IMG/VR virus record: IMGVR_UViG_3300037189_003197
Coordinates: 1 to 61,748 of that record
From: a virus
DNA: 61,748 nucleotides
Reading direction: 5' to 3' (one strand)
This document shows, in pieces, positions 1 to 61,748 of this stretch; the first letter of the stretch is position 1; the number at the start of each line of letters is the position of its first letter. The notes beneath the pieces were generated by a model that saw nothing but the letters and a program-made list of their open reading frames with translations, had not been told where the DNA came from and searched no databases. The position numbers and the translations under genes were made by a program.

Positions 1-1570
1 CTGCAGCGTGAATACCAGTACCACGAATACGACCACGAAGCTGTTCACCATAAAGCTCAATCTCTGGATACTTTTCACGGAACCATTCAGTTTGCTTTGA
101 GGTGCAGTAGTCATCCCAAGTGTCAACAAGCTTCATAACTTTATTAACGTCTGTTAGTGGGATCTGTAGAACACGTGCAATATCACGTACAACACCTTTA
201 TCTTTAAACTGAAGAAAGGTAGCAATGGAAGCTACGTGACGATACTGTCTAACCAAATAGTCCTTTACCTCATCACGGCGATTGTCTTGGATATCAGTAT
301 CAATATCTGGGAAGTCATTACGCTCTGGATTAATAAAGCGGAAGAACAAAAGACCATGTTCAATTGGATCAATGTCTGTAATTTCTAGAGCATAACAAAG
401 CAAAGAACCTGCAGCAGAACCTCGTCCTGGACCTACCATGATGTCTTCTTTTTTAGCCCATGCAATCATAGAGCGTACAACCAAGAAGTATGGACCAAAG
501 TTTTTGTTCTTAATAATTTCTAGCTCTTCGTCTAGTCTATCTAGATACTCTTGCTTGTCTGCAAGCCCCTTAAGCCTTAGTCCCTCAAGTGCTAAGGATT
601 TTAGCTCACCGTTAGGGTCTTGGTACTGAACTGGAAGCAGGTCAGCATGGTCTTGAATATTGTAGTCTTGAATCTTTTCTACAATTTCAAGACTAGACTC
701 AAACATGTCTGCACGATCAATTCCCTGTGCCCCCATTGCAGCCTTCATTTCTTCATATGAAAGAAGGTAAATCTCAAACTTATTAAATGACATTTGACGG
801 TCAGCACCATATAGATAATCTAACTTATCCATTAATCCATCTAGCTTTTTTGCTTTGTCATATGTAGCATCTTTTTCAGGCTTACTTGAATATGAGTTAA
901 GAATAAGCTTGAGCTCTTGGATTTCTTTTTGAGATGGGTCAGAGTGATGGCAGTCTGGAGTTACGACTGGCTTGATATCAAACTCGTCAGCAAGATCTAG
1001 AATAATCTTGTTAATTTCTGCTGGGTTGTGTGGCATTACTTCTAGGTAATAGTCATCACCAAAAGTTTCTTTACACCACTTAATGTGGTCCTTAGCATAT
1101 GCAAGCTCGTCAGCCTCAATGGCTTTTGCTAGCACACCAGACAAACATCCAGAGGTTATAATAAGACCTTCTTTGTATTCTTCTAAAACCTTCCAGTCAA
1201 TTCTTGGCTTCTTGTAAAAACCTTCTGTCCAACCAATCTCATTTAGCTTGTTAAGGTTTTCTAGTCCAGCAGCATCCTTAGCTAAAATAATAAGGTGGTT
1301 GTAGTTTAAATCTAGTGGGTCGTTCTTTTCTTTCTTGTCTGTGTGATCAAAGCGGTCTCTCGTAATATACCCCTCAATACCAAGGATTGGCTTGATGCCC
1401 TTTTCTTTTGCAGCACGGTACATCTCACGATGACCAGACAAAGAACCGTGATCAGTAATAGCAATAGCTGGCATACCTAGTTCAGCTGCACGATCCACAT
1501 ACTCTTGTGGTGTTGCGATTCCATCAAATAGGGAGTAGTGCGTGTGAACGTGTAGTCCAGCGTAATTCAT
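1..1570 (-). CDS. dnaE: DNA polymerase III alpha subunit (family C), 3' end cut by window edge
   Basis: Replicative DNA polymerase of the phage. The N-terminus starts with the PHP-domain pattern HVHTHYSLFDG (about residues 7-17) and continues with AITDHGSLSG. The polymerase core shows PGRGSAAGSL near residue 380 and PDIDTD near residue 421, which carries two catalytic aspartates typical of bacterial Pol III alpha. About 523 residues are visible and the frame is open to the left edge, so the C-terminal part lies outside. The ATG at 1570 is preceded by AAGGACTTTT, a good ribosome binding site. It is the last visible gene of the replication group with SSB, primase and helicase. The family assignment is very secure; PolC is unlikely because PHP is at the N-terminus with no inserted exonuclease seen. 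Confidence 0.95.
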   Translation of the reverse strand, partial: MNYAGLHVHTHYSLFDGIATPQEYVDRAAELGMPAIAITDHGSLSGHREMYRAAKEKGIKPILGIEGYITRDRFDHTDKKEKNDPLDLNYNHLIILAKDAAGLENLNKLNEIGWTEGFYKKPRIDWKVLEEYKEGLIITSGCLSGVLAKAIEADELAYAKDHIKWCKETFGDDYYLEVMPHNPAEINKIILDLADEFDIKPVVTPDCHHSDPSQKEIQELKLILNSYSSKPEKDATYDKAKKLDGLMDKLDYLYGADRQMSFNKFEIYLLSYEEMKAAMGAQGIDRADMFESSLEIVEKIQDYNIQDHADLLPVQYQDPNGELKSLALEGLRLKGLADKQEYLDRLDEELEIIKNKNFGPYFLVVRSMIAWAKKEDIMVGPGRGSAAGSLLCYALEITDIDPIEHGLLFFRFINPERNDFPDIDTDIQDNRRDEVKDYLVRQYRHVASIATFLQFKDKGVVRDIARVLQIPLTDVNKVMKLVDTWDDYCTSKQTEWFREKYPEIELYGEQLRGRIRGTGIHAA

Positions 1571-1637
1571 AAAAGTCCTTTGTTAGTTAAATAAAATTGT
1601 GGGATGGGCAGTTTATGGAGATGCCCAGCTCAACTTT

Positions 1638-2303
1638 TTACCAGTCAGCGTTGCTGGTGGTTGAAGCACCTGGGCCGTCAAAGCCTAGGTAGAAGTTTTC
1701 CTGCTCTGCATATGGCACGTGACGAACAACCTTGTCTAGGTTGAATGGCTGTACCTTTGACCAGTCAAACGGTTCTGCATCTGGTGTAGTTGGAATTAGA
1801 GTGTAGTTAGTTTCAATACCCTGACCATTACGCTTTAGCTTCCAAACTAGGTTAGAGATGCTTCCAGTCTCAAGTGCATATTCACGAATAGTGTCAAATG
1901 CAGACTGCTTAGAGATACCCTGTGACCATACAGCTACATATGGCTCTTCAATACCATCGTCAATGACCACGTTGCAGTAGAAGCGAAGACGTGCTCGCCA
2001 TCCTGCCTTTGGGTCTTTACGATGCATTTCTTCTGCCCAGTCACGGCCTTCTGACTCCATCGTGTCTAGAGCCTTACGCTTGTAATCCTTTGGATTTGTG
2101 TGTTCCTTAACAACAACAGCCAAACCACGGTCTGGGCTATAGTTTGCGGAATCTTGATCTAGCTCTTCAACAAAACGAATCTTTACAGACTGTCCGTCTG
2201 CTAGCTTTACCCAACGAACCTTTGGTCCTGATGCTGCTGGGTCTGAAGCTGGCTTGCTATCTAGTAGTGCATTAATGTTTTTTAGTCCTTTTACAACGCT
2301 CAT
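1638..2303 (-). CDS. putative single-stranded DNA-binding protein (gp32-like)
   Basis: A 221-residue protein between the polymerase and primase genes. It has no secretion or membrane segment. Its core, about residues 28-180, alternates short hydrophobic strands (VKIRFVEEL, WRARLRFYCNVVI, YVAVWSQGI, NLVWKLKRNG, NYTLIP). This resembles the T4 gp32-type ssDNA-binding core of many phages, where the ligand-binding fold is followed by a flexible tail. The C-terminus (GPGASTTSNADW) is flexible but not strongly acidic, unlike classical SSB tails. Position in the replisome cluster supports the role of coating unwound DNA. The assignment rests on pattern and context; a replication accessory protein of another type is possible. 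Confidence 0.55.
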   Translation of the reverse strand: MSVVKGLKNINALLDSKPASDPAASGPKVRWVKLADGQSVKIRFVEELDQDSANYSPDRGLAVVVKEHTNPKDYKRKALDTMESEGRDWAEEMHRKDPKAGWRARLRFYCNVVIDDGIEEPYVAVWSQGISKQSAFDTIREYALETGSISNLVWKLKRNGQGIETNYTLIPTTPDAEPFDWSKVQPFNLDKVVRHVPYAEQENFYLGFDGPGASTTSNADW

Positions 2304-2342
2304 ATTTTTGTGTTCTCCTATTTTTTATATTGTGTTGGTTTC

Positions 2343-3281
2343 TTATTGTAGCATAGACATGATTGAGTTGTCAAACCTATACTCTAGTGTTTTTATTGTT
2401 TCATCATCCATGTCTCCAATATCTTTGTACTTAGCATCAAGCTTGATTACAGAAATGCGAGAGCCAAGCTTATCAATTAGCTTTTGCCTCATTGTATTTC
2501 CAGCCTCATCGTTGTCAGCAAGAAGAATAATATTGTTAAAATATTTCTTCAATAAGTCCATCTGTATACCAGATACCATGGATCCTAGGGTAGCCACTGC
2601 TGGCAGCCCCACCTGATCAAGCCTTATCGCATCAAAAGATGACTCAACGACATAGACCTTATCAGAAGTCTTTACTCTGTTTAGATTGAATAGTGTTTTG
2701 CTCTTGGGTAGTCCTGGGGTATTTTTAAACTCTTTACCCTCCACAGAACGACCAACAAATCCAATAGTCATCCCATCTGGAGATGCTACTGGAATAGTAA
2801 CCATGTCTTGCTTTTCTGAATAGCCCAAAGAAAACTTTTTAACAGACTCTTCTGTAATAAGTCTTCCTGTATAGTAACGCATGGCACGTGGAGATTCTAG
2901 TGCTTGATTATTTAGGCGTTTTATAATTAGCTCATCATACTGGACGTACTCTGGCTTTTCTTGTAGTTGTTTTTCAATATCATAAGTAAGGTCTGCAGTT
3001 GTTTCTTTGCTCTTAATAAAACGTGCAGCCTCAAAGTATGACCTACCAGAATTATCCATTACGAGTTCAATTAGGTTAGCTACTTTTTGACAAGCAAAGC
3101 AAAAGAATATTCCAGTAACCTTATCTACTTCTCCTGCTGGGGTACGAGAGTTATTGTGGAATGGACAAAAAATAATATAGTCAGAATCAATCTCATTCAT
3201 TATCTCAATGCCTGAGCCAATAAGTACACGTTTAATTTGTTCTGCTGTATATACTGTTTTTGAATTCTTCTTGTCGTTCAC
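2343..3281 (-). CDS. dnaG: DNA primase, DnaG type
   Basis: Makes RNA primers for lagging-strand synthesis. A CHC2-type zinc finger is visible with Cys39, His42, Cys61 and Cys64. The TOPRIM domain follows, with the conserved Glu at about residue 213 (VVESSFDAIRL) and the metal-binding DND at 256-258 (LLADNDEAGN). At 312 residues it is much shorter than cellular DnaG (about 600), lacking the C-terminal helicase-binding domain, as often in phages. It lies 5 nt downstream of the helicase gene and is probably co-translated with it; the pair forms the phage primosome. Confidence 0.92.
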   Translation of the reverse strand: MNDKKNSKTVYTAEQIKRVLIGSGIEIMNEIDSDYIIFCPFHNNSRTPAGEVDKVTGIFFCFACQKVANLIELVMDNSGRSYFEAARFIKSKETTADLTYDIEKQLQEKPEYVQYDELIIKRLNNQALESPRAMRYYTGRLITEESVKKFSLGYSEKQDMVTIPVASPDGMTIGFVGRSVEGKEFKNTPGLPKSKTLFNLNRVKTSDKVYVVESSFDAIRLDQVGLPAVATLGSMVSGIQMDLLKKYFNNIILLADNDEAGNTMRQKLIDKLGSRISVIKLDAKYKDIGDMDDETIKTLEYRFDNSIMSMLQ

Positions 3282-3286
3282 TCTTT

Positions 3287-4507
3287 TTATTTGTCTTCCA
3301 TGTCTTTGTATCTGTAATAGCCTTTATCAAAATCTGCTTGCACAAAGAAGTCACCCATAAAACCATTACGGTTTTTTCTAAATGCACATTCTATGATATC
3401 ACTATTTGTGGCACGACCTAGTGCTAAAACCCAGTCAGCATCGTAAGCAATTTGACGTGACCAAGCAGTTTGACCAAGAGTTGGAACACCGCTCAAATCA
3501 TTTACATCATCAGGAGTGGCTGATGAAATAGCAATAATAGGAACCTCTTCGCCAATAGCCAAAAGCTTTAGCTCACGAGATAGGTTTTTCATTCTAACAA
3601 CTTCATTTTCTGATCTTTGGTTTGGAGACATGAGTTGTAGGTAGTCAACAATAATAAAGTCAGGCTTGTACTGATCAATCTTTCCACGAAGAACTGATGG
3701 ATTAATTTCTCCACCAGAATCATTAGATATAATGTGAAACTCTGGCTTGCCAGCAATCTCTTTCTGATGCCACTTTTTTAGCATGTCTAGTTCAATGTCG
3801 CCGTTGCTAATCTTACGATGTGACCATAGACCTTCACCCATAATAGTAAATACACGATTACGAACTTCTGTCTCTGACATTTCTAGAGAGATAATTAGTG
3901 GTGACTTTCCCTGCTTCCATGCCTGTACCGCAAAATATAGTGCCATCCAGGACTTACCAATACCTGGATAAGCAAGGAATACTCCAAGTTGTCCTGGCAT
4001 AATTCCAGCTGGTAGATAGTTATCAAATCCTGGAAGGTTTGTTTTAATACCAGTAACACCAAGTGCTTGCTGTGCTTTTACATTTTCAAAGTATGCGACT
4101 GCAGACTCAAGGTCTGTAACATCAATGTCACGGATAGCAGAGGTATTCTTCTTTAGCTCTGAAGTTTTTGTAATTAGATCTTCTAGGGCAATACCACCCT
4201 GACCATTTTGAACTTCTTGTGCAGCATTACGTAAGATATTTTTTAGACTATCATTTAAATATTCTGTTTGTAACTCATCTAAGTGATGCTTAGTTGATCC
4301 AATACCGTCTACTGGAGCAAAGTCACGAAACTTTTCTACAACTAGTGATGTTGGAGGAACTGATTGATTGGTTTCAAAGTATTTACGAATAAAGGTCCAG
4401 ATGTCAAGGTGTGTAGTTAGCAAGGTATCAATATTAGCCTGAAGCAATACATGCATCTGCTTATCAGACAATACTGCTGATATTACCTTTGATTCTGTAT
4501 TACTCAC
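3287..4507 (-). CDS. dnaB: replicative DNA helicase, DnaB type
   Basis: Hexameric 5'-3' helicase of the RecA fold. An N-terminal helical domain (about residues 1-110) precedes the ATPase core. Walker A is at about 180-187 (YPGIGKSW), followed by the DnaB pattern SLEMSETEVRNR and Walker B IIVDYLQLM at about 285-293. The C-terminal QIAYDADWVL and FRKNRNG segments match late DnaB motifs. Length (406) is a little shorter than bacterial DnaB (about 470). It overlaps the upstream 102-residue gene by 8 nt and sits directly before the primase gene. Confidence 0.93.
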   Translation of the reverse strand: MSNTESKVISAVLSDKQMHVLLQANIDTLLTTHLDIWTFIRKYFETNQSVPPTSLVVEKFRDFAPVDGIGSTKHHLDELQTEYLNDSLKNILRNAAQEVQNGQGGIALEDLITKTSELKKNTSAIRDIDVTDLESAVAYFENVKAQQALGVTGIKTNLPGFDNYLPAGIMPGQLGVFLAYPGIGKSWMALYFAVQAWKQGKSPLIISLEMSETEVRNRVFTIMGEGLWSHRKISNGDIELDMLKKWHQKEIAGKPEFHIISNDSGGEINPSVLRGKIDQYKPDFIIVDYLQLMSPNQRSENEVVRMKNLSRELKLLAIGEEVPIIAISSATPDDVNDLSGVPTLGQTAWSRQIAYDADWVLALGRATNSDIIECAFRKNRNGFMGDFFVQADFDKGYYRYKDMEDK

Positions 4508-4808
4508 TTAGCCACCTTTTAGCCATCTCTCTACGCTCTGCTCGTTCTTTTTCGTCTTTTACCTTTTCATCCATAGCCTGCAAAATCTTTTCTGCATTAT
4601 AGGCATAGAATGTCCAGCTTGGTTTTTGTGCTACTTCAAAATAATAGTACACTAATTTCATGGCTAAGTCAAGGCCAAATGATTCAACAATAGCATCAGC
4701 TGCCCATTGTTCTGTGTTCAGATTAAGTACTGGCTTTGCACCATACTTTTTAAGATGTTGACTAGAGTAGGTGCCAAGTAAAGCCATGCGGTCTTTACGT
4801 TCAGCCAT
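4500..4808 (-). CDS. small helical protein upstream of helicase, possible helicase loader
   Basis: A 102-residue protein predicted mostly helical, with a charged C-terminal helix (KVKDEKERAERREMAKRW). It overlaps the helicase gene at its 3' end and the preceding gene by one base (TAATG), so it belongs to the replication operon. Phage helicase loaders and helicase-binding proteins often occupy this position, but no diagnostic motif is seen, and it is far smaller than AAA+ loaders. The loader role is inference from position only. Confidence 0.6.
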   Translation of the reverse strand: MAERKDRMALLGTYSSQHLKKYGAKPVLNLNTEQWAADAIVESFGLDLAMKLVYYYFEVAQKPSWTFYAYNAEKILQAMDEKVKDEKERAERREMAKRWLSE

Positions 4809-5014
4809 TACTCGTCTATTTCAGACTTTGCTTCTGCTAGTTTTTCTGTTAGCTTTGATTCTACAAAGCTGTACACACGCTCAAATGCGTCGTTAACAGT
4901 CTCACCTTCACGTCTTGAGTCAACTACCCCAAGATCCAAACGCAAAGACTGAAAGTTACCTAGATTAAGTGTATATCCTAAAGTAACGTTTACCTTGGTT
5001 TCTTCGTTGTTCAT
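4808..5014 (-). CDS. conserved-looking small hypothetical protein
   Basis: A 68-residue acidic protein of unknown function. The ATG at 5014 is chosen because GAGGGGTAGGAAA directly precedes it; a longer reading frame reaching 5071 would overlap the upstream gene without a ribosome site. The N-terminal half alternates strand-like residues (VTLGYTLNLGNFQSLRLDLGVV) and the C-terminal half is one acidic helix ending EIDE. The stop codon overlaps the next start. It sits between a DNA-binding protein and the helicase operon. Confidence 0.7.
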   Translation of the reverse strand: MNNEETKVNVTLGYTLNLGNFQSLRLDLGVVDSRREGETVNDAFERVYSFVESKLTEKLAEAKSEIDE

Positions 5015-5033
5015 TTTCCTACCCCTCACGGTA

Positions 5034-5576
5034 TTAAATAGATTCTGACCAAACAGGTATAAACCTGCCATCCTCAGTTCTTGTATAAGTCAGTATACCA
5101 TCTCCCATTCGTCTTGTCAACTCCTGGTTAGTTGGTGTCATATTGTTTGTAATTAAGCCATCTTTTCTTGGTTGGCCAATATGTATTGATGCTAGTATAT
5201 CACGAATTTCTTTAACTTGCGACTCTGAATAATAGCTTCTTATTTGCCACCCAGTTTTTCCATCCTTAGAAGATCCTATTGGAAATGGAATTACGCCACG
5301 CTTCATTAGGCTTGGCATATATTTTTTGTGACGATTAACTAGCTTAGCTGTTTCTCCCACAGTATAGGCACGTTCACGATTACGTTTAAAGTCAGATGTA
5401 AAGCAAGACTCCATGCGATCTTTTGTAATGTTGTAAAGTGTAATCATTCCAGTAGAACGACTTTGATGGTGCGGACGAACAAGATCGCCATTTAAGAACC
5501 AAACCTTTTTATTTCCAGGAATAACAGACTCTTGATTGTACTCTTCGTCTAATAGTTTTCTTTCATTGCTTTGCAT
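5034..5576 (-). CDS. helix-turn-helix (MerR/excisionase-like) DNA-binding protein
   Basis: A 180-residue basic protein. Residues about 90-140 (YTVGETAKLVNRHKKYMPSL followed by a Gly/Trp-containing turn and YYSESQVKEIRDIL) fit a winged helix-turn-helix of the MerR or excisionase type: a recognition helix, a short wing and a following helix. The start overlaps the stop of the upstream structural gene (TAATG). It stands exactly at the border between the tail and replication modules, a sensible place for a regulator or an origin-binding protein. The target is unknown. Confidence 0.65.
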   Translation of the reverse strand: MQSNERKLLDEEYNQESVIPGNKKVWFLNGDLVRPHHQSRSTGMITLYNITKDRMESCFTSDFKRNRERAYTVGETAKLVNRHKKYMPSLMKRGVIPFPIGSSKDGKTGWQIRSYYSESQVKEIRDILASIHIGQPRKDGLITNNMTPTNQELTRRMGDGILTYTRTEDGRFIPVWSESI

Positions 5577-6022
5577 TAGTTTGGAATTCCGATTATAATT
5601 AGATTAACGGTTGTGGATGCAATTCCAGCCCTATTAAACCTAACCAAACCAGTTAATCCGCTTGTGTTAACATTTGTTAAAATAACAGTGGCATCAGATC
5701 CTGCTCCTATTGCACTACCAGCATTTACAATTGTTGCAGTTACAATTGGTGTATACTTAAAGTTTGCATCATAAGAGTATCTAAACTCTACAGTGTTATC
5801 AGCAGTTTGTGAACTTCCTGAAGTTACCTCTACACGACCACCTATAATTCTTGCCTCAGAAGTTTTTACTGATTGTGGACCAACGCCTGGCGTATCGATT
5901 GTAGTTGAATTATATCCAGTTGTAGATATTTGATCAGATAATTGATTTACAGCGTTTGTAATCTGATAAATATAGCTAACGTCAATTGGTTGACCTCGCT
6001 CAGGTAACGGTATTTTTGCCAT
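5576..6022 (-). CDS. small virion or tail-tip protein (hypothetical)
   Basis: A 148-residue beta-rich, Ser/Thr/Gly/Val-rich protein with little charge, ending in a hydrophobic strand (TVNLIIIGIPN). The N-terminal MAKIPLPERGQPIDVSYIYQ and the alternating strand pattern are common in phage fibre or baseplate accessory proteins. SD AGGAG lies before ATG 6022, and an extended -10 lies at 6040-6048. It follows three minor tail genes. The structural role is inference. Confidence 0.6.
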   Translation of the reverse strand: MAKIPLPERGQPIDVSYIYQITNAVNQLSDQISTTGYNSTTIDTPGVGPQSVKTSEARIIGGRVEVTSGSSQTADNTVEFRYSYDANFKYTPIVTATIVNAGSAIGAGSDATVILTNVNTSGLTGLVRFNRAGIASTTVNLIIIGIPN

Positions 6023-6039
6023 AGTATTCTCCTAATTAA

Positions 6040-6048
6040 ATTATACCA
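6040..6048 (-). promoter_or_regulatory. extended -10 promoter (TGGTATAAT)
   Basis: The minus strand reads TGGTATAAT about 18 nt before the start at 6022, followed by AGGAG. It would drive the last tail gene and the replication genes. No clear -35 box is visible. Confidence 0.55.
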
Positions 6049-6053
6049 GAAAG

Positions 6054-6671
6054 CTATATGCCTTTTTGAGTCTTTCTAAAAAGGGTTAGCTTGTTGTTGT
6101 AGTAATCTCTTACTTTTGGTATTGATGGTAGCTGTATTGCTACGTCTACTGCAGATCTTCCTGCTGGCTTTATAATTGAAAAATTATTATTTGAAATGGT
6201 TGTGCTGAGTTCCCAATTGGACCACCCTGCTGCCTCTGGATCATCTGTGTTAGAGTTATTCCATCTAATCCAAATATCATAAACATTTCCATCTCTAAAA
6301 AACTTAATATAGTTTGCCTCTTCAATACTCATATAGTCTGGGTCTTCAGGTTCTAGTTCTATTTGTTCTGCAATTTCTGAGTCATTTGGAAAAGACCAAA
6401 CTACATTAATAACATCACCAACATTAGCAACTGAAATTCTGGTGGATGCAGTATATGGAAAAGGGGTTGTTACGTTTGGCATCGCATACCTAATAATTTC
6501 TGACCAATGAGAAAACCTGTTTTTGTCTTCAGAAACAATTCTGTATCTAAAATCATAGTGTAGGCCGTCTACTTCTTCTCTGTCCAAAAGCTCGTTAGTA
6601 GTGGTTGTAATTTGAACTAATGGAAATTCAGATTTAGGAATTCTTATTTGCTTAATTCCAACATCAACCAT
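6054..6671 (-). CDS. minor tail protein (hypothetical)
   Basis: A 205-residue protein sharing its start with the stop of the upstream gene. The middle part (FRYRIVSEDKNRFSHWSEIIRY) resembles a fibronectin type III-like strand set, seen in phage tail-tip proteins that present Trp-Ser loops. The rest is acidic and beta-rich. It is encoded between other tail-tip genes and is probably a surface component of the tail tip. No enzymatic motif is visible. Confidence 0.65.
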   Translation of the reverse strand: MVDVGIKQIRIPKSEFPLVQITTTTNELLDREEVDGLHYDFRYRIVSEDKNRFSHWSEIIRYAMPNVTTPFPYTASTRISVANVGDVINVVWSFPNDSEIAEQIELEPEDPDYMSIEEANYIKFFRDGNVYDIWIRWNNSNTDDPEAAGWSNWELSTTISNNNFSIIKPAGRSAVDVAIQLPSIPKVRDYYNNKLTLFRKTQKGI

Positions 6672-8041
6672 TAGGTCACATCCAGGATAAATCTATACTC
6701 AATATAGTTAGTAGTGTTTGAAGATTTTACGATAGTAACTTTGTCAGTATTCTGAACAACAGAATATCCCGTAAGCCCATATACTGGATTGATGGTGCTT
6801 ACGTTGTCAAGTCTAAGTGCATCAAGTGCTACATAAAACCGATCGCTTGCATATTCAATAGTGCCGCCTGAAGATGTTGACGAAACGTCTGTGTTTGTTT
6901 TTGCATAACTAAATGTGTTTGAAGTGACATCAGTAATTAGGTGCACTCCATTAAATACTGAGTCAACACCACTGACTCTAACATAGTCGTTTTCTGCAAA
7001 TCCATGATCTGCTCCAGTTGTAAGTGTTGCAATGTTATTTGTTAGTGCTTTATTCGTAACTGATATGGTTTGGGTAGTGGTTACGTAAACCTTAACTATA
7101 GACACGTTTCTCCAAGAAAACTGTCCAGTATTGTAAAACAACTCATCTAGTCTTTTTGTTGCAACAACATATCTATTGTCTGTACGATAATCAGTATCGT
7201 CTGCAGATATTTGCATCCAAGCATACTGACTTCTATCGCTATTGCTAAATTCAACAATAATGTTTACCGCTTCTGGAATAACGTCTGAGTCTCCGTTTAC
7301 TGGTATAATTGAAAACGCTAACTTCATTAGGTCTGACGATGAGTTTTTGCTTAAGTCTGTAGGTAGTCCAGTAATTTGTAAAAAGTTTGGAGATCCATAA
7401 GTTTGAATATTTTCTCCATTTGTGTATATGTAGGATGTATCTCCCTTTAGCATCAGCACATTTGAAAGATACCTAGGTCTTTCAAATCTTTCTACTCTAT
7501 TTTGTTTAGTAAAAATACCATTACTTGTACTTGTTTTAATTGCTGGTGGTTGTAGGTTTTCTGGGCTAGCTGTAGCTTCAAGGTCAACACTAATAATATT
7601 TGTAGTTTCATTAATGATAGAGTTTTGTGCTTCAGGAAAGTCTGCGTTTGATGACGATGCGTTGCTTATTGTGTTTCCCTTAACAAGCTGCCACTGCTCT
7701 TCACCAGAAAAAGCAGAAATTGTTTTACTATCAAACCTTCCAGCCAATGAGTTAGCTCCTGCAGAATATATTCCAATCTCTGAAATTTCGTATCTTTCTT
7801 CTGTTGGTAGCTGAGCAGTTAAGATAACCTTATTAACACCATTGTCATTTACGTATCCACGTGAAGAAATTGGAACACGAAACATTTCAAAATCTAGTGC
7901 AGATTTTTCTGAGTAGTCGCCGAAAGCTTCTGAGGACTCTAGAGGTTCTGCACCACAACCTAGGGCTATAAATGAAGCATACGCTGGAGCATCTCCAATG
8001 AGATACTTTGCAATAATGTTTTTACCAATATCAGTTATCAT
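6671..8041 (-). CDS. minor tail / baseplate-like protein
   Basis: A 456-residue beta-rich protein. The N-terminus (MITDIGKNIIAKYLIGDAPAYASFIALGCGAEP) resembles the start of tail-tip proteins from actinobacterial and cyanobacterial phages that carry a small-molecule-like binding face. The middle contains a duplicated Ig-like strand pattern around residues 330-400 (VSVTNKALTNNIATLTTGADH). Its stop lies just before the 205-residue gene. Presumed part of the tail tip; receptor binding is possible but not shown. Confidence 0.65.
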   Translation of the reverse strand: MITDIGKNIIAKYLIGDAPAYASFIALGCGAEPLESSEAFGDYSEKSALDFEMFRVPISSRGYVNDNGVNKVILTAQLPTEERYEISEIGIYSAGANSLAGRFDSKTISAFSGEEQWQLVKGNTISNASSSNADFPEAQNSIINETTNIISVDLEATASPENLQPPAIKTSTSNGIFTKQNRVERFERPRYLSNVLMLKGDTSYIYTNGENIQTYGSPNFLQITGLPTDLSKNSSSDLMKLAFSIIPVNGDSDVIPEAVNIIVEFSNSDRSQYAWMQISADDTDYRTDNRYVVATKRLDELFYNTGQFSWRNVSIVKVYVTTTQTISVTNKALTNNIATLTTGADHGFAENDYVRVSGVDSVFNGVHLITDVTSNTFSYAKTNTDVSSTSSGGTIEYASDRFYVALDALRLDNVSTINPVYGLTGYSVVQNTDKVTIVKSSNTTNYIEYRFILDVT

Positions 8042-8043
8042 AC

Positions 8044-8838
8044 TTAGCTTTCTGTGCTTTCTATCATATTTATATCTTCTATTATACCAGCACTAAGGAT
8101 TTGTACCTCTACTTGTTCGTCAGGTTTAATATTAATAAACTCTATAATACCCTCGCCAGTTGCCAGGTCTAGCTTGTAGTTTTTGCCATTTTCGCCACTG
8201 CCTACGTTTGGAATTTTGTTTCTTAGGTTAATGGTAAAGTTTGAAAAAAACTTGTCTGAAGTTTGTTGTAGCCTCAATAAATTTGTTGGATTGTAAGCTT
8301 CTTGCAAAATACCCAGGTTTTTAAATGGTTGATATACAACATCCTGACCATTAACTGTATCGTTTCTTGCAATAGTTAAAAGTTCTTGACCACCAACATT
8401 TTCAAACAATAGATCAATAATTAATTCATCACTAAGCTTTTCGTCAATAAACTCTACAGTATCAATTGGTGCACTTCTGACTGCTGGCACTGGTGTTGCC
8501 ACCACATCTTGTTGTGGTGCTGGAGGAACTGGTGCTGGAGTATTAGTTGCTGGGCTTGCTGCAACTGGGGCTGCTGTGGTTGGGGTTGGTGCAGGAGCTG
8601 GAGCTGCTGGAGCGGGGGCTGCAGGTGCAGGTGGTGGCGGAGAGTTAGTTCCAGCTGGAGCCATGCCAAGAACTGCTCTTTCAGCGTTTGTTAGGGAATT
8701 TGCTCCACTTGTTTGTAGTTTACGAAGAGCTGCTGCTGCCCTTGCAGACCTTTCTTCTGCCTCGATTTGTGCTCTTGTTTTTACTGCTGGTTTTGCAGCT
8801 GGTTTTGATCCGCCTCCACCATCGTGTAGCATTCTCAT
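8044..8838 (-). CDS. tail-tip protein with Pro/Ala-rich linker
   Basis: A 264-residue protein in three parts: a basic Ala-rich helix (residues about 15-60), a low-complexity linker of Pro, Ala and Thr (about 65-115) and a compact acidic C-terminal domain (about 120-264, with DTVEFIDEKLSDELIIDLLFENVGG). The linker suggests a flexible tether between the tail shaft and a distal domain. The out-of-frame open frames through the linker are compositional artefacts. It is contiguous with the large minor tail gene (2-nt gap). Confidence 0.6.
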   Translation of the reverse strand: MRMLHDGGGGSKPAAKPAVKTRAQIEAEERSARAAAALRKLQTSGANSLTNAERAVLGMAPAGTNSPPPPAPAAPAPAAPAPAPTPTTAAPVAASPATNTPAPVPPAPQQDVVATPVPAVRSAPIDTVEFIDEKLSDELIIDLLFENVGGQELLTIARNDTVNGQDVVYQPFKNLGILQEAYNPTNLLRLQQTSDKFFSNFTINLRNKIPNVGSGENGKNYKLDLATGEGIIEFINIKPDEQVEVQILSAGIIEDINMIESTES

Positions 8839-8840
8839 TT

Positions 8841-11800
8841 TTAAACCTCACTCAAATAAACGGTCATTTGTGGTCCACCAACAGACCTGCTGTAATTAAT
8901 ATTATATACTACGTACCTAACAGATTCTGGAGTAACAAGGTCAATGCCATCTGGATCTTTATAGTAAACATTTACCAAGTCTCCAAGCTGAAGAGTTGGC
9001 ATTGAAAATATATTTAAACCAATTGATTTACGTGGTCTAATATTTTTATTAATAATCCAACCTAGCAAGTTTTCTGCGGTATCTGCATCTTGTATGTATA
9101 TTGAGTCTAATGTAAAGTCATTCTTTCCATAAAGAATTCTACTTTGCCTTACCTTTTCATATTGTTCAGTAAACTTAAAAGGAGACTCTACTAGTGTAGA
9201 CCCCCTAAGCTCTGGATCTGAAGTGTTCCCCCTTCTCTTTAAGAAGTCATCAACAGTTATGCTGGTGGTGTTTTCACCAGTAAATGCAACACCCAAAATT
9301 CTAAGAGCATTGTTTGTGCTAGGATCTAGCTTAAGGGCTGTATCTGTGTTGTTAAATACTAGAAATTCTGCTCCATAAGAGTCTGCTGTAAAGCCAGAAA
9401 TTGTGTAGCCCTTTACTCTATTAAAGGTAGGGGCAACCTTAGCATACAAAGCAGGAAAGGCACGTTCATATTTAATATTAAAGTATGCAGCTTCACGCAT
9501 AATGGTTCCAAACTCTTCAAAGTATAGGTCGTATGCTGGAACAGAGGTTGAGTTTATTTGACTCAAGTATGTATTTTGTACAATACCGCTTAAAGCATAC
9601 TTGCTTAGGGCTTCAACAGCACTAACTTGCTGATCTAAATCTCCAAATATTTTAGCAATTGGAACGTTTGTATCAAAGACTGTATTGGTTGCATAGTTTT
9701 TACCAAGAGCGTACACATTTTCAAACATTGCTTTAGAATTGCCACGCACAAAAAGACCTACTGATGAATTGACTATTGGTAGTGGATCATTGTCTATTAC
9801 AGTAGCTATTAGTTTTTGATTAATGTATAGATAGAACTCTCTTCTTGTTTCATTAATGTCAACATACTCAATTGCTAAATCGTATACCGTTGGATTTTCT
9901 TCACCTGTAAACCTATACTGTCCAGCAAAGTTTCCATCGTCTACAAGAATATTTCCTAAACCACCCCAAAGCTTTATTGGAACAGCTTTTGTGTTTGAGC
10001 CAGTACCCTTTTTTACTTTATAAAAAAGAATATTTTCAACGGACACAGTTGATTCTTCTGTATCTTCATCTATCAACTCTAGTCTTTCTAAAAGACTGTT
10101 TATTTTAGAAGATGTTAAAGCCGCTATTTCAAAGTAATAGCCATTATTTGTTAGTGGGTTTACGATGTTTATTCCTGCAGACCCACCACCAATAGAAACA
10201 CTCTGAGTTGGATCTGAACCAATAATGTTTAGATAGGTCATTCCACCAACAACAGTTTGAGTCCTGTCTCCCAGTGGCTCTATTTTTCCAATAATTCTAA
10301 CCCTAGTTCCAAAATGTTTATATGCCTTGTCAAGTTTTTTATGAACATAGGATAGGTGATTTCTTGGAGTCGCTGAGTTTTCAAAATCTGGACCAGTCAT
10401 AACTAAGGCTGACGATTGCATAGTTGCTGCTGATGATGCTGTTTTTAATGATGCTACGTTTGTTTCTGTATTATACTTAGAAGACAAAAAGTTTCTAATA
10501 ATACTATTTCTTTGAGTTCTCAAAGCCGTCTGAGTTGCAATTCCAGCTGCCCCTAGTTCTGTTGATGGAATAGTTGGACTCAGATTGGTGGTAAACAAAA
10601 GCTCGCTCATCATGTCGCATCCTTGAATGCTGCTATTGTTTGTCCAGTGTGAATCTAATCCAGCATTGTGACTAACAACTGGAGTTCCAAACTGACCACG
10701 TCCATGAGAAACAACTGGTCCTGGTTTTAGTCTTAGTGGCAAATTGGTTTGCTGATTGTTTTCTGTTATTGTTATACCAGTAGTTGTTTCATAGAACGGT
10801 TCAGCAAAAATTCTAATAAGTCCAGTTGGATAAATTTTTCCATTAAAAGGAATTTTTGAAAAATAATCTTGATACTCAAGGTTGCTTGATATCCAAACAT
10901 TTCCAACCCCAGTAACGTTGTACTCAACAGCATCGTATTTAATAACCTCTCCATTAGCATAAAAGAATCCCTGGAATCTTGAAATCCAGTATGCATTTTC
11001 TCCAACATCAAATGTATTATTGATTATTTGATTGTTTGCTGATACTTCTGGAATAGCATTGGATATACTAGTGTTTAATGGAAGTGCCGCCAAAACATAT
11101 CCAGTCTGATCTCCAGCATTTGCAGAAGACGTTTTTTCATTACCACCAACTTCCCATAATAGTGATGGCTTGTAAACAAGGTTTCTATCTACAAATTGAT
11201 TTTGTTGAATTGTTCCAGCAGTTCTTTGAATCTGTCTTGATGTAAAGTTAACGGTACCAGCATTAAAAACAGTCTTATCTTGAGAAGATATCTCAACAAT
11301 GCTTGGAAGTTTTCCGTTTACTGAAGAGCCATATATTGTTGTATCTAAAGATCTTTCGTTAGACTCATCTAAAATGTGTTCTTTTGTCATTACGACAAAG
11401 TTGTTAAACTCATCAAAAAACATTGCTGACTGTGTGGCTCTGGATAGCTGTGCTAAAGTTTCTGCGACGCTTTGTTCTGGTGGAATAAAAAAGTTTGGAA
11501 TAACTGGATCTGCAACCCCAGTTTTTCTTTTGAATACATAATTGGAAAAACCAACAGAGTCTAGCAATATGCAAACTGCCTGACTTAATGATACCTCTGT
11601 TAACAAAATTCTTGGAGCTTTAAGTGATTCAAAGTAAAAATAAAAATCTCTTAGGGTAAGTCTGGTTTCTCCAGTTTGTGCATTTCGTTCTGGAAAGCCT
11701 TCAGAGTATAAAGTTTTAATTGGAACATAGTAGTTTGAGTTGTTTACATTTTTAATAACTTCGTAAAATACAAACTTAATGTTTCTTTCAATATGCTTTG

Positions 11801-13226
11801 CAATAATGCTACCAACATAATCGTTAGCTTCAGAGTCAAACCTCCACTGATTATTTGTGTTAAAAGATTGATCGTTATCAAAAAGAGTTAGATTACCAGT
11901 TCCAGCCATCATTTGTCCCACTGGCAAGGCTGACGATCCTAGGTCAGCTGCAGCCTTTGTCACATCAAATTCAATAAGGCTATTAGAAAGATTTGCTGAT
12001 AGTCTTGGTGACATTTCGATAAGCTCTAATGGGGCATTGGGAACGTTCATAGTTTCTACAACTAGGCGAAGACCCTTTAGAAACACAAACTCTCTATAGA
12101 TGTTGCTAGTGATACCACTTTCTCTATAGTATGATGGATTAGTAAAGTCAGTTACAAAGTGTGTATTTTCGTATACCCCGTCATTTCCAATAAACCATCT
12201 ATAATTTGGAGTAAGGGCATCGTAAGTCTGTCCGTTAAATACGTGCAATGTTCCTTTGGCGTTTTCTTCTGTTACTACTAGATATGCCGTACCAATAATG
12301 TTACTTTCTGGCAAAACAATTGTACTGCTAACTGTACCAACAAGCCTAAAGTTGTTTACATAATCAGAAGGCACTTCAATTCCATATTCAAGACTTAGGT
12401 GTCCATCATGACTAAATATTGGACTGGTGTTGTCATCTCTTAAAGATGTTTCATTAAAGCTGTATGCTGTTATCCATTGGTCTAATTCGTTTAAGTATTC
12501 AACTCTAAATGTTGATGGAACTGTTTTTTTAGATTCCCCAAAAAATGGGTCTGACAATGATGCTCCACCAGTTGCTCTAAATGGTCCAAGGTCTATGTTT
12601 CCAACATTAGTTTGAAGCTTTACAACAATTCTATTTGCTGGCACAGACTCTTTGTATACAACAAATGGGTTTGTGTCTTCAATAACATATCTACCAACAG
12701 AACTATTTTTTGATATTCCATACTCAGAGCTTGTGTTGTCTGTTGGATTAGTTTCTGTTCTGTATGATCTCCAGTACTTAAACTCATCGTCTTTTGTTGG
12801 CATGTAGTATCTTGGACGCAAATACATGTTTACATTTGGAAATGATAAATATTTGTTGCTAAAATAAGATAGCTTATTAATTCCAGACCTTGGTCTAAAT
12901 GGCTTTAAGCAGTCCTCTAAAGAATAAAGCATCTTTTCTTTATCTTTTGGATAATTAAAAATTTGTGGAGTGCTTCCATCTTGCTGAAAACCTTCTTGCA
13001 CAGCAACGTCTGCATTTGTAGCGCCAGTATAAAAATTGCCTAAATCAAGGATATCAAAAACATTTGGAAGAACGCCATACTGAGTACTCCCCTGTCTGTA
13101 TCTGTAGTTACCTATTTTTTGAATATTTCCTGGAACGTTCATATTCCATTCTGCAACTACCGCTGGTTCTGACTCAACTGAAAAAGATGTCTCCAGATGA
13201 TTTTTTAGTTCATCGTTCTGAAACAT
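8841..13226 (-). CDS. large minor tail / tail-tip hub protein
   Basis: A 1,461-residue structural protein. It lies two genes after the tape measure, where siphoviruses encode the baseplate hub or tail-associated protein. The sequence is beta-rich with few charges. Residues about 1080-1150 (YRFTGEENPTVYDLAIEYVD and FYLYINQKLIATVI) look like a concanavalin/LamG-type jelly roll. The C-terminal region (LQLGDLVNVYYKDPDG with NYSRSVGGPQMTVYLSEV) resembles the oligomerisation end of hub proteins. No lytic enzyme motif was found, so it is likely structural and host-contacting. Confidence 0.8.
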   Translation of the reverse strand: MFQNDELKNHLETSFSVESEPAVVAEWNMNVPGNIQKIGNYRYRQGSTQYGVLPNVFDILDLGNFYTGATNADVAVQEGFQQDGSTPQIFNYPKDKEKMLYSLEDCLKPFRPRSGINKLSYFSNKYLSFPNVNMYLRPRYYMPTKDDEFKYWRSYRTETNPTDNTSSEYGISKNSSVGRYVIEDTNPFVVYKESVPANRIVVKLQTNVGNIDLGPFRATGGASLSDPFFGESKKTVPSTFRVEYLNELDQWITAYSFNETSLRDDNTSPIFSHDGHLSLEYGIEVPSDYVNNFRLVGTVSSTIVLPESNIIGTAYLVVTEENAKGTLHVFNGQTYDALTPNYRWFIGNDGVYENTHFVTDFTNPSYYRESGITSNIYREFVFLKGLRLVVETMNVPNAPLELIEMSPRLSANLSNSLIEFDVTKAAADLGSSALPVGQMMAGTGNLTLFDNDQSFNTNNQWRFDSEANDYVGSIIAKHIERNIKFVFYEVIKNVNNSNYYVPIKTLYSEGFPERNAQTGETRLTLRDFYFYFESLKAPRILLTEVSLSQAVCILLDSVGFSNYVFKRKTGVADPVIPNFFIPPEQSVAETLAQLSRATQSAMFFDEFNNFVVMTKEHILDESNERSLDTTIYGSSVNGKLPSIVEISSQDKTVFNAGTVNFTSRQIQRTAGTIQQNQFVDRNLVYKPSLLWEVGGNEKTSSANAGDQTGYVLAALPLNTSISNAIPEVSANNQIINNTFDVGENAYWISRFQGFFYANGEVIKYDAVEYNVTGVGNVWISSNLEYQDYFSKIPFNGKIYPTGLIRIFAEPFYETTTGITITENNQQTNLPLRLKPGPVVSHGRGQFGTPVVSHNAGLDSHWTNNSSIQGCDMMSELLFTTNLSPTIPSTELGAAGIATQTALRTQRNSIIRNFLSSKYNTETNVASLKTASSAATMQSSALVMTGPDFENSATPRNHLSYVHKKLDKAYKHFGTRVRIIGKIEPLGDRTQTVVGGMTYLNIIGSDPTQSVSIGGGSAGINIVNPLTNNGYYFEIAALTSSKINSLLERLELIDEDTEESTVSVENILFYKVKKGTGSNTKAVPIKLWGGLGNILVDDGNFAGQYRFTGEENPTVYDLAIEYVDINETRREFYLYINQKLIATVIDNDPLPIVNSSVGLFVRGNSKAMFENVYALGKNYATNTVFDTNVPIAKIFGDLDQQVSAVEALSKYALSGIVQNTYLSQINSTSVPAYDLYFEEFGTIMREAAYFNIKYERAFPALYAKVAPTFNRVKGYTISGFTADSYGAEFLVFNNTDTALKLDPSTNNALRILGVAFTGENTTSITVDDFLKRRGNTSDPELRGSTLVESPFKFTEQYEKVRQSRILYGKNDFTLDSIYIQDADTAENLLGWIINKNIRPRKSIGLNIFSMPTLQLGDLVNVYYKDPDGIDLVTPESVRYVVYNINYSRSVGGPQMTVYLSEV

Positions 13227-14000
13227 TTATACTTCTTCCAGGGTTACAGAGACATCCCACATATCAAAGTTAGTCCCACCACGCTTTACCACTGAGTATG
13301 TAAAACTTGAAATATACATTTGCTTTGCATCAGAATACTCTGATAGCCGTGCTCTTGCAGCATTGTTATCTCCAAAATTATTGTACTTGTCGTAAGAAAG
13401 CAATACCCAAAAAGGTCCAGTATGGTTTTCATACCAGTCTAACATTTCTCCACCGCCAGCACCACCGTCAGCCGTGTACTGCTGATCCACCTCATACAGG
13501 GAACCATAAGGACTTATGTTTACTAAAGTGTTTGGTGTTATTGGATCATTGTCACGATCAGCCAATTTGCTGGTAATTAATAAATTAGGCTCTGCAGTAT
13601 TGTCAACATTAAGAGCTGGATCTGTGTCTACATTGTTAAAGTTAGGATAGTTTTTAAAACTTCTTGAGGGCAGCATTGACCAAGAAGTAGAAATAGTTAG
13701 CTTGTCTGCAATGTGATAGGAACGCATTGTTCCATTTGCCATTCTTTGTCTTTGTTCAATTCTTTCTGTAGACATTTCTAGAGCAGCTCTGTTGTGGTCA
13801 GATAGAATTAAGAATGTGTTTTCTTGATCTGCTAGAGGAATACCTGTTAAATCTGAACCAATTTCATAACCAATAGGAACAAGTTTTCCACCAATAAGCG
13901 TCCAACCGTCGGCCCAAAGCATTGCCTGTGGTCTTTTCCAGGTCTTTCTACCCTTAATGGTTGTACCATTACCATAGATGTAGTTTGCAGATACTGACAT
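13227..14000 (-). CDS. distal tail-like minor tail protein
   Basis: A 257-residue protein encoded directly after the tape measure, with start and stop touching both neighbours. This is the usual place of the distal tail (Dit) or first minor tail protein that caps the tube and anchors the tip. The visible pattern is strands with aromatic turns (MLWADGWTLIGGKLVPIGYE, WYENHTGPFWVLLSYDKYN, NFDMWDVSVTLEEV). The final WDVSVTLEE is typical of tube-like beta-barrels, so Dit is the best guess. Confidence 0.7.
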   Translation of the reverse strand: MSVSANYIYGNGTTIKGRKTWKRPQAMLWADGWTLIGGKLVPIGYEIGSDLTGIPLADQENTFLILSDHNRAALEMSTERIEQRQRMANGTMRSYHIADKLTISTSWSMLPSRSFKNYPNFNNVDTDPALNVDNTAEPNLLITSKLADRDNDPITPNTLVNISPYGSLYEVDQQYTADGGAGGGEMLDWYENHTGPFWVLLSYDKYNNFGDNNAARARLSEYSDAKQMYISSFTYSVVKRGGTNFDMWDVSVTLEEV

Positions 14001-17000
14001 TATCTAACTACCTGTCCTCTTACTCTTTGTAATTCTACACCTTGTAGTTTTCTCATTACTACATTGGCTATTTGATCTGGGGTGGCATTAGTACCCGCAA
14101 CATTTACACTCAAGCTATAATTATACACTGAATTGTCTATTGGTGCACCTATTTCTGCAACATTATTGTTTGAGTAAAGACCTCCACCTATGTTTGCTGA
14201 TGGATACGTTCTTGAAATTTCTGGATAGACTGGAGTGGTAAATCCTCTTCCACCATCATTTATTGCAGAAAGCAATGGACCAAACTTCTTTGTTGCATCT
14301 CTGTTTATTACAAACTCTCCTGGAGTTAGCATTGCTGGAACAGTGTCAGTGCCCTTTGCAAAACCACCAGCACTAAAGAATGATGGCTTTACCATTCCAC
14401 CCTTTGCCATAAAAGTCATCCTATTAGAACCAATCATGCTTGAACGAGTTGGCACAAAGACTCTTGGATTTGTTGTTGCTGGTGGTGTGGCTGCGGGTGT
14501 TGCTGGACCAATTGGACCAGTTCCAGTATTTGTAGTATTAATTACGTGATTAGTTGTGATTGTTGTGTCAAGAGACTTCCATCCAGAAACAATTCCTTGA
14601 ACATTGGCTAATGCATTTTGTAATTCACTATCATAAACTTCTGCTCTTGCTTTGGCCAAGTCTATAGCATTTTTTTGTGCTTCTAGCTCTGTTTTTGTAG
14701 TTCCAGCAACCGTCAGTGCCTCCCGCTTAGCATTTAGCTCTTTTTCTGCAGCATCCACTCTATCTTTAGCATCACGCAAAGCACCAAATTCAATGTTGGC
14801 AATATCTTTCTTTAGCTGCTTTACCTTTTCTTCAATCTGAACTCTTGTCAATCCTTCTGGAGATCTTACGCCTGCTAGCTCTGCTTCTCTGCTTAGCTGA
14901 AGCATATTGCCTTGAGCACCCAGAGCTGCTGCTGCATTAGCTGCTCTAGACTCTTGCAGTGCACTTGCTGCAGCGCCAATATCTCCTTGAGACAAAGCAT
15001 CTGCAAGAGATAGCTGAGACTTTTGTTGTCTCAAGATGTCTTCATTAACCTTCTTTGTTTCTTCTAAGGCTTTTACCTTTTCGTCATAAGCTTTATTGAT
15101 TGCTTCTTCTTGTTCAGCAATACCGTCCAAATCTCTAGAGTAGTCTTCTACTTGTCTATTAAGAGCATCAATTTGTCCCTGTAGAGATTCTATAAGCTTG
15201 TTGTCTGAAGCAGTAGCTGATTCAAAGGCTGCTTCTAGAACAGCTTCTTCAGCATCAAATAAAGCCATAACTCTGTTATAAACATCTTCAAACTGTTCAG
15301 TTTTACCCTGTACCGTAGAGTTTTGCCAGCTTTTTGTTGCAGCTTCTGCTTCTTTGATTAAACCAATAATTTGATTCCAACGAGTAGAGCCAACCTTGAG
15401 TCCAGCATTCATAGCAGACATTAGTTCTGGATTTTGAGCAAACTTAAGTGCATCTGCAGCTGACATTCCATTATTTCTTAATTGAGAATATGCGGCGGCA
15501 GTGTTTAAGATTTCTTGTTTTTGTTCTTTTAGTCCCTTGATAGCGTCTTGAATTGGGTTGCTACCTCCGCCACCAGTAGCTACAGGATTTATACCCTCCC
15601 ACTTTTTAGAAAGAGCATCAAGCTCTTTGACTCCATTAATCCATTCTTGCAAACCACCTGCTGCTAGAGCTGTCTTGTATCCCTCTGTTAACGCTGCATC
15701 TCCAGCAATTTTGTATGCTAAAGCTGCATCCATTCCTGCTGCAACAAGTTCTTCGTAAGTATTAATTTTATCTTGTAGTGCTATTGATTCTGTTTCTTGT
15801 TCTGAAATAGAAATAGCAGCTGCAGTTTCTAGGTTAAGTTTTTTCTGTGCTGCAGTTTCTTTTTTAATCTCTGCAGTAAATTGAGCCTTTGTCGTTTTAC
15901 CATCTTTTGTCATATCAACAAATTTTTGCATAGACTCTGCTCCGCCAACACCTGCAAGCTCGAGAAGTAATAGCTGTTGATCCAAATCTTCAACACCCTT
16001 AATGGCATCTGACATTTCTTTGTCTTCTGGGAAAATTTTATTAATAGCTTCATCCATGGCTGTTTTTTTACCAGTATCTTCAAGCTTTATTAATGAAAGT
16101 CTTAATTGGTCAAAGCCCTCGCTATATTCTTCAACTGTTATTTTTCCAGCCTCTAACTGAATTGCTAAACCTTCAGCAAATCCAGCAACACTAGAACCAA
16201 CATCTCTTAGTTCTTGAGTGCTCATAGATACAGGAGATCCAAGATTATTTCGACGACCACCCATCTGGCTAATTCCAGCAGAACCTGGCATGTAGTTAGA
16301 ACCAACTCCAGGATTATAGCCAATAGGTGCTCCAGTTTCTGTAGCAGCTCTTCCAACTCTAGACTGGATATTTGCAAGCAAACTAGCAGTGTTTGCTGGA
16401 GATAGCCCAACTTTATTAAAATCAAACTCTAAATCTGTTCGTTTTGAAGCTTTTATAATTCCAGCAATTGTTGAGCTAACAACTTGATCAGACAATCCTG
16501 CAGATGATAGTTTAAACGATAACAACTCTAGTGCTTGATTTACAGAATCTGCAGCTCCTGCTTTTGTAGCATCAATTTGTGTTTTAAACTGTTGAAGGAA
16601 TTGTTCGTCAGTTGCTCTTTCAGTAGCTGCCTCAGTAGCGGTTTCTCCCTGACCAAGCGTGGCTCTGTCAAATCCTGAAGTAGTCGTTACTGTTGTTTGA
16701 GACTGCTCTCCCAAGAATTTAATCTGATCTGCAGTTACATCAACAATTTTTCCAAAAGCTTCCATTTTATTTCTTTGCTCTTGGAACAAGTTAACTATCA
16801 ATGGTATTCCTATTGCCAACAACGATATTGCAATTCCAACGGGACCTAAGAATCTAAGCATAAACTTAAGTCCATTTCCAATCTTAGAAACAATTCCTCC
16901 AGTACCAAGAGTGCTTGCTACTGATTGTAAAACTTGTTGATTTGCAACTGTTCCAGCTACATTTGCTGCCCCTCCCATGGTGGATGCAATGCTGGCAGCC

Positions 17001-20000
17001 CTTGTTGCAACAGCCAAACCTAACTGTGTTGATCTTAGTAGGCTACTTATTTCTATTAGTGCAAACAACCCACCACTAAATAAAGATATAGCTGATGTTA
17101 TAGCAGACATCTCTCCGCCAAACATTGATAAGATACCAGTTACTGCTGACAGACCTAAGCTTGCTTTTGACACCTTGTTTCCAAGATCCTCAAATTGATT
17201 TTTTAACTTTGGAGCTGGTGCTGTGCTATCAGCTTCACGTGTAGCTCTTCTTGGTCCCCTTGGTGGTGTGTTAATTTGAGCTTGAGAAGTTCCATTAAGG
17301 GCTGCCATAACTTCTGGGTCAGTACTAAACCTTCTTGGCCCACTTCTAGGTTTTGTTGCACCAGATGTTATCGATTGGCCAACCTGCTGACCAGCTACTG
17401 CAGCTTCATCTGTTTGTGACTTAATTCCATCAATAGAGCCTTTTCCAATGTTAACTCCTGCATTGTAGGCTTCTCTAGATGGCGATGATTGCTGTGTTGA
17501 TTCTTTAATTCCCTCAACAGTTTTATTGGTTACAAAAACTCCAAGTGAGGCTGCTGCTTTTTTAATTGCATTTGAGGCTCTTGGATCATTTACAACTGAT
17601 TGCAACGACTGTTCTACCGAACCAAGTGCGTGGCCCATTTGCATGTCTTTTGCTGATTTTCCAGTTATTCTTTGGAACATTGCTTGAGACGCACCACGAA
17701 CTTGTTCTGTGTTGTAAGATCTAACTCCAGTATCTTTAAGATTAAAGGCTGCTTTTCTTGCTCTTTCTAATTCTGTTCCGCCAGCTCTTCTTGGCATTGT
17801 TGGAGCTGTACCCATAAAGTCTGGATCCAATCCAAATGTTTTTCTTACAACGCCCTTGTCTACGTCTGAAGATATTTTTTGAACTTCTTGCTCAACTTTT
17901 TTACCAGCAGACAGCCAAGCATTTTTAAATCTTTCATCACTATTTTCAATACTACTAAATGTTGTTTCAAATTCTGAGTTAAGATTATTTACAAATTTAG
18001 ATACTATTTCAGAATATTCATCAGCAATTGAATCAAACTTTCCTTTACTTACTTGTGCTTGGCTTGGAACAATACCCCTAGCTTCTCCCACCCTTGTAGC
18101 CAAAACAGAAAGAACTTCTGCTGGATCTTCAATCTTGCTAGACCTTCTACCCATGTTTTGACTTTTTTCTTGAAGCCTTATAGCAAATTCTCCAAACATA
18201 TCTACAAGCTTGTCGTTACTTCCTACAATACCTCCATTGGCAAACCCTGGAATTTTTCCATCATTAATAGCCTGAAGAAGTGGCAAAAATACTTGTGCCT
18301 CTTTTTTCTTGATAACAAATTCTCCAGGTGTAAGCATTGCGGGAACAGTATCTCCACTTCCAGAACCACTTACAAAACCACCATTAGCAAACTTTTTAGG
18401 AGCTCTTCCAGGCATCATCATTCCTGGGTTAATCATTGCAAATCGGTCTCCAGCGGCCTTAGCTTGACTGTAGGCGTCACGCAATGCATCTACCGCAACC
18501 TTTTCTGCTGTAAACCTTTGAATCAGTCCTGCGTGTGCCTGATCAAGAGATGCAGCTGCAGCTGCTGCTTCTAGTTGCTCTTGAGTCATGTATTGGGTTT
18601 CATCACCAATACCCTGAGCTTGACCAGTAATCTTTAGGTAGCCCATTCGAACGGTAGCAAAGAATTTAATCATATTGGCAATACCGTTGTTGATTAGACC
18701 AAAGGTCATAAGAGCTACTGGACCAATACCACCCAAAATTGTAATTACTGTACCAATTACGGTCTTGATTCCACCAGGAAGATTGTTAAATGCATCAAGC
18801 ATCTTTGTTCCAAAATCAACAAATGGAGTTGCAATTTGAACAAACAACTCTCCAATAGGAACAAGTGCTACCTTAAGCTTTTCTACTGCAGACCTAAATT
18901 TGTTCATAGCTGAGGCTGCTGAGACTCCAAGCTCTTTTTCTGATATAGAGGCTAGGTCTTCTGCAGACGATCCTGCCAAATCAAGAACTCTTTGAGCCTG
19001 AGTTCCATCTCTTGTAATGTTATCAAACAATGCAGAAATACGTGCAAACTGAAACTTGCCAAACAATTGCTCAATTGCTTGTGCTCTTTTTAGTGGATCT
19101 AAATCGTCTAGAGCTTTTGCAAAGTTATAAACTGTTCCAGCAATATCTCCTTGGTTTTCATTAATGATTGATCTAATATTAATACCTAAACCAGAAAGCA
19201 TTTGTGCTGCTCTTTCTGTAGGATTAATGAGAGATGCAAGACCAGACTTTAATGCGTTTGCTCCCTGAGCTGCATTAATTCCACCCTCTTTCATGGCTGC
19301 TAGGAAGAATGCTAGATCCCTTACGTCACCACCAAGTTGTTTAATAACTGGAGCAACTCTTGGTACCGCTTCTGTCATATCATCTAGAGCAACCACTGTT
19401 TGGTTTTCAACAGCGTTAAGGAAATCAATTTCTCCAGCTAATTCTTCTGAGGAAAGTTGAAAAGCGTTTTGCAACGAAATAGTTGTTTCAAGTGATTTTT
19501 GTAAATCTAGTTGTCCCAACACAGAAAGCTTTAGGGCTGCTGCTGTCTGATTTTGTAGATCTACCCCAGCAAAACCCGCAGCTGCAGCATCAGAAGCCAT
19601 GCTTAAAGAGTCAGCAACCGCAACACCATAGGCCGTATATGCTTCACCAAGTTCTACAATTCCTTCTAGAGCTTGCTGTCTTTCTGCTTCTGGTGTAAAC
19701 AGGTCGCCATAAACTTTTCTAAATTTAATGGCTGCTTGCTCCATGTCAAAGAAAACACGACCTGCTGTCATACCAAGAGTAGCCAAAGGCAGGGTAAAAC
19801 CAACCATAAGCTGACGACCTGCCCACTGGGTATTCTTACCAAAGTTTAGAAGATTTGTGGATCCCTGTTTAACTAGCTGATTAAATAAAACTTGTTTTTG
19901 TGCAGCAATAGCAGTTTGTGTTCCTAGATCCTTCATATCCAATACTGTTGGACGAACGGCAATTGCTTGCATTGCTCCACTAGCATCACGACCCATTTTA

Positions 20001-20386
20001 ATATATTGGGTCTGAAGAGTCTTTACTCTTTCTACTGCAGTTTTTTCAATTGTGTTAAATTCAGCTACAAAGTTTTTACCAAATCTTTGAGTAGCTCCAC
20101 CAGCATATCTAAAGTACTCTCGCATAGAAAGTTTATTTTTTTCAAGGGAGTTTGTAAAGGTTTCTGCAGTTGTTCTTACAGTCTTAAGCTCAGCAGAAAA
20201 TCCCTGAATAGCATTTACACCATTCAGGAAATTTCTTTGTAGATCACGCTGTGCTAGTGCAGCCTGGTTGCTTGATTTAGATACAGACTGGTGAAACTGC
20301 GAAATTTGTTTTTGAAGTGACTTAAGCTGGTTTAACGCCTGTGTAGTTTCAATTCCTACATTAATATTGGCATTAAGATCCGCCAT
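14000..20386 (-). CDS. tape measure protein
   Basis: Sets tail length and is threaded through the tail tube. At 2,128 residues it is by far the longest gene. The N-terminal third is helical coiled coil (QLKSLQKQISQFHQSVSKS), followed by the TMP-type Ala/Gly-rich core (ALKSGLASLINPTERAAQML). Hydrophobic segments lie around residues 555-580 and 1180-1200. The motif FANGG with DTVPAMLTPGEFVI occurs twice, near residues 675 and 2015, as in many tape measures. At roughly 0.15 nm per residue a tail near 320 nm is expected. SD AAAAGGTGAACCT precedes the ATG. Confidence 0.95.
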   Translation of the reverse strand: MADLNANINVGIETTQALNQLKSLQKQISQFHQSVSKSSNQAALAQRDLQRNFLNGVNAIQGFSAELKTVRTTAETFTNSLEKNKLSMREYFRYAGGATQRFGKNFVAEFNTIEKTAVERVKTLQTQYIKMGRDASGAMQAIAVRPTVLDMKDLGTQTAIAAQKQVLFNQLVKQGSTNLLNFGKNTQWAGRQLMVGFTLPLATLGMTAGRVFFDMEQAAIKFRKVYGDLFTPEAERQQALEGIVELGEAYTAYGVAVADSLSMASDAAAAGFAGVDLQNQTAAALKLSVLGQLDLQKSLETTISLQNAFQLSSEELAGEIDFLNAVENQTVVALDDMTEAVPRVAPVIKQLGGDVRDLAFFLAAMKEGGINAAQGANALKSGLASLINPTERAAQMLSGLGINIRSIINENQGDIAGTVYNFAKALDDLDPLKRAQAIEQLFGKFQFARISALFDNITRDGTQAQRVLDLAGSSAEDLASISEKELGVSAASAMNKFRSAVEKLKVALVPIGELFVQIATPFVDFGTKMLDAFNNLPGGIKTVIGTVITILGGIGPVALMTFGLINNGIANMIKFFATVRMGYLKITGQAQGIGDETQYMTQEQLEAAAAAASLDQAHAGLIQRFTAEKVAVDALRDAYSQAKAAGDRFAMINPGMMMPGRAPKKFANGGFVSGSGSGDTVPAMLTPGEFVIKKKEAQVFLPLLQAINDGKIPGFANGGIVGSNDKLVDMFGEFAIRLQEKSQNMGRRSSKIEDPAEVLSVLATRVGEARGIVPSQAQVSKGKFDSIADEYSEIVSKFVNNLNSEFETTFSSIENSDERFKNAWLSAGKKVEQEVQKISSDVDKGVVRKTFGLDPDFMGTAPTMPRRAGGTELERARKAAFNLKDTGVRSYNTEQVRGASQAMFQRITGKSAKDMQMGHALGSVEQSLQSVVNDPRASNAIKKAAASLGVFVTNKTVEGIKESTQQSSPSREAYNAGVNIGKGSIDGIKSQTDEAAVAGQQVGQSITSGATKPRSGPRRFSTDPEVMAALNGTSQAQINTPPRGPRRATREADSTAPAPKLKNQFEDLGNKVSKASLGLSAVTGILSMFGGEMSAITSAISLFSGGLFALIEISSLLRSTQLGLAVATRAASIASTMGGAANVAGTVANQQVLQSVASTLGTGGIVSKIGNGLKFMLRFLGPVGIAISLLAIGIPLIVNLFQEQRNKMEAFGKIVDVTADQIKFLGEQSQTTVTTTSGFDRATLGQGETATEAATERATDEQFLQQFKTQIDATKAGAADSVNQALELLSFKLSSAGLSDQVVSSTIAGIIKASKRTDLEFDFNKVGLSPANTASLLANIQSRVGRAATETGAPIGYNPGVGSNYMPGSAGISQMGGRRNNLGSPVSMSTQELRDVGSSVAGFAEGLAIQLEAGKITVEEYSEGFDQLRLSLIKLEDTGKKTAMDEAINKIFPEDKEMSDAIKGVEDLDQQLLLLELAGVGGAESMQKFVDMTKDGKTTKAQFTAEIKKETAAQKKLNLETAAAISISEQETESIALQDKINTYEELVAAGMDAALAYKIAGDAALTEGYKTALAAGGLQEWINGVKELDALSKKWEGINPVATGGGGSNPIQDAIKGLKEQKQEILNTAAAYSQLRNNGMSAADALKFAQNPELMSAMNAGLKVGSTRWNQIIGLIKEAEAATKSWQNSTVQGKTEQFEDVYNRVMALFDAEEAVLEAAFESATASDNKLIESLQGQIDALNRQVEDYSRDLDGIAEQEEAINKAYDEKVKALEETKKVNEDILRQQKSQLSLADALSQGDIGAAASALQESRAANAAAALGAQGNMLQLSREAELAGVRSPEGLTRVQIEEKVKQLKKDIANIEFGALRDAKDRVDAAEKELNAKREALTVAGTTKTELEAQKNAIDLAKARAEVYDSELQNALANVQGIVSGWKSLDTTITTNHVINTTNTGTGPIGPATPAATPPATTNPRVFVPTRSSMIGSNRMTFMAKGGMVKPSFFSAGGFAKGTDTVPAMLTPGEFVINRDATKKFGPLLSAINDGGRGFTTPVYPEISRTYPSANIGGGLYSNNNVAEIGAPIDNSVYNYSLSVNVAGTNATPDQIANVVMRKLQGVELQRVRGQVVR

Positions 20387-20414
20387 CTAGGTTCACCTTT
20401 TCTGAGAGATAGTT

Positions 20415-20714
20415 CTATGAACCATTCAGAACAGATCCAGAAGCTGCTTCAACAATCTTGTAAACTGTTGGCAAGTCTAGCAAGTCTTCCAGCTTTGCTG
20501 GATCTGCTGCTAGCTCTGGATTGTACTGCTTCATAGCAATTGCTACACAATCTAGCAATAGGTTCATTGATTTTTCGTTATCCTCTGCTACCAAAGACAC
20601 CCCTTCAAACTTTTTCATAAAAGGCTTGAGAAGCGAAATCTTTAGTGGACGTACCTCGATTGTTGTTCCATCAATTAGTGTTAGTACTTCTGGTGTGTAT
20701 GTTGTTGTTGCCAT
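20415..20714 (-). CDS. tail assembly chaperone (copy nearest tape measure)
   Basis: A 99-residue acidic helical protein encoded just before the tape measure, the standard place of the tail assembly chaperone that binds the tape measure. ATG 20714 is chosen because AAGGAG lies 6 nt upstream; an earlier ATG five codons up overlaps this site. It is clearly paralogous to the N-terminal 95 residues of the upstream gene: both share a PLKI..LK..M..F block, an A..MKQY.P block and a LEDL.DL...Y block. No slippery-sequence frameshift product was evident. Confidence 0.85.
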   Translation of the reverse strand: MATTTYTPEVLTLIDGTTIEVRPLKISLLKPFMKKFEGVSLVAEDNEKSMNLLLDCVAIAMKQYNPELAADPAKLEDLLDLPTVYKIVEAASGSVLNGS

Positions 20715-20752
20715 GTTTTTCTCCTTCATCTACCTACCGTAGGTTATAACCA

Positions 20753-20761
20753 ATTATACCA
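20753..20761 (-). promoter_or_regulatory. extended -10 promoter (TGGTATAAT)
   Basis: TGGTATAAT on the minus strand, about 38 nt before the start at 20714. It lies in the gap between the two chaperone paralogues and could drive the second chaperone and the tape measure separately. Confidence 0.5.
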
Positions 20762-20766
20762 TAACG

Positions 20767-21504
20767 CTAGGGTTTTTTAAGGACTGAAGGATCTCTTTGA
20801 TCTTCATATCCAAGACCAAGACCAATACCAAAACCAGCTTGTCTAGCTGCTGTTCCCTGTAGTGCAAGAATATCTCTAGAGTCAGTTGCTTTGCCACCAG
20901 AAGCAACCCTTGCCTTAAGGTCTTCCCATTCTTTTTGACCCTTAGCCTTTCCGCTTTCTTTACCAGTCTGCTCATCAAGATTTACGCCCTGCAGTGCAGC
21001 CAAAAACTTTTTTTCCTCATAGTCAAGCTCTCTGGTTATAGATAGTATTTGCATTAGCTCTTCTATAGATATAGATGTCTCTAGTTCGTCAAAGTTCTTC
21101 CAGATACCCAGCAAAAACACCTCTGACTCAAGCTTGGCTAGGTCTAGCCCCTCCCAAGTGGTGGTCTTTTCTTTTTCTTTATCTGCAGCTTCCTCTACAA
21201 CGTTTTCGCTTTTTTTCTTTAAATCAATGCCAGCTGAATAATTTAGTAGGTCATAAATAGAGGCTAGATCAAAACTGTCTTCTAAATCTTCTACTGATTT
21301 AAACTGATTTGGTAGATACTGTTTCATTGTTATAAGTGCACATTCTGTCAATACCTCAATAATTTCTTCTTCTGTTTTAGCATCTTGAATCTTGGTAAAG
21401 GTATTCATTAGCTCTTTTAAATATTTTATTTTTAATGGGATAATCTCAATCTCTTGATTATCAATTGTGCTTATTTTTCTAACTTTATATATTTCAGTAG
21501 GCAT
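20767..21504 (-). CDS. tail assembly chaperone, long in-frame form
   Basis: A 245-residue protein. The first ~95 residues are homologous to the following 99-residue chaperone; the remainder (WEGLDLAKLESEVFLLGIWKNFDELE onward) is an extra helical acidic domain ending in a Gly-rich tail. In many siphoviruses the long chaperone (G-T) is made by a programmed frameshift. Here the long form is one continuous frame and the short form a separate gene. The ATG at 21504 lacks a Shine-Dalgarno sequence and sits 6 nt after an extended -10 (21511-21519), so it is probably leaderless. Confidence 0.75.
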   Translation of the reverse strand: MPTEIYKVRKISTIDNQEIEIIPLKIKYLKELMNTFTKIQDAKTEEEIIEVLTECALITMKQYLPNQFKSVEDLEDSFDLASIYDLLNYSAGIDLKKKSENVVEEAADKEKEKTTTWEGLDLAKLESEVFLLGIWKNFDELETSISIEELMQILSITRELDYEEKKFLAALQGVNLDEQTGKESGKAKGQKEWEDLKARVASGGKATDSRDILALQGTAARQAGFGIGLGLGYEDQRDPSVLKKP

Positions 21505-21510
21505 TATCTA

Positions 21511-21519
21511 ATTTTATCA
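21511..21519 (-). promoter_or_regulatory. extended -10 (TGATAAAAT), leaderless start
   Basis: The -10 box ends 6 nt before ATG 21504, so transcription would begin at or next to the A of ATG. No ribosome site lies between them. Confidence 0.5.
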
Positions 21520-21531
21520 TAGAATGACAAA

Positions 21532-21556
21532 TCCCACCCCCAAAAAGGAGGTGGGA
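21532..21556 (-). terminator. hairpin after major tail protein gene
   Basis: Arms TCCCACC (21532-21538) and GGTGGGA (21550-21556) form a 7-bp GC-rich stem just after the tail protein stop. The following minus-strand bases (TTTGTCATT) are only weakly U-rich, so a partial terminator is plausible. Confidence 0.6.
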
Positions 21557-21578
21557 CTGTCTATTTAATTATTATTGC

Positions 21579-22214
21579 TTATGAAGCAACAGTAATAGTG
21601 CGGTCAATGATCTTTCCGTAAGATCCTTCAGCGTCATCTGGTAGAAGACGGAACGATACTTCAAACATTGAAGCCTCGTCACGCTTTGCAGATACAGTTA
21701 CGTTCTCGATTGATAGAGCACGGTAAGCTGCGTAGACACGCTCAAGAGCAGATCCAAGTTCACAGTCTCCTGTTCCTGGACCCACAGCAATGATTCCACG
21801 CTCAACTGGACATTCTCCAAGCTCTCCAGCAGATAGGTTTAATACCGATCCGTCTGAAGTTGTCTTGTTTCCTGATAGCTGGTTGTCTCCATATGCTAGA
21901 GCAATAAGAAGGTTCTCAAGTGTTGCTTCAGCAAAAGCAGTGTTCAGGTTAACCTGCATACCCTGCTTGAATAGCTTTGCAACGTCCAGTAGCTGGTCAA
22001 CCTGTACTTCTCCGAAGTCAGGCTGGAACTGGATCTCAAGGCCGTTCATTGTGTATCCGATGTTTTCAAATCCTGGCTCGTCAGACAGTGTCTCACGGTA
22101 AGACTCATTGGCATCGAAATCTGGCAGGGTAGTACCGTCAAGGACGGTGTCAGCTACGAAGAACGATGCTGCACCAACGATGATGTTGTTGGAATTACCA
22201 CGTGTATATGCCAT
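21579..22214 (-). CDS. major tail protein
   Basis: Forms the tail tube. A 211-residue acidic protein with the profile of tube proteins: an N-terminal strand arm (GNSNNIIVGAASFFVADTVL), then DEPGFENIGYTMNGLEIQF, and a C-terminal ASMFEVSFRLLPDDAEGSYGKIIDRTI strand pair. It lies between the connectors and the tail chaperones, as in HK97-like siphoviruses. A strong SD (GAGGTGAAAAT) precedes the ATG, an extended -10 lies at 22278-22286 and a terminator hairpin follows, consistent with high single-gene output. Confidence 0.85.
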   Translation of the reverse strand: MAYTRGNSNNIIVGAASFFVADTVLDGTTLPDFDANESYRETLSDEPGFENIGYTMNGLEIQFQPDFGEVQVDQLLDVAKLFKQGMQVNLNTAFAEATLENLLIALAYGDNQLSGNKTTSDGSVLNLSAGELGECPVERGIIAVGPGTGDCELGSALERVYAAYRALSIENVTVSAKRDEASMFEVSFRLLPDDAEGSYGKIIDRTITVAS

Positions 22215-22277
22215 ATTTTCACCTCTTTTTCCTAATAATATATTCAGTTATAAATGGCGATTGTTTCCTCGCTAACA

Positions 22278-22286
22278 AGTATATCA
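22278..22286 (-). promoter_or_regulatory. extended -10 promoter (TGATATACT) for major tail gene
   Basis: TGATATACT on the minus strand about 63 nt before ATG 22214, giving a leader with a good ribosome site. It lies inside the small gap after the connector genes. Confidence 0.5.
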
Positions 22287-22296
22287 GTGTTTTTAT

Positions 22297-22869
22297 CTAT
22301 TTAAATGTGGTGCCATTTGATGCATGATAGTCATACTCAATGATTATCTTTGACGCCCACTCGCTCATGTTTACTGAGTTTAGCTCTAAAATATCTCTAG
22401 TTTCGTCTATTTGGTATACTTTAAAATTGTGAAAAAATACGTTAGATTGTATTGTTTGTCCGTTTAGTGATATTGGGTTGGCCTTAGCCCAGTCATTAAC
22501 ATCCTGAGCTGCTGCATCTTCTCTGTCAAGTAGTTGTGATACTATTACGTTGATGTTTTGAACTGACTGAACACTTCCGTATATTGTATAAATTAGCTGT
22601 TCTCTTTTAATTCCATAGAATGGTGTAGCCCTAAAACGCATAAGTCTGTCATATGTTATCATGGTTGGCTGTACCAGCCCTGTATTAGATACTAGCTGTT
22701 GATAAATTTCTTCACGTCCCGTGGTTGTTGGGGCAAAAAATGGTACGATTGTTTGGTCTGGACCTATCCCAACTTTTGTTGGTCCATAATCATTTCCTAG
22801 TTTATCAAATAGATATGCGTTTATCCAGTGTGGTGGAAACGGTATTGTTTCAAGATTAACTATTGTCAT
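22297..22869 (-). CDS. tail terminator-like connector protein
   Basis: A 190-residue protein encoded last in the connector set, directly before the major tail protein. This is the usual slot of the tail terminator or tail-completion protein. It has a mixed alpha/beta pattern, with IYTIYGSVQSVQNINVIVSQLLDREDAAAQDVN forming the strand-helix pair typical of that fold. The start overlaps the stop of the upstream gene by 4 nt. The exact role is inferred from order and pattern. Confidence 0.65.
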   Translation of the reverse strand: MTIVNLETIPFPPHWINAYLFDKLGNDYGPTKVGIGPDQTIVPFFAPTTTGREEIYQQLVSNTGLVQPTMITYDRLMRFRATPFYGIKREQLIYTIYGSVQSVQNINVIVSQLLDREDAAAQDVNDWAKANPISLNGQTIQSNVFFHNFKVYQIDETRDILELNSVNMSEWASKIIIEYDYHASNGTTFK

Positions 22870-23543
22870 TCAAGTCCTACCTTTGCGTTTACGATCCATC
22901 TGTATCCAGTCTTAACTCCAAGTCCCCTGCCAGCTTTAGCACCTGCTGCAAAGTTTTGTTTGTAGATTTTTGGGTTTGATATGTAGTTAGACAGTCCAGA
23001 TGATTTTAAGAATGCCTGTGTAAAATAACTTTTAAAAAATGTGTCAAATACTCTTTGATATGATCCTTGAACCTCTACTCCTCCTGGATCAGCAATATTA
23101 ACTTGTTTTTTGGTAAACACTGTTTGTCCAGCATCTTCAAATACAAGAGCTGAAGCTTTTTTAGGTTTGATGGTAACTGGTATTCCCATTTCCATAATTC
23201 TTGCTTTATCGTAAAATGGTCTATTGCTATCTTTTGAAATTGATGTTGATTGTCTAAATGATGACTTTACAGATAGTCCTAAATTGCTAACGGTGTAGTT
23301 TAAGTCAAATAGCCTTGCTGCTGGAGAGCCAGTCTGGTACCATTCATAAACGTGGTGTAGGGCATCTCTATCTGATCTTGCCATAGCATCTATATATTTA
23401 TTTAATACTTCAATTACGCTTCCACCTAGATTGTCTAGAAAAACCTTTTTGCCAGACTGAGCACCTTCAAGGAATCCAGTAGAATACTTTACAATATTTG
23501 TTAGTTGTTTTTCTAATGATGATGCATTCATTGTAACTCTCAT
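22866..23543 (-). CDS. HK97 gp10-like neck / tail-completion protein
   Basis: A 225-residue basic protein. The N-terminal helix (SSLEKQLTNIVKYSTGFLEGAQSG) and the central DRDALHHVYEWYQTGSPAARLFDL resemble HK97 gp10-type neck proteins that join head and tail. The C-terminus is rich in Gly, Lys and aromatic residues. It overlaps both neighbours, so is translationally coupled. Confidence 0.65.
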   Translation of the reverse strand: MRVTMNASSLEKQLTNIVKYSTGFLEGAQSGKKVFLDNLGGSVIEVLNKYIDAMARSDRDALHHVYEWYQTGSPAARLFDLNYTVSNLGLSVKSSFRQSTSISKDSNRPFYDKARIMEMGIPVTIKPKKASALVFEDAGQTVFTKKQVNIADPGGVEVQGSYQRVFDTFFKSYFTQAFLKSSGLSNYISNPKIYKQNFAAGAKAGRGLGVKTGYRWIVNAKVGLE

Positions 23544-23995
23544 TAATTATCTACCGCCTGGTTTTCGGTTTTTCTCCAAACCATCTTGTAGTATTCAACA
23601 TTTGCGAATGGACCAATAAACGGTTCAAGGGTTGCTATTTCATAAACGCTTCCTCTACCAGCTCTTGGTCCTGAAGTTTCTTTATATAGTAATTCTCCAT
23701 TTGAAGATCTAATATTAGTTATTAAGATGTTAGTATTAGATTCCTTGGTTTTTCTTGAAGATATTCTTACATCTGTTTTACTTCTTGCTACCAGCTTATT
23801 TTCGTGTTGTATAAACACCTCTGGCTTAATTTCTTCTTTTCCAGCACCGCCAAAGCCATTGGCGTTACATGCAATGGTACGATCAAATACCCATTCTTTT
23901 TTAATTTCTCCATAACTACCCTGATTGATCATTGGGTAGTAGATATCCGCAAGCATTGGATACATGAAGTCTGAAGTATCTTCGCAGCAAGACAT
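23543..23995 (-). CDS. head closure / connector protein
   Basis: A 150-residue protein. Its arrangement of strands (FMYPMLADIYYPMINQGSYGEIKKEWVFDRTIACNANG) matches head-tail connector type 2 (head closure) small beta-barrel proteins. Three Cys are near the N-terminus (SCCEDTSD), and a further Cys lies at about residue 43. It is encoded after the adaptor and before the gp10-like protein, and both junctions overlap by one base. Confidence 0.65.
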   Translation of the reverse strand: MSCCEDTSDFMYPMLADIYYPMINQGSYGEIKKEWVFDRTIACNANGFGGAGKEEIKPEVFIQHENKLVARSKTDVRISSRKTKESNTNILITNIRSSNGELLYKETSGPRAGRGSVYEIATLEPFIGPFANVEYYKMVWRKTENQAVDN

Positions 23996-24966
23996 TATAG
24001 CATTCCTGGTTTTTTAACATCCGTAATGTATTTGTCTAGGATTTTATCAACTAGAATGTTTCCAGTTCCAGACAAGGCTGCGGAATCAATTTTAATTTTA
24101 AATTGATCTGTTGAGTAGTCTGTAATATATCTTTTAAAGTATTCTAATTTTCCACAAGCAATGTCATTAATCAACATCTTTATGGCATCTTGAATGTCAT
24201 TTGGCACCACCTTGTATCCTGCTTCTATATGAATTAGGTAGTCTGTTCCTGCATTAAATAATACCCCTGACTTTAAACCAATAGTGTTTCCACTGTCAGA
24301 AGTATCAAACATGCTGATTGAATCTGATGATGCCATGTTTAGTCCAACAGGTGCTGACTCTGCACGATTAAAATCTGTAATTACGTAGCTTGGGTCTTTT
24401 GTAATTGCTGTTTTGTCTTTGGTAATTACGTAATTCCATTCACCAAGTGCTGGATCCTCTAATGACGAATCATAGGTGAGCTCTGCATTTTCATAAACTT
24501 TTAAGATCTTGTATATTTTTTCCCAAACTGGAATGTAGTCTGTTCCTTGCCCAGTGGTTTCAAGCCATTTTGTTTCAAAATAAAATCCACCAGTAATAGA
24601 ATCAATAATTGCTCTTGCAAGTCTTTCGTTATATGTAGCAGCAGTAATATCTGAAGCAGTTTCCCCAAGAGTCGCAGGATCTACATATGGTCTTTCTACT
24701 GTGATATTGTCTTCTACGACAATTTCATCATCTAGAGTAATTTCAAGATGATATGTTTCATCATACTTTCTAAAATCATAGGGTGTGTCGTTTTCTCCAT
24801 AAGTCCCAGTCCAGGATATTGATAGTATTCCATTTACACCAACATTAACCATTTCTTCATATGCTATGTCAAAGTCGCTATCTTTAATTACAACGCTATA
24901 CGATGCTGATGGCTCTACTGTATAGCTAACAAAACTATCGTATGGGGGCTTTCTAAGTACGATCAC
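23995..24966 (-). CDS. head-tail adaptor protein with extra N-terminal domain
   Basis: A 323-residue protein. The C-terminal ~90 residues (PNDIQDAIKMLINDIACGKLEYFKRYITDY...) resemble the all-helical adaptor (gp6/gp15-like) that binds under the portal. The N-terminal ~120 residues are a separate beta domain (SYSVVIKDSDFDIAYEEMVN, YHLEITLDDEIVVEDNITVERP), Ig-like in pattern. Such a fusion is longer than typical adaptors (about 100-150). The role is a confident connector assignment; the extra domain may decorate the neck. Confidence 0.65.
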   Translation of the reverse strand: MIVLRKPPYDSFVSYTVEPSASYSVVIKDSDFDIAYEEMVNVGVNGILSISWTGTYGENDTPYDFRKYDETYHLEITLDDEIVVEDNITVERPYVDPATLGETASDITAATYNERLARAIIDSITGGFYFETKWLETTGQGTDYIPVWEKIYKILKVYENAELTYDSSLEDPALGEWNYVITKDKTAITKDPSYVITDFNRAESAPVGLNMASSDSISMFDTSDSGNTIGLKSGVLFNAGTDYLIHIEAGYKVVPNDIQDAIKMLINDIACGKLEYFKRYITDYSTDQFKIKIDSAALSGTGNILVDKILDKYITDVKKPGML

Positions 24967-25172
24967 TATTTACTCCTATTGTAAGCTTGGGCTACCTCTT
25001 CTGGCGTTGCTATACGAACTGCCTCGTGAGTTAGCCAGAAATCTGATGCGTCTTTTGTTACAATGTTGTATCCAACTCGTAGCTTTCCAACATCATATTT
25101 AAATAAATTTTTAGAGGAGTATACGGCAACTTTCTCAACAACTCTTTTGTCGTTAGAAACTGTTTTAGTCAT
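24966..25172 (-). CDS. small hypothetical protein after capsid gene
   Basis: A 68-residue protein. ATG 25172 is chosen because TTGGAG lies 6 nt upstream; an earlier in-frame start at 25208 precedes the promoter box. The sequence (VAVYSSKNLFKYDVGKLRVGYNIVTKDASDFWLTH) looks like a small beta-barrel. It opens the connector operon, with a stop overlapping the adaptor start. Unknown function; possibly a small head-completion protein. Confidence 0.65.
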   Translation of the reverse strand: MTKTVSNDKRVVEKVAVYSSKNLFKYDVGKLRVGYNIVTKDASDFWLTHEAVRIATPEEVAQAYNRSK

Positions 25173-25188
25173 ATCTTCTCCAAGTTTA

Positions 25189-25197
25189 ATTATATCA
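25189..25197 (-). promoter_or_regulatory. extended -10 promoter (TGATATAAT) of connector operon
   Basis: TGATATAAT on the minus strand, just after the capsid terminator and 16 nt before the start at 25172. It likely restarts transcription for the connectors after termination. Confidence 0.6.
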
Positions 25198-25207
25198 GAA
25201 TATAACA

Positions 25208-25232
25208 AAAGAGGGCAGACTTTCGTCTGCCC
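25208..25232 (-). terminator. Rho-independent terminator after major capsid gene
   Basis: On the minus strand, stem GGGCAGAC / GTCTGCCC with a GAAA tetraloop (25213-25232) is followed by TCTTTTGTT. An 8-bp GC-rich stem, stable loop and U-tract make this a convincing terminator. Confidence 0.85.
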
Positions 25233-25253
25233 CCTAATGCTACATGGTTAGTA

Positions 25254-26396
25254 TTAGCTAACGTCTGTTCCATCTGCATCAGCAAATGCAACTGCGTCAA
25301 GCTCTTCCCACTGAAGACCAAAGCGTACAAATACTGTGTACTCAATTGTGTCTTTCTTTGGAACATACTGACGGTTTACAGTGATGTCTCTCTGGAATCC
25401 CCATACACGGTTCTGTGGGAATGTTAGGTCAACATATCCTGCAGGGTAGTAAGGAACTTCCTGAACTTCAACACCTAGAACACGTGTTGTACGTGCTCCA
25501 CCAAATGTCTGTGCTGCACCGTCTAGGTAGTTCTGACGGTTAGCCTCAGTACCTGGCTTGCCAGTGAATGCTTCAGCAATTGCGTCAGCTAGTGTACCGT
25601 TGTTCTTAACGATACCCTGGAATGCGTCTGTACCAGCATAGAACTTTAGGTTGTTCTTCAACGCACGGTACTTACGTGGCAATGCAAGAATAATGTTCTG
25701 CATTACGTCTGTGGTCCATTCGTTGTTTGCTACAGTCACAACTGACTCGTGTGCATCTCCAGATGTGGTCGCCTTGTGTACGAAACCTTCCATGATGGAA
25801 AGGAATGCACCAGTTGTACCGTCTCCGTTGATCGCTAGATCCTCAATGTCATTTGCAAAAGCAGATGTCATTAGACGAACTAGGTGATCCTCAAGAGCAC
25901 CACCTTCAATATTGTCTTCTAGCGCCTCAGTTGATACTTCCCAGTCTAGACGAATCTTCTTGGTAGTTAGTTCAACCTTGGTAAAGGTAGCACCTGCGTT
26001 TACGAAAGCTGGGTCAGCCTGTGCTGCTGCACGGATAACACGCTCTCCAACGTTTACTTTTTCAAGCTCAATGGTGTTAGCTCTCATTGTTACTCTACGT
26101 CCATCCTTTGCCAGGACTGTACCGTCCCAAACATAGTCAATGAAGCGGCGAGCCTGCTCTGGAGCTAGAATACCACCAGGAGTACCTGTTGGATTAACTG
26201 CATTCGGTCCTGCTGTTGTACCCCAAGCTGGCGTAGCGATGTTTCCAAGGCTAGCTGCTGGAGAAAGATTACCAGATGAGTTAGTTGTTGTTGCACCACC
26301 CACAGCACCAGATGCAAATGCACCATCACCGTTAATTTCAGCGGTAGTGTTTGACTCTGAACCAGGGTAGTTCTTAATTAGTTCTTGTTCCGACAT
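25254..26396 (-). CDS. major capsid protein, HK97 fold
   Basis: Forms the icosahedral head. A 380-residue protein with an HK97-like profile. The N-terminal low-complexity arm (Gly/Asn/Ser/Thr-rich to about residue 70) is a candidate delta region to be cut by the protease. It is followed by EQARRFIDYVWDGTVL, the P-domain helix segment EDNIEGGALEDHLVRLMTSAFANDIED and a C-terminal KKDTIEYTVFVRFGLQWEELDAVAFAD. ATG 26396 follows a perfect AGGAGGTGA. It is encoded just after protease and scaffold and is followed by a strong terminator. Confidence 0.92.
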   Translation of the reverse strand: MSEQELIKNYPGSESNTTAEINGDGAFASGAVGGATTTNSSGNLSPAASLGNIATPAWGTTAGPNAVNPTGTPGGILAPEQARRFIDYVWDGTVLAKDGRRVTMRANTIELEKVNVGERVIRAAAQADPAFVNAGATFTKVELTTKKIRLDWEVSTEALEDNIEGGALEDHLVRLMTSAFANDIEDLAINGDGTTGAFLSIMEGFVHKATTSGDAHESVVTVANNEWTTDVMQNIILALPRKYRALKNNLKFYAGTDAFQGIVKNNGTLADAIAEAFTGKPGTEANRQNYLDGAAQTFGGARTTRVLGVEVQEVPYYPAGYVDLTFPQNRVWGFQRDITVNRQYVPKKDTIEYTVFVRFGLQWEELDAVAFADADGTDVS

Positions 26397-26419
26397 ATAT
26401 TTCACCTCCTAGTGATATT

Positions 26420-27034
26420 TTAAAATAAGTCGTTATTAGTGAGGAAACGACCTCCCCATAGGGATTTTTGAACCTTAACTTCAGGTTCCTGTACGATGTC
26501 GCCAACATCGCCAGACTTGCGGAAAGCAGTGTCAGCCACTACAGCGTCTACTCTCTTTCCAAATTCATCAAACACAGTCTTGCTTGCAGTTACGTCGTTC
26601 TTAACTGCATCTAGGGACTTGCTTAGTTCTGAAACGTGCTCGTAAAGAGACTTTACAGTTTCAGTTAGATCGCTAAAGGCTTTTGAAACGGTGTCTTTGA
26701 CGTCTGCAATTGCAGCCTCAAAACCATCGTCAGACTTAGCTACCTCAGTTTTTTCATCTTCTGGCATAGCAGACTTAGCTTTAGACATGTCGTCTTCTTC
26801 CTCATCCTTACCATATGCCTTGTCAGACTTAGCCTTAGACATTTCGTCCTCGTCTTCGTCTTCCTTGTCATCCATATCCATATCGTCAGACTTTGCTGCC
26901 TTTTCTACGGATGCTTCTGCTGATTCTACTGTGGTGTCAGCCTCTGGAGCGACCTGTGATTCTTCAACAGCAGCCTCTTCAACTACAGCTTCTTCAGCTG
27001 CAACCTCTACTGCCTCATTTGTTGCGTCAGTCAT
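26420..27034 (-). CDS. internally initiated scaffolding protein
   Basis: A second in-frame start at 27034 (residue 254 of the fusion) is preceded by a near-perfect AAGGAGGT at 27042-27049, 7 nt upstream. The encoded 204-residue product is only the acidic, coiled-coil scaffold region. Lambda C/Nu3 and related phages are known to make scaffold by such nested translation. The site is exact and unlikely by chance, but its use is not proven here. Confidence 0.75.
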   Translation of the reverse strand: MTDATNEAVEVAAEEAVVEEAAVEESQVAPEADTTVESAEASVEKAAKSDDMDMDDKEDEDEDEMSKAKSDKAYGKDEEEDDMSKAKSAMPEDEKTEVAKSDDGFEAAIADVKDTVSKAFSDLTETVKSLYEHVSELSKSLDAVKNDVTASKTVFDEFGKRVDAVVADTAFRKSGDVGDIVQEPEVKVQKSLWGGRFLTNNDLF

Positions 27035-27793
27035 AGGACTTACCTCCTTAGTTATCTCAATTGTATTAATGCCTTTAGCACTATCAACTAAGAACTTTAT
27101 TACGTCAGAATTATCTGCATCTGTTTTTTCAACAAACCCAATATTCTGCATTGGCTTACCAGATGTTGGACTCACTGCTGAGTCTGAATCTGATAGCAAA
27201 ACCATATCATTTTCTGAATCCCAAAAAACATTTTCAATTTCTGTCTTAGATAGGTATCCGTCAATGGTTGTTTCTCCGTTTACCTTTTCAATAGAAAAAA
27301 TGTTTGCAAACTGATTTGCAGGATTGTCTACTAGTGATAGTTCGTGAAGTTCGTATTCTTTAATGATACGGACGGCTTTGTCCATACCCTCGTTATACTC
27401 GTCATCAAACTTCTTGATGTTACCACCAATAGAAAAGCCTGAGTAAGTTCCATCTAAAACTTTTTCCCAGGCATCTTGTGCACCCTTAGATACATAAGCA
27501 GAAACATAAACACCAGAGTAAAACTTCTTGGTGCCTGGATCAAAATACTTGTCTTCCTTGAATGAAACGATTTTTCCAACAGCAGAAGGCTGGTGCATTT
27601 CACGAAGATTTCCACGGAAGTTTTTAAAAGCATTTAGGCTAGCAGATGTGTCAACCACATCACCCTGCTTGTCTACATTGTCAAGGGTAGCAAATCCAGA
27701 AACGATACGACGTTCCTTATCTACTTTACCAATAGGCATTGACAAACGAACATTGTCGCCGTCAGTCACCCATTGTGCTTTATTAATATTCAT
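26420..27793 (-). CDS. prohead protease fused to scaffold region
   Basis: Serine protease (herpesvirus-like S78/U35 fold) that matures the prohead. The catalytic His is at residue 67 (REMHQPSAVG) and the likely Ser at about 118-121 (YSGFSIGG), followed by the conserved ELSLVDNPAN at about 151-160. Residues about 255-457 are acidic, with Glu/Ala and Asp/Lys repeats (MSKAKSD repeated) and a coiled coil (TVSKAFSDLTETVKSLYEHVSELSKSL), as in scaffolding proteins. Length 457 is longer than a stand-alone protease (about 200), which fits a protease-scaffold fusion. An extended -10 lies at 27803-27811 and SD GAGGGA before the start. Confidence 0.9.
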   Translation of the reverse strand: MNINKAQWVTDGDNVRLSMPIGKVDKERRIVSGFATLDNVDKQGDVVDTSASLNAFKNFRGNLREMHQPSAVGKIVSFKEDKYFDPGTKKFYSGVYVSAYVSKGAQDAWEKVLDGTYSGFSIGGNIKKFDDEYNEGMDKAVRIIKEYELHELSLVDNPANQFANIFSIEKVNGETTIDGYLSKTEIENVFWDSENDMVLLSDSDSAVSPTSGKPMQNIGFVEKTDADNSDVIKFLVDSAKGINTIEITKEVSPMTDATNEAVEVAAEEAVVEEAAVEESQVAPEADTTVESAEASVEKAAKSDDMDMDDKEDEDEDEMSKAKSDKAYGKDEEEDDMSKAKSAMPEDEKTEVAKSDDGFEAAIADVKDTVSKAFSDLTETVKSLYEHVSELSKSLDAVKNDVTASKTVFDEFGKRVDAVVADTAFRKSGDVGDIVQEPEVKVQKSLWGGRFLTNNDLF

Positions 27794-27802
27794 ATCCCTC
27801 TA

Positions 27803-27811
27803 ATTATAGCA
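27803..27811 (-). promoter_or_regulatory. extended -10 promoter (TGCTATAAT) for protease/capsid
   Basis: TGCTATAAT on the minus strand 9 nt before the start at 27793, with GAGGGA between, a short-leader promoter. Confidence 0.55.
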
Positions 27812-27851
27812 AACATTTTATCGTTTTGATCACTTTTTACAGTATATCAAA

Positions 27852-29483
27852 TTATTGACTTGCTCGTCCTTCACCTTGTGGATTTCGTCCAGAAAGTGTC
27901 GCTGGGCTGTCAGATGAATTATTAGTTCTTTCTGCATCCCTTTGTCTTGCTTGCCTAGTGTTGGCTGCAGCATCTGCTGCCTGGCGTGAGTTCATTTCCA
28001 TTGGCTCATCTCCGCCTTTACGCTGTGGCAAGTCAAGGACTTCACGTGCTTCGTTAGGAACCATAATCTTGTTACGTACATAACGCTCTAAGATTTGAGA
28101 CTGTGCAATTTCATCAGTCAAAGTTAGCTCATTAAACTTAAGCTCAAGGATGTCTGTCTTTTCTTTAATAATCTTGTTTACCATTTTTTCAAGGTGCTCT
28201 TGTGCTGGTCTTGCAACCTGCTCTTTAAATGTACGATCTTGAGATAGAGCTGCTGCAATTCCTGAATCAGTTCCACCAAGTTTTGAGATTGGCACTTGGT
28301 GAGCAATTAGAATATCATCTCTATTTTGCTTACGGTATTCTTTGAACGATCCATCTTGAATGCCGTTTTCAATTGGGTCCATTTTAAACTCAACTTTATT
28401 TCCGTCTGAGTCTCCTGGAAGTGGAATATACAGGGTTCTGTGCGACTGGGATTTTAATCCAGTTTGCAAGAAACGGAACATCTTGTCTTCAGCATCTCCA
28501 GAAAGCTTTGCACCCTTAAGAGTAATAATGTATCTTGGCACAGCTTTGTTCTGGAAGTAATCAATGTTGTATTGTGCAGCTAGTGAGTCACCAACCAATG
28601 AGCTTACAGCAGATAGGATATCTGGAATTCCGTAGAAAGTGTTTAGTGGTGAGTAAGACTTGTAGTGAATAAGCTCGTTTGGTCTTGGGTCGCCTGTTAC
28701 TGGGTTTGGATTGTTTGCCCCAAAATTTCTAAAGTAAACAACCTTGTTTCCAATAATTTGAAGATATCCATCACGAAGTCTACGAACACGAATTGTGGTT
28801 GCTGGAACGTGACCAACATAGCCAATCTGACCTAGAGCCGTTCTACCAATTTCTAGATATCCATTACCAGTTGACTCGAAATCAATTAGCATTTTTTTCA
28901 TGGTAGTAGTAAATGAATCATCGTCATTTACAGACTCTAACCAATCACGCAATTCAATCTTCATTCTTTCAATTCTTTTGCGAGCTTTTTCTACCGCACT
29001 ACTGTCTTCTTCTCTTGATTCAAGTCTTAGGGTTGTACGGTCTGTAACATTAAAAGAGTAACCCAAACCAACAATGTTTGCAACCTTGGCATCAATAGCT
29101 GCGTGGTTTGCAAAAGATGCATCGTAGTAGTTTGCTAATTCATAAAGATTATATGGTGGTGTAATTACATCAAATAAGCCATATCCATTACGATAAACAG
29201 ACCCAGGATTAATTTGCTTGCTTCCAGTGCTATCTATGCCCATGCTTCTTGCTGAAGCAGAATTTAGATATTCTTCTGATGAGGGGTTTACGTTGGTTGG
29301 CACAGAATAGTCGTATTGTGCCTTTATTAGTCTGTCTGTTCTGCGCTTAAAGTTCTTTTCTAAACCAGCATAGTTTTTGAGATCGTCCCAGCTTTTAGTA
29401 AATGGGTCAGAATCCTTGAACTTGTTTATCTCTTCTTCTTGGGTGTTTAGAGATGCACCAACATAGTATTCATTTTCGCTCAT
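27852..29483 (-). CDS. portal protein
   Basis: Forms the dodecameric DNA entry and exit ring. A 543-residue protein with portal hallmarks: an N-terminal stalk region, DVITPPYNLYELANYYDASFANHAAIDAKVANIVG, then GNGYLEIGR and the clip motif HYKSYSPLNTFYGIPDILSAV, and C-terminal DDILIAHQVPISKLG. The C-terminus is Gln/Arg/Ser-rich. It starts immediately after a 127-residue gene and is followed by the protease gene, as in HK97-like phages. No terminase gene adjoins it here. Confidence 0.93.
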   Translation of the reverse strand: MSENEYYVGASLNTQEEEINKFKDSDPFTKSWDDLKNYAGLEKNFKRRTDRLIKAQYDYSVPTNVNPSSEEYLNSASARSMGIDSTGSKQINPGSVYRNGYGLFDVITPPYNLYELANYYDASFANHAAIDAKVANIVGLGYSFNVTDRTTLRLESREEDSSAVEKARKRIERMKIELRDWLESVNDDDSFTTTMKKMLIDFESTGNGYLEIGRTALGQIGYVGHVPATTIRVRRLRDGYLQIIGNKVVYFRNFGANNPNPVTGDPRPNELIHYKSYSPLNTFYGIPDILSAVSSLVGDSLAAQYNIDYFQNKAVPRYIITLKGAKLSGDAEDKMFRFLQTGLKSQSHRTLYIPLPGDSDGNKVEFKMDPIENGIQDGSFKEYRKQNRDDILIAHQVPISKLGGTDSGIAAALSQDRTFKEQVARPAQEHLEKMVNKIIKEKTDILELKFNELTLTDEIAQSQILERYVRNKIMVPNEAREVLDLPQRKGGDEPMEMNSRQAADAAANTRQARQRDAERTNNSSDSPATLSGRNPQGEGRASQ

Positions 29484-29866
29484 TAGTCAACTTCCAATGC
29501 TTCTTGTCCATATGTATCAACAGTCTTTTGAGCATCTGCCCAGGCTCCGTAATCAGTCATAGATGGGATATAGCCCTGCTTCATGCGATCTACTTGCTCT
29601 GAATGTGTTTCATCGGATACCCTGGTTAATCCAGGCACAAACTTTGCGTCTCCATCTCCAGAATCTCCATGATACTTGGCTGCTGAAAATAGCTGTGCAA
29701 TCTTGGATAGGTCACCCTTCATAGATGGAATGTTTAAAACATTGCCCTCACCATCTGTAAAATACTTGCCATCTGCCTTTTTGTAGACATATAGCCCCCA
29801 CTCAACGTCTGTTTCTATGACTCTTCTGCGAACGTTACTAACTTTTGATAAAATATCGTTTTCCAT
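29483..29866 (-). CDS. small protein upstream of portal
   Basis: A 127-residue acidic protein of unknown function. A TTG at 29872 is an alternative start. ATG 29866 is preferred because the -10 box TATACT (29874-29879) ends 7 nt before it, with no Shine-Dalgarno, suggesting leaderless translation. The middle (GLYVYKKADGKYFTDGEGNVL) is strand-rich; the C-terminus (VDRMKQGYIPSMTDYGAWADAQKTVD) is helical. The one-base overlap with the portal suggests a head-assembly partner. Confidence 0.65.
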   Translation of the reverse strand: MENDILSKVSNVRRRVIETDVEWGLYVYKKADGKYFTDGEGNVLNIPSMKGDLSKIAQLFSAAKYHGDSGDGDAKFVPGLTRVSDETHSEQVDRMKQGYIPSMTDYGAWADAQKTVDTYGQEALEVD

Positions 29867-29873
29867 AACCAAC

Positions 29874-29882
29874 AGTATACCA
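29874..29882 (-). promoter_or_regulatory. extended -10 (TGGTATACT), leaderless start
   Basis: The box ends 7 nt before ATG 29866. It would make a leaderless mRNA opening the portal and head operon. Confidence 0.5.
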
Positions 29883-29884
29883 TA

Positions 29885-32800
29885 TTAAGCTGGTACTTTG
29901 ACAAGATTAGACCAAGAAACTTCTTTGTACGCTGTAAATTTTTCTGGACTAATCAATAATCCAGCAGACTCGTCATCAATAATTATCCTATCAGAACCAG
30001 TGTATTTTTCGTAACTTGCTTTTGAGTCAATGTTGTATATCTGACTTTGGCTAATAACCTTTACATCTTGCCAAGTAGCAAATGGTGGCTGCCAGTCTTC
30101 TTCTATATATTCCCAGGTTCTTGGCAAATCACCTACATTTTCTACAGAGTTCCAAGTTCTTGTTTCCAAAAACTCTGTTCTTTCGATGTTTGTAGCAAGA
30201 GTATAAGAAATATTGTTATACATGAGAGGGCCATTAAGGTTGATTGTTCCAGACATACCGCTAAAACTAAGCAAACTTGGAAATTCAACACTCAGAACCG
30301 TCCACTCTTCATTTATTAAGAATGGTGTGTTTACTGGCTGGCCATTTATGTAATAGTTTAATCCATCAAGAATTTCAGAAGATTCTCTATCTACCCCAAA
30401 AATAAACCCTCTTTTTTGGCTTGAATCTGCTTCAAGGAAAAAGTCATATATGCCATCTTTGTAGCTAATAGAAAAGACCATAATTGGACCAGATGGAAAT
30501 ATATTTTGGTAAAACCTAACCCACATTTGAACAGATCCAACTTGCTTTTGTTCTGCTGCAGACTGATTTACTAAAATTGATAAACCACGATCTGTTGTGG
30601 GACTAAACTCTCCCTTAATTGCCCAACCACTTTGTCTATTCAGATATAGGTGTGGCGTACTTCTTTTATAGGTGGCTATTGGGTTTTTACCTTTTAGATC
30701 AAAATAAAGTCCAGATCTTGAATAGTAAAACGCTGGCACTCCAAATTTGGAACCTACTGGAGTAAACTCTGTTCTTTCAAGAACTTGTGATGCCAATTGC
30801 AGCTCTCTAACTCTAATGGGGTGATGAATGATTCCATTAGACACAAACTCTAAATGATAAACAATAGCATAATCGTTAAAGTTTATACGAGATCCAGAGT
30901 AGGTTTGTTTTGGTGGGTAGATAATTGTTCCTGTAGTTACTTCGTATGCCGTGTTTTTCCAATCTAAAGAATGAATGTTTTCAGGGTCAAGGATTCCAGA
31001 AATTAGTGGTCTGTGGTAGTTGTCAAACTCTACAAGGTTTTTGTTTGCTCCATCAGTAATTTTTTGAAAAGAAACATAGCTTCTTACAATATCTTCATCC
31101 GTGTTGTAGAATCGTGTTGTAACTGTGTCACCTGACATGTCTTCATAATTTTCCCAACCAGTATAGAAAGAGTTGCCAAGTGTTTCGTATGTTAGCAAGA
31201 CTGGCTCTGAATACTCATCTAGCAAGTCGTCGTATGTCCAAGCAGTTGTTGTCTCATTTGATTGAGTTGTTGGTGGTTCTGGAAAGTCTATGTTAAACTG
31301 AATAGAGTCTAGTTCATAGTTTTCATTTCCTTCATAATCTAAAACAGCTTTGCTAAAGTATGACAATGGCATATAGTCTTCCCAATACCCTGCCACAGCA
31401 ATATCAGGAAATAGTAAGTCATACTCGTTAACAGTTGTAAGGGTGTAGTTGGCGGTATGAGCAAATAGGCTATTAGAGTTGGTGTTGGTTGTGCTCATAA
31501 TTCCGTCTTCGCCATACAAAGACAAGATTTTTCTGTTGTTATATGCTCCATCAAATCCAAACCTATAGACTCTTCCAGAAAACTTTTTAGAGCCATCTCC
31601 TGCCAAGAAAACATCAAGAGTGGTTTTGTCTGTAAAAAATCTAGCAATGTCTACGTTTTGGCTAGACACAAGTTTTTCAATGTTGATTCCTGCTGCAAAC
31701 TTTTTACCAGTTTCTACAGTTTTTGTTGCCAAGGTTGTGTTAGTTCCAGATAAGTTAATGCTGTAGGTTACTGTAGTGCCAGTTATGGATACTAGCAAAT
31801 AATCGTTGTTAAACTTATTTGTAATTTTAAATAGTGGTGCGTTTGTTTCTGTACCGTCAGTTTTAAAGATACCATAAATTGTTTCAACTGGGTCATTCAA
31901 AATAGCAAAATTGTCAAAATAAATAAAATCTGAGTCTGAGTCCCAATCTTCGTTTGGTTTTAGAGTTAGATATTTTATTTCTGCAACGTCGTCAGGATCT
32001 TCTTCATCTGGGTCTATAGCCTCAATATCACTGTATAAATCGTTTATGGTATTTTGACCTATTGAAAATTGTGGCAACTGATATTCTGGTAAACTTAAGA
32101 TTTTTGATCCAGCCTCAACATTGCTAAAAAATGCTTGCTTCCAGTTAGCAAAGTCAGGGTAATTATAATTAGCTGAATAATTAGCAAAGGCATAGTCGTT
32201 AAACGCAGTAATGGCGTTAATAGAAGAGTTGGTCTGTTCTGGTGCTGTAACTGCTTGACCCCAAACCCAGTGACGTTTTGCAACCTCAGTGGGCATTCCG
32301 TATGAGTAAATTGCAAACGTATCAATGTCTATTGGGTCAATGTCTTCGTATGCATAAAATCCCAGCCAGTCCTGATCTTTTTCATTTGATAGTTCTGGCG
32401 GTAGTAAAATTGTATTTTGATTAAAGCTTAGAGTAATCACTTCTTCTCCATTAAGAAGCACAATCAAGGAGTCTGTAAGAAGTCTAATGTGAACCATCAT
32501 TGGCCTATACCATTCTCCTACAAAGTGAGAGCCAACCTGATCTCCAAGCTTAAAGCTTAAGTGTGCGTGGTCTGCATATAGTCCATCAGTGCTTGCAATT
32601 GGTCCGAATATTCTACGTGGTGCTGTAGCTGACGTATTTGCTTTAATCCACATTTCAATTGTATATTCATTATGTCTTCCACGTTCATTTAAGAATCCAT
32701 ACCCTGGCAAAATTAAAGATGGGTATGTAATGTTGTCGTAAACATTTGGAGATAATTTTGTAACGTTATAAGATCCATAAACTAGTGGCACTCCAAAGTT

Positions 32801-33571
32801 TTTACAAGAAAGAGTATTTCCACGAGAAAGATAGTAGCCTTCATTTCCAGATGTTCCATATGGAAAAGCTGGAAGAGCCTTAAAGTTTGCTGCTGTTGGT
32901 AAGTTTATGTTTGATGGAATGCTTGTTGGTGTTACCCCATACGAAACTTTGTTAAAGTCTTCTGACCACTGACCCAAAGAAAGTCCGCTAGCAAAAAAGT
33001 TATAGCTTTCTACACCACCATCTTCGCTAACATTAATCTTGATAACAAGCTTTATGTCTGTTGCAGTTGTTGGTGGTAGGTCAAACGTGTGGGAGAAAAA
33101 CCTCCAACTAAGCCTGTCTGAGTTTCTAACTAATACAGTATAAAGCTGCTCTTGTTCGTTTGACAAGCTATCAACATATTTATACCCAAACGAAACTGAG
33201 TTTGCCAAGGAGGTATCAAAGTAAATGTAAAAACCAAGATTAATGTTGGACAACTCTTGAGCTATTATAGATTGTGGTATAGCAAAATTGCTTGTAAGGG
33301 TAATGTCTTGTGTTGGTGTTGTTGGTACGCTACCTGCAATTTTAGAAATTGAAGACTCTAGTATTGGTGTGCTTGGTGATCCAGCAATCCCAGATGCATC
33401 AACAACGGTTCCATTAGAAATGTCCCAATTATTTGAATTCCAAAAGTTTCTTTGACTATTTGTAATCTGAGTAATATAGTCAACCTGCTCACTTAGCATC
33501 CACAAAGCTAGGGGGTGCTCAGAGCTAGCTCTTTCAACGTATAGATTGGAAAGGGTAGTGTTAGTGGCCAT
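29885..33571 (-). CDS. large LamG/concanavalin-like virion protein
   Basis: A 1,228-residue beta-rich protein. Residues about 290-430 show a LamG-type jelly roll (NEYTIEMWIKANTSA, WYRPMMVHIRLLTDSLIVLLNGEEVITLSF). A second similar region is near 990-1110 (VGSVQMWVRFYQNIF, GPIMVFSISYKDGIYDFFLEAD). The domain type binds carbohydrate or host surfaces in tail proteins. It lies between the fibre array and the portal, where a terminase often lies in other phages. SD AGGAG precedes ATG 33571, and a terminator separates it from the upstream small gene. It may be a head fibre or a tail adhesin. Confidence 0.7.
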   Translation of the reverse strand: MATNTTLSNLYVERASSEHPLALWMLSEQVDYITQITNSQRNFWNSNNWDISNGTVVDASGIAGSPSTPILESSISKIAGSVPTTPTQDITLTSNFAIPQSIIAQELSNINLGFYIYFDTSLANSVSFGYKYVDSLSNEQEQLYTVLVRNSDRLSWRFFSHTFDLPPTTATDIKLVIKINVSEDGGVESYNFFASGLSLGQWSEDFNKVSYGVTPTSIPSNINLPTAANFKALPAFPYGTSGNEGYYLSRGNTLSCKNFGVPLVYGSYNVTKLSPNVYDNITYPSLILPGYGFLNERGRHNEYTIEMWIKANTSATAPRRIFGPIASTDGLYADHAHLSFKLGDQVGSHFVGEWYRPMMVHIRLLTDSLIVLLNGEEVITLSFNQNTILLPPELSNEKDQDWLGFYAYEDIDPIDIDTFAIYSYGMPTEVAKRHWVWGQAVTAPEQTNSSINAITAFNDYAFANYSANYNYPDFANWKQAFFSNVEAGSKILSLPEYQLPQFSIGQNTINDLYSDIEAIDPDEEDPDDVAEIKYLTLKPNEDWDSDSDFIYFDNFAILNDPVETIYGIFKTDGTETNAPLFKITNKFNNDYLLVSITGTTVTYSINLSGTNTTLATKTVETGKKFAAGINIEKLVSSQNVDIARFFTDKTTLDVFLAGDGSKKFSGRVYRFGFDGAYNNRKILSLYGEDGIMSTTNTNSNSLFAHTANYTLTTVNEYDLLFPDIAVAGYWEDYMPLSYFSKAVLDYEGNENYELDSIQFNIDFPEPPTTQSNETTTAWTYDDLLDEYSEPVLLTYETLGNSFYTGWENYEDMSGDTVTTRFYNTDEDIVRSYVSFQKITDGANKNLVEFDNYHRPLISGILDPENIHSLDWKNTAYEVTTGTIIYPPKQTYSGSRINFNDYAIVYHLEFVSNGIIHHPIRVRELQLASQVLERTEFTPVGSKFGVPAFYYSRSGLYFDLKGKNPIATYKRSTPHLYLNRQSGWAIKGEFSPTTDRGLSILVNQSAAEQKQVGSVQMWVRFYQNIFPSGPIMVFSISYKDGIYDFFLEADSSQKRGFIFGVDRESSEILDGLNYYINGQPVNTPFLINEEWTVLSVEFPSLLSFSGMSGTINLNGPLMYNNISYTLATNIERTEFLETRTWNSVENVGDLPRTWEYIEEDWQPPFATWQDVKVISQSQIYNIDSKASYEKYTGSDRIIIDDESAGLLISPEKFTAYKEVSWSNLVKVPA

Positions 33572-33585
33572 TATTCTCCTACCTT

Positions 33586-33594
33586 ATTTTACCA
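33586..33594 (-). promoter_or_regulatory. extended -10 promoter (TGGTAAAAT)
   Basis: TGGTAAAAT on the minus strand, 14 nt before ATG 33571, lying after the 33607-33632 terminator and followed by AGGAG. It would start the LamG-protein unit. Confidence 0.5.
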
Positions 33595-33606
33595 TACTAA
33601 TAGAAA

Positions 33607-33632
33607 TACCCTGCCAAAATAATAGCAGGGTA
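33607..33632 (-). terminator. Rho-independent terminator
   Basis: Arms TACCCTGC (33607-33614) and GCAGGGTA (33625-33632) form a perfect 8-bp stem with a 10-nt loop, followed on the minus strand by TTTCTATT. It ends the 33,648-35,845 unit. Confidence 0.85.
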
Positions 33633-33647
33633 AGTCTTTAAGAAGCG

Positions 33648-33878
33648 TTATTCAGATGCTGGCAAAGAACCCAGCTCTTCTTGATGGATTTTAATTGCTG
33701 AGTCAAGAAGCTCAATTGTTTTTTTGATCTCCTCTACTTGTTCTTCTGTGCCCAAAGTTTCTGCGGTTTTTAAATTAAGGGTATACTGATACGCCTCTGA
33801 AGCAAATTGCTGAATACGATTTTGTAGCAACTCTTTTTTTTGCTCTAGTGTTAGTAATGAACTGTAGTCTAGTGACAT
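33648..33878 (-). CDS. small coiled-coil protein
   Basis: A 76-residue protein, almost entirely helical, with heptad-like spacing (LTLEQKKELLQNRIQQFASEAYQYTLNLKTAETLGTEEQVEEIKKTIELLDSAI shortened here in meaning, not copied as one motif). The start has SD GAGGAG and its own extended -10 at 33901-33909. It is followed by a strong terminator. It could be a tail-fibre or head accessory oligomerisation factor; the function is unknown. Confidence 0.7.
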   Translation of the reverse strand: MSLDYSSLLTLEQKKELLQNRIQQFASEAYQYTLNLKTAETLGTEEQVEEIKKTIELLDSAIKIHQEELGSLPASE

Positions 33879-33900
33879 TTTTTTCTCCTCTGTTTTATTT

Positions 33901-33909
33901 AGTATATCA
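33901..33909 (-). promoter_or_regulatory. extended -10 promoter (TGATATACT)
   Basis: It overlaps the 3' end of the preceding gene and lies 22 nt before ATG 33878, with GAGGAG between. Confidence 0.5.
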
Positions 33910-34260
33910 CGAAGAAGGAGATTTTTCTACCCAAGACACTGTGTCTTCGTCCCAAGAATAACTGTTACCATCTTTAGGATATGCTACTGGTGGTTCCCAT
34001 AATGCAGAGTCTTCATCAAGAATCCAAGAATTGTATGGCTTGGGTGGTACAAAAGCATCTAGCTCTTCGTTATAGGTATATCCTATACCTGCATAGTTTT
34101 TTCTTATGTTGTTATTGTAAGAAGTTCTTTTACAGACTTGCCCCCGAAATTCTCCATACCAGGTTTCTGGGTCTTTGCCTTCAATTAATTCTGTTTCGTC
34201 AATACCAGCGATTACTTCAGTAACAACGTTGTTTTCGTCTAAGAATGCGTAGTGTGCCAT
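33907..34260 (-). CDS. fibre-associated small protein (MAHYAF family)
   Basis: A 117-residue acidic protein starting MAHYAFLDENNVVTEVI, a beginning that recurs in small genes next to tail fibres of aquatic phages, judged from memory. It is rich in Tyr, Trp, Asp and Glu, with repeated SWxxDEDTxxW-like patterns near the C-terminus (NSWILDEDSALWEPP, SYSWDEDTVSWVE). ATG 34260 overlaps the stop of the polyglycine gene (TAATG). It may be a fibre-tip or chaperone-like protein. Confidence 0.65.
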   Translation of the reverse strand: MAHYAFLDENNVVTEVIAGIDETELIEGKDPETWYGEFRGQVCKRTSYNNNIRKNYAGIGYTYNEELDAFVPPKPYNSWILDEDSALWEPPVAYPKDGNSYSWDEDTVSWVEKSPSS

Positions 34261-35126
34261 TAGCCTACCGTCCAACTTATATTGCCAGTGCCTGATGTAA
34301 TTCTAGTAATCTTGTCAGTACCTGAAAAAGTTGTAGATGTAGATAGACCAGTAGAGTTTATGCTATATGCATTTGGATATCTAAGAACCACTACTCCAGA
34401 CCCCCCATTAGATCCATTACTGTTACCTCGCCCCTCTCCACCAGTGGCACCAACACCACCGTTTCCTGTATTGCTTTCTGCGTTTGGTAGAGAGATTGGG
34501 TCTGCTATCCTTCCTCCTCTACCGCCAACTGCAAGCGTTGAAGTGTTGCCATTAAAAAATGTATTAGACAAACCAACACCACCTAGGCCAGCAGTGTTAG
34601 ACACACCAGCACCGCCAAGTCCTCCAGCACCACCACCTCCTCCGCCAGCACCACCTGTACTAGCATTACCACCAGAAAATCCCTGAAGGGCTGTTCCTAA
34701 TCCACCAGTAGCTCCGCCATTACCGCCGCCGCCGCCAGAACCACCTAGAGCTCCGACTCTATCGTCGCCGTTGCCTCCTCGGCCGCCACCAACGGCAGAA
34801 ACGTTACCAAAAGAAGAACTGGTCCCACTAGATCCAGCACCGCTGCCACCTGCACCAATAGTAATTGAATAATTTGTAGAGGTGGTAAGTGTAGAAGAGC
34901 CTAGTGGTGAAGAGTTTGCACCAGAAACACCTTCAGTAGAAATGTAACCACCAGCTCCACCTCCACCTCCACCCCCTGCTTCATCCTCATCTATTGTTCT
35001 TCCACCGCCTCCGCCACCTGCGATAACCAAGTAGTTAACGACTAGTGGAGGAACTTCTAGTATAGACAAACGGCCAAAACCCAAAGCTCTTGCCGAACTA
35101 GAACCAAAACCACTAATTATTGGCAT
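34260..35126 (-). CDS. polyglycine-rich tail adhesin
   Basis: A 288-residue protein whose middle (about residues 35-240) is dominated by runs of 6-8 Gly, separated by short polar stretches. The pattern matches polyglycine-helix sandwich adhesins at fibre tips (T-even gp38-type tips are the known example). The N-terminal 30 residues look like an attachment segment. It lies directly after the glycosyltransferase gene and overlaps its stop. The Pro-rich open frame on the opposite strand is only a shadow of the Gly runs. A receptor-binding role is likely. Confidence 0.7.
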   Translation of the reverse strand: MPIISGFGSSSARALGFGRLSILEVPPLVVNYLVIAGGGGGGRTIDEDEAGGGGGGGAGGYISTEGVSGANSSPLGSSTLTTSTNYSITIGAGGSGAGSSGTSSSFGNVSAVGGGRGGNGDDRVGALGGSGGGGGNGGATGGLGTALQGFSGGNASTGGAGGGGGGAGGLGGAGVSNTAGLGGVGLSNTFFNGNTSTLAVGGRGGRIADPISLPNAESNTGNGGVGATGGEGRGNSNGSNGGSGVVVLRYPNAYSINSTGLSTSTTFSGTDKITRITSGTGNISWTVG

Positions 35127-35845
35127 TAACCGTAAACCTTCCCTGAGAAAAAATATGACCCAACATGTGTTACTTTTGCCTTAAGGTCTAAGTATATTTT
35201 ACCATTTTTTTGCCTAAAAAGTTTGCAGAAGTTATAGTCTTCAGAAAGTAGCCTATTGCTTTCTGGATCAATAGATGTTGTCCAGTATTCTTTTATCTCT
35301 TCCCCCAAGGGCAATCCCCCCATAGCAATACTATCACTAATATAAGATCCAACTAAATCAGATATTTTTTCAAATACAGACCTATGAATAAGAATCATTC
35401 CAGACCCTACGTGTCTTACCTCAAGTGGTTCATCTATATTAGCTGTAGGATTATTTTCAAAAGAATTAACGTTATAGTAAGCCCCATAGCTTTCAAAATC
35501 TTCTTTGCCATCTTTTATGGCATTCTTAATTCCTGCCCAATTTATCTGCTTCATTGGAACTGGAGCGGCTATAACCTCTTTGTTTGCCTCAACCATTCTT
35601 TCAACATCTTCTGGCAAAAAAGATTGATCAGCATCTATAAAAAGCAAATATTCGCACTCTGACTTTAAGAAAAGATGGGTTAGAGCATTTCTTGCTCTGG
35701 TTATAAGACTTTCATTATATAAATCTGCGTATTGTAGCTTATAGCCTTTTTTAGTTAAATATAAAAAAGTGTTTAAAAGACTTTTGTTATAAATTCCAGA
35801 TGCCATACCGCCATACATTGGGGTAGCTACAAATATGGATTTCAT
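35126..35845 (-). CDS. glycosyltransferase, GT-A fold
   Basis: A 239-residue enzyme transferring a sugar from a nucleotide donor. The GT-A core shows FVATPMYGG at residues 5-13, NESLITRARN at about 44-53 and a DXD motif at 71-73 (FIDADQS). The later HVGSGMILIHRSVFEKI and EDYNFCKLFRQKNGKIYLD resemble the acceptor-side part of GT2-like phage proteins. No membrane segment is seen, so it is cytoplasmic. It is the first gene of the unit with the polyglycine adhesin and stands under the best promoter on the minus strand. It may modify a fibre or a host surface glycan. Confidence 0.85.
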   Translation of the reverse strand: MKSIFVATPMYGGMASGIYNKSLLNTFLYLTKKGYKLQYADLYNESLITRARNALTHLFLKSECEYLLFIDADQSFLPEDVERMVEANKEVIAAPVPMKQINWAGIKNAIKDGKEDFESYGAYYNVNSFENNPTANIDEPLEVRHVGSGMILIHRSVFEKISDLVGSYISDSIAMGGLPLGEEIKEYWTTSIDPESNRLLSEDYNFCKLFRQKNGKIYLDLKAKVTHVGSYFFSGKVYG

Positions 35846-35851
35846 ATGATT

Positions 35852-35880
35852 ATTCTATCTGATTAGCTTTGATTTGTCAA
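35852..35880 (-). promoter_or_regulatory. consensus sigma-70 promoter, leaderless
   Basis: -35 TTGACA (35875-35880), 17-nt spacer, -10 TAGAAT (35852-35857), then exactly 6 nt to ATG 35845. The expected start of transcription falls on the A of ATG. Confidence 0.8.
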
Positions 35881-35912
35881 TATTTTATTATGTTGACAAA
35901 AGTATTACATTA

Positions 35913-36632
35913 TTATGATTTAAATCTTGATGCACTGGCCAAGTAAATTAGCCCAATGCTATTAGTTACGTTAGCGTATGGCTTTGTAATGTTAACCGTA
36001 TAAACATTTCTACCGCCTGACTGAGAAGAAGTTGGTGGCCCATCTTGCCAAAATACCACACCTGCGTTTGAGCCATCTACTTGAAAGTTAAGTGGGTATG
36101 TTGTAGAGTTGTCTGTGCTATTTATATATGATGCCGTGACTGATTCACCAGCCTCTAGTGCAGATATTAAGTTTCCTCCTGGACCTTGTATGTTGATAAC
36201 AAAAGTTCCATTAGAAGATGATGTGTTTATCCAAACTGATGCTTGTGCTAAATTTAGATTAACATCTCCGCTAAGGCTACTTAGCAATCCAACTTTTTCT
36301 ATAGGTGATTGCAATGTAGTGTTTGTTAGAAGTGCACCAGTAGTATTTGCTTTAGCTGCTAAATCAGTAGTAAGGTTTGTAATGTCTGATTGTGAGTGGG
36401 TGTGTGTAGTTGAAGCTTTTCCAGATAAATCAGTTGTAAGATTAGTCACCTGAGACTGAGCAATTGTAATTTCATCAGTACCGCCGTCTTCGTGGGTTTC
36501 TGCATGAGCAGTTGGTGTAATTGATGCAGCACCAGAACTTTTCCAAACAGTTCCAGTCCATTCCCAAGTAATGTCGCCTACTGTAAATGTGTCTCCAATT
36601 GTGGGGGAATCTGGAAAGTTAATTGCTGTCAT
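35913..36632 (-). CDS. short tail-fibre protein
   Basis: A 239-residue protein beginning MTAINFPDSPTIGDTFTVGD..WEWTGTVWKS, the N-terminal module shared with four other fibre genes in this array (FPxxPxxGQ/D..W.W.GT.W). It is followed by repeated ITNLTTDLSGKA / DITNLTTDLAAKA helices that look like a trimeric coiled stalk, and a beta-rich tip. The ATG at 36632 has a -10 box 6 nt upstream that overlaps the stop of the preceding small gene; no Shine-Dalgarno is visible. Confidence 0.75.
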   Translation of the reverse strand: MTAINFPDSPTIGDTFTVGDITWEWTGTVWKSSGAASITPTAHAETHEDGGTDEITIAQSQVTNLTTDLSGKASTTHTHSQSDITNLTTDLAAKANTTGALLTNTTLQSPIEKVGLLSSLSGDVNLNLAQASVWINTSSSNGTFVINIQGPGGNLISALEAGESVTASYINSTDNSTTYPLNFQVDGSNAGVVFWQDGPPTSSQSGGRNVYTVNITKPYANVTNSIGLIYLASASRFKS

Positions 36633-36638
36633 AATGTT

Positions 36639-36647
36639 ATTATACCA
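36639..36647 (-). promoter_or_regulatory. extended -10 (TGGTATAAT), leaderless start
   Basis: The box shares bases with the stop codon of the 58-residue gene (36640-36642) and ends 6 nt before ATG 36632. Confidence 0.55.
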
Positions 36648-36816
36648 GATCTTCTTTATTGTTTTCAGCAACCCAAGCTAGGTATGCCTGGTAGTCACTG
36701 TTAGCTGGGTCTTGAGGGATCCAGAAAATAAGACCATCAGTGCTGGTCGCCTTGATACCTTGACCTGTCACTTTCTTGGTGTATGTATCAATCATGTCAA
36801 CTACTTCGTATTTCAT
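36640..36816 (-). CDS. mini tail-fibre chaperone, copy 1
   Basis: A 58-residue protein with the motif IPQDPANSDYQAYLAWVAE near its C-terminus, shared with two other small genes in the array (44453-44608, 45515-45670). Similar short motifs occur in phage tail-fibre assembly proteins. The start overlaps the stop of the upstream fibre gene (TAATG), and GGAG inside the fibre's conserved final SAEL codons acts as its ribosome site. It probably helps fold or attach the adjacent fibre. Confidence 0.75.
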   Translation of the reverse strand: MKYEVVDMIDTYTKKVTGQGIKATSTDGLIFWIPQDPANSDYQAYLAWVAENNKEDLV

Positions 36817-38474
36817 TACAACTCCGCACTAAATTCTAAGCAATCATTGAGAATGGCACAGACTCGACCGTCAGCGCCAGAAGCAAAACCACCAAGCTGA
36901 ATCTTTGATGCTGCTCTTGTTGTCCTAGTTCCACCGTTAGCATCAACCACAAAACCAGTTGTTTGCGAGCCAGTTTGAGTTTCGGCTACTTGCGGATTGA
37001 TAATAATTGGCGCAGCAATAGCAGAGATTGTTGGCTGACTTCTCATCTCCACTGGATAGGGGAGGCTGAATCTGGCAGTAGTTGCTGCGTTGAAAATTCC
37101 AGTCGCTGCGTTTCCACCTCTGAAGTAATACCGTTGACAAGCAGCTAGCTCGGCTTGGATACTTGGAGCATTGCGCCTAAATGGTGTTACTGCTGTGCCT
37201 GCTTCTAGTTGAACTCCCCAAAAATCAAAGGTGTTTTGTTGAAGTCCTAAAGTATTGGTACGAGCATTAAAATCGCTTCCTGCTGAACACCAAATTCGCA
37301 GTTCTAAATAAGATGTATTAATAGTAGTTCCAATGGTTTTACCAGAAATTGATGGAATAGTTATGGTTTCAGTATACCTAGTCCAAGAAGTTGACAATGC
37401 TATTTTATCTACATAAGTATTTACTTCAGAACTTGGAGAACCACCAGAACCAAAGTTTTGATTTAACTCAATAGATATGCTTGGCGTTCCAGAACCAGCT
37501 TTAGCCCAAAATGAAATAGTTACAGTTTGTCCTGCAAAGGTACGCACATCTTCAATTCTTTGTCCAATAGACTCAGACATAGTAGATTTAGTTGTTAGGG
37601 GGCATGAGGCTCTCATAAAGTTTCTAGGCTCGTGTCCAGCAATTGCGTTTCCAGGCGTAAAGGTCTCTACACTGTAAGTTCCAGCACCTTCTGATGAAAG
37701 CCCAAACCATCTATCAAATAAATAACCAGGAGTTCCAGCCCCTGGGTTTATTCCCGTTGCTGCTCTTTGGTTGATTTCAAATGCACCATTAATAATAAAA
37801 TTAGGAGACAAAGCTCCATCATTTCCAGGATCTCCTTGTGGCCCTGTTGCACCATCTGCTCCATCTGCTCCTGCTGGACCTTCTGGACCAATAATTGCAG
37901 GAGATAAAGGAACCCAAAAACCGTCATAGTAAATGTATGAGGTACCTTCAGAAGAATTAAACCAAACATTGCCAGCACTTGGGCTTGATGGTGCTGTGTC
38001 AGAAACAGTTACTCCATACTCATCAAGATTTAATTCTGTCCAGCTTGCATCTGTGCCATCAGTTGTTAAAAACTTTCCTTCATTATCAGTCTGATCTGGA
38101 AGAGCATCTACAGTTTCCCAGGTAGCATCTGTTCCGTCAGTAGTTAAAAATTTACCAGTGTTTCCAGTTTGATCTGGTAATGCATCTACTGATTCCCAGC
38201 TTACATCTGTACCGTCCGTAGTTAGGTACTTACCTTCGTTATCTGTTTGATTAGGAATTACTGTAACATTAAAGTTTAATTTTCCAAGCTCATCGTTGTA
38301 GGTTACAGAAATACCATTTTCTGTATTTGAGCTGACCATTCCGCCAACGGTATCTTGAACAAGTTCTCCAAGAGAGGTGTCTATTTTTTTAGCTAGTAGC
38401 TCAATATCTTCAGCAACGTTTACTGGATCAGATGGCTCTGGGTACGGTAATGCATAATTTGAAGTAGTTGCCAT
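36816..38474 (-). CDS. tail fibre with INGAFEINQR/AACQRYY domain
   Basis: A 552-residue fibre protein. The N-terminal 130 residues carry a threefold repeat of ~23 residues around GKFLTTDGTDATW, then PSAGNVWFNSSEGTSYIYYDG and a short collagen-like GPEGPAGADGADG segment. The C-terminal receptor domain starts FIINGAFEINQRAATG and includes VTPFRRNAPSIQAELAACQRYY, ending SAEL. Two other fibres share this C-terminal half. The ATG at 38474 lies 9 nt from an extended -10. It is a receptor-binding fibre candidate. Confidence 0.8.
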   Translation of the reverse strand: MATTSNYALPYPEPSDPVNVAEDIELLAKKIDTSLGELVQDTVGGMVSSNTENGISVTYNDELGKLNFNVTVIPNQTDNEGKYLTTDGTDVSWESVDALPDQTGNTGKFLTTDGTDATWETVDALPDQTDNEGKFLTTDGTDASWTELNLDEYGVTVSDTAPSSPSAGNVWFNSSEGTSYIYYDGFWVPLSPAIIGPEGPAGADGADGATGPQGDPGNDGALSPNFIINGAFEINQRAATGINPGAGTPGYLFDRWFGLSSEGAGTYSVETFTPGNAIAGHEPRNFMRASCPLTTKSTMSESIGQRIEDVRTFAGQTVTISFWAKAGSGTPSISIELNQNFGSGGSPSSEVNTYVDKIALSTSWTRYTETITIPSISGKTIGTTINTSYLELRIWCSAGSDFNARTNTLGLQQNTFDFWGVQLEAGTAVTPFRRNAPSIQAELAACQRYYFRGGNAATGIFNAATTARFSLPYPVEMRSQPTISAIAAPIIINPQVAETQTGSQTTGFVVDANGGTRTTRAASKIQLGGFASGADGRVCAILNDCLEFSAEL

Positions 38475-38483
38475 AATGTTTTA

Positions 38484-38492
38484 ATTATATCA
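38484..38492 (-). promoter_or_regulatory. extended -10 (TGATATAAT), near-leaderless
   Basis: The box ends 9 nt before ATG 38474, with no Shine-Dalgarno in between. Confidence 0.5.
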
Positions 38493-38515
38493 TATTAGGA
38501 TGTTTATAATTTTTA

Positions 38516-38812
38516 TTAAGACGGTAGGTCTGGAAAGACAATCTTTTTTGGATCAGTAAAGTTGTCACTAAGATCTCTTAGCTCTGTTCTGTACTGTCTC
38601 CACAATTCCCGCTGACTTTCGCTCAAAGCGTTGTCTGGTGCTTGTGACCAATCTGACTCATTTAGGAGTGCGTTCCTCCACCACTTAGCAATAGCCCACC
38701 ACTGTTCATTCGTTATTTCAGACTCTTCCATAGTTTGAGCTTGTTGCTCTATGCTTGGAAAGCAATCAATTAATACACCCCAAAATGGAATCTCTGTAAT
38801 TTTTTTACCCAT
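38516..38812 (-). CDS. tail-fibre assembly chaperone-like protein
   Basis: A 98-residue protein with WWRNALLNESDWSQAPDNAL and LWRQYRTELRDLSD, matching the Trp-rich pattern (R..LL..SDWTQ.PD......W..YR..LRD) of phage tail-fibre assembly proteins. It follows a collar-domain fibre (38821-40101) at an 8-nt gap with an AGGAG site, so probably serves that fibre. Confidence 0.75.
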   Translation of the reverse strand: MGKKITEIPFWGVLIDCFPSIEQQAQTMEESEITNEQWWAIAKWWRNALLNESDWSQAPDNALSESQRELWRQYRTELRDLSDNFTDPKKIVFPDLPS

Positions 38813-38820
38813 TTTTCTCC

Positions 38821-40101
38821 TTATGTTTTAATAATGTAGTTTACCACAATGTATGGTTGCAAGTTGTTGTGAGCTTGATCACTACCAGCTGAAGAAGTGC
38901 TAAAGCTATGAGTGTGGTTTGCGGAAATTCCACCAGTTGAAAAATTGTGAGTGTGTCCAGAGCTAACAGTTCCAGTTGCACCACCATGAGAGTGAGTTCC
39001 AGCAAATGCGGTACCTGATGCAGCTGGTTCGTTAGCTTGGAAAGTGCTTGTAGTTCCAGCCTGTCTACCTCCAGAAAATCTAGTCTGAACCGCAGTATAC
39101 GAATGATTGTGGTTTCCATCTCCACCAATTGCGTGACTGTGATTCTGATTAATATCACCAGTAACACCGCTATGTGAGTGGTCTGAACTAACTGTTCCAG
39201 TTGTTCCAGAGTGAGAGTGGGATGGCATTTGTCCAGGTGTTAGGGCAACCGTCTTAGCTCCAGCGGTTTCACCCAATGCATCAAATTCTGTTTGAGCAGT
39301 ATCTCTACCTACTGGCACTCTACCCTTTAGATTTGGAATTACAAAGCTAGAACCAGAACCACCATAAGTATATCCAATTGCTGCAAACAAATCTGCAAAT
39401 GTAACAGTGCTTACAGATTGTCCCTCACACAAAAGGTATCCTGCTGGAGCTGTTGAACCTGCAAACTGAGAAATTACACCAGCTGGTGTTCCACCACTTG
39501 TACTAGCCAATCTTCCAGTAATTGTATTGTTGGCTGCCTCAAGGCTTATTGTTTTGTTTGTGAGGGTTTGTGTAGTATTTGTTCCCACAAGCTCTGTAGA
39601 GGCATCTGGTAGCGTTATAGACCTATTTGCTGTTGGAGTGGTAGTTCCTAATACAACAGAAAAAGCATTTCCAGCTGGTCCTAAAAAGCTAATACCGCTA
39701 TTTGAAATAGAGTTATTTGTTAAAGTTTTGTTTGATACGGTTACTGAGTTAATCAGTGTTACTTCTGGAGTTTGCCATGCAATACCAGTACCCCCAGTTC
39801 CAGACGCTACTGTTAAAACTTGTCCAGGTGTAGTGCTTAGTGGAATTGTTGCTAAAGTTTCTGCTGCCGTAGAAGAAACTAAAGCACCTCTAGCTGGCCA
39901 TAGGCTTAGTGGCACAGGAGTTGGAATGCTGTCAATCTGATTTTGAAGATCTGTTAAATGGTATACCATTGACTTTTCAGCATCTGAATTAAGACCGTAG
40001 TGATACAGCCTAAATGCTGCTTGAATATCAGCGGTATCAGTAATAGATGGAATCTTTGTATTGTATTCAGTATCTAAACCTGAAGCAATATCTTCTGGCA
40101 T
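38821..40101 (-). CDS. tail fibre with phage collar domain, copy 1
   Basis: A 426-residue fibre. Residues about 90-200 carry NKTLTNNSISN / NKTISLEAANN stalk repeats. The C-terminal domain starts PAGVISQFAGSTAPAGYLLCEGQ and continues AAIGYTYGGSGSSFVIPNLKGRVPVGRD, the phage tail-collar fold. It ends with a His/Ser/Gly-rich stretch (SHSHSGTTGTVSSDHSHSG) and NLQPYIVVNYIIKT. The His repeats resemble metal-binding sites in gp12-like adhesins. Two further genes share this domain. Confidence 0.85.
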   Translation of the reverse strand: MPEDIASGLDTEYNTKIPSITDTADIQAAFRLYHYGLNSDAEKSMVYHLTDLQNQIDSIPTPVPLSLWPARGALVSSTAAETLATIPLSTTPGQVLTVASGTGGTGIAWQTPEVTLINSVTVSNKTLTNNSISNSGISFLGPAGNAFSVVLGTTTPTANRSITLPDASTELVGTNTTQTLTNKTISLEAANNTITGRLASTSGGTPAGVISQFAGSTAPAGYLLCEGQSVSTVTFADLFAAIGYTYGGSGSSFVIPNLKGRVPVGRDTAQTEFDALGETAGAKTVALTPGQMPSHSHSGTTGTVSSDHSHSGVTGDINQNHSHAIGGDGNHNHSYTAVQTRFSGGRQAGTTSTFQANEPAASGTAFAGTHSHGGATGTVSSGHTHNFSTGGISANHTHSFSTSSAGSDQAHNNLQPYIVVNYIIKT

Positions 40102-40109
40102 TTAAGTTC

Positions 40110-40673
40110 CTAACTTAGGTATGAAATAAACGTGTGGACTTTATGGTCTCCACTTAGGTTGCTCCAACTAGTACCGTTCCACTCAGCACCTTTAATAATA
40201 ATTTGAACATACTTTACAGTAGAGATTGTTGCAATACTATAAGTAAAAGAAGAAGCGACTGGATTTCCAGCGGCATTTTCAAGATTGTACCTAACAGTAA
40301 ACTGACTAGCAGCTATAGTTGTGTCAGAGGTAATTGTTGATACTGGAATATTTAGTGTAGCTTCTCCAGCAGTAAACGAAACAGTCGTAATTGCAGAAGC
40401 TTGCTGTGGATTAAGTTTTAAGATTTTAATCCAAGCTGGGGTACCAACTTCAGCTACATACTGATACATCCAGCTATAGTCTGCAGAACTTGTATTAATA
40501 TAAAGATCGTATAACTTTACATCTTGAGATGCTAAAACTGTTGCTGGGTTACCGCTTCCCACCCAAGTTCTACTGCCTCTTTCACCAGATCTTCCAAAGT
40601 CTACGGATACGTCAACAGTTGCTGGTCCACCAAAAACATCCAGATCTTCATTCTCAAGAATGTAATCTACCAT
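40110..40673 (-). CDS. fibre accessory protein
   Basis: A 187-residue protein with a collagen-poor N-terminus and a DVKLYDLYINTSSADYSWMYQYV strand pair, common before fibre-tip domains. Its C-terminal half is Ser/Thr/Ala beta-rich. It overlaps the upstream 124-residue gene by one base (start at stop) and is likely part of the same sub-complex. Function beyond structural is unknown. Confidence 0.6.
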   Translation of the reverse strand: MVDYILENEDLDVFGGPATVDVSVDFGRSGERGSRTWVGSGNPATVLASQDVKLYDLYINTSSADYSWMYQYVAEVGTPAWIKILKLNPQQASAITTVSFTAGEATLNIPVSTITSDTTIAASQFTVRYNLENAAGNPVASSFTYSIATISTVKYVQIIIKGAEWNGTSWSNLSGDHKVHTFISYLS

Positions 40674-41047
40674 TAGGACTCTTCTGATTCTTCTGATACT
40701 GGGGCTTGGGTGACATCATTCGTTACAGAGATAGTTCCCCTTAGCAGTGTATAAACTGTAAACGCATTTCTAATTTCAACATCGTAAAAGTAGGTTGTAC
40801 CTTCATTTAGGGATTGACCAACTGTTGGGGTAATCGTGCAAGTAATAAAATCATTTACTGTATTAACTACTGCCAAACCAGTGTTGCGTATTCCACCTGG
40901 GCCAGTTACAGTAGATATAGTAAAAGTTGCACCATTTAGGTAATCATCAAGTGGAAAGGGATTTCCATTACCATCTTTTGGACGGATGATAAATTCAAAG
41001 GTATCACCTTTGTAATAGTTAAAATTGTATGTACCTGGAAATGCCAT
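40673..41047 (-). CDS. baseplate upper-protein-like (BppU N-terminal) protein
   Basis: A 124-residue beta-rich protein. The first 30 residues (YNFNYYKGDTFEFIIRPKDGNGNPFPL) match the small Ig-like adaptor found at the N-terminus of BppU-type baseplate proteins. A second gene with the same beginning is at 55084-55482. SD AAGGAG and an extended -10 (41065-41073) precede it. The C-terminus is acidic (SEESEES). Confidence 0.65.
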   Translation of the reverse strand: MAFPGTYNFNYYKGDTFEFIIRPKDGNGNPFPLDDYLNGATFTISTVTGPGGIRNTGLAVVNTVNDFITCTITPTVGQSLNEGTTYFYDVEIRNAFTVYTLLRGTISVTNDVTQAPVSEESEES

Positions 41048-41064
41048 CGTTACTCCTTGTTAAG

Positions 41065-41073
41065 ATTATACCA
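41065..41073 (-). promoter_or_regulatory. extended -10 promoter (TGGTATAAT)
   Basis: It lies 17 nt before ATG 41047, followed by an AAGGAG site. Confidence 0.5.
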
Positions 41074-41082
41074 TATAAGAGC

Positions 41083-41304
41083 TTAAGACTCTTCTGTCTC
41101 AATAATTTCTTCAACAATTGATCCAGGTGGCGGAGGTGGTGGTGTAAATTCTGCCTGATCTAAAACTTCGCAATCAGTGATTATCATTCCGCAAATACCA
41201 CATGAATGTGATGTTGTTGGATTGTCATACCAAAAAGATGAGGAGTTTTCATTATTTATACAGCCCTCAGTAGAGCATTTAACACTCAAAAAATATCTAA
41301 TCAT
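41083..41304 (-). CDS. small zinc-ribbon-like protein with Pro run
   Basis: A 73-residue protein with four Cys as CSTEGC (about residues 10-15) and CGIC (about 35-38), a possible zinc ribbon, and a run of six Pro (about 53-58) before an acidic tail. It sits between two collar-type fibre regions with SD AGGAG just after the 41315 gene. Unknown function. Confidence 0.6.
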   Translation of the reverse strand: MIRYFLSVKCSTEGCINNENSSSFWYDNPTTSHSCGICGMIITDCEVLDQAEFTPPPPPPGSIVEEIIETEES

Positions 41305-41314
41305 TTTTTATCTC

Positions 41315-42277
41315 CTATGTCTTAATTATATAGTTTAGCACAATGTATGGCTGAAGATTATTGACTGGAGAAGAAGTACCAGTGCCGTTACCAGTAGTAA
41401 AAGTGTGATTGTGTGTTGCACTTCTTCCACCAGTTGTAAAGCTGTGGCTGTGGTCGGAGCTCACTGTTCCAGTAGAGTAATTAAGACCAAACTGAACTCC
41501 TCCAGCTGCTCTTCCGTGACCAAAACCGTTTCCTTGGTCAAATCCAGCTAGACCGTTAAGTCCATGGGTATGGTTTGCAGAAATTCCACCAGTTGAACCA
41601 GAGTGGGTGTGCTCCTGAGTTTCAGCATTTGTGGTTCCAGTGTGAGTGTGGGCTGCCATGTTTGCTTCAGTAAGCGTGACAGTTTTGCTACCGCCAGTTT
41701 CTCCAAGAGCATCAAATTCAGTGTCAGAACCCCTACCTACAGGAACTCTGTTTTGTAGGTTTGGTATGTTAAAGCTTGAACCTGATCCACCATAGGTATA
41801 ACCAATAGCTGCAAACAAATTAGCAAAAGTTGTTGTGCTTACAGACTGACCTGTGCATAGCAAGTAGCCGTCAGGTGCGGATGATCCAGCAAATTGAGAA
41901 ATTACTCCAGCAGGAGTTATAGCTGATATTGGAGCTTTTCCTGAAAGATCAGTTGTTAAATCAGTAACCTGTGATTGAGCAATAGTAATTGGGTCTGACC
42001 CATTTGAAGAATGACTGCTAGCATGAGAATGTGGAGTTCTTGCATCAGTTAGCCTTGAGTCTGATTCTATTACTGCTGTTCCTGTAATTTGAGTTGGTGT
42101 AATTTCGATTGGATCAGTACCGCTGGAATGATGCGTTTCGCCATGCTCTATCAAAGTTGCAAGGGTACCAAAAAGAGCTTTCCATACTTCATCAGTTTCT
42201 GACCATTGCCAAGCTCTGCCAGGTATCTCAAAAATCTGACCATCAGTTGGTTCATTTGGAAAATTAACAGCGGCCAT
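41315..42277 (-). CDS. tail fibre with phage collar domain, copy 2
   Basis: A 320-residue fibre. The N-terminus carries the shared NFPNEPTDGQIFEIPGRAWQW module, then SDPITIAQSQVTDLTTDLSGK helices and the collar domain (PAGVISQFAGSSAPDGYLLCTGQ onward) with His-rich GHTHTGTT-like repeats and NLQPYIVLNYIIKT end. It has its own leaderless promoter (42285-42293). Confidence 0.85.
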   Translation of the reverse strand: MAAVNFPNEPTDGQIFEIPGRAWQWSETDEVWKALFGTLATLIEHGETHHSSGTDPIEITPTQITGTAVIESDSRLTDARTPHSHASSHSSNGSDPITIAQSQVTDLTTDLSGKAPISAITPAGVISQFAGSSAPDGYLLCTGQSVSTTTFANLFAAIGYTYGGSGSSFNIPNLQNRVPVGRGSDTEFDALGETGGSKTVTLTEANMAAHTHTGTTNAETQEHTHSGSTGGISANHTHGLNGLAGFDQGNGFGHGRAAGGVQFGLNYSTGTVSSDHSHSFTTGGRSATHNHTFTTGNGTGTSSPVNNLQPYIVLNYIIKT

Positions 42278-42284
42278 ATTAGCT

Positions 42285-42293
42285 ATTATACCA
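42285..42293 (-). promoter_or_regulatory. extended -10 (TGGTATAAT), leaderless start
   Basis: The box ends 7 nt before ATG 42277. It lies in the gap after the 42310 gene. Confidence 0.55.
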
Positions 42294-42309
42294 TAATTAA
42301 CTATTTAGA

Positions 42310-42636
42310 CTAGACTGGCTTAGGGTATTTTGCTTTTACTGCTAAGCAAGCAGCAATGTAGGCATCAATCTGTTCTTGATCACCTTTTGCAATACCGTCA
42401 AGATAATCAGTGATTGGTGGGTACTCTCGTGCACGAAGACGTTGATACTGTAGTGCATCGTAAGCAGCTTGTAGTCTTGCTACTTCCGCTAGGCATTCTT
42501 CTTCAGTTGGTTGAGACTGATCTTCATCTAGCCAGTCAAGGCCAGAGTAATCTTCACCAGTTAAGGACCACTGTGCTCCTGGGGTAAGAGACATAAGTGC
42601 GTCTGATATCCCTAATATTCTATTTATGCTATCCAT
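42310..42636 (-). CDS. tail-fibre assembly chaperone-like protein
   Basis: A 108-residue acidic helical protein. YQRLRAREYPPITDYLDGIAKGDQEQIDAYIAACLAVKAKYPKP fits the C-terminal pattern of phage fibre assembly proteins (R...YP.I.D.LD...KG....). It is the last gene of the 47,481-42,310 transcription unit, after the accessory tip genes. SD AGGA precedes the ATG. Confidence 0.7.
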   Translation of the reverse strand: MDSINRILGISDALMSLTPGAQWSLTGEDYSGLDWLDEDQSQPTEEECLAEVARLQAAYDALQYQRLRAREYPPITDYLDGIAKGDQEQIDAYIAACLAVKAKYPKPV

Positions 42637-42638
42637 TA

Positions 42639-43136
42639 TTATCCTATCTTATAAATTGTTGCTACAATAGCTCTTCCAGCTTGTACATCTGGAGTAGCCT
42701 GAACCATAGTTCCACCAGCCCTATACAGGCGGATTTGATATGGGCTATTTGCCTGAGTTATATTTACTAACAAGGAAAAATGAAACGGACCTGGATCGTT
42801 AACTACGTTTCCAGTTCCATAACTTCTGGCAATTATTGTATCGGTTGCTGGGTGATAAACATTGACACCAGTCCAGACGTCACTTGAGGTGCTACCTATT
42901 CGCATTCCCACATTTAGGTTGTAAATTCCAGTATAAGCAAAGGTAATCTGATTAGAAGACAAGGATATATTTTTGTTGTTTACTATTTCATCCCAAGTTA
43001 TATTTTGATGACCTGAGCCAAAAGTTACCCCAGCAATTTTATTTATTTGAGCATAGGCAGGCACAAGCTCAGTTGCTTCAGATGGGTGTGTTCCCAAAGT
43101 AGTTTCCCATTTGTCAAACCTCATTGTTGATGTCAT
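42639..43136 (-). CDS. C1q-like fibre-tip protein
   Basis: A 165-residue beta protein. NQITFAYTGIYNLNVGMRIG resembles the jelly-roll core of C1q/TNF-like tips, found at fibre ends where trimers bind receptors. It overlaps the preceding gene by 4 nt. A fibre-tip function is inferred. Confidence 0.65.
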   Translation of the reverse strand: MTSTMRFDKWETTLGTHPSEATELVPAYAQINKIAGVTFGSGHQNITWDEIVNNKNISLSSNQITFAYTGIYNLNVGMRIGSTSSDVWTGVNVYHPATDTIIARSYGTGNVVNDPGPFHFSLLVNITQANSPYQIRLYRAGGTMVQATPDVQAGRAIVATIYKIG

Positions 43137-43612
43137 TGTGCTATCTCCATAACTGTAATTGTTGATCGATTTTGACCGCCACCATCAACATAATTAACGG
43201 TAAACGCCATTCCAGGGTTAAAGTTTCTCATGTATGCGCTATAGGTCACTGGAGATGTTGTATTGGGTGAGTCTAAAAATTGCATAGTTCCGTAATTAAA
43301 TTCGCCAGCTTGATAAGCGTAATACCCAGAGGTAGCAATATTTGTTGTGTTATTTCTAAAAATTGACAAAAATCCAGTTACAAGTGATGACGTATACAAT
43401 CCAATATTTAAAGTAATTAATATTCTGCTATTTGCAAGTCTTGGTGTTATTGTGGCTGATAACGCCGAACCACCAACCTGAACAAAAGATGTTGAGCTTA
43501 CCGTTGTTGTGGTGATTGATTCGGCATAAGCAACTTGCACCACATGACCTGGAGCGTAAGTAGAGCCAGTTCCGCTGATATCGGTAATCGTGTTCACTCT
43601 CAGTTGACTCAT
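43133..43612 (-). CDS. fibre-tip protein, MSxLRVNxI family
   Basis: A 159-residue beta protein starting MSQLRVNTITDISGTGSTYAPGHVVQV, a beginning recalled from tail-fibre genes of aquatic phages, then ATITPRLANSRILITLNIG. It is a probable paralogue of the next gene (APGHVIQV, RITPKSINSRIVIQ). The C-terminus is VMEIAQ in both. Likely a jelly-roll tip. Confidence 0.7.
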   Translation of the reverse strand: MSQLRVNTITDISGTGSTYAPGHVVQVAYAESITTTTVSSTSFVQVGGSALSATITPRLANSRILITLNIGLYTSSLVTGFLSIFRNNTTNIATSGYYAYQAGEFNYGTMQFLDSPNTTSPVTYSAYMRNFNPGMAFTVNYVDGGGQNRSTITVMEIAQ

Positions 43613-44193
43613 TGTGCCACCTCCATTAGCATCATTCCACTAGTTCCAAGTTCAAAACCGTTTGCTTGACCAGACCAGCCAACTGTTCTATTTGTAAAAA
43701 TAGTTCCAGCGTATTGAGGAAGCCAAGTAACTCTATAAATAACCTCCGAAAGTGTACCAGGAGAGTCTGATGTAAAAAAGCTCATTGTTTCAGGGGTGCT
43801 ATCATTATCAGCCGCAGTATAAGAAGTTGCGCCAATAGTAATACCGTTTTGGTTAGTTGAGCCAAGACCTTCAGTTTGTCTAGCAATTTGAACGCCGTTT
43901 CTACTTAGTCCAAAAACAGAGTCCCAAGTCAAGCCGTGGCTATTAAACTCACCAAACCATCTAGCTTGAATTACTATTCTGCTGTTAATACTTTTTGGTG
44001 TAATTCTTGCTTCTAATCCAGTAATTGCAGTTGCGGTATTAGCAGCAACACCCTGGGAAACTCTGCCAATATAATCTACATTTACAACTTGAATAACGTG
44101 ACCTGGAGCAAAGAGTTCATGCCCAGATGGTACTCTAACAACATTGTTATTGACTGGCAAGCCTCTAAGCTGGCCTACAGTTAGCTCACTCAT
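43609..44193 (-). CDS. fibre-tip protein, paralogue of previous
   Basis: A 194-residue beta protein sharing APGHVIQV, the ITP.S.NSRI block and the VAQ/IAQ end with the 43133-43612 product. ATG 44193 is chosen since it overlaps the upstream stop (ATGA). The tandem paralogues suggest swapping or duplication of receptor tips. Confidence 0.7.
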   Translation of the reverse strand: MSELTVGQLRGLPVNNNVVRVPSGHELFAPGHVIQVVNVDYIGRVSQGVAANTATAITGLEARITPKSINSRIVIQARWFGEFNSHGLTWDSVFGLSRNGVQIARQTEGLGSTNQNGITIGATSYTAADNDSTPETMSFFTSDSPGTLSEVIYRVTWLPQYAGTIFTNRTVGWSGQANGFELGTSGMMLMEVAQ

Positions 44194-44453
44194 ACAACAC
44201 TCCAAGAAGATCCGCTGGCTATAGTTACAGTTACTCCACTAGCAATAGTGATTGGTCCTGCACTTACTCCATTATACCCTGAATTTATATTATAGTTTTC
44301 AGAAATAGTCTGTTCATTAATCTGGATCGCAAATGTATCTGGAATTGTGACGGCACCAACAGAGTCCCATGCTGTACCATTCCAAACCCAAGACCTGTTT
44401 AGATAAGTGTAAACCTGCCCAGTGGTAGGGCTGTTAGGAAAATCAATAGGCAT
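44190..44453 (-). CDS. short fibre attachment module
   Basis: An 87-residue protein consisting only of the shared N-terminal module (FPNSPTTGQVYTYLNRSWVWNGTAW) plus a short beta tail. Other fibres carry this module in front of long tips, so this gene may be a stub, or an attachment partner completed by the downstream tip genes. Start and stop both overlap neighbours. Confidence 0.65.
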   Translation of the reverse strand: MPIDFPNSPTTGQVYTYLNRSWVWNGTAWDSVGAVTIPDTFAIQINEQTISENYNINSGYNGVSAGPITIASGVTVTIASGSSWSVV

Positions 44454-44608
44454 TATTCTGTCTCCTCTGCTTCGTTACCTTCGGCAACCCAAGCAAGGTA
44501 TGCCTGGTAGTCGCTGTTAGCAGGATCTTGTGGAATACCCCAGACCGTGCCGTCTTCGTCTGTTCTTGTAATAAAAGAACCAAAATCGTTTTTAAATATT
44601 TTATACAT
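44453..44608 (-). CDS. mini tail-fibre chaperone, copy 2
   Basis: A 51-residue protein with IPQDPANSDYQAYLAWVAE followed by GNEAEETE. ATG 44608 follows GGAG in the last SAEL codons of the preceding fibre gene, 7 nt away. It is closely similar to copy 1 (36640-36816). Confidence 0.75.
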   Translation of the reverse strand: MYKIFKNDFGSFITRTDEDGTVWGIPQDPANSDYQAYLAWVAEGNEAEETE

Positions 44609-44609
44609 T

Positions 44610-45515
44610 TTATAACTCCGCCGATACATCAATAAATTTTTGAGACGCATTTGTAGCTAGGTACATTTTTACTGCATCTGAAGCAGCAAAAGATGCATTT
44701 AAGTTAAACTCAATATCAATGGCAGTTCTTGTAGTAAACCATTGATTAGTGAGCCATGTTCCAGTTCTTGTATACGCTCCATTCCAAAAATCAAATGTTC
44801 CAGAAGCAGAAATAGAAGGATTGGCCCTCATTTCAACTGGTAAAACAACAGAAACTCTAGAAGCACCACCTGAAGTACCGCCAGTACCAACACCAGCACC
44901 AGCTGGATCAATTAGCCTAACAAAATATCTCTGACAAGCAGCTAGTTCAGCTTGCAAAGTTGAACCGTTTCGCCTGAATGGTGTGGCTACTGGGCTTGCT
45001 TCAAGCTGAACAAAACCTAGAGTCCTCGTTCCAACGCTGGCAGTAAACTCAACTTCAACGTTTGCTAAGCCGTCAAGGGTTAGGGTAATAGGCGACGCTG
45101 CGTAGGCGGGTGCTGTAGACCCAGCGTTATAGACACGACCAGTTGCGGTACCCTGCCAAGAAAGCGTGTAGACCCCAGGCCTAATGTTTTGCCTTTCTAC
45201 AACTTGCTCAATTCTTCCACCTTCATTAAGTGTTACTAGCTGTCCTTGTGGGGCAGCGGTAAAAGTAAGGTTTACGACATCACCTGTTGATTTCCAACGG
45301 TCAAAGCCATATGTTCCATTAAGGTTTGTACCTGAAACGTAAGCTCTTTGGTTTATCTCAAATGCACCATTGATAAGTATGTTACCAGTAGGTATAGCTA
45401 GCGGAGGGTTAGTTGAGCTAGGGCTATCCCAAGTAGCGCCAGTCCAAACCCATGATCTACCACCGCTTGTAAACACTTGCCCTACTGTTGGGCTAGTTGG
45501 AAATAAAATTGGCAT
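44610..45515 (-). CDS. tail fibre with INGAFEINQR domain, copy 2
   Basis: A 301-residue fibre: module MPILFPTSPTVGQVFTSGGRSWVWTGATW (N-terminus), then NILINGAFEINQRAYVSG, the AACQRYF tip motif at about residue 200 and a VSAEL C-terminus. It is the shortest of the three fibres of this type, so probably has a short stalk. SD GGAG lies before ATG 45515, inside the upstream mini-chaperone gene. Confidence 0.8.
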   Translation of the reverse strand: MPILFPTSPTVGQVFTSGGRSWVWTGATWDSPSSTNPPLAIPTGNILINGAFEINQRAYVSGTNLNGTYGFDRWKSTGDVVNLTFTAAPQGQLVTLNEGGRIEQVVERQNIRPGVYTLSWQGTATGRVYNAGSTAPAYAASPITLTLDGLANVEVEFTASVGTRTLGFVQLEASPVATPFRRNGSTLQAELAACQRYFVRLIDPAGAGVGTGGTSGGASRVSVVLPVEMRANPSISASGTFDFWNGAYTRTGTWLTNQWFTTRTAIDIEFNLNASFAASDAVKMYLATNASQKFIDVSAEL

Positions 45516-45670
45516 TATTCTGTCTCCGCCTCAAGTTGTGCTAGGTAAGCCTGGTAGTGATTGTTAGCTGGGTCAGCTGGGATCATCCACTCTTTTCCAT
45601 CTTCTTCAATCATTACAATTTGTTCAACTATATTAGACATAAACTCAACCTCTCTTAATTCAAATCTCAT
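45515..45670 (-). CDS. mini tail-fibre chaperone, copy 3
   Basis: A 51-residue protein with IPADPANNHYQAYLAQLEAE, related to copies 1 and 2. ATG 45670 (with GGAG of the SAEL codons upstream) is preferred for homology. A later ATG at 45640 with GAGGT 7 nt before it would give 41 residues and could be used instead. Confidence 0.7.
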   Translation of the reverse strand: MRFELREVEFMSNIVEQIVMIEEDGKEWMIPADPANNHYQAYLAQLEAETE

Positions 45671-47481
45671 CATAACTCCGCACTAAACTCTAAAACTCCA
45701 GAACCAATATTTGTGGCTGGAGTACTATAAAATCTACCAGTTGTTAGACCGCTAATTCCATTTAAAACCAATCTTCCACCAGAAAGATTTTGCCCCTGAA
45801 TCAGACCAATTGAAGTTGAACCTCCAGCAAGGTCAGTTACATACTGATCACTTACCCATATTTGACCAGAGGCTGAGGCTGCTGGAATAGCCCTCATTGG
45901 TAAATGAGTAAAACCCATAATTAAAGATGATCCTGAGTTTGCTATTCCAATAAAGCTACACCCAACAGCTCCACTAAACCTCTGATAGTACCGTTGACAG
46001 GCAGCAAGCTCGGCATGGATACTTGGAGCGTTACGTCTAAATGGTGTGGCTATTGTGCCTAGCTCAAGTTGAACGCCAGCTAAGTAAAAGTTTCTGTTTG
46101 AGCCAGTCATAAACTGGGTTGCTAAATCACTTTGCGGAGTAGCGGCAGAATAGGTTGTCCAACCAGAATTGTAGGATGAACCAGTTCTGTTTGCGTTTGC
46201 TCCAAGCATCCAAGAAATTCCCAAACCGATTCCATTTGTGGTATTCCATGTGCCAGCGCTTGTAGCAGCAGCCATGTCTAAAACAATTGTTTTTCTTTCC
46301 CAGGTGTTAGCAGCGTTAACTGTATAAGTCGGGGAAAATGCCCTAGTTGTCGTGCCAACTTCCCAGTTTCCATTTTCAAGAAAAAGGTTATACACGCCAA
46401 CAACACTAGAGCGAACATAAAAAGATAAAGTTGCGGTTCTGCCGTACAATGATTCTGCATCGAAACCTTCTATAAAGGTTTTAATATATTGAATACCACC
46501 AGAGTTAAAGGTTAAACCTGTTGCACCAGTAGAGACTCTATAGGAAGCAGACACTCCCACATTGCTTGGAAAAACTGAGGTGTCATTGGCAACTGTTATG
46601 TTGCTTCCAGCAGACCATGAAAAATCAAGCGAGAAGAACCTGTCGGCACCAAAAAACCTAGTTCCTCCACCAGAGCCAAAAGTAAAGCTTGTGCCACGCT
46701 GGGTAATATCCATGCCACCATTAATAATCACGTTTCCAGTTGGAGCGGTAGCAGTGCCATTGGAGTCAAGCTCAACCCAAGCATTGCTGTAGTAGATGTA
46801 AGATTTACCGTTAGATGAATTAAACCACTGCATACCTACTACTGGGCTAGCTGGAGCAGTATCAGAAATAATTGGTGCACCTGAGTCACCAGAGATGGAT
46901 GTCCAGTAGTTGTCGTAGTAAATGTAAGTAGTACCATTTTCAGTATTAAACCAAATTGAGTTGGTATTTTCTGGAGGGGTGGCTGATGAAACTACCCCAG
47001 AACTTTCTGGAAGATCCTGCCAAGAAGTATCATAGTCAGTACTTGAATCTTTTGTTAAGATTTGTCCTGCTGTACCGCCAGCAGCTACACCTGGGCCTGG
47101 ATCACCCTGTTCCCCTTGTGGTCCTGGAACTGTAGAGTCTGCACCAGCTGGTCCTTCTGGACCAATAATTGCAGGAGACAAAGGAACCCAAAAACTGTCA
47201 TAGTAAATATAGGAAGTACCTTCAGAAGAGTTAAACCAAACATTTCCAACTTCAGGACCTTCTGGAGCTGTTGCAGAAACTGTTACACTGGAGCTTTCTG
47301 GTAATTCAACCCATTCAGTGTCATAATCTGTGGATGAAGATTTTACAAGAATTTGTCCTTCAGTACCGCCAACAGGTACACCCTCGCCTGGCTCACCTTC
47401 TGGTCCAACATCACCCTGTGCACCAACAACAGCATATTCCCACTGTTCAGTAACCTGGTTATAGTATTTTAGTCTTGGCAT
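45670..47481 (-). CDS. tail fibre with INGGMDITQR domain, copy 3
   Basis: A 603-residue fibre. It carries three GNVWFNSSEGTSYIYYD-like repeats (about residues 80-230) and short GPxGP collagen-like segments. The tip domain starts VIINGGMDITQRGTSFT and includes PFRRNAPSIHAELAACQRYY, ending LEFSAEL. The first residues (MPRLKYYNQVTEQWEYAVVG) are unlike the other fibres. It is the first gene of a nine-gene overlapping unit under the leaderless promoter at 47488-47493. Confidence 0.8.
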   Translation of the reverse strand: MPRLKYYNQVTEQWEYAVVGAQGDVGPEGEPGEGVPVGGTEGQILVKSSSTDYDTEWVELPESSSVTVSATAPEGPEVGNVWFNSSEGTSYIYYDSFWVPLSPAIIGPEGPAGADSTVPGPQGEQGDPGPGVAAGGTAGQILTKDSSTDYDTSWQDLPESSGVVSSATPPENTNSIWFNTENGTTYIYYDNYWTSISGDSGAPIISDTAPASPVVGMQWFNSSNGKSYIYYSNAWVELDSNGTATAPTGNVIINGGMDITQRGTSFTFGSGGGTRFFGADRFFSLDFSWSAGSNITVANDTSVFPSNVGVSASYRVSTGATGLTFNSGGIQYIKTFIEGFDAESLYGRTATLSFYVRSSVVGVYNLFLENGNWEVGTTTRAFSPTYTVNAANTWERKTIVLDMAAATSAGTWNTTNGIGLGISWMLGANANRTGSSYNSGWTTYSAATPQSDLATQFMTGSNRNFYLAGVQLELGTIATPFRRNAPSIHAELAACQRYYQRFSGAVGCSFIGIANSGSSLIMGFTHLPMRAIPAASASGQIWVSDQYVTDLAGGSTSIGLIQGQNLSGGRLVLNGISGLTTGRFYSTPATNIGSGVLEFSAEL

Positions 47482-47487
47482 TAGTCT

Positions 47488-47493
47488 ATTATA
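47488..47493 (-). promoter_or_regulatory. -10 box (TATAAT), leaderless start
   Basis: TATAAT ends 6 nt before ATG 47481. The TG extension is absent here (AAGGTATAAT) and no -35 is convincing. Confidence 0.45.
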
Positions 47494-47495
47494 CC

Positions 47496-48854
47496 TTAAA
47501 TCTTAATCATGTAGTTAAGCACTACATATGGCTGCAAGTTATTGTGTGCCCCGCCACCACCAGTATTTTGGTTAGTAGCGGTTGTTGCTTGGTTAGTTGC
47601 GGTAGTGGCATTGTTTGTTGCAGTTGGTGAGCTTGTAGTGCCGCTAATAGAGTGTTGGTGACCACCTTGAAACGAACCATAGCCAGCACCATCAGCTTCA
47701 AACTGTGTTCTAAAGTTAGGGTCGTATGCTCCGTTGGAGCGCATTGGATAGTCTCCAGCTCCAGCTGCGCCACCGCCAATACCCATACCCATTGCGTGAG
47801 TGTGAGCACCTCCAGTTGTTGTTGCGGAAAAAGTGTGTGAATGAGCGTTTTGTGTGTGGTTGTGAGAGTTTTGAATGTGGTTGTGAGAATCTTGGATGTG
47901 GGTGTGGGAAGGCATTTCTGCGCTGGTTAGTGTGTGAGTTTTTGCTCCACCAATTTCTCCCAAGGTATCAAATTCAGTTTGAGAACTATCAAAACCAACA
48001 GGAACTCTTCCTCTAAGATTAGGAATATTAAAAGTAGTAGAGTTATCTCCAGCTCCATAAGCTGTTCCAATTGCATCAAATAGTGAAGAATATGTTGTTC
48101 TTGATATTGCGCTACCGTCGCAAAGAAGATATCCAGCTGGGGCCGTTGCTCTTGCGGTTTGGTTAATTGTTCCTGAAGGAACTAGTGCTGCTAAAGCATT
48201 TGCTACCGTGGTAGAAAAATTAGGATCATCATTTAGTGCTGCAGATAATTCATTAAGAGTGTCTAAAAGAGCTGGCGATGAATCTACAAGGTTTGATACT
48301 GCTGTAGAAATAGCGTTATCAGTTTCTGCTTCTGTGTAGTATCTGTCGTCATGCAAATGTCCAACATCTGATTTATTATCTAAAAGATCATCTATTTCTT
48401 CTGGAGTGTAAGTATCAACCCACTCAGTATTAAAAGACCCAGAATCTATCTTAGCCAATACTTGACCAGCAGTTCCTCCTATAGGAATTCCTACACCATC
48501 TTCATCAGTGTCTAACCATAAAACGTTTGTGTCTAGTGGTTCTTCTTCACTTGCAACAATTCCTGGTTCTCCCATTGGACCAGTAGGACCAACCTCAGAT
48601 GGGTTAGCTTCAATCCAAAAACCATCATAGTAAATATAGGTAATAGTATTAGAAGAATTAAACCAAATGTCTCCTTCTGCTGGAGAGCTTGGAGGTGTTT
48701 GAGAAACTTGTGCAGAGCTACCCTCAGAAACTGAGCCATCTGCTTTTAAGAATTGGACGGATGTTCCACCATTTTTTACAAAAGAGTTAGCTGTGGCAGC
48801 ACCATTTACGTCAAGACCATTCTTGACTTTAAAGTTTTTGTTTGAAGTTGCCAA
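47496..48854 (-). CDS. tail fibre with phage collar domain, copy 3
   Basis: A 452-residue fibre starting at a TTG (SD GAGGTG, 7 nt). N-terminal MATSNKNFKVKNGLDVNGAATANSF is shared with the next fibre (48966-51275). SAxVSQTPPSSPAEGDIWFNSSNTITYIYYDG follows, then stalk helices (YYTEAETDNAISTAVSNLVDS) and the collar domain (PAGYLLCDGSAIS, IPNLRGRVPVGFD) with SHTHIQDSHNHIQNSHNHTQ His repeats. The His run is longer than in copies 1 and 2. Confidence 0.85.
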   Translation of the reverse strand: MATSNKNFKVKNGLDVNGAATANSFVKNGGTSVQFLKADGSVSEGSSAQVSQTPPSSPAEGDIWFNSSNTITYIYYDGFWIEANPSEVGPTGPMGEPGIVASEEEPLDTNVLWLDTDEDGVGIPIGGTAGQVLAKIDSGSFNTEWVDTYTPEEIDDLLDNKSDVGHLHDDRYYTEAETDNAISTAVSNLVDSSPALLDTLNELSAALNDDPNFSTTVANALAALVPSGTINQTARATAPAGYLLCDGSAISRTTYSSLFDAIGTAYGAGDNSTTFNIPNLRGRVPVGFDSSQTEFDTLGEIGGAKTHTLTSAEMPSHTHIQDSHNHIQNSHNHTQNAHSHTFSATTTGGAHTHAMGMGIGGGAAGAGDYPMRSNGAYDPNFRTQFEADGAGYGSFQGGHQHSISGTTSSPTATNNATTATNQATTATNQNTGGGGAHNNLQPYVVLNYMIKI

Positions 48855-48872
48855 ATATATTCACCTCGCTTA

Positions 48873-48881
48873 ATTATACCA
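48873..48881 (-). promoter_or_regulatory. extended -10 promoter (TGGTATAAT)
   Basis: It lies 18 nt before the TTG start at 48854 and is followed by GAGGTG. Confidence 0.5.
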
Positions 48882-48927
48882 GATAATAAAGTTTATTAGG
48901 CTAGTAGTTTATAGAGATGATTTTGAT

Positions 48928-48950
48928 GGGGGATTTTGAAAGGATCCCCC
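48928..48950 (-). terminator. hairpin after 769-residue fibre gene
   Basis: Arms GGGGGAT (48928-48934) and ATCCCCC (48944-48950) form a 7-bp stem with a 9-nt loop. It is followed on the minus strand by ATCAAAATC, so the U-tract is weak. Confidence 0.6.
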
Positions 48951-48965
48951 TTAACCTTTAATAGC

Positions 48966-51275
48966 TTAAGCTAGTAGTGTTCCTATAGATGTAATTGTTG
49001 AGTTGTTATTAAGTGTTGTTACACGAATTCGTGCCCACTGTCCACCCATTCCTGGGCTATAAGTGTCTGCTGTAATACTCATTAATGAACCATTTGTTCC
49101 AACATTTCCATACTCTGTAATAGCAACATTATTTGATGTATCAATTGTCAACAAAACTTTTGATATTTCGGTATGTGTTCCTTGTGCAGTCTTAACTAAA
49201 ATCTCAGCAGCTTTATAATCACTTACTGGCCATTCAACTATAGTTTCCTGGCTTGCTGTTGCAACTGTATCAGATGTAGCAAAGGTCCTAGAAATTGAGC
49301 CTATGTCAACTGTGTTTGCTCTAATACCTGTAAAGTTTGCAGAAATGGTTCCACCAGTAACTAAGTCGGTAACTCTACTGTCTGTGTAGTAAAGGTTTGT
49401 TCCTTCAGCAACGTCTGTTGTTGTTAGTCCTTCAATAGCTTCCGTTACGTTTCCTAGCTGACTTAGTGGAACCTGTCCTTCTTCATCTAGAGTTGCTACT
49501 CCATCTGCCTCGCCTTTTTGGGTTAGAGGAACGTAGTCGTCTAGCTCTCCAGGAAGGTCTGCAACGTTAACAAAATTAGTGTCTACATAGTTCTTTGTTG
49601 TTGCATCTTGACCAGAAGTTGGATCTACTAGATTTACAACCTTGTAGGTGTTAGCTCCGTCTAGGTCTGCTCCAAGAACTGAACCAGAACCAAGAGTCTT
49701 GTTTGTAAGAGTCTGGGTATCTGAAGTTCCTACAACAGAACCAGTAACTCCGTGAACGTTAGACGAAAGCTCTACGTGATCATCAATTGCATCATCTACA
49801 TAAGAATTAGTTGCTGTGATTGATGTATCAATTGAAAACTCTGTACCAGTTAGAAGTAGCCCATTTCCTGCAGTGTATGTTCCAGCACCAGAAAACTGAA
49901 TAAATAGAACTGGATCTGTTCCAACTGCTGTTACTGGCTCTGATAGTACCCAACCAGTATCTGCATAGCTATCACCATGTGTTACGAAGATGAAGTCACC
50001 ACCAGCCATTTCTGTTGGGGTATCAAAGTCACTAGCACGAGTAAGTACTGTAGTAGAAGTAATTACATAAACACCATTATGTGCAGTGTTTGTCTCTCCA
50101 ACAATTAATACTCTGTCAGTTACTACAATATCTGTATCTCCATCTAGATCTCCTCCAGAGAGGTCTAGGGCTGTTGACAATGTAAGTGTTGCCCCAACTC
50201 CATCAGTGCCGTTGTCATAGGTTACAGTACCTCCAGTAATTGTTGCTAGTGGTGTTATAACAAGAGCATGTACCTGTTCGTGAACATGTAGTCCTTCAGA
50301 AACAGCGTCTACATAACCCTTTGTGGCTGCGTCAGATGCCTGACTTGGTGCTGCAAGGTTGGTAATTGTAAAGCCTTCTGCATCAAGATTTGCAGAAAGG
50401 TTTGTTCCAGAGCCTAGCTGCTTATTTGTAAGAGTTTGAAGATCTGAAGTTCCAACAACATCTCCAGATACACCGTGAATTCCAGTGGTCAGGTCTGAGT
50501 GAGCACCAATGTCATCTGATAGATCAGTTTGGGTAGCTACAATATTATTGTCAATCTCAATCTGACCAGAGCCATCAATCTGTAGACCATTTCCAAGATC
50601 TGCTGAGAATGTTCCAGTTGAAGAGTTGTAGTCAAGACCATCTCCTGCAGCCATTGCATCACGAGCACGAGTGTCAGTGTAGTAAAGGTTTGTTGACCCT
50701 TCGTCAATGTCGTCTGTATCTGCCATATTTTGCAAAAGTGTTGGTAAAGACGTTGGTGACCACGTACCAGCAGCATATGCCAGAATGTCACTACCAGAAG
50801 TTCCTGCTGTTATTACGTCGCTAAGGTCGCCCAGAGCTATGTTTTCTTTAACTGCATCAATTGCTCTCTGATTTGTGAAGTAAAGGTTTGAAGAACCTTC
50901 TGTCAAATCGTCTGTGTCAGAATCTGCAACACCATTTTCTGCGGTAATGGTTAGACCAGCACCTGTTCCAGTAATTGTGATGTTTGTCAAAGTTGCATTT
51001 GTTAGTAGATCTGCAGCAGAATCTTTTGCACGTCCATCAGTGAAGTATAGATTATCTTCACCTTCTGTCAGATCGTCTGTAGTTGAATCAGCAACACCGT
51101 TTTCAGCAGAAAAGTTTAAAACCTTATTCTGAGCATCGTATGTTACTGTAATGTTTTCTTGAGTACCACCAGTAATGATGTCCTCTGTAATAATATCTGA
51201 GCCGTCAACGGTAGCATTTGCACCTTCAACAATTAACCCATTTTTGACTCTAAAGTCTTTGTTTACTGTTGCCAT
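48966..51275 (-). CDS. long tail fibre with NLYFTxxRAxD repeats
   Basis: A 769-residue fibre. N-terminal ATVNKDFRVKNGLIVEGAN is shared with 47496-48854. The DDLTEGxxNLYFTxxRAxD unit occurs at about residues 70, 120, 200 and 640, with variants NLYYTDTRARD and NLYYTDSRVTD, a pattern known from fibre stalks. A second long repeat (HGVSGDVVGTSDLQTLTNKQLGSG and HGVTGSVVGTSDTQTLTNKTLGSG) appears about 270 residues apart. The tip is beta-rich. SD AGGAG precedes ATG 51275. Confidence 0.8.
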   Translation of the reverse strand: MATVNKDFRVKNGLIVEGANATVDGSDIITEDIITGGTQENITVTYDAQNKVLNFSAENGVADSTTDDLTEGEDNLYFTDGRAKDSAADLLTNATLTNITITGTGAGLTITAENGVADSDTDDLTEGSSNLYFTNQRAIDAVKENIALGDLSDVITAGTSGSDILAYAAGTWSPTSLPTLLQNMADTDDIDEGSTNLYYTDTRARDAMAAGDGLDYNSSTGTFSADLGNGLQIDGSGQIEIDNNIVATQTDLSDDIGAHSDLTTGIHGVSGDVVGTSDLQTLTNKQLGSGTNLSANLDAEGFTITNLAAPSQASDAATKGYVDAVSEGLHVHEQVHALVITPLATITGGTVTYDNGTDGVGATLTLSTALDLSGGDLDGDTDIVVTDRVLIVGETNTAHNGVYVITSTTVLTRASDFDTPTEMAGGDFIFVTHGDSYADTGWVLSEPVTAVGTDPVLFIQFSGAGTYTAGNGLLLTGTEFSIDTSITATNSYVDDAIDDHVELSSNVHGVTGSVVGTSDTQTLTNKTLGSGSVLGADLDGANTYKVVNLVDPTSGQDATTKNYVDTNFVNVADLPGELDDYVPLTQKGEADGVATLDEEGQVPLSQLGNVTEAIEGLTTTDVAEGTNLYYTDSRVTDLVTGGTISANFTGIRANTVDIGSISRTFATSDTVATASQETIVEWPVSDYKAAEILVKTAQGTHTEISKVLLTIDTSNNVAITEYGNVGTNGSLMSITADTYSPGMGGQWARIRVTTLNNNSTITSIGTLLA

Positions 51276-51285
51276 TATTATCTCC

Positions 51286-51792
51286 TTATAGTTTTAGACC
51301 CATACGTGAATATCTCACGGTGATTGGTCTTATATTTGGAAGGGGAACAACTGTAATTTCTAAATTGCTTCCATTCCTAGAGACGCTAATGGTTCCCATA
51401 TCCCCATCGTTGTCTATCACCCCAGATTCTGAAACATTGATATTGTTTTGATCAATTAGAATCGTTAATTCTGTAGCATAAAACTTGTTTGCGCCATCAG
51501 AAGTCTTTGAAAGAGAGACCATATATTTTAGCCATCTCCACTCACTTATACTTACGCTGTCAATAACAGTACTGTTTTCAATACCAAATATTTCTAGCTC
51601 ATTATTTCCAGCTGCCCCTAGCTGTTCTAAACCTGGGCCTGGAGGTCCTGCTGGTCCTGGCTCACCCTGAATACCCTGTGGACCTTGACCCAAAAATTCA
51701 GGTACAGGTACAATTCTGACGGTATTGTTTTGATTAGGACTTACTACTAATTTAAACGTTAGGTCAGGATCGTCAGCAAAGGGATTAGCCAT
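51286..51792 (-). CDS. fibre protein with collagen-like segment
   Basis: A 168-residue protein. Residues about 37-56 form GPQGIQGEPGPAGPPGPG, a collagen-type triplet run, expected to trimerise. A beta-rich domain follows, and the end is SRMGLKL. It starts 3 nt after the next gene's stop, so is read from the same unit as the fibre gene above it. Confidence 0.7.
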   Translation of the reverse strand: MANPFADDPDLTFKLVVSPNQNNTVRIVPVPEFLGQGPQGIQGEPGPAGPPGPGLEQLGAAGNNELEIFGIENSTVIDSVSISEWRWLKYMVSLSKTSDGANKFYATELTILIDQNNINVSESGVIDNDGDMGTISVSRNGSNLEITVVPLPNIRPITVRYSRMGLKL

Positions 51793-51794
51793 TA

Positions 51795-54700
51795 TTAACC
51801 CTCAGTATCTACAATGTAGTCGCCATAGATGTGGAAGCTATCTTCAACTGCCAAAGCAATTGGAGCAGTTGCTGTAAACGGAATATTGAAAGTAACGTTA
51901 CCTGTGTTATCAGTGCTCTCTAGTCTCATTTCAGGATTCCCTGCAAAAACGTGTCCATTAATTGCATACGTTCTTCCAGTAGAAGCATCGTGTAAGCATC
52001 CACCTGTAAACATATAGTTGTACTTAGGAGTAAACGGTAGGTTGAGGTAATACTGACCAGTTCCAAAAGAAGTAATGTTGTCAAAGTCAACGTCAATTCT
52101 GAAGTGAACCATTACACCAGCTTTTACATATGAGCCAGTGAATAACGGAGCACCATCAAAAGTTGGCTGGGTACCTAAAGTTCCACCTTCAACAGTAAAG
52201 ACAGTATCAACAGGGCTTACAGCAGTGTTTATATCTCCAATAGTTGCAATCTGGTTGTCTGCAGAGCTAGAATCTCCTATGAACTCTCCACCATCACCGC
52301 TACTAAGAATGATGCTTTGATCTGACCCAAGGTATAGGTCACCATTAGGATTCATAATACCTGTAACATATAGGCCACCCATTGCAGGGCCATTTAGGTA
52401 TCCATTTTCTTCAAATGCCCAGTAGTTTTCATAGTTTGATTCATGGATTGTGTACGATTCACCTGTTACAAATGTTGCAGGTGTTGCTGTAATTTCTGTA
52501 ACAGGAGATCCTTCAATGTCAAGAACTTGAACAGAGTCAATTACGTATAGCGTTCCACCTACTTCAACACTAAAGTTTGCATTTGGAGATATGTTAGAAA
52601 GGTCTGCATTAATAACAAAGATAGGACCTTCATCTCCATTAACATTTTCATAAGTGTCGGTTGTGTCTGGTCGCTTTGAAGAAATGTAGACTGTTCCATC
52701 GGTATCAGATACCCTGACGTTAGTTCTTTCACCACCAAGAATCAAGTCTGCATTTGAGTTATCTTGCTGTCCACCTGCACGAATGTGAATGTGGCTTGGA
52801 GAACCAAAAGTTGGGTCAATGATTAGGTACTGGTCAGTGTCCTCACGGTTACTGTCTGGAACAATCTTAATTGTGTCGTTACCGCTTTCGTCGCCAGAAC
52901 CATTGACAACATTTTCGATATAGCCATCACCAGGAAGCCTAAATTTACCATTTGATCCCATTGCCCAGGTGTACTCGCTATCCTCATCTAGATTAGACGT
53001 AAATGAGATGTCCTCTGTTGATTTAAGTTTTACATCTAATCCTTTACCCTCAATCAAGATTTCTTCATCATCATCGTTAATCTCAATAACTGACCTAACC
53101 TGATATCTAAACTCAAGTGAAGTTACTGTGGTTGAAGATTCGGGAGCACCAGTTATCGTGTAGATAGTTACGTTTTCGGAGTTACCTGACATTCCGTCAT
53201 ATGCGTAGTATTCTGAACCATTTATGCTTACAGACCTGACAGGTGCTTGATTAAATGTTTCATTAAGGAACGTAACTAGTGCAGTAGCACCAGCTAGAAC
53301 TACTTGGCTTCCGCCTTCTCCGTATGATGACCAAGTTGCATTGCCAGTCCAGTCACTTGTTGAGTAAGAGGTAGTGTTGCCACCTGTATATCCGTAAAGA
53401 GAAACTCGACCATCATTTGGGTCTAGCTCAACATCAGCACCTAATGCTGAATCCTCACGCAGACCCTGAATACTCATTGAGCCTTCAGTAAACATTGTGC
53501 TGTTATTGAACTCAAAGTTACCAGTTGTTAGAGACTGGATGTCGCCAATGGTTGCAACTCGGTTGGTTGCGTCAGGAGTGAGATTTGCATCTCCCCAGCC
53601 AATGTAGACGTTTCCTGGACCTTCGTCACCAGCAAAGAGAGTTATGTCTCTAGCAGAGCGAAGTGAGAGGTCGTCCTGTGGGGTTTCAATACGAGCAGTA
53701 CCTGTAGAAGTTCTTGTGAAGGTGATGAAGTCATCGCCGTTATCATCCTTGATGGCTGTTGGAACAACAAGGTTTGCGGACCCTCCTCCGATTATTGTGG
53801 AGTCTCCATCATCAAGGCTGTCATAGTGGTCAATCTCATTATCGGAGGTAACGATGCTTAGATTAGTCATGTAAGTTCTTACATTTGGATTGTTTTGGTC
53901 TGCTGCAAAACCAACTCGGTAAGGACCAGAAGGTAGAGCCTCATTAAGGCTAATCGTTGCGATAGTCTCGTCAGAGCCTTCTACTTTGTAAGAGACAGTT
54001 ACCTTGTCAGTAGACGCTGTTGGGTTGTATGTAAAGGTAACGGTGTAGATTCCTTCGCTTGGTACACCCTCTCCATCTCCAGCAGCTACCTGTGTTGTGC
54101 GGCCATAAATTTTTAGGTCGAAGCAATCAAACTGAGCAGCGATTCTTGTTGTGTTTGGATTATCATCCCACACTGGGGTGGTTGCTGCGTTATAGATAGC
54201 AACACCCATGTCAGAGCACTCGGAGTTGATGTTGACATCAAAGCTTACTGTGACACCCACATTTTGTGGAATGGTAAAGTTTGTAAAGATTGGATAGGAA
54301 CTTCCGCCCTCTGCAGCGCCTGTAAACCAAACACCGTCAGAGTCCCAACCAAAGTGTGTGTTTAGATATTGAAGGTGACCACGCTGCTCTTCCCATGTTA
54401 GGAAGTCTTCGAGTGGGTCAAGGCCTTGACCAGCACTAATCTGCATGCTTCCGTCTGGAAATGTAATTCTTCCGTTTTTATCAAAGACCCATTCTTGTTG
54501 GCTTCCATAGAGTGGCTGGCTGTCAGTTCCGTCTCCTCTGTAAGTATTACTTGAGATTGTTACATCTGAAGCTGCGTTGATATCAATCTCATCTCCATAT
54601 GCACGAATAAACACATCATCTGCTGCCTCGATATTGATGTCGCAATCTGAACCTACAGAATCTTCATCACGAACAGTTTGAATAGTCATGTCGTGGTCTG

Positions 54701-54926
54701 TGACAGTCATATAGCTGCCATCACCACCGTCATCAAGGAAAACAAAGTCAGCAACATTTGCAGACCCACCTGCGTAGTACTCAAGCTCTTCCCAAGTACT
54801 TGTGCCATCACCAATCTTAAACTGGCCTGTGGTTGTATTTACGCCAACCTCTGCTTGAGCAAGAATTGGGTTTTCTGCTTCCCAAGCTGCTGCACTGTCA
54901 TTTCTTAATTGAATCTGTTGGGCCAT
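51795..54926 (-). CDS. large tail fibre, Mtd-N-like attachment domain
   Basis: A 1,043-residue fibre, the longest in the array. The first ~50 residues (QIQLRNDSAAAWEAENPILAQAEVGVNTTTGQFKIGDGTSTW) match the N-terminal module of major tropism determinant-like fibres. Repeated DxxLTGxxD-type beta strands follow, and the last ~150 residues (SFHIYGDYIVDTEG end) form a beta tip. It is the second gene after the 132-residue BppU-like gene, so likely the main stalk of one fibre. No template/variable repeat or reverse transcriptase was found nearby. Confidence 0.8.
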   Translation of the reverse strand: MAQQIQLRNDSAAAWEAENPILAQAEVGVNTTTGQFKIGDGTSTWEELEYYAGGSANVADFVFLDDGGDGSYMTVTDHDMTIQTVRDEDSVGSDCDINIEAADDVFIRAYGDEIDINAASDVTISSNTYRGDGTDSQPLYGSQQEWVFDKNGRITFPDGSMQISAGQGLDPLEDFLTWEEQRGHLQYLNTHFGWDSDGVWFTGAAEGGSSYPIFTNFTIPQNVGVTVSFDVNINSECSDMGVAIYNAATTPVWDDNPNTTRIAAQFDCFDLKIYGRTTQVAAGDGEGVPSEGIYTVTFTYNPTASTDKVTVSYKVEGSDETIATISLNEALPSGPYRVGFAADQNNPNVRTYMTNLSIVTSDNEIDHYDSLDDGDSTIIGGGSANLVVPTAIKDDNGDDFITFTRTSTGTARIETPQDDLSLRSARDITLFAGDEGPGNVYIGWGDANLTPDATNRVATIGDIQSLTTGNFEFNNSTMFTEGSMSIQGLREDSALGADVELDPNDGRVSLYGYTGGNTTSYSTSDWTGNATWSSYGEGGSQVVLAGATALVTFLNETFNQAPVRSVSINGSEYYAYDGMSGNSENVTIYTITGAPESSTTVTSLEFRYQVRSVIEINDDDEEILIEGKGLDVKLKSTEDISFTSNLDEDSEYTWAMGSNGKFRLPGDGYIENVVNGSGDESGNDTIKIVPDSNREDTDQYLIIDPTFGSPSHIHIRAGGQQDNSNADLILGGERTNVRVSDTDGTVYISSKRPDTTDTYENVNGDEGPIFVINADLSNISPNANFSVEVGGTLYVIDSVQVLDIEGSPVTEITATPATFVTGESYTIHESNYENYWAFEENGYLNGPAMGGLYVTGIMNPNGDLYLGSDQSIILSSGDGGEFIGDSSSADNQIATIGDINTAVSPVDTVFTVEGGTLGTQPTFDGAPLFTGSYVKAGVMVHFRIDVDFDNITSFGTGQYYLNLPFTPKYNYMFTGGCLHDASTGRTYAINGHVFAGNPEMRLESTDNTGNVTFNIPFTATAPIALAVEDSFHIYGDYIVDTEG

Positions 54927-54928
54927 TT

Positions 54929-55084
54929 CTAGCTACCTTCCGTTTCGTGGTTCTGTCCAGCAGCGTTGCCACCGTCTACTTTTTGGAGTTCTGTGTAAAT
55001 GCTTCCAGATCTTCCACCATCAATATTTCCAGGTCCTGCAGGCCCCTTTGGGCCAGGCATTGGAACAATCTTTACAATTGGCAT
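54929..55084 (-). CDS. small collagen-like peptide
   Basis: A 51-residue product starting MPIVKIVPMPGPKGPAGPGN, with a short GxP triplet run and an N-terminus similar to the VRIVPVPEF segment of the 51286-51792 protein. A strong GGAGGA site lies upstream, and the start overlaps the previous stop (TAATG). Too small to be a full fibre; possibly an attachment peptide or a fragment of a split fibre. Confidence 0.7.
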   Translation of the reverse strand: MPIVKIVPMPGPKGPAGPGNIDGGRSGSIYTELQKVDGGNAAGQNHETEGS

Positions 55085-55482
55085 TACAATCCTCCATATA
55101 GTGTCATGTCTGCAGATACACTAATAACACCAATTACTGGGGTCCAGACGGTGTTGTCATCAAATGCTACCTGTAGGTCAAAGTCCAGCTCTGCGGATAT
55201 GCCAGATCTGGCAGTTCCCCATTCTGCTGTTAAGTCTGCTGAAGCAACGATATCTACGTAACCTGGCTGTGGTGTAACGCTCAAAGAATGAGCTATGCCA
55301 GTTGCCTTATCGTAGGCGGTAGATGTATAAATCCAATCAGAAGTATCGTAATTGTCTACCTCATTATTTTCTAAAAACTCAACCCTTAGCCTAGAGGTGT
55401 CTCCCCTAACAACCTTCCAGTTAATCATAGCTGGATTAGATCCAATAGTTTGGATTTCTGGGGGACAATCAATACAAGACAT
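55084..55482 (-). CDS. baseplate upper-protein-like protein, copy 2
   Basis: A 132-residue beta-rich protein. VVRGDTSRLRVEFLENNEVDNYDTSDW resembles the YKGDTFEFIIRPKDGNG beginning of the 40673-41047 protein. The N-terminus has Cys-Pro (SCIDCPPEIQ). ATG 55482 lies 6 nt after an extended -10 and has no Shine-Dalgarno. It opens the large-fibre unit. Confidence 0.65.
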   Translation of the reverse strand: MSCIDCPPEIQTIGSNPAMINWKVVRGDTSRLRVEFLENNEVDNYDTSDWIYTSTAYDKATGIAHSLSVTPQPGYVDIVASADLTAEWGTARSGISAELDFDLQVAFDDNTVWTPVIGVISVSADMTLYGGL

Positions 55483-55488
55483 ACTGTA

Positions 55489-55497
55489 ATTATATCA
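55489..55497 (-). promoter_or_regulatory. extended -10 (TGATATAAT), leaderless start
   Basis: The box ends 6 nt before ATG 55482. It is the first promoter of the fibre array. Confidence 0.55.
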
Positions 55498-55504
55498 TAA
55501 TAAA

Positions 55505-55566
55505 TAGAATAAAAGACTAGTGCCTAGGTTGCAGAGGGGTGGGTAGATGGTACCTAGACACTAGCC
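55505..55566 (-). ncRNA. candidate small RNA or strong terminator hairpin
   Basis: A 13-bp stem between 55517-55529 and 55552-55564 (CTAGTGTCTAGGT against ACCTAGGCACTAG on the minus strand, one G-U pair) encloses a 22-nt loop and is followed by TCTTTTATTCT. An extended -10 (TGTTATAAT, 55573-55581) lies 6-8 nt upstream, so a transcript of about 60 nt ending at its own terminator is predicted. It may otherwise be the terminator of the 56,049 unit. Confidence 0.5.
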
Positions 55567-55572
55567 TAAACA

Positions 55573-55581
55573 ATTATAACA
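55573..55581 (-). promoter_or_regulatory. extended -10 (TGTTATAAT) before hairpin RNA
   Basis: TGTTATAAT on the minus strand, directly before the hairpin of the candidate small RNA. No coding start lies near, so this promoter has no other visible target. Confidence 0.45.
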
Positions 55582-55625
55582 TAACATTTTTATAACAAAT
55601 CAATAAGTAAAAGGGAAGTAGAGCT

Positions 55626-55645
55626 TGTGGATAAAATGTGAATAA
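55626..55645. other. pair of DnaA-box-like sites
   Basis: TTATCCACA (55626-55634) and TTATTCACA (55637-55645) are read on the minus strand, 11 bp apart. Both fit the DnaA box TTATNCACA. An AT-rich stretch (55,660-55,780) follows, a candidate unwinding element at the strand switch. Confidence 0.6.
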
Positions 55646-55779
55646 CATTGTTATAAAAGAGTTATAAAAAATCAGGGTAAAAAGAGTTGACAATTGCAAA
55701 TGTGTATGTATAATATAATATATAAATATAAATAGCTAGCTAGATACCAAGTATATTATATATATTATATATAGAGAAA
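55646..55779. other. AT-rich intergenic island
   Basis: It holds no gene. It contains the plus-strand promoter at 55687 and runs of TATATA/ATATAT with CTAGCTAG. It lies beside the DnaA-box pair and may serve as an unwinding element; nothing else was recognised. Confidence 0.4.
55687..55714 (+). promoter_or_regulatory. strong plus-strand promoter antisense to holin-like gene
   Basis: TTGACA (55687-55692), 16-nt spacer and TATAAT (55709-55714). It points rightward into the opposite strand of the 55,780-56,049 gene. No plus-strand gene is near before 56,204. Confidence 0.55.
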
Positions 55780-56049
55780 TTATTTAGATTTTCTAGAACT
55801 AGACTTTAATCCATTTTCGACAATAACATCGTAGATCTTATCAACTTTAGATTTAAGTTCGCCGTGTTGAGCTTCGAGTCTATTAACTTGATCCTTTAAA
55901 GATCCACCACCATTTGGTTTAAACTCAGCTTTAATTTCGTCGAAATAGTGTTTTGTAAGCCAGCGAATACCAGCTGCGGAAACTGCAATAACTGTTGAAA
56001 ATCCAACTATAAGTCCGACGATTGCAGCTAGAGTTTCTACTGTTGACAT
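55780..56049 (-). CDS. holin-like small membrane protein
   Basis: An 89-residue protein with an N-terminal hydrophobic stretch (about residues 6-30, LAAIVGLIVGFSTVIAVSAAGIRWL), a short loop, a Gly-Gly-Gly hinge, then a coiled coil (LKDQVNRLEAQHGELKSKVDKIYDVI) and a basic Lys/Ser tail. This is the pattern of single-span holins or spanin-like small proteins of actinophages. No endolysin was found beside it, so the lysis role is tentative. Leaderless start at 56049. Confidence 0.65.
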   Translation of the reverse strand: MSTVETLAAIVGLIVGFSTVIAVSAAGIRWLTKHYFDEIKAEFKPNGGGSLKDQVNRLEAQHGELKSKVDKIYDVIVENGLKSSSRKSK

Positions 56050-56055
56050 TCTACA

Positions 56056-56064
56056 ATTATATCA
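56056..56064 (-). promoter_or_regulatory. extended -10 (TGATATAAT), leaderless start
   Basis: The box ends 6 nt before ATG 56049. Confidence 0.55.
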
Positions 56065-56191
56065 AAGTTTTTATTTAAATACGGCGAATTAAGCTCGGCG
56101 TGATATAAGAGTAACCAAACCCCCTATTGACAAACCATGGTTTTAACAAACCACCTATGTCAACTTTTGGGTTATTTTCCAGGGTATACGC

Positions 56192-56197
56192 TATAAT
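56192..56197 (+). promoter_or_regulatory. -10 (TATAAT), leaderless start
   Basis: TATAAT (56192-56197) ends 6 nt before ATG 56204. No good -35 is seen at the expected distance. Confidence 0.5.
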
Positions 56198-56203
56198 AGT
56201 CCT

Positions 56204-56437
56204 ATGACCAATTCCCCTGATGAAGATAAAGTAATAAGAGAAGATACAATAGAAGCACGTCCTTGGCATATGGTCACAGAGTCTAAAGTAGACCAAACCG
56301 AATTTGATCGTAGAATGACTATTTGTCGTAGCTGCGAATTTCTCAAAAGACCAGCAGAACAATGTTCTAAGTGTGGATGTTTTATGAAGCTTAAGACTAA
56401 GATAGAAAGAGCTCATTGTCCTGTGCATAAGTGGTAA
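56204..56437 (+). CDS. small zinc-ribbon phage protein
   Basis: A 77-residue protein with MTICRSCEFLKRPAEQCSKCGCFMKLKTKIERAHCPVHKW. The CxxC, CxxCGC and a final His-Cys form a treble-clef or ribbon pattern seen in small phage proteins. The N-terminus (about 35 residues) is acidic. It is the first plus-strand gene of the right arm, with a leaderless start. Function unknown; likely binds zinc. Confidence 0.75.
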   Translation: MTNSPDEDKVIREDTIEARPWHMVTESKVDQTEFDRRMTICRSCEFLKRPAEQCSKCGCFMKLKTKIERAHCPVHKW

Positions 56438-56534
56438 TGGTTTTCTAGCTTCGCCATCAGAGATGACTTGATACCCCGAAAATATAGGCTATCTAGCTAA
56501 TATCAAACCATTTTTCTTGACAAACCATTATTTG

Positions 56535-56563
56535 TTGACAAACCAAGGTTTTGCTGCTATCCT
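56535..56563 (+). promoter_or_regulatory. consensus-like promoter of 26-residue peptide
   Basis: TTGACA (56535-56540), 17-nt spacer, TATCCT (56558-56563), then 6 nt to ATG 56570. The -35 is part of a TTGACAAACCA repeat. Confidence 0.65.
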
Positions 56564-56569
56564 GGATAT

Positions 56570-56650
56570 ATGACATCAGAGTTAGCTTTATGGTTTATTG
56601 TTATAGCATTGGCTATTAAGGTGTTCTTTGGAGATACCCCGAAAAAGTAA
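56570..56650 (+). CDS. single-span membrane micropeptide (26 aa)
   Basis: Encodes a 26-residue peptide with a hydrophobic core (LALWFIVIALAIKVFF, about 5-20) and a Lys-Lys end. There is no Shine-Dalgarno and the start lies 6 nt after a -10 box of a near-consensus promoter, which supports true expression. Function unknown; a toxin or lysis modulator is possible. Confidence 0.6.
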   Translation: MTSELALWFIVIALAIKVFFGDTPKK

Positions 56651-56674
56651 CCAAACCGTTACCAAACCGTTATA

Positions 56675-56722
56675 TTAGTTTTTCTTCTCACATTTGCATG
56701 TGTCGCATTTGCAATCATTCAT
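56675..56722 (-). CDS. Cys-rich 15-residue micropeptide
   Basis: A tiny frame (MNDCKCDTCKCEKKN) with four Cys as CKCDTCKC, a metal-binding-like spacing. AGGGAC lies upstream as a weak ribosome site, and it begins 3 nt after the stop of the 26-residue minus-strand gene. Too short to be certain. Confidence 0.35.
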   Translation of the reverse strand: MNDCKCDTCKCEKKN

Positions 56723-56724
56723 GA

Positions 56725-56805
56725 CTAGTCCCTATCTCTGTATTTGATCAAGATGGCAATAGATATTGTTATCAGGAGGATTATGGATCCTTCTATGATT
56801 GCCAT
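56725..56805 (-). CDS. single-span membrane micropeptide (26 aa)
   Basis: Encodes MAIIEGSIILLITISIAILI followed by KYRDRD: a hydrophobic helix with a charged end, 26 residues, like the plus-strand micropeptide at 56570. A -10 (TATAAT, 56811-56816) ends 5 nt before the ATG, so it is leaderless. Function unknown. Confidence 0.55.
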   Translation of the reverse strand: MAIIEGSIILLITISIAILIKYRDRD

Positions 56806-56810
56806 GATTA

Positions 56811-56816
56811 ATTATA
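56811..56816 (-). promoter_or_regulatory. -10 (TATAAT), leaderless start
   Basis: The box ends 5 nt before ATG 56805 on the minus strand. Confidence 0.45.
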
Positions 56817-56868
56817 CACCTGATACCCCCAAAAATCTGAAAAATATTGTAAAGGTGGTTTGGAGGAA

Positions 56869-56895
56869 ATCTGAAAAAATTTTTAAATTCAGATC
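56869..56895 (-). terminator. possible terminator of 57,541 operon
   Basis: Arms ATCTGAA (56869-56875) and TTCAGAT (56889-56895) enclose an A/T loop with a T-run on the minus strand. The motif AAATCTGAA recurs nearby (56834, 56868, 56902), so a repeat-element origin is also possible. Confidence 0.4.
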
Positions 56896-57000
56896 TAGCA
56901 AAATCTGAATATTTTATTGAGATGTATGATACATGATTTTATAAAAAAATAAATAAAAAAATAGTGCGCACACAAACTAGGCAGGGGGGGATACCCCTAC

Positions 57001-57084
57001 TTAGTAATCACATCCAATTTCGGGATGCGTGTTTACATAAACATCTTGACCACATCTTGGGCATTCAAACATTTCATTTTCCAT
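57001..57084 (-). CDS. small zinc-ribbon-like peptide (27 aa)
   Basis: A 27-residue peptide starting MENEMFECPRCGQDVYVNTH, with one CxxC pair and a later His and Cys (HPEIGCDY). It is the last gene of the four-gene minus-strand unit, and its ATG lies right after the preceding stop. Possibly half of a zinc ribbon. Confidence 0.6.
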   Translation of the reverse strand: MENEMFECPRCGQDVYVNTHPEIGCDY

Positions 57085-57183
57085 TTATTTATTTTCACTT
57101 TCATTTAGATTTATTGTTAGAGAGGCGATAGAAGAAATTGCGTCATCAAATTCTTCCCAAGTTTCAAAAGTTAGAGTAATCAT
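57085..57183 (-). CDS. small acidic peptide (32 aa)
   Basis: A 32-residue acidic protein (MITLTFETWEEFDDAISSIA...). SD AAAGGA lies 5 nt before the ATG, which overlaps the stop of the 76-residue gene. Unknown function. Confidence 0.6.
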   Translation of the reverse strand: MITLTFETWEEFDDAISSIASLTINLNESENK

Positions 57184-57410
57184 TTTTTCCTTTCATTGTA
57201 TTCTTTATTCATCTTAGCTATCATCTTATCCCAACGAGCGTTAGCCTCGTTAGTGATTTGGTTATCAGTAAAGTAATCTTGACTAGCTAATGCTTTTTCA
57301 TAATTCCATTCATCACGCTTGATAGCGTTGCTGTCATCACTACTTTCAGCAGTGTAGCAATTAGTCTTTAGTCTAACTAATGACTCAAACATTTCTTGTA
57401 TCTTGTTCAT
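57180..57410 (-). CDS. small helical hypothetical protein
   Basis: A 76-residue highly charged helical protein (MNKIQEMFESLVRLKTNCYTAESS, ...ARWDKMIAKMNKEYNERKK). Unknown function. Its start overlaps the stop of the Cys-rich protein upstream (TAATG) and its stop overlaps the next start (ATGA). Confidence 0.65.
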   Translation of the reverse strand: MNKIQEMFESLVRLKTNCYTAESSDDSNAIKRDEWNYEKALASQDYFTDNQITNEANARWDKMIAKMNKEYNERKK

Positions 57411-57541
57411 TAGTTACACTCTCCGTAAGCGTTGTAGCATAATTCGCAACACTCTTGAGCAAATTCATCTACCCATAATCTAGGAGTGTAGTTATCGCAA
57501 ATCTCGCAAAACTCTACATTTACCATTTCTACTAAGTTCAT
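57410..57541 (-). CDS. zinc-knuckle micropeptide, copy A
   Basis: A 43-residue peptide with CEIC (about 12-15) and CCELC (about 31-35), expected to bind one zinc. Another ATG lies three bases upstream (57544). AAGGAG lies 5-8 nt upstream. It opens the minus-strand unit, is driven by the AATGTC-type promoter at 57588-57613 and is paralogous to 57897-58007 on the other side of the control region. Confidence 0.65.
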   Translation of the reverse strand: MNLVEMVNVEFCEICDNYTPRLWVDEFAQECCELCYNAYGECN

Positions 57542-57587
57542 CATCTGAACTCCTTTCTATTTATCTAATCTTTCTTTCTATACTTAT

Positions 57588-57613
57588 AACCTATCACATA
57601 CCCCCGACATTTT
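57588..57613 (-). promoter_or_regulatory. AATGTC-type promoter (minus-strand copy)
   Basis: AATGTC (57606-57611), 12-nt gap, TAGGTT -10 (57588-57593), preceded by TGTGA. It drives the 57,541 to 57,001 unit. It is one of nine copies of this motif. Confidence 0.65.
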
Positions 57614-57723
57614 GGGTACATTTTGGGGTGTGTTGCGTACAAACTTTTGACCAATTTTTTGTGCCAAGGCTACAATGCTACACCCCGCATAAATACTGGG
57701 CGACACGCCGCAAGCGCCGACCC

Positions 57724-57744
57724 TGTGGATAACTCTGTGGATAA
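57724..57744. other. pair of DnaA-box-like sites
   Basis: Two identical TTATCCACA sequences (minus strand; 57724-57732 and 57736-57744), 12 bp apart. A CGCCGACC element lies just before and AT-rich DNA follows. Confidence 0.6.
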
Positions 57745-57823
57745 CTTATGAATAGGCTACGAAATCCCTGAAAATTCGTTATCAATTTGTTATAAAAAAC
57801 TTTTACAAACACGGCGTGTCGAT

Positions 57824-57852
57824 TTGACTTTGTCCTAGGTCTATGTTAGGTT
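57824..57852 (+). promoter_or_regulatory. AATGTC-type promoter (copy A)
   Basis: TTGACT -35, spacer 17, TAGGTT -10 (57847-57852). The spacer holds TTTGTCCTAGG, with the same 12-nt gap as the other copies. GGCGTGTC lies just upstream. Confidence 0.6.
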
Positions 57853-57896
57853 ATAGATATAAAGATAAATAGAAATAAAAAGAAAGGATGTAAAAG

Positions 57897-58007
57897 ATGA
57901 TTGATTTCAAATTTTGCGAAATAGATGATAACTATGTTCCAACCGTAGAGGTTGATGGCGAGGAAGCTTGCCAGTATTGCTATGAAGCTTATGGTGAAAT
58001 AAACTAA
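57897..58007 (+). CDS. zinc-knuckle micropeptide, copy B
   Basis: A 36-residue acidic peptide. FCEIDDNYVP...CQYCYEAYGE resembles FCEICDNYTP...CCELCYNAYGE of the divergent gene 57410-57541, but the second Cys of the first pair is replaced by Asp. GAAAGGATG-type SD lies upstream. Function unknown. Confidence 0.65.
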   Translation: MIDFKFCEIDDNYVPTVEVDGEEACQYCYEAYGEIN

Positions 58008-58021
58008 GCTAATACGGCGTG

Positions 58022-58064
58022 TCTGCTTGACAGATCGCTAAAAAAATGCCGACCGCATTTTGAT
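58022..58064 (+). repeat. TTGACA hairpin element, copy R1
   Basis: TCTG...CAGA flank TTGACA, then a short A-run and GCCGACCGCATTTTGAT. It is the least conserved copy of the element found at 58287, 59202, 60634 and 61407. Confidence 0.45.
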
Positions 58065-58128
58065 TGTTTTGTCAACAAGACTTTATAAGAATGTCTAAAA
58101 ATTCACTGAAGTTTTTGGCGTGTCGTAT

Positions 58129-58158
58129 TTGACAAATGTCGTAGGTCTGTGATAAGTT
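58129..58158 (+). promoter_or_regulatory. AATGTC-type promoter (copy B)
   Basis: TTGACA, AATGTCGTAGG in the spacer and TAAGTT -10 (58153-58158). GGCGTGTCG lies upstream. It drives the 34-residue gene. Confidence 0.65.
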
Positions 58159-58182
58159 TTAGCTATAACGAAAGGATACCAA

Positions 58183-58287
58183 ATGGATGACTGGAACTGC
58201 ACCACTGAGGAGTTTTTCTGCTTTGAAGGGGAGGCTTACATTGAGCCTGATTGGGATAACGAGCCTCCCAGCTTCTTTGAGGAGTAG
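58183..58287 (+). CDS. acidic micropeptide (34 aa)
   Basis: A strongly acidic 34-residue peptide (MDDWNCTTEEFFCFEGEAYIEPDW...FFEE). The acid content could mimic DNA, but nothing specific is visible. SD GAAAGGA precedes it, and a TTGACA hairpin element starts at its stop codon. Confidence 0.6.
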   Translation: MDDWNCTTEEFFCFEGEAYIEPDWDNEPPSFFEE

Positions 58288-58317
58288 GCTTGACAAGCCC
58301 AGGTAAACCTGGTCGGC
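58287..58317 (+). repeat. TTGACA hairpin element, copy R2
   Basis: GGCTTGACAAGCC, then CCAGG-TAAA-CCTGG, then TCGGC. The first arm pair is GGC/GCC; a DnaA-box pair follows at once. Confidence 0.6.
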
Positions 58318-58319
58318 CC

Positions 58320-58358
58320 TGTGGATAACTATGTGTATAACTCTTTACGTTATCTACA
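58320..58358. other. DnaA-box-like pair plus one variant
   Basis: TTATCCACA (58320-58328) and TTATACACA (58332-58340) on the minus strand, 12 bp apart, and TTATCTACA on the plus strand (58350-58358, one mismatch). Confidence 0.55.
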
Positions 58359-58411
58359 AAAATCCTCACGAAAGTTTTAGGAAATCCACAAAAGAAAATA
58401 GGGCGTTTCTA

Positions 58412-58440
58412 TTGTAAATGTCGTAGGTGTGTGATAGGGT
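58412..58440 (+). promoter_or_regulatory. AATGTC-type promoter (copy C)
   Basis: TTGTAA, AATGTCGTAGG, TAGGGT -10 (58435-58440). Confidence 0.6.
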
Positions 58441-58469
58441 TTTAGTAAGTCAAGAGAAAGAAGGAACAA

Positions 58470-58610
58470 ATGGACAAGATGTGTGTTTACTGCGAGAGCG
58501 TGTTCACAAGCGATACTATCGTTTGCCACAACTGTAATGAGTATGACGGAATGATGCCGTTGGAAAAAGCAATAGACTACCTAAACCTTGACCCTAACGA
58601 CTATCTATAA
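58470..58610 (+). CDS. zinc-ribbon-like small protein (46 aa)
   Basis: A 46-residue protein with CVYC (5-8) and CHNC (about 21-24), a treble-clef-sized zinc ribbon, then an acidic helix. SD GAAGGA precedes the ATG, and the next promoter overlaps its stop codon. Function unknown. Confidence 0.65.
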   Translation: MDKMCVYCESVFTSDTIVCHNCNEYDGMMPLEKAIDYLNLDPNDYL

Positions 58611-58633
58611 ATGTCAGTAGGGTATGCTAGGTT
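58610..58633 (+). promoter_or_regulatory. AATGTC-type promoter (copy D)
   Basis: AATGTC begins on the stop codon of the 46-residue gene; -10 TAGGTT (58628-58633). Confidence 0.6.
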
Positions 58634-58655
58634 AGAACTAACGAAAGGAAATAAA

Positions 58656-58823
58656 ATGGAAAAAGTAGAAACACTAGGAACTAGGGACTTGGTTGAGCTT
58701 GTAAAAGCAACAACAGGTCTAACAGACATTGGCGGTTATTCTTACGCTCTAACCCTTATGTGGGAATTGGCAGACAACAAGCTAAAGAATAAAGTTCTTG
58801 AGCTAATTGAGGAGAGCAACTAA
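58656..58823 (+). CDS. small helical protein
   Basis: A 55-residue protein (EKVETLGTRDLVELVKATTGLTDIGGYSYALTLMWELAD..) predicted helical and amphipathic. ATG 58656 follows GAAAGGA; the earlier in-frame ATG 58611 lies inside the promoter motif, so its peptide is not real. Function unknown. Confidence 0.65.
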   Translation: MEKVETLGTRDLVELVKATTGLTDIGGYSYALTLMWELADNKLKNKVLELIEESN

Positions 58824-58972
58824 TGAACGAGCAAGAGTTTGATGAATTACTTGATGAGCTTTACCCTGTTTACCAAATTGGAGAGCTAACTTTTTACCCT
58901 TCACAAATTCTAAAAGCTTGCGACCCAATTGCTTATCGTATAGGATTGTCAGAGGTTGAGGTTGATGAGTAA
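58823..58972 (+). CDS. small acidic protein (49 aa)
   Basis: A 49-residue acidic protein (NEQEFDELLDELYPVYQIGELTFYPSQIL...) overlapping the previous stop (TAATG) and the next start. Unknown function. Confidence 0.6.
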   Translation: MNEQEFDELLDELYPVYQIGELTFYPSQILKACDPIAYRIGLSEVEVDE

Positions 58973-59060
58973 AGAAGAATTAGAGATGTTGATTTACCAA
59001 ATTGACCTAATGCTAACAGAAAATGTTGGCGAACTATTTACAACACCAGAGGAGAAATAA
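58965..59060 (+). CDS. micropeptide (31 aa)
   Basis: A 31-residue acidic helix (SKEELEMLIYQIDLMLTENVGELF). It overlaps the previous gene by 8 nt. Unknown function. Confidence 0.5.
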   Translation: MSKEELEMLIYQIDLMLTENVGELFTTPEEK

Positions 59061-59062
59061 AA

Positions 59063-59203
59063 ATGGACTACTTGATTTTTGGAATTGTTATTCTAGCTTT
59101 GCTAATTGTTTTTGTTGGAACTCAACTAATGGCAATTTTGTTTTTGATGTCAGAGAACGAGAAGATACAAAAAGAAGCAGAGAAAAACTTTCCGCCTTTT
59201 TGA
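59063..59203 (+). CDS. small single-span membrane protein (46 aa)
   Basis: A hydrophobic N-terminal helix (LIFGIVILALLIVFVGTQLMAILFLM, about residues 4-29) is followed by a charged tail (SENEKIQKEAEKNFPPF). GGAG lies upstream inside the previous gene. A small membrane protein such as a holin partner or superinfection factor is possible. Confidence 0.65.
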   Translation: MDYLIFGIVILALLIVFVGTQLMAILFLMSENEKIQKEAEKNFPPF

Positions 59204-59244
59204 TTTGACAAATCCACCGAAAGGTGGTCGGCACATTTTGATCC
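59202..59244 (+). repeat. TTGACA hairpin element, copy R3
   Basis: GATTTGACAAATC, then CCACC-GAAA-GGTGG and TCGGCACATTTTGATCC. It begins on the stop codon of the membrane protein gene. The first arm is GAT/ATC, versus GGC/GCC in R2. Confidence 0.6.
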
Positions 59245-59292
59245 AAAAGTCAATTACGTAGTCTATTAAAAAAGTCGTGGAATATCCCACAA

Positions 59293-59316
59293 AATGTCAG
59301 TAGTTTGTGTTATTCT
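59293..59316 (+). promoter_or_regulatory. AATGTC-type promoter (copy E)
   Basis: AATGTCAGTAG and TATTCT -10 (59311-59316), with TGT before the -10. Confidence 0.55.
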
Positions 59317-59339
59317 TTTACTACAAGAAAGGAAGCCAA

Positions 59340-59684
59340 ATGAAGAAACTACCCTATGGCAAGACAAGGCTTGAGCGTAGAAAATTCTTAGATTCTTACA
59401 AGATAGGCAAGGGATGTGAAGAATGTGGATACAAAGACTATCCAGAAGCTTTACAGTTAGACCACTTAGACCCTAAGACCAAATACCGCACAAAAAATGG
59501 CAAGACCCTAAATCCAGGAGAAATGATAGGAATGTCTCAAGCTATCTTTTTTGCTGAGCTGAAGAAGTGTCGTGTTATTTGTGCCAACTGCCATGCTGTT
59601 CACACTAAGAAGCAACAGGCTGAAATTAGGATGCTAAACAGTATGCTAGAAATGTCAGAGGGTTATGCTAGGCTATTGGTATGA
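59340..59684 (+). CDS. HNH endonuclease-like protein
   Basis: A 114-residue protein with Cys26-x2-Cys29, the LQLDHLD block (Asp41, His42), and C81AxC84H85xxH88. This is a zinc-stabilised HNH (treble clef) fold; His42 and the last histidine are probable catalytic or metal ligands. HNH proteins are found as homing or packaging-related nucleases. ATG 59340 follows GAAAGGA. The final codons (MSEGYARLLV) are the coding read-through of promoter copy F. Confidence 0.85.
   Translation: MKKLPYGKTRLERRKFLDSYKIGKGCEECGYKDYPEALQLDHLDPKTKYRTKNGKTLNPGEMIGMSQAIFFAELKKCRVICANCHAVHTKKQQAEIRMLNSMLEMSEGYARLLV
59651..59674 (+). promoter_or_regulatory. AATGTC-type promoter (copy F), inside HNH gene
   Basis: AATGTCAGAGG and TAGGCT -10 (59669-59674) overlap the end of the HNH coding sequence. 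The -10 ends 6 nt before ATG 59681, giving a leaderless start. Confidence 0.6.
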
Positions 59685-59842
59685 TAGGTAAAAGAAATGA
59701 AGCAAGACGCAAGGCAGAAAGCCAAGCGCTATTCCAGTCTATGCTAAAAGCCCCTCACCTAGTAGAAACCCCAAAGAAATACAAAGGCACACGCCAAAGC
59801 AACAAAGTAAACGCTATCAAAGAAAGTAGAGCTAATGGTTAG
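59681..59842 (+). CDS. basic small protein (53 aa)
   Basis: A 53-residue Lys/Arg-rich protein (GKRNEARRKAESQALFQSML...KYKGTRQSNKVNAIKESRANG), likely nucleic-acid binding by charge. Leaderless start. It overlaps the HNH gene by four bases and the next gene by eight. Confidence 0.6.
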   Translation: MIGKRNEARRKAESQALFQSMLKAPHLVETPKKYKGTRQSNKVNAIKESRANG

Positions 59843-59978
59843 TTATGTATGCGAAGACTGTAGAAAGTTCGTTCACTCAGATACAGTGTATGGCTATCTA
59901 CTCAAGAATGTCTGTGGTAGATGTTATGCTATTTATGCTAATCACCCCTCAACAAGAAAGCTGGTAAAGAATGTTTGA
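59835..59978 (+). CDS. zinc-ribbon-like small protein (47 aa)
   Basis: A 47-residue protein with CEDC (6-9) and CGRC (27-30), a probable zinc ribbon, followed by a basic tail (NHPSTRKLVKNV). Function unknown. Confidence 0.65.
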   Translation: MVSYVCEDCRKFVHSDTVYGYLLKNVCGRCYAIYANHPSTRKLVKNV

Positions 59979-60066
59979 GAATGTAATCAACGAAGAAGCT
60001 ATTGAAGCCCTAAGCGAAGATGCTATTGATGAGCTATTGGCTATGTTTGAGAAGGCAGGATACTAG
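59971..60066 (+). CDS. acidic micropeptide (31 aa)
   Basis: A 31-residue acidic helix (FENVINEEAIEALSEDAIDELLAMFEKAGY), overlapping neighbours on both sides. Unknown function. Confidence 0.55.
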   Translation: MFENVINEEAIEALSEDAIDELLAMFEKAGY

Positions 60067-60191
60067 TGTTAGGACAACTAAGCGTTCACTTTTGTGAAAC
60101 CTGTTGTGAGTTTGGTATGGTGTCAGTAGTCAATGGTAAACTAATGGTTCAGTATTGTGATTGTGAAACAGAAACAGTAGAAGGAGAATAG
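60066..60191 (+). CDS. Cys-pair small protein (41 aa)
   Basis: A 41-residue protein starting with GTG (TAGTG overlap), with CETCC (10-14) and CDC (about 33-35), a zinc-binding-like pattern. Unknown function. Confidence 0.55.
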   Translation: MLGQLSVHFCETCCEFGMVSVVNGKLMVQYCDCETETVEGE

Positions 60192-60193
60192 CA

Positions 60194-60481
60194 ATGGGAA
60201 TGTCAACAGCAATGGGCATAGCAGGAACAGAAGTATCCTTAGAGCAACAACTAGCAATGCACTTTAGTAGTAATTGTTATCCACCAATTCCTAGCAAGAT
60301 GATACCAGTAGCGAAGATGGCTATCTTCCACTATTGGGAACAAGACTATCATGCCATGGTTGAGCTACCAGAAGGCGTAGAGTTTAGAAATGGAGCAACC
60401 TCCATTCCTGCAAGTCAAGTTATTGAGTCACTTAGACTTGACGCTTGGGTAATGGAAGACGAAGAAGGAGAGGAATACTAA
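60194..60481 (+). CDS. conserved-looking 95-residue phage protein
   Basis: A 95-residue protein with SLEQQLAMHFSSNCYPPIPSKMIPVAKMAIFHYWEQDYHAMVELP. The mix of a helix with an FHYWEQDY strand suggests a small globular protein; the C-terminus is acidic (EDEEGEEY). AAGGAG precedes the ATG. Unknown function. Confidence 0.7.
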   Translation: MGMSTAMGIAGTEVSLEQQLAMHFSSNCYPPIPSKMIPVAKMAIFHYWEQDYHAMVELPEGVEFRNGATSIPASQVIESLRLDAWVMEDEEGEEY

Positions 60482-60627
60482 TGGCGTATCTAACTAACAC
60501 TTGGTATGTTGAGTATCAAGATGGATCAATTGAGCCCGTTGCTAATCTGGCTACTGCCAGGCACTTGGTGATGTCTAATGTTGCTATTAGAATTGTAGAC
60601 ACTAACAGAATGTTAGCAACAGCCTAA
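60481..60627 (+). CDS. small beta-rich protein (48 aa)
   Basis: A 48-residue protein (AYLTNTWYVEYQDGSIEPVANLATARHLVMSN). ATG 60481 overlaps the upstream stop (TAATG). An earlier ATG gives an implausible Arg-rich start. Unknown function. Confidence 0.6.
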   Translation: MAYLTNTWYVEYQDGSIEPVANLATARHLVMSNVAIRIVDTNRMLATA

Positions 60628-60633
60628 ATAATA

Positions 60634-60672
60634 GACTTGACAAGTCCCCTGAAAAGGGGCCGACCAGATTTT
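60634..60672 (+). repeat. TTGACA hairpin element, copy R4
   Basis: GACTTGACAAGTC, then CCCC-TGAAAA-GGGG and CCGACCAGATTTTG. The first arm is GAC/GTC, again covarying. Confidence 0.6.
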
Positions 60673-60724
60673 GCTGCAGATGTCAAATTAAGAATGTTTA
60701 AGAAACCCCTGAAAGATCCTTAGA

Positions 60725-60748
60725 AATGTCAGAGGGTATTGCTAAAAT
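60725..60748 (+). promoter_or_regulatory. AATGTC-type promoter (copy G)
   Basis: AATGTCAGAGG and TAAAAT -10 (60743-60748), preceded by TTGC. Confidence 0.65.
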
Positions 60749-60772
60749 AATCTTATAAACGAAAGGACCCCA

Positions 60773-61291
60773 ATGGACTACTATGCAGCATACACAGGAA
60801 TAGTAAAGAGCGCTACTTTTGGACAAGTAGAGCAAGCAAGTAAATGGTACGTAGACGCAGAGCGTATTGCAGAGAAGGTTGCAGAAAACCTAAACACTAC
60901 TCTAGAGGTTGGTGCAAGTGTTGTTTCTGCATTCTCACCTAGAGAGCGTTGGTCAGTAAATGTTGCTAGGGCTATTGCTTGGTCATTAGGGCAGGATGTT
61001 GCTTGTCTAAAGAATAACCTAGTAATGGCTAACAATGCCTTGACACTTGGCTTTGGTGCTTTGAAGGGTATGAAAACTAATGCATTCGCTAAGGCTATTG
61101 CAGGTGATGAGCAAGCTGTCGTGATTGATGTATGGATGTTACGGGCAGTTGGAATTGAGCGTAAGACACCTAACCAGTCTCAATACAATGAGCTAGTAGA
61201 GGCAGTAAAGAAAACCGCATTTGATTTTGGTATGACACCTAGAGCAATGCAAGCCCTAATCTGGATTGTAGTTAGAGGGAGTGCCCAGTGA
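60773..61291 (+). CDS. HhH-GPD-like conserved phage protein (possible DNA glycosylase fold)
   Basis: A 172-residue mostly helical protein. VVSAFSPRERWSVNVARAIAW is followed by VVIDVWMLRAVG, and the spacing of an Asp before WM..R resembles the catalytic region of HhH-GPD glycosylases. AMQALIWIVVRGSAQ closes it. Lys in the helix-hairpin-helix and full iron-sulphur Cys are not seen, so glycosylase activity is uncertain; a DNA-binding protein is also possible. SD GAAAGGA; driven by promoter copy G. Confidence 0.6.
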   Translation: MDYYAAYTGIVKSATFGQVEQASKWYVDAERIAEKVAENLNTTLEVGASVVSAFSPRERWSVNVARAIAWSLGQDVACLKNNLVMANNALTLGFGALKGMKTNAFAKAIAGDEQAVVIDVWMLRAVGIERKTPNQSQYNELVEAVKKTAFDFGMTPRAMQALIWIVVRGSAQ

Positions 61292-61320
61292 TTGACAAGT
61301 TAGGTAGATTGTGAGATAAT
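61292..61320 (+). promoter_or_regulatory. consensus-like promoter of 22-residue peptide
   Basis: TTGACA (61292-61297), 17-nt spacer, GATAAT (61315-61320), 8 nt to ATG 61329. Confidence 0.6.
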
Positions 61321-61328
61321 GGTAGACT

Positions 61329-61397
61329 ATGGAAATTATAATACTCTCTCTAGCCCTAATTGCCCTAATGATACTCTGGTTAGCAGGAGCTAACTAA
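61329..61397 (+). CDS. single-span membrane micropeptide (22 aa)
   Basis: Encodes MEIIILSLALIALMILWLAG plus AN, one hydrophobic helix. It has its own near-consensus promoter and no Shine-Dalgarno, with 8 nt from -10 to ATG. Like the two 26-residue peptides at 56,570 and 56,805. Confidence 0.55.
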   Translation: MEIIILSLALIALMILWLAGAN

Positions 61398-61406
61398 ATA
61401 CCCTGG

Positions 61407-61451
61407 CCCCTTGACAAAAGGGGTACAGGTGTGCCGACCACATTCCGATCC
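61407..61451 (+). repeat. TTGACA hairpin element, copy R5
   Basis: CCCCTTGACAAAAGGGG, then GTGCCGACCACATTCCGATCC. A longer first arm but the same TTGACA core and CGAC end as the other copies. Confidence 0.55.
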
Positions 61452-61517
61452 TAAAATCAAGTTACGAAGTATAACGATTTTCCCCCAGAAATGTTATAAA
61501 TAAATTGCTAAATAGAG

Positions 61518-61546
61518 TTGATAATGTCGTAGGGTTAGGCTACAAT
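61518..61546 (+). promoter_or_regulatory. AATGTC-type promoter (copy H)
   Basis: TTGATA (61518-61523), AATGTCGTAGGG and TACAAT -10 (61541-61546), 17-nt spacer. The transcript would start near the TATCAAC/GTTGATA hairpin at 61552-61569. Confidence 0.7.
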
Positions 61547-61551
61547 AGAGC

Positions 61552-61569
61552 TATCAACAAAAGTTGATA
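61552..61569 (+). other. 5' leader hairpin (TATCAAC / GTTGATA)
   Basis: A perfect 7-bp inverted repeat with AAAA loop at the predicted transcript start of copy H. It could protect the mRNA 5' end or be an operator. Confidence 0.5.
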
Positions 61570-61596
61570 ATCAAAATAAAATAGATAGGAAGCAAA

Positions 61597-61748
61597 ATGT
61601 CAAACACCACTCTAACTGTTGGCTCACAGTTCACCACCGCCAAGTCAAAGGTATCTGGCGTAATTGAGGAAATCGTAAAGAACCCTAGTGGCTCTGCTCG
61701 TGTCAAGCTCAATGTAAATGGACAGACTCGCTGGACTACTGTAAAGTA
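61597..61748 (+). CDS. hypothetical phage protein, 3' end cut by window edge
   Basis: Starts MSNTTLTVGSQFTTAKSKVSGVIEE and continues VKNPSGSARVKLNVNGQTRWTTVK, a strand-rich small protein fragment (about 50 residues visible). The ATG follows a GATAGGAA ribosome site and a long leader from promoter copy H. Function not recognised. Confidence 0.65.
   Translation, partial: MSNTTLTVGSQFTTAKSKVSGVIEEIVKNPSGSARVKLNVNGQTRWTTVK

Follow-up and report, generated by a model that had tools for sequence, protein, structure and literature searches.

The 6C RNA of actinobacteria (B11; the 6C family of Rfam) folds into two hairpins with runs of C. Its C-rich loops have been reported to bind mRNAs with no chaperone involved (Mai et al. 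2019, cited in PMC8628891). Among phages, RNA-seq of the mycobacteriophages D29, L5 and StarStuff uncovered small non-coding RNAs, including the 63-64 intergenic RNA and a right-end RNA (PMC5712189). The antisense RNA c4 of phages P1 and P7 targets a phage transcript, and the putRNA of HK022 acts in cis on RNA polymerase (PMC9378689).

The hairpin described here was found in a 61.7-kb virus record, and its 61,748 nucleotides are called the window below. The element resembles each of these systems in part: 6C in its actinobacterial setting, predicted hairpin RNA and C-rich loop; the D29, L5 and StarStuff RNAs as an actinophage intergenic RNA of unknown function; c4 as a phage-encoded small RNA thought to act by pairing; and putRNA as a short structured phage RNA beside a promoter. 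The likely reading, with a probability of about 0.72, is that it is an independently transcribed actinobacteriophage small RNA gene whose product of about 60 nt acts in trans through a single-stranded loop. This reading is inferred from sequence; no transcript has been observed and there are no expression data.

Anatomy of the element and its genomic setting

The whole element, consisting of a promoter box, a stem, a C-rich loop and a U-rich tail, lies with all its parts on the minus strand (55581-55506). An extended -10 promoter element, TGTTATAAT (55573..55581), whose spacing is similar in relatives, is separated by the 6-nt spacer TGTTTA from a GG at 55566-55565, and RNA synthesis is predicted to start there, about 6-7 nt past TGTTATAAT. 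The predicted small RNA (55506..55567), about 60 nt long, would comprise the hairpin and a U-rich 3' end. In particular, the 5' arm of the stem, AGGCUAGUGUCUAGGU (55552..55567), leads into a 22-nt, C-rich loop, ACCAUCUACCCACCCCUCUGCA (55530..55551), whose core CUACCCAC corresponds to CAUACCCAC in the family, and the 3' arm, ACCUAGGCACUAGUCU (55514..55529), closes the stem; both arms rest on folding and on covariation in relatives. The U-rich tail (55503..55513) resembles that of an intrinsic terminator. Folding of the minus strand yields -30.3 kcal/mol with a z-score of -5.5, equalled by none of 200 shuffles; the plus strand has a z-score of only -0.8, so that the strong fold is confined to the minus strand. 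Elsewhere in the window, further copies of the stem or loop occur at chance level only.

Most of the original prediction held. An extended -10 had been placed 6-8 nt before a hairpin, and the distance from TGTTATAAT to GG is 6 nt; the U-rich end and the C-rich loop of 22 nt were confirmed, and the 13-bp CTAGTGTCTAGGT stem is extended by the fold to 16 pairs. The suggested transcript of about 60 nt, almost all of it hairpin, agrees with the interval predicted here, with no RNA observed in either case. The statement that no start codon is nearby failed: the U-rich end is followed after about 24 nt by an ATG (55482), which belongs to a gene with its own TGATATAAT-N6-ATG promoter (55497-55489).

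This next gene (55084..55482, minus strand) encodes a 132-aa phrog_1084-like protein and heads a structural block of roughly 50 kb, whose minus-strand genes begin at 55482 and continue towards lower coordinates. The second extended -10, TGATATAAT (55489..55497, minus strand), sits 6 nt before its ATG in a leaderless-type arrangement that is present in relatives too. Because the gene has this promoter of its own, it does not need the hairpin's. On the other side lies a gene (55780..56049, minus strand) whose product we take to be holin-like, its PHROG itself being of unknown function. Among hairpin loci with enough flanking sequence, a homologue of the phrog_1084-like gene lies 3' of the hairpin in 146 of 149, and a homologue of the holin-like gene lies 5' of it in 124 of 128.

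The promoter box belongs to a larger class. The motif TGNTATAAT is overrepresented, with 15 copies in the window where 3.6 are expected. Of these, 14 are on the minus (coding) strand, and 11 to 12 of the 14 stand directly 5' of gene starts; this enrichment and placement indicate that the hairpin's box represents a real phage promoter class and is not fortuitous. Several copies lie exactly 6 nt from an ATG, and the hairpin's box keeps the same 6-nt spacing, to GG instead. Leaderless arrangements, with a promoter about 6 nt before the ATG, occur in actinobacteria. Minus-strand TGNTATAAT-N6-ATG configurations, for example at 56064-56047, 55497-55480 and 36647-36630, suggest that leaderless genes are common in this phage.

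Two further features of the region were observed. A perfect consensus promoter, TTGACA-N16-TATAAT, lies on the plus strand at 55687-55714 and points the opposite way, antisense across the holin-like gene and in the direction of the rightward genes; TTGACA/TATAAT matches at 12 of 12 positions occur in similar places in the relatives L010, L014, L016, L021, L024, L029, L031 and L038, and early antisense control of the holin is a possibility. Moreover, DnaA-box-like TTATNCACA sites occur on the minus strand in pairs 2-3 nt apart, at 55626-55645, 57724-57744 and 58320-58340, the first of which adjoins an AT-rich stretch (55690-55780).

Conservation, distribution and hosts

Pattern scans impose the loop and promoter, so their counts are no proof of conservation; that proof comes from a set collected with the holin-like protein, without using the hairpin. 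This search returned 64 loci in other viruses, and a covariance model from which the window was excluded located the element downstream of the holin-like gene in 31 of them, always on the same side. The remaining loci are mostly more distant relatives with different genes downstream. The 26 distinct cases share one anatomy: an extended -10, then after 3-9 nt the stem with its loop, followed by a U-tract, a second -10 and an ATG. In nearly all hairpins of this set the first -10 is TG-extended and lies 3-9 nt from where the model starts, and the second -10 and the ATG come after the hairpin.

Across 82 distinct hairpins, the TG-extended -10 is present in 78 and the loop core UCUCUCAUACCCAC is the same in 77; the pattern scans impose this last figure in part, but the core is nearly universal in the holin-based set as well. 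The family stem measures 13-16 bp; the loop above it, of about 14-26 nt, carries the near-invariant core (UCUCUCAU)ACCCAC. Stem and loop lengths vary by single bases between members. A U-tract, defined by T at no fewer than 6 of the 8 nt at the stem end, is found in 66 of the 82; it is weak in some members (the L017/L026 type, L305 and L307), so that not every member can be assumed to terminate transcription.

Covariation in related phages, a test set beforehand, was clearly passed. In an author-picked alignment of 24 sequences (A1), two-sided changes affect 12 of 14 stem pairs, and they fill 59 cells compared to 15.5 after shuffling, a count reached in none of 500 shuffles. Paired cells amount to 94.6% in register versus 31-50% in slid controls, and many of the pairs involved are G-U.

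The covariance model, which includes neither the window nor L003, recovers the window hairpin with 36.4 bits (E = 3e-6), a score that derives mostly from the stem, as the loop is divergent. The window's loop core, CAUCUACCCAC, retains the ACCCAC of the family's UCUCUCAUACCCAC and is altered in its 5' part; this divergent loop, CAUCUACCCACC, is confined to a small clade made up of the window and L003. Between these two, the element is identical at 75 of 76 positions, compared to a DNA identity of 65% for the next gene and 79% for the flank. The gene order of the family is also met in the window, with a holin-like gene before and a phrog_1084-like gene after the hairpin. By sequence comparison, without RNA data, the window hairpin belongs to an RNA family that had not been catalogued before.

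A strict pattern with 21 fixed bases matched at least 120 viral contigs, and no bacterial or archaeal genome matched it in a scan of 257 Gb. A further 64 loci from the strict viral scan were tested with the covariance model, and every one of them scores. A looser pattern gave 11 matches in bacterial genomes, none of which the model rates as a family member. In records searched over their full length the element occurs once; two of them gave a second match, which was the same palindrome on the other strand, and a match to the window-type loop in L367 has no family hairpin and is probably due to chance. Named phages showed no match by DNA or by the downstream protein. The cultured Planktophila phages E7 and F5 (PMC10202952) have a holin-like relative and lack the hairpin. 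In the first 100 kb of Streptomyces phage Yaboi (Stanwilliamsviridae), a weak terminator-like match before the endolysin gene (20 bits, E = 0.05) has no conserved loop.

A WhiB gene was detected at E = 0.001 or better in 16 of 20 records, exceeding the curated cut-off in 14, and the portal and DnaB helicase are closest to those of Streptomyces phages. From the WhiB genes, portal and helicase it is inferred that the hosts are very likely actinobacteria, of species not identified. In at least two relatives, L032 and L033, both neighbours are kept in the same order and the element is absent, which makes it accessory to the phage rather than indispensable. Compared with L026, these two loci offer a natural presence/absence comparison for the hairpin. 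L026 and L033 also share, downstream of the holin-like gene, a G- and C-rich non-coding stretch (CTCTGAGGGAAAGTCCCCCCCTCCCCCC...CTAGTGCAAAGTCCCCACAAACCC), perhaps another structured element.

Proposed function and rival explanations

Two criteria for a small RNA gene are satisfied: its own promoter, by sequence and conservation only, and its own terminator, by the stem and U-tract, with the weakness in some members already described. With its own promoter, a terminator-like end and a separate promoter downstream, a discrete RNA of about 60 nt is the simplest reading. Transcription would start at the stem base and end at the U-tract, yielding a stable RNA in which the stem is a scaffold only and the loop acts in trans; the loop is proposed as the working part because it stays constant while the stem drifts. 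The original prediction had left open a choice between a stable small RNA and a terminator with a fortuitous box, and the conserved loop and promoter support the former.

The main rival is a cis-acting leader. On this view transcription does not stop at the hairpin but continues into the late operon, and the fixed-loop hairpin of the nascent RNA influences RNA polymerase (put-like antitermination), the stability of the mRNA or the expression of the operon. In its favor, the hairpin always lies directly before the same gene heading the structural block, the U-tract is weak in one sub-group, and the HK022 putRNA provides a precedent, being a phage RNA hairpin that affects polymerase in cis (PMC9378689). 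However, most members have a U-tract (66 of 82) and a leaderless-type second promoter immediately downstream makes a leader unnecessary, so that this explanation is considered unlikely. There is still less support for a simple intrinsic terminator whose role is to stop transcripts running on from the holin gene, the -10 upstream being there by chance. A stem and U-tract after a gene would fit it, as would the simple terminator-like hairpin before the endolysin gene of Yaboi; yet a terminator needs neither a conserved 14-nt loop nor a fixed-spacing promoter, both of which are conserved, and its loop is typically short, compared to the 14-26 nt seen here.

A DNA-level element, such as a protein binding site or a replication or packaging signal that is palindromic by coincidence, is equally hard to sustain. 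The locus does adjoin a stretch rich in A and T, where two TTATNCACA sites resemble DnaA boxes (55626-55645), but the many G-U pairs in the covariation are a mark of RNA pairing, the promoter and the U-tract both read in one direction only, and the strong fold z-score appears on the minus strand only. A short peptide gene is all but excluded. The window copy does contain an open frame of 14 codons (GTG-TCT-AGG..CAC-TAG), but single-base length differences in the loop and stem break the frame among members, there is no ribosome binding site, and base changes come in compensating pairs.

For the preferred reading, a small RNA acting in trans, the partner may be of two kinds. In the favored version, inferred by analogy with 6C, the C-rich loop would base-pair with G-rich sequence in a host RNA, the loop's complement being GUGGGUAUGAGAGA; no target has been found, and this version is given slightly less than even odds. 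Recognition of the loop by a host protein, also inferred and without binding data, is given lower odds. The original suggestion that the loop may pair with target RNAs gained no support in the phages themselves: loop-complementary sites were not enriched in 20 phage records, and those at the gene starts of six near-complete phage genomes revealed no conserved target. The loop complement in one E. coli rRNA operon likewise scored no better than controls, which were permuted or reversed loops here and in the phage genomes. With no complementary site enriched in the phages, action in trans remains without target support.

A bolder, less likely possibility is that the loop serves as bait. In this picture the conserved CUCUCAUACCCAC, unpaired and carried on a disposable stem, would capture a single, unvarying host molecule, conceivably a tRNA, part of an rRNA, an mRNA that the host cannot do without or a protein that binds RNA. 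If so, a large clade of uncultured actinophages takes over the same host function with one RNA. CUCAUA-CCC has some likeness to the anticodon arm of the initiator tRNA, and ACCCACC to the acceptor end of tRNA-His; since CAU is not kept in all members, neither relationship is claimed.

Small RNAs conserved across a phage clade are rare. This family is sharply defined by promoter, stem, loop core and place, such that a simple pattern recognizes more than 100 uncultured genomes, and it is a useful marker for spotting this phage clade in metagenomes. A constant loop on a drifting stem implies a partner that is unable to change, and identifying it would reveal what these phages must control in their hosts.

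Comparison with described RNAs

No Rfam 15 family, including 6C, reaches its gathering score on the hairpin, and relaxed searches return only chance-level matches; the hairpin RNA family is new in that it belongs to no family of that catalogue. Unlike 6C, the element consists of one hairpin and differs in the sequence of its loop; it has no Rfam match and is phage-borne rather than chromosomal. The right-end RNA of the mycobacteriophages comes from about 500 bp of transcribed DNA, whereas the element here is a single short hairpin before a structural operon, a comparison made without aligning sequences. In contrast to c4, the hairpin has no conserved phage target in the phage records searched and, again, no Rfam match. 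Compared to the HK022 putRNA, which works in cis on polymerase, the phage hairpin usually ends in a U-tract and is followed by a second promoter.

Follow-up and report, generated by a model that had tools for sequence, protein, structure and literature searches.

Recurrence of a fixed-spacing motif near the right end of the window

Small genes near one end of this viral sequence are preceded by a recurring motif, TGTC followed after 12 nt by a -10-like TANNNT. We asked whether these copies are promoters and, if so, what might read them. A first-pass annotation had listed nine copies, judged chance an unlikely cause and suggested a scan of the full sequence. We searched the window, that is, the whole 61,748-nt stretch analysed here, for WWTGTC-N12-TANNNT. 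The search gave 12 matches, against a mean of 3.83 and a maximum of 7 in shuffled sequences, and all nine claimed copies were recovered with the 12-nt gap. The matches were concentrated in the last 4.2 kb: 10 fell within 57500–61748, where 2000 simulations under a first-order Markov model averaged 0.25 and never exceeded 3, and nine of the ten carried a pyrimidine-A at positions 29–30 (Markov expectation 0.04, maximum 2). No copy had been noticed in the left 55 kb; the remaining 57.5 kb in fact contained two matches, at 27723 (-) and 48356 (+), but neither had the pyrimidine-A.

The tenth match of the right segment, at 59907, encodes part of a zinc ribbon that is conserved as coding sequence in relatives, and it has no A at position 30. 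We treated it as coding because it is read in frame within a Cys-rich ORF and shows no start-site signature. The nine predicted promoters and this look-alike are listed in Table 1.

Table 1. Predicted promoters and one look-alike in the window, with starts predicted from the sequence (pyrimidine-A; leaderless ATGs).
Feature	Position	Strand	Sequence and elements	Predicted start	Predicted downstream gene or unit
Promoter 1	57588–57611	-	AATGTCGGGGGTATGTGATAGGTT; TGTC -26 element and -10	57581	44-aa gene, 57544–57410
Promoter 2	57829–57852	+	TTTGTCCTAGGTCTATGTTAGGTT; TTGAC immediately 5'	57859	36-aa gene, 57897–58007
Promoter 3	58135–58158	+	AATGTCGTAGGTCTGTGATAAGTT; TTGACA immediately 5'	58165	34-aa gene, 58183–58287
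Promoter 4	58417–58440	+	AATGTCGTAGGTGTGTGATAGGGT	58447	46-aa zinc-ribbon-like gene, 58470–58610 (match weak, below cut-off)
Promoter 5	58610–58633	+	AATGTCAGTAGGGTATGCTAGGTT	58640	Putative operon of 58656–58823, 58823–58972 and 59063–59203
Promoter 6	59293–59316	+	AATGTCAGTAGTTTGTGTTATTCT	59323	HNH endonuclease-like gene, 59340–59684 (PHROGs, E 7.8e-20)
Promoter 7	59651–59674	+	AATGTCAGAGGGTTATGCTAGGCT; within the end of the HNH gene	59681 (A of ATG)	Leaderless 53-aa ORF (from sequence), 59681–59842, and subsequent genes
Promoter 8	60725–60748	+	AATGTCAGAGGGTATTGCTAAAAT; orthologous promoter kept in relatives	60755	DUF7178 gene, 60773–61291
Promoter 9	61523–61546	+	AATGTCGTAGGGTTAGGCTACAAT	61553	Gene starting at 61596, continuing past the record end
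Look-alike, not a promoter	59907–59930	+	AAT GTC TGT GGT AGA TGT TAT GCT, in frame (NVCGRCYA)		Within a Cys-rich ORF

Conservation of spacing and start site in related viral contigs

Among 69 related contigs from viruses, forward sites with the 12-nt spacing numbered 501, and those with other spacings 3–85. When the spacing was lengthened by one nucleotide as a control, the whole collection yielded 7 stretches, against at least 120 with the true spacing; stringent sites in the fetched stretches numbered 732 with the true spacing and 0 with the control. One high-GC IMG/VR match, L323, was discounted on inspection because it had probably arisen by chance. In a complete relative of 124.5 kb with 8.5-kb terminal repeats, the promoter stood 5' of nearly all transcription units in that part of the small-gene arm which bears promoters, and preceded 1 of the 123 other genes. 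Folding of the hairpins between units revealed no consistent excess stability.

The relatives' sites were pooled with those of the window, giving 526 distinct sites. A conserved pyrimidine-A lay 7 nt 3' of the -10 (A in 84% of sites, and in 9/9 window copies), and in 84 leaderless genes the ATG began exactly at the predicted start base. The signature was weaker in two sets of pattern-selected contigs (pyrimidine-A at +1 in 0.59 and 0.37, compared with 0.79 in the DUF7178 relatives). Such in silico start-site alignment is what the annotation had wanted transcript mapping to reveal.

These results lend strong support to the proposal that the promoters form one family and share a regulator site; the pyrimidine-A at +1 and the leaderless ATGs fall on the same base. 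Chance recurrence or shared coding sequence could account for the match at 59907, one of ten in the arm, and for the two scattered matches in the left 57 kb. As an explanation of the family it has a negligible probability, since the spacing control and the conserved start site both rule it out; the shuffled sequences agreed with this.

Anatomy of the promoters

No -35 consensus was present at -35 to -30 across the 526 sites, and TTGACA was therefore rejected as a general promoter part. It was matched at five or more of its six bases 79 times (58 and 21 at two offsets). The weak TTGACA-type -35 that had been reported upstream of most copies is thus not general, and in the window it is clear only at 57829 and 58135. 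Because no -35 is conserved and the start is fixed 7 nt past the -10, we read the constant part as the -26 element of a sigma-A promoter, with TGTC at -28 to -25. By their sequence, the nine copies are predicted sigma-A promoters that carry this element in place of a -35 box, often together with an extended -10 (TGNTANNNT).

The TGTC was followed by N-(G/T)-(A/T) and then by GG or CC; mixed forms almost never occurred. The motifs [GA]TAGGG and TGNTA, noted earlier in the gap, were accordingly refined to TGTC-N-(G/T)-(A/T)-(GG or CC)...TG-N-TANNNT. CC-type sites (TGTCAGACCC) made up about half of all sites. Among the relatives, RGTGG was the most common GG-type form, and the CC type (AGACC) was equally frequent overall; in the window, strict RGTG followed TGTC in 0/9 copies and TGTCRG was found in 5/9. 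The base 5' of TGTC was mostly A, not T. The mycobacterial form TTTGTCRGTGG was also abundant in viral contigs.

The TG of an extended -10 was present in 54–77% of sites, as would be expected of plain extended -10 sigma-A promoters in which RNA polymerase itself, or a DNA-shape feature, reads TGTC without an activator. We consider this improbable: the TG was absent from 46% of GG-type sites, the arm of a related Streptomyces phage has -35 boxes instead, and we know of no contact by which RNA polymerase would recognise four bases at -28 to -25.

Slightly less probable still is that the element is a phage-repressor operator lying by chance inside ordinary sigma-A promoters. Actinobacterial phages offer the precedent of L5-type stoperators, known from mycobacteriophages, in which one genome holds many copies of an asymmetric repressor site in fixed orientation. 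The present sites, unlike stoperators, keep a set distance to a -10 and a start, invariant across 500 sites; they are almost absent outside promoters and lie at those of one arm, and there is no -35 to account for promoter strength.

Host PafBC as the probable reader of the -26 element

The annotation had attributed the motif to a phage regulator or an unusual sigma factor. Sigma70_r2 (PF04542) was not found in the window and relatives (38 records, some of them fragments) and was found in 10 control genomes; a WYL domain was not found in 30 phage records. This attribution was not supported, and the motif has the layout of a host activator (PafBC) promoter used with the housekeeping sigma factor.

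PafBC promoters are the DNA-damage-response promoters of actinobacteria, and activation of PafBC by single-stranded DNA has been published. The PafBC (RecA-NDp) motif is tTGTCRgtg-8nt-TannnT (PMC5656591), with the variants TGTCGG/TGTCAG/TGTCAC-N10-TA-N3-T (PMC8151990), and PafB reads a '-26 motif' (PMC11804915). The TGTC core and the TGTC-to-TA distance of 12 are identical to the published motif in 9/9 window copies and 501 relatives' sites, the -28 to -25 position fits the '-26 motif', and the relatives often carry strict RGTGG. The lack of a conserved -35 is what sigma adaptation would lead one to expect. We therefore consider host PafBC, or a WYL factor of the host that resembles it, to be the probable activator of the early phage genes, acting together with sigma-A. 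In the proposed mechanism, PafBC, a heterodimeric activator of the WYL type, or a closely related host protein, would read the -26 element and link it to sigma-A region 4 by sigma adaptation. Infection would generate single-stranded DNA, the putative trigger, which would activate PafBC and switch on the small-gene arm, probably an early region. Nucleases encoded in the arm, such as the HNH protein under promoter 6, might then reinforce the switch by positive feedback.

Several observations count against PafBC. The window copies are not strict RGTG and have A rather than T before TGTC, the CC type that forms half of the sites is not described in the literature consulted on the PafBC motif, and the array is largely missing from the named Mycobacterium, Rhodococcus and Streptomyces phages that were sampled. 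Known PafBC-dependent promoters resemble the phage sites in the TGTC core, the 12 nt to TANNNT, the position near -26 and the dispensable -35; they differ in preceding repair genes rather than a phage arm, in the base before TGTC and in that CC is here as common as GG.

A WhiB gene was carried by 28 of the 38 records, in some of them in or close to the arm; the window fragment carries none. This points to actinobacteria as the hosts. They are probably freshwater ones. A bacterial genome collection contained only a single phage-like contig with the strict CC form, within a Bacteroidetes MAG. This contig resembles the phage group, with the same HNH-type protein and three motif copies, and therefore gives no host indication. 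The WhiB genes, the near confinement of the CC form to phages and the many arm genes without a known family would suit an activator encoded by the phage, either a WhiB-like protein or a small DNA-binding protein not yet recognised, acting with sigma-A on a delayed-early or middle regulon that merely resembles a PafBC promoter. We regard this as unlikely: the first-expressed genes require a host-readable promoter, the layout shared with a host regulon would be coincidental and, to our knowledge, WhiB proteins do not read a TGTC -26 element.

Returning to host PafBC, we tentatively advance a wider reading, possible rather than probable. Uncultured actinophages with WhiB, a large group present in well over 100 viral contigs, may control their early genes by connecting as many as ~30 promoters in each genome to host PafBC and its activation by ssDNA, so that a damage alarm would become an infection-start switch. 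The reader would treat GG and CC as interchangeable, a dialect that has not been described for PafBC. Text searches of an open library of papers turned up no study of phage promoters under PafBC control. If true, this would identify how a widespread actinophage group with hardly any experimental system probably switches on transcription, and would predict the host repair regulator PafBC as a phage susceptibility factor. The arm genes would also gain predicted start sites at base resolution, and the hundreds of natural variants would form a library for dissecting -26 recognition.

Comparison with cultured phages

Megablast searches of INPHARED with the final 21.7 kb of the window and with parts of two relatives gave zero matches, and the promoter family was not found in Shagrat, Zooman, Patience, Herbertwm or phiC31. 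The portal is 46% identical to that of Streptomyces phage Yaboi. Yaboi and LilMartin (Stanwilliamsviridae) likewise have long terminal repeats, a small-gene arm opposed to the structural genes and a promoter before most units. The Yaboi arm promoters differ: their -35 is of the GTTG type and TGTC is not constant among them. In LilMartin, TGTC-N12-TANNNT is present in four promoters of the arm, although its sites retain a -35-like element.

In the Microbacterium phages Savannah, Fireman, Ariadne and Sunny, for which cultured hosts exist, most exonuclease/ERF upstream regions contain TGTC-N-GACCC or a near variant, with TA 12 nt on, like the CC form. These promoters differ in that at most two copies were present in the stretches read, the start-site A lies one base earlier and they overlap a CTAA-N6-TTAG palindrome; their membership in the family is therefore only a lead.

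A real, widespread promoter class

A motif scan of the window recovered all nine AATGTC/TTTGTC-N12-TANNNT copies reported in the first-pass annotation. In total, the 61.7-kb window contained 12 WWTGTC-N12-TANNNT matches, against 3.83 expected and a maximum of 7 among 100 shuffles. Ten of the 12 fell within the final 4.2 kb, against a Markov expectation of 0.25 for that stretch. The other two, in the left 57 kb, lacked the start-site signature. One of the ten, at 59907, was rejected as a promoter; it lies in frame within the coding sequence of an ORF that resembles a zinc ribbon (zinc-ribbon-like). The record itself is a linear IMG/VR contig, cut within dnaE on the left and within the small-gene arm on the right.

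With the DUF7178 gene that promoter 8 drives (60773-61291) as the query, we obtained 69 related loci from IMG/VR. On their forward strands, TANNNT followed AATGTC 501 times at a spacing of 12, versus 3 to 85 times at other spacings from 4 to 25; the 85 pairs at spacing 7 probably came from TA bases within the same motif. The annotated family is a real, widespread promoter class. Scans of IMG/VR returned at least 120 stretches each for AATGTCRGTGG-N4-TGNTANNNT and TTTGTCRGTGG-N4-TGNTANNNT, and seven in all for the AATGTCRGTGG-TGNTANNNT form with one extra spacer base. The 222 stretches retrieved by correct spacing held 732 stringent sites at that spacing versus 0 at +1, and the examples were promoter-leader-RBS arrangements of typical form.

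Sites were mostly on one strand in most whole records of relatives. In G002, a complete genome of 124,540 bp whose direct terminal repeats are 8.5 kb long, they gathered in one small-gene arm. The same held for G029 and G010, whose ends overlap over a short length, as would fit complete assemblies. At 112.4-119.1 kb of G002, a site preceded almost all units that left space for a promoter, and the distance from start to gene was 0-72; the later arm genes (119.3-121.5 kb) had no site, and outside the arm only 1 of 123 genes had one.

Fine structure and start site

We aligned 526 distinct sites from the 69 loci and the window. The consensus was W-A-T-G-T-C, N, G/T, A/T, GG or CC, followed by TG-N-TANNNT as the -10 (the TG was present in 54% of the GG type and in 77% of the CC type). 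Positions 29-30 were pyrimidine-A (A in 84%), and T-A in 9/9 window promoters. ATG began at position 30 in 84 sites, at 31 in 24, and at each of positions 24-29 in 0-8; 80 of the 84 opened an ORF of 30 codons or more. Genes with ATG at position 30 look leaderless, which would fix the transcription start there. Judged by its sequence, promoter 7 is leaderless. Relative to this inferred +1, TGTC lies at -28 to -25. In a test independent of TGTC, it preceded 370 of 748 TGNTANNNT-N5-YA positions (runner-up 4-mer, 8).

The weak -35 (such as TTGACA) ascribed to most copies did not hold for the family as a whole: the 526 sites had no consensus in the -35 region, and TTGACA at five or more of six bases, at either of two offsets, gave 79 site matches.

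In its second half, the -26 element had GG in 219 sites, CC in 218 and GC or CG in 21, against about 220 GC/CG expected from independent columns. Individual phages had GG only (e.g. the window, whose copies are GG or AG type), CC only, or both. At the orthologous DUF7178 promoter, the state switched at least six times on a quick tree, and sister rows differed (L016 CC, L017 GG); therefore, a single reader seems to accept either form. Many arm sites of another relative, G011 (locus L034; about 59.8-71.7 kb), were AATGTCC(A/T) with varied triplets (AGG, ACC, CCC), a third dialect. In a bacterial genome collection, the sole match to the strict CC form was a phage-like contig. This contig (CAISOH010000013.1) was assigned to a Bacteroidetes MAG and seems to be part of a phage from this group; it encodes an HNH-type protein like that of window 59340-59684 and has three motif copies.

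Candidate reader of the promoters

PafBC recognizes tTGTCRgtg-8nt-TannnT at RecA-NDp promoters (PMC5656591); the relaxed M. tuberculosis motif is TGTCGG, TGTCAG or TGTCAC-N10-TA-N3-T (PMC8151990). PafB reads the -26 motif, PafC contacts sigma-A domain 4, and ssDNA activates the complex (PMC11804915). The phage element shares the TGTC core, the TGTC-to-TA distance of 12, the position and the lack of a -35. In contrast, strict RGTG followed TGTC in 0/9 window copies (TGTCRG in 5/9), whereas strict matches were frequent in relatives.

The first-pass annotation had suggested a phage regulator or an unusual sigma factor. No Sigma70_r2 was detected in 38 phage records and no WYL domain in 30. WhiB, described as exclusive to Actinobacteriota (PMC10202952), occurred in 28 of 38 records, supporting actinobacterial hosts. 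Given these results and the shared features, the reader is probably host PafBC or a PafBC-like factor; a phage activator is less likely, and the element serving as an operator, or being used by unaided sigma-A, accounts for the remaining probability. The element is a candidate PafBC-type promoter, resembling PafBC promoters in sequence-testable features except the strictness of the bases after TGTC. Text searches of open-access, non-preprint literature gave no report of such promoters in phages.

The arm of the cultured Streptomyces phage Yaboi, whose portal is 46% identical, is comparable, but the promoters there carry GTTG-type -35 elements. Four arm promoters of LilMartin are TGTC-N12-TANNNT, together with -35-like elements. 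The Microbacterium phages Savannah, Fireman, Ariadne and Sunny have TGTC-N-GACCC-like elements, with TA 12 nt further, before exonuclease and ERF recombinase genes; these could be either CC-type promoters or repressor operators, and are a lead for laboratory tests. A CTAA-N6-TTAG palindrome also precedes these genes.

Other features of the window

Features mapped in the window
Feature	Position	Remark
Promoters 1-9	57588-57611 (-); 57829, 58135, 58417, 58610, 59293, 59651, 60725, 61523 (+)	
TGTGGATAA words	55626, 57724, 57736, 58320	DnaA-box-like; all same orientation
GGTCGGC/GCCGACC	57716, 58048, 58311, 59226, 60659, 61433	in window, right arm only
Two small acidic proteins	57410-57544 (-), 57897-58007 (+)	divergent, under promoters 1 and 2

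The TGTGGATAA words mark a possible replication origin. Three of the four lie close to divergent promoters, where transcription changes strand. GGTCGGC/GCCGACC mostly follows small hairpins, 60-120 bp upstream of a promoter; complete relatives at a greater distance contain few copies or none. The two acidic proteins look similar (FCEI.DNY.P...AYGE.N).
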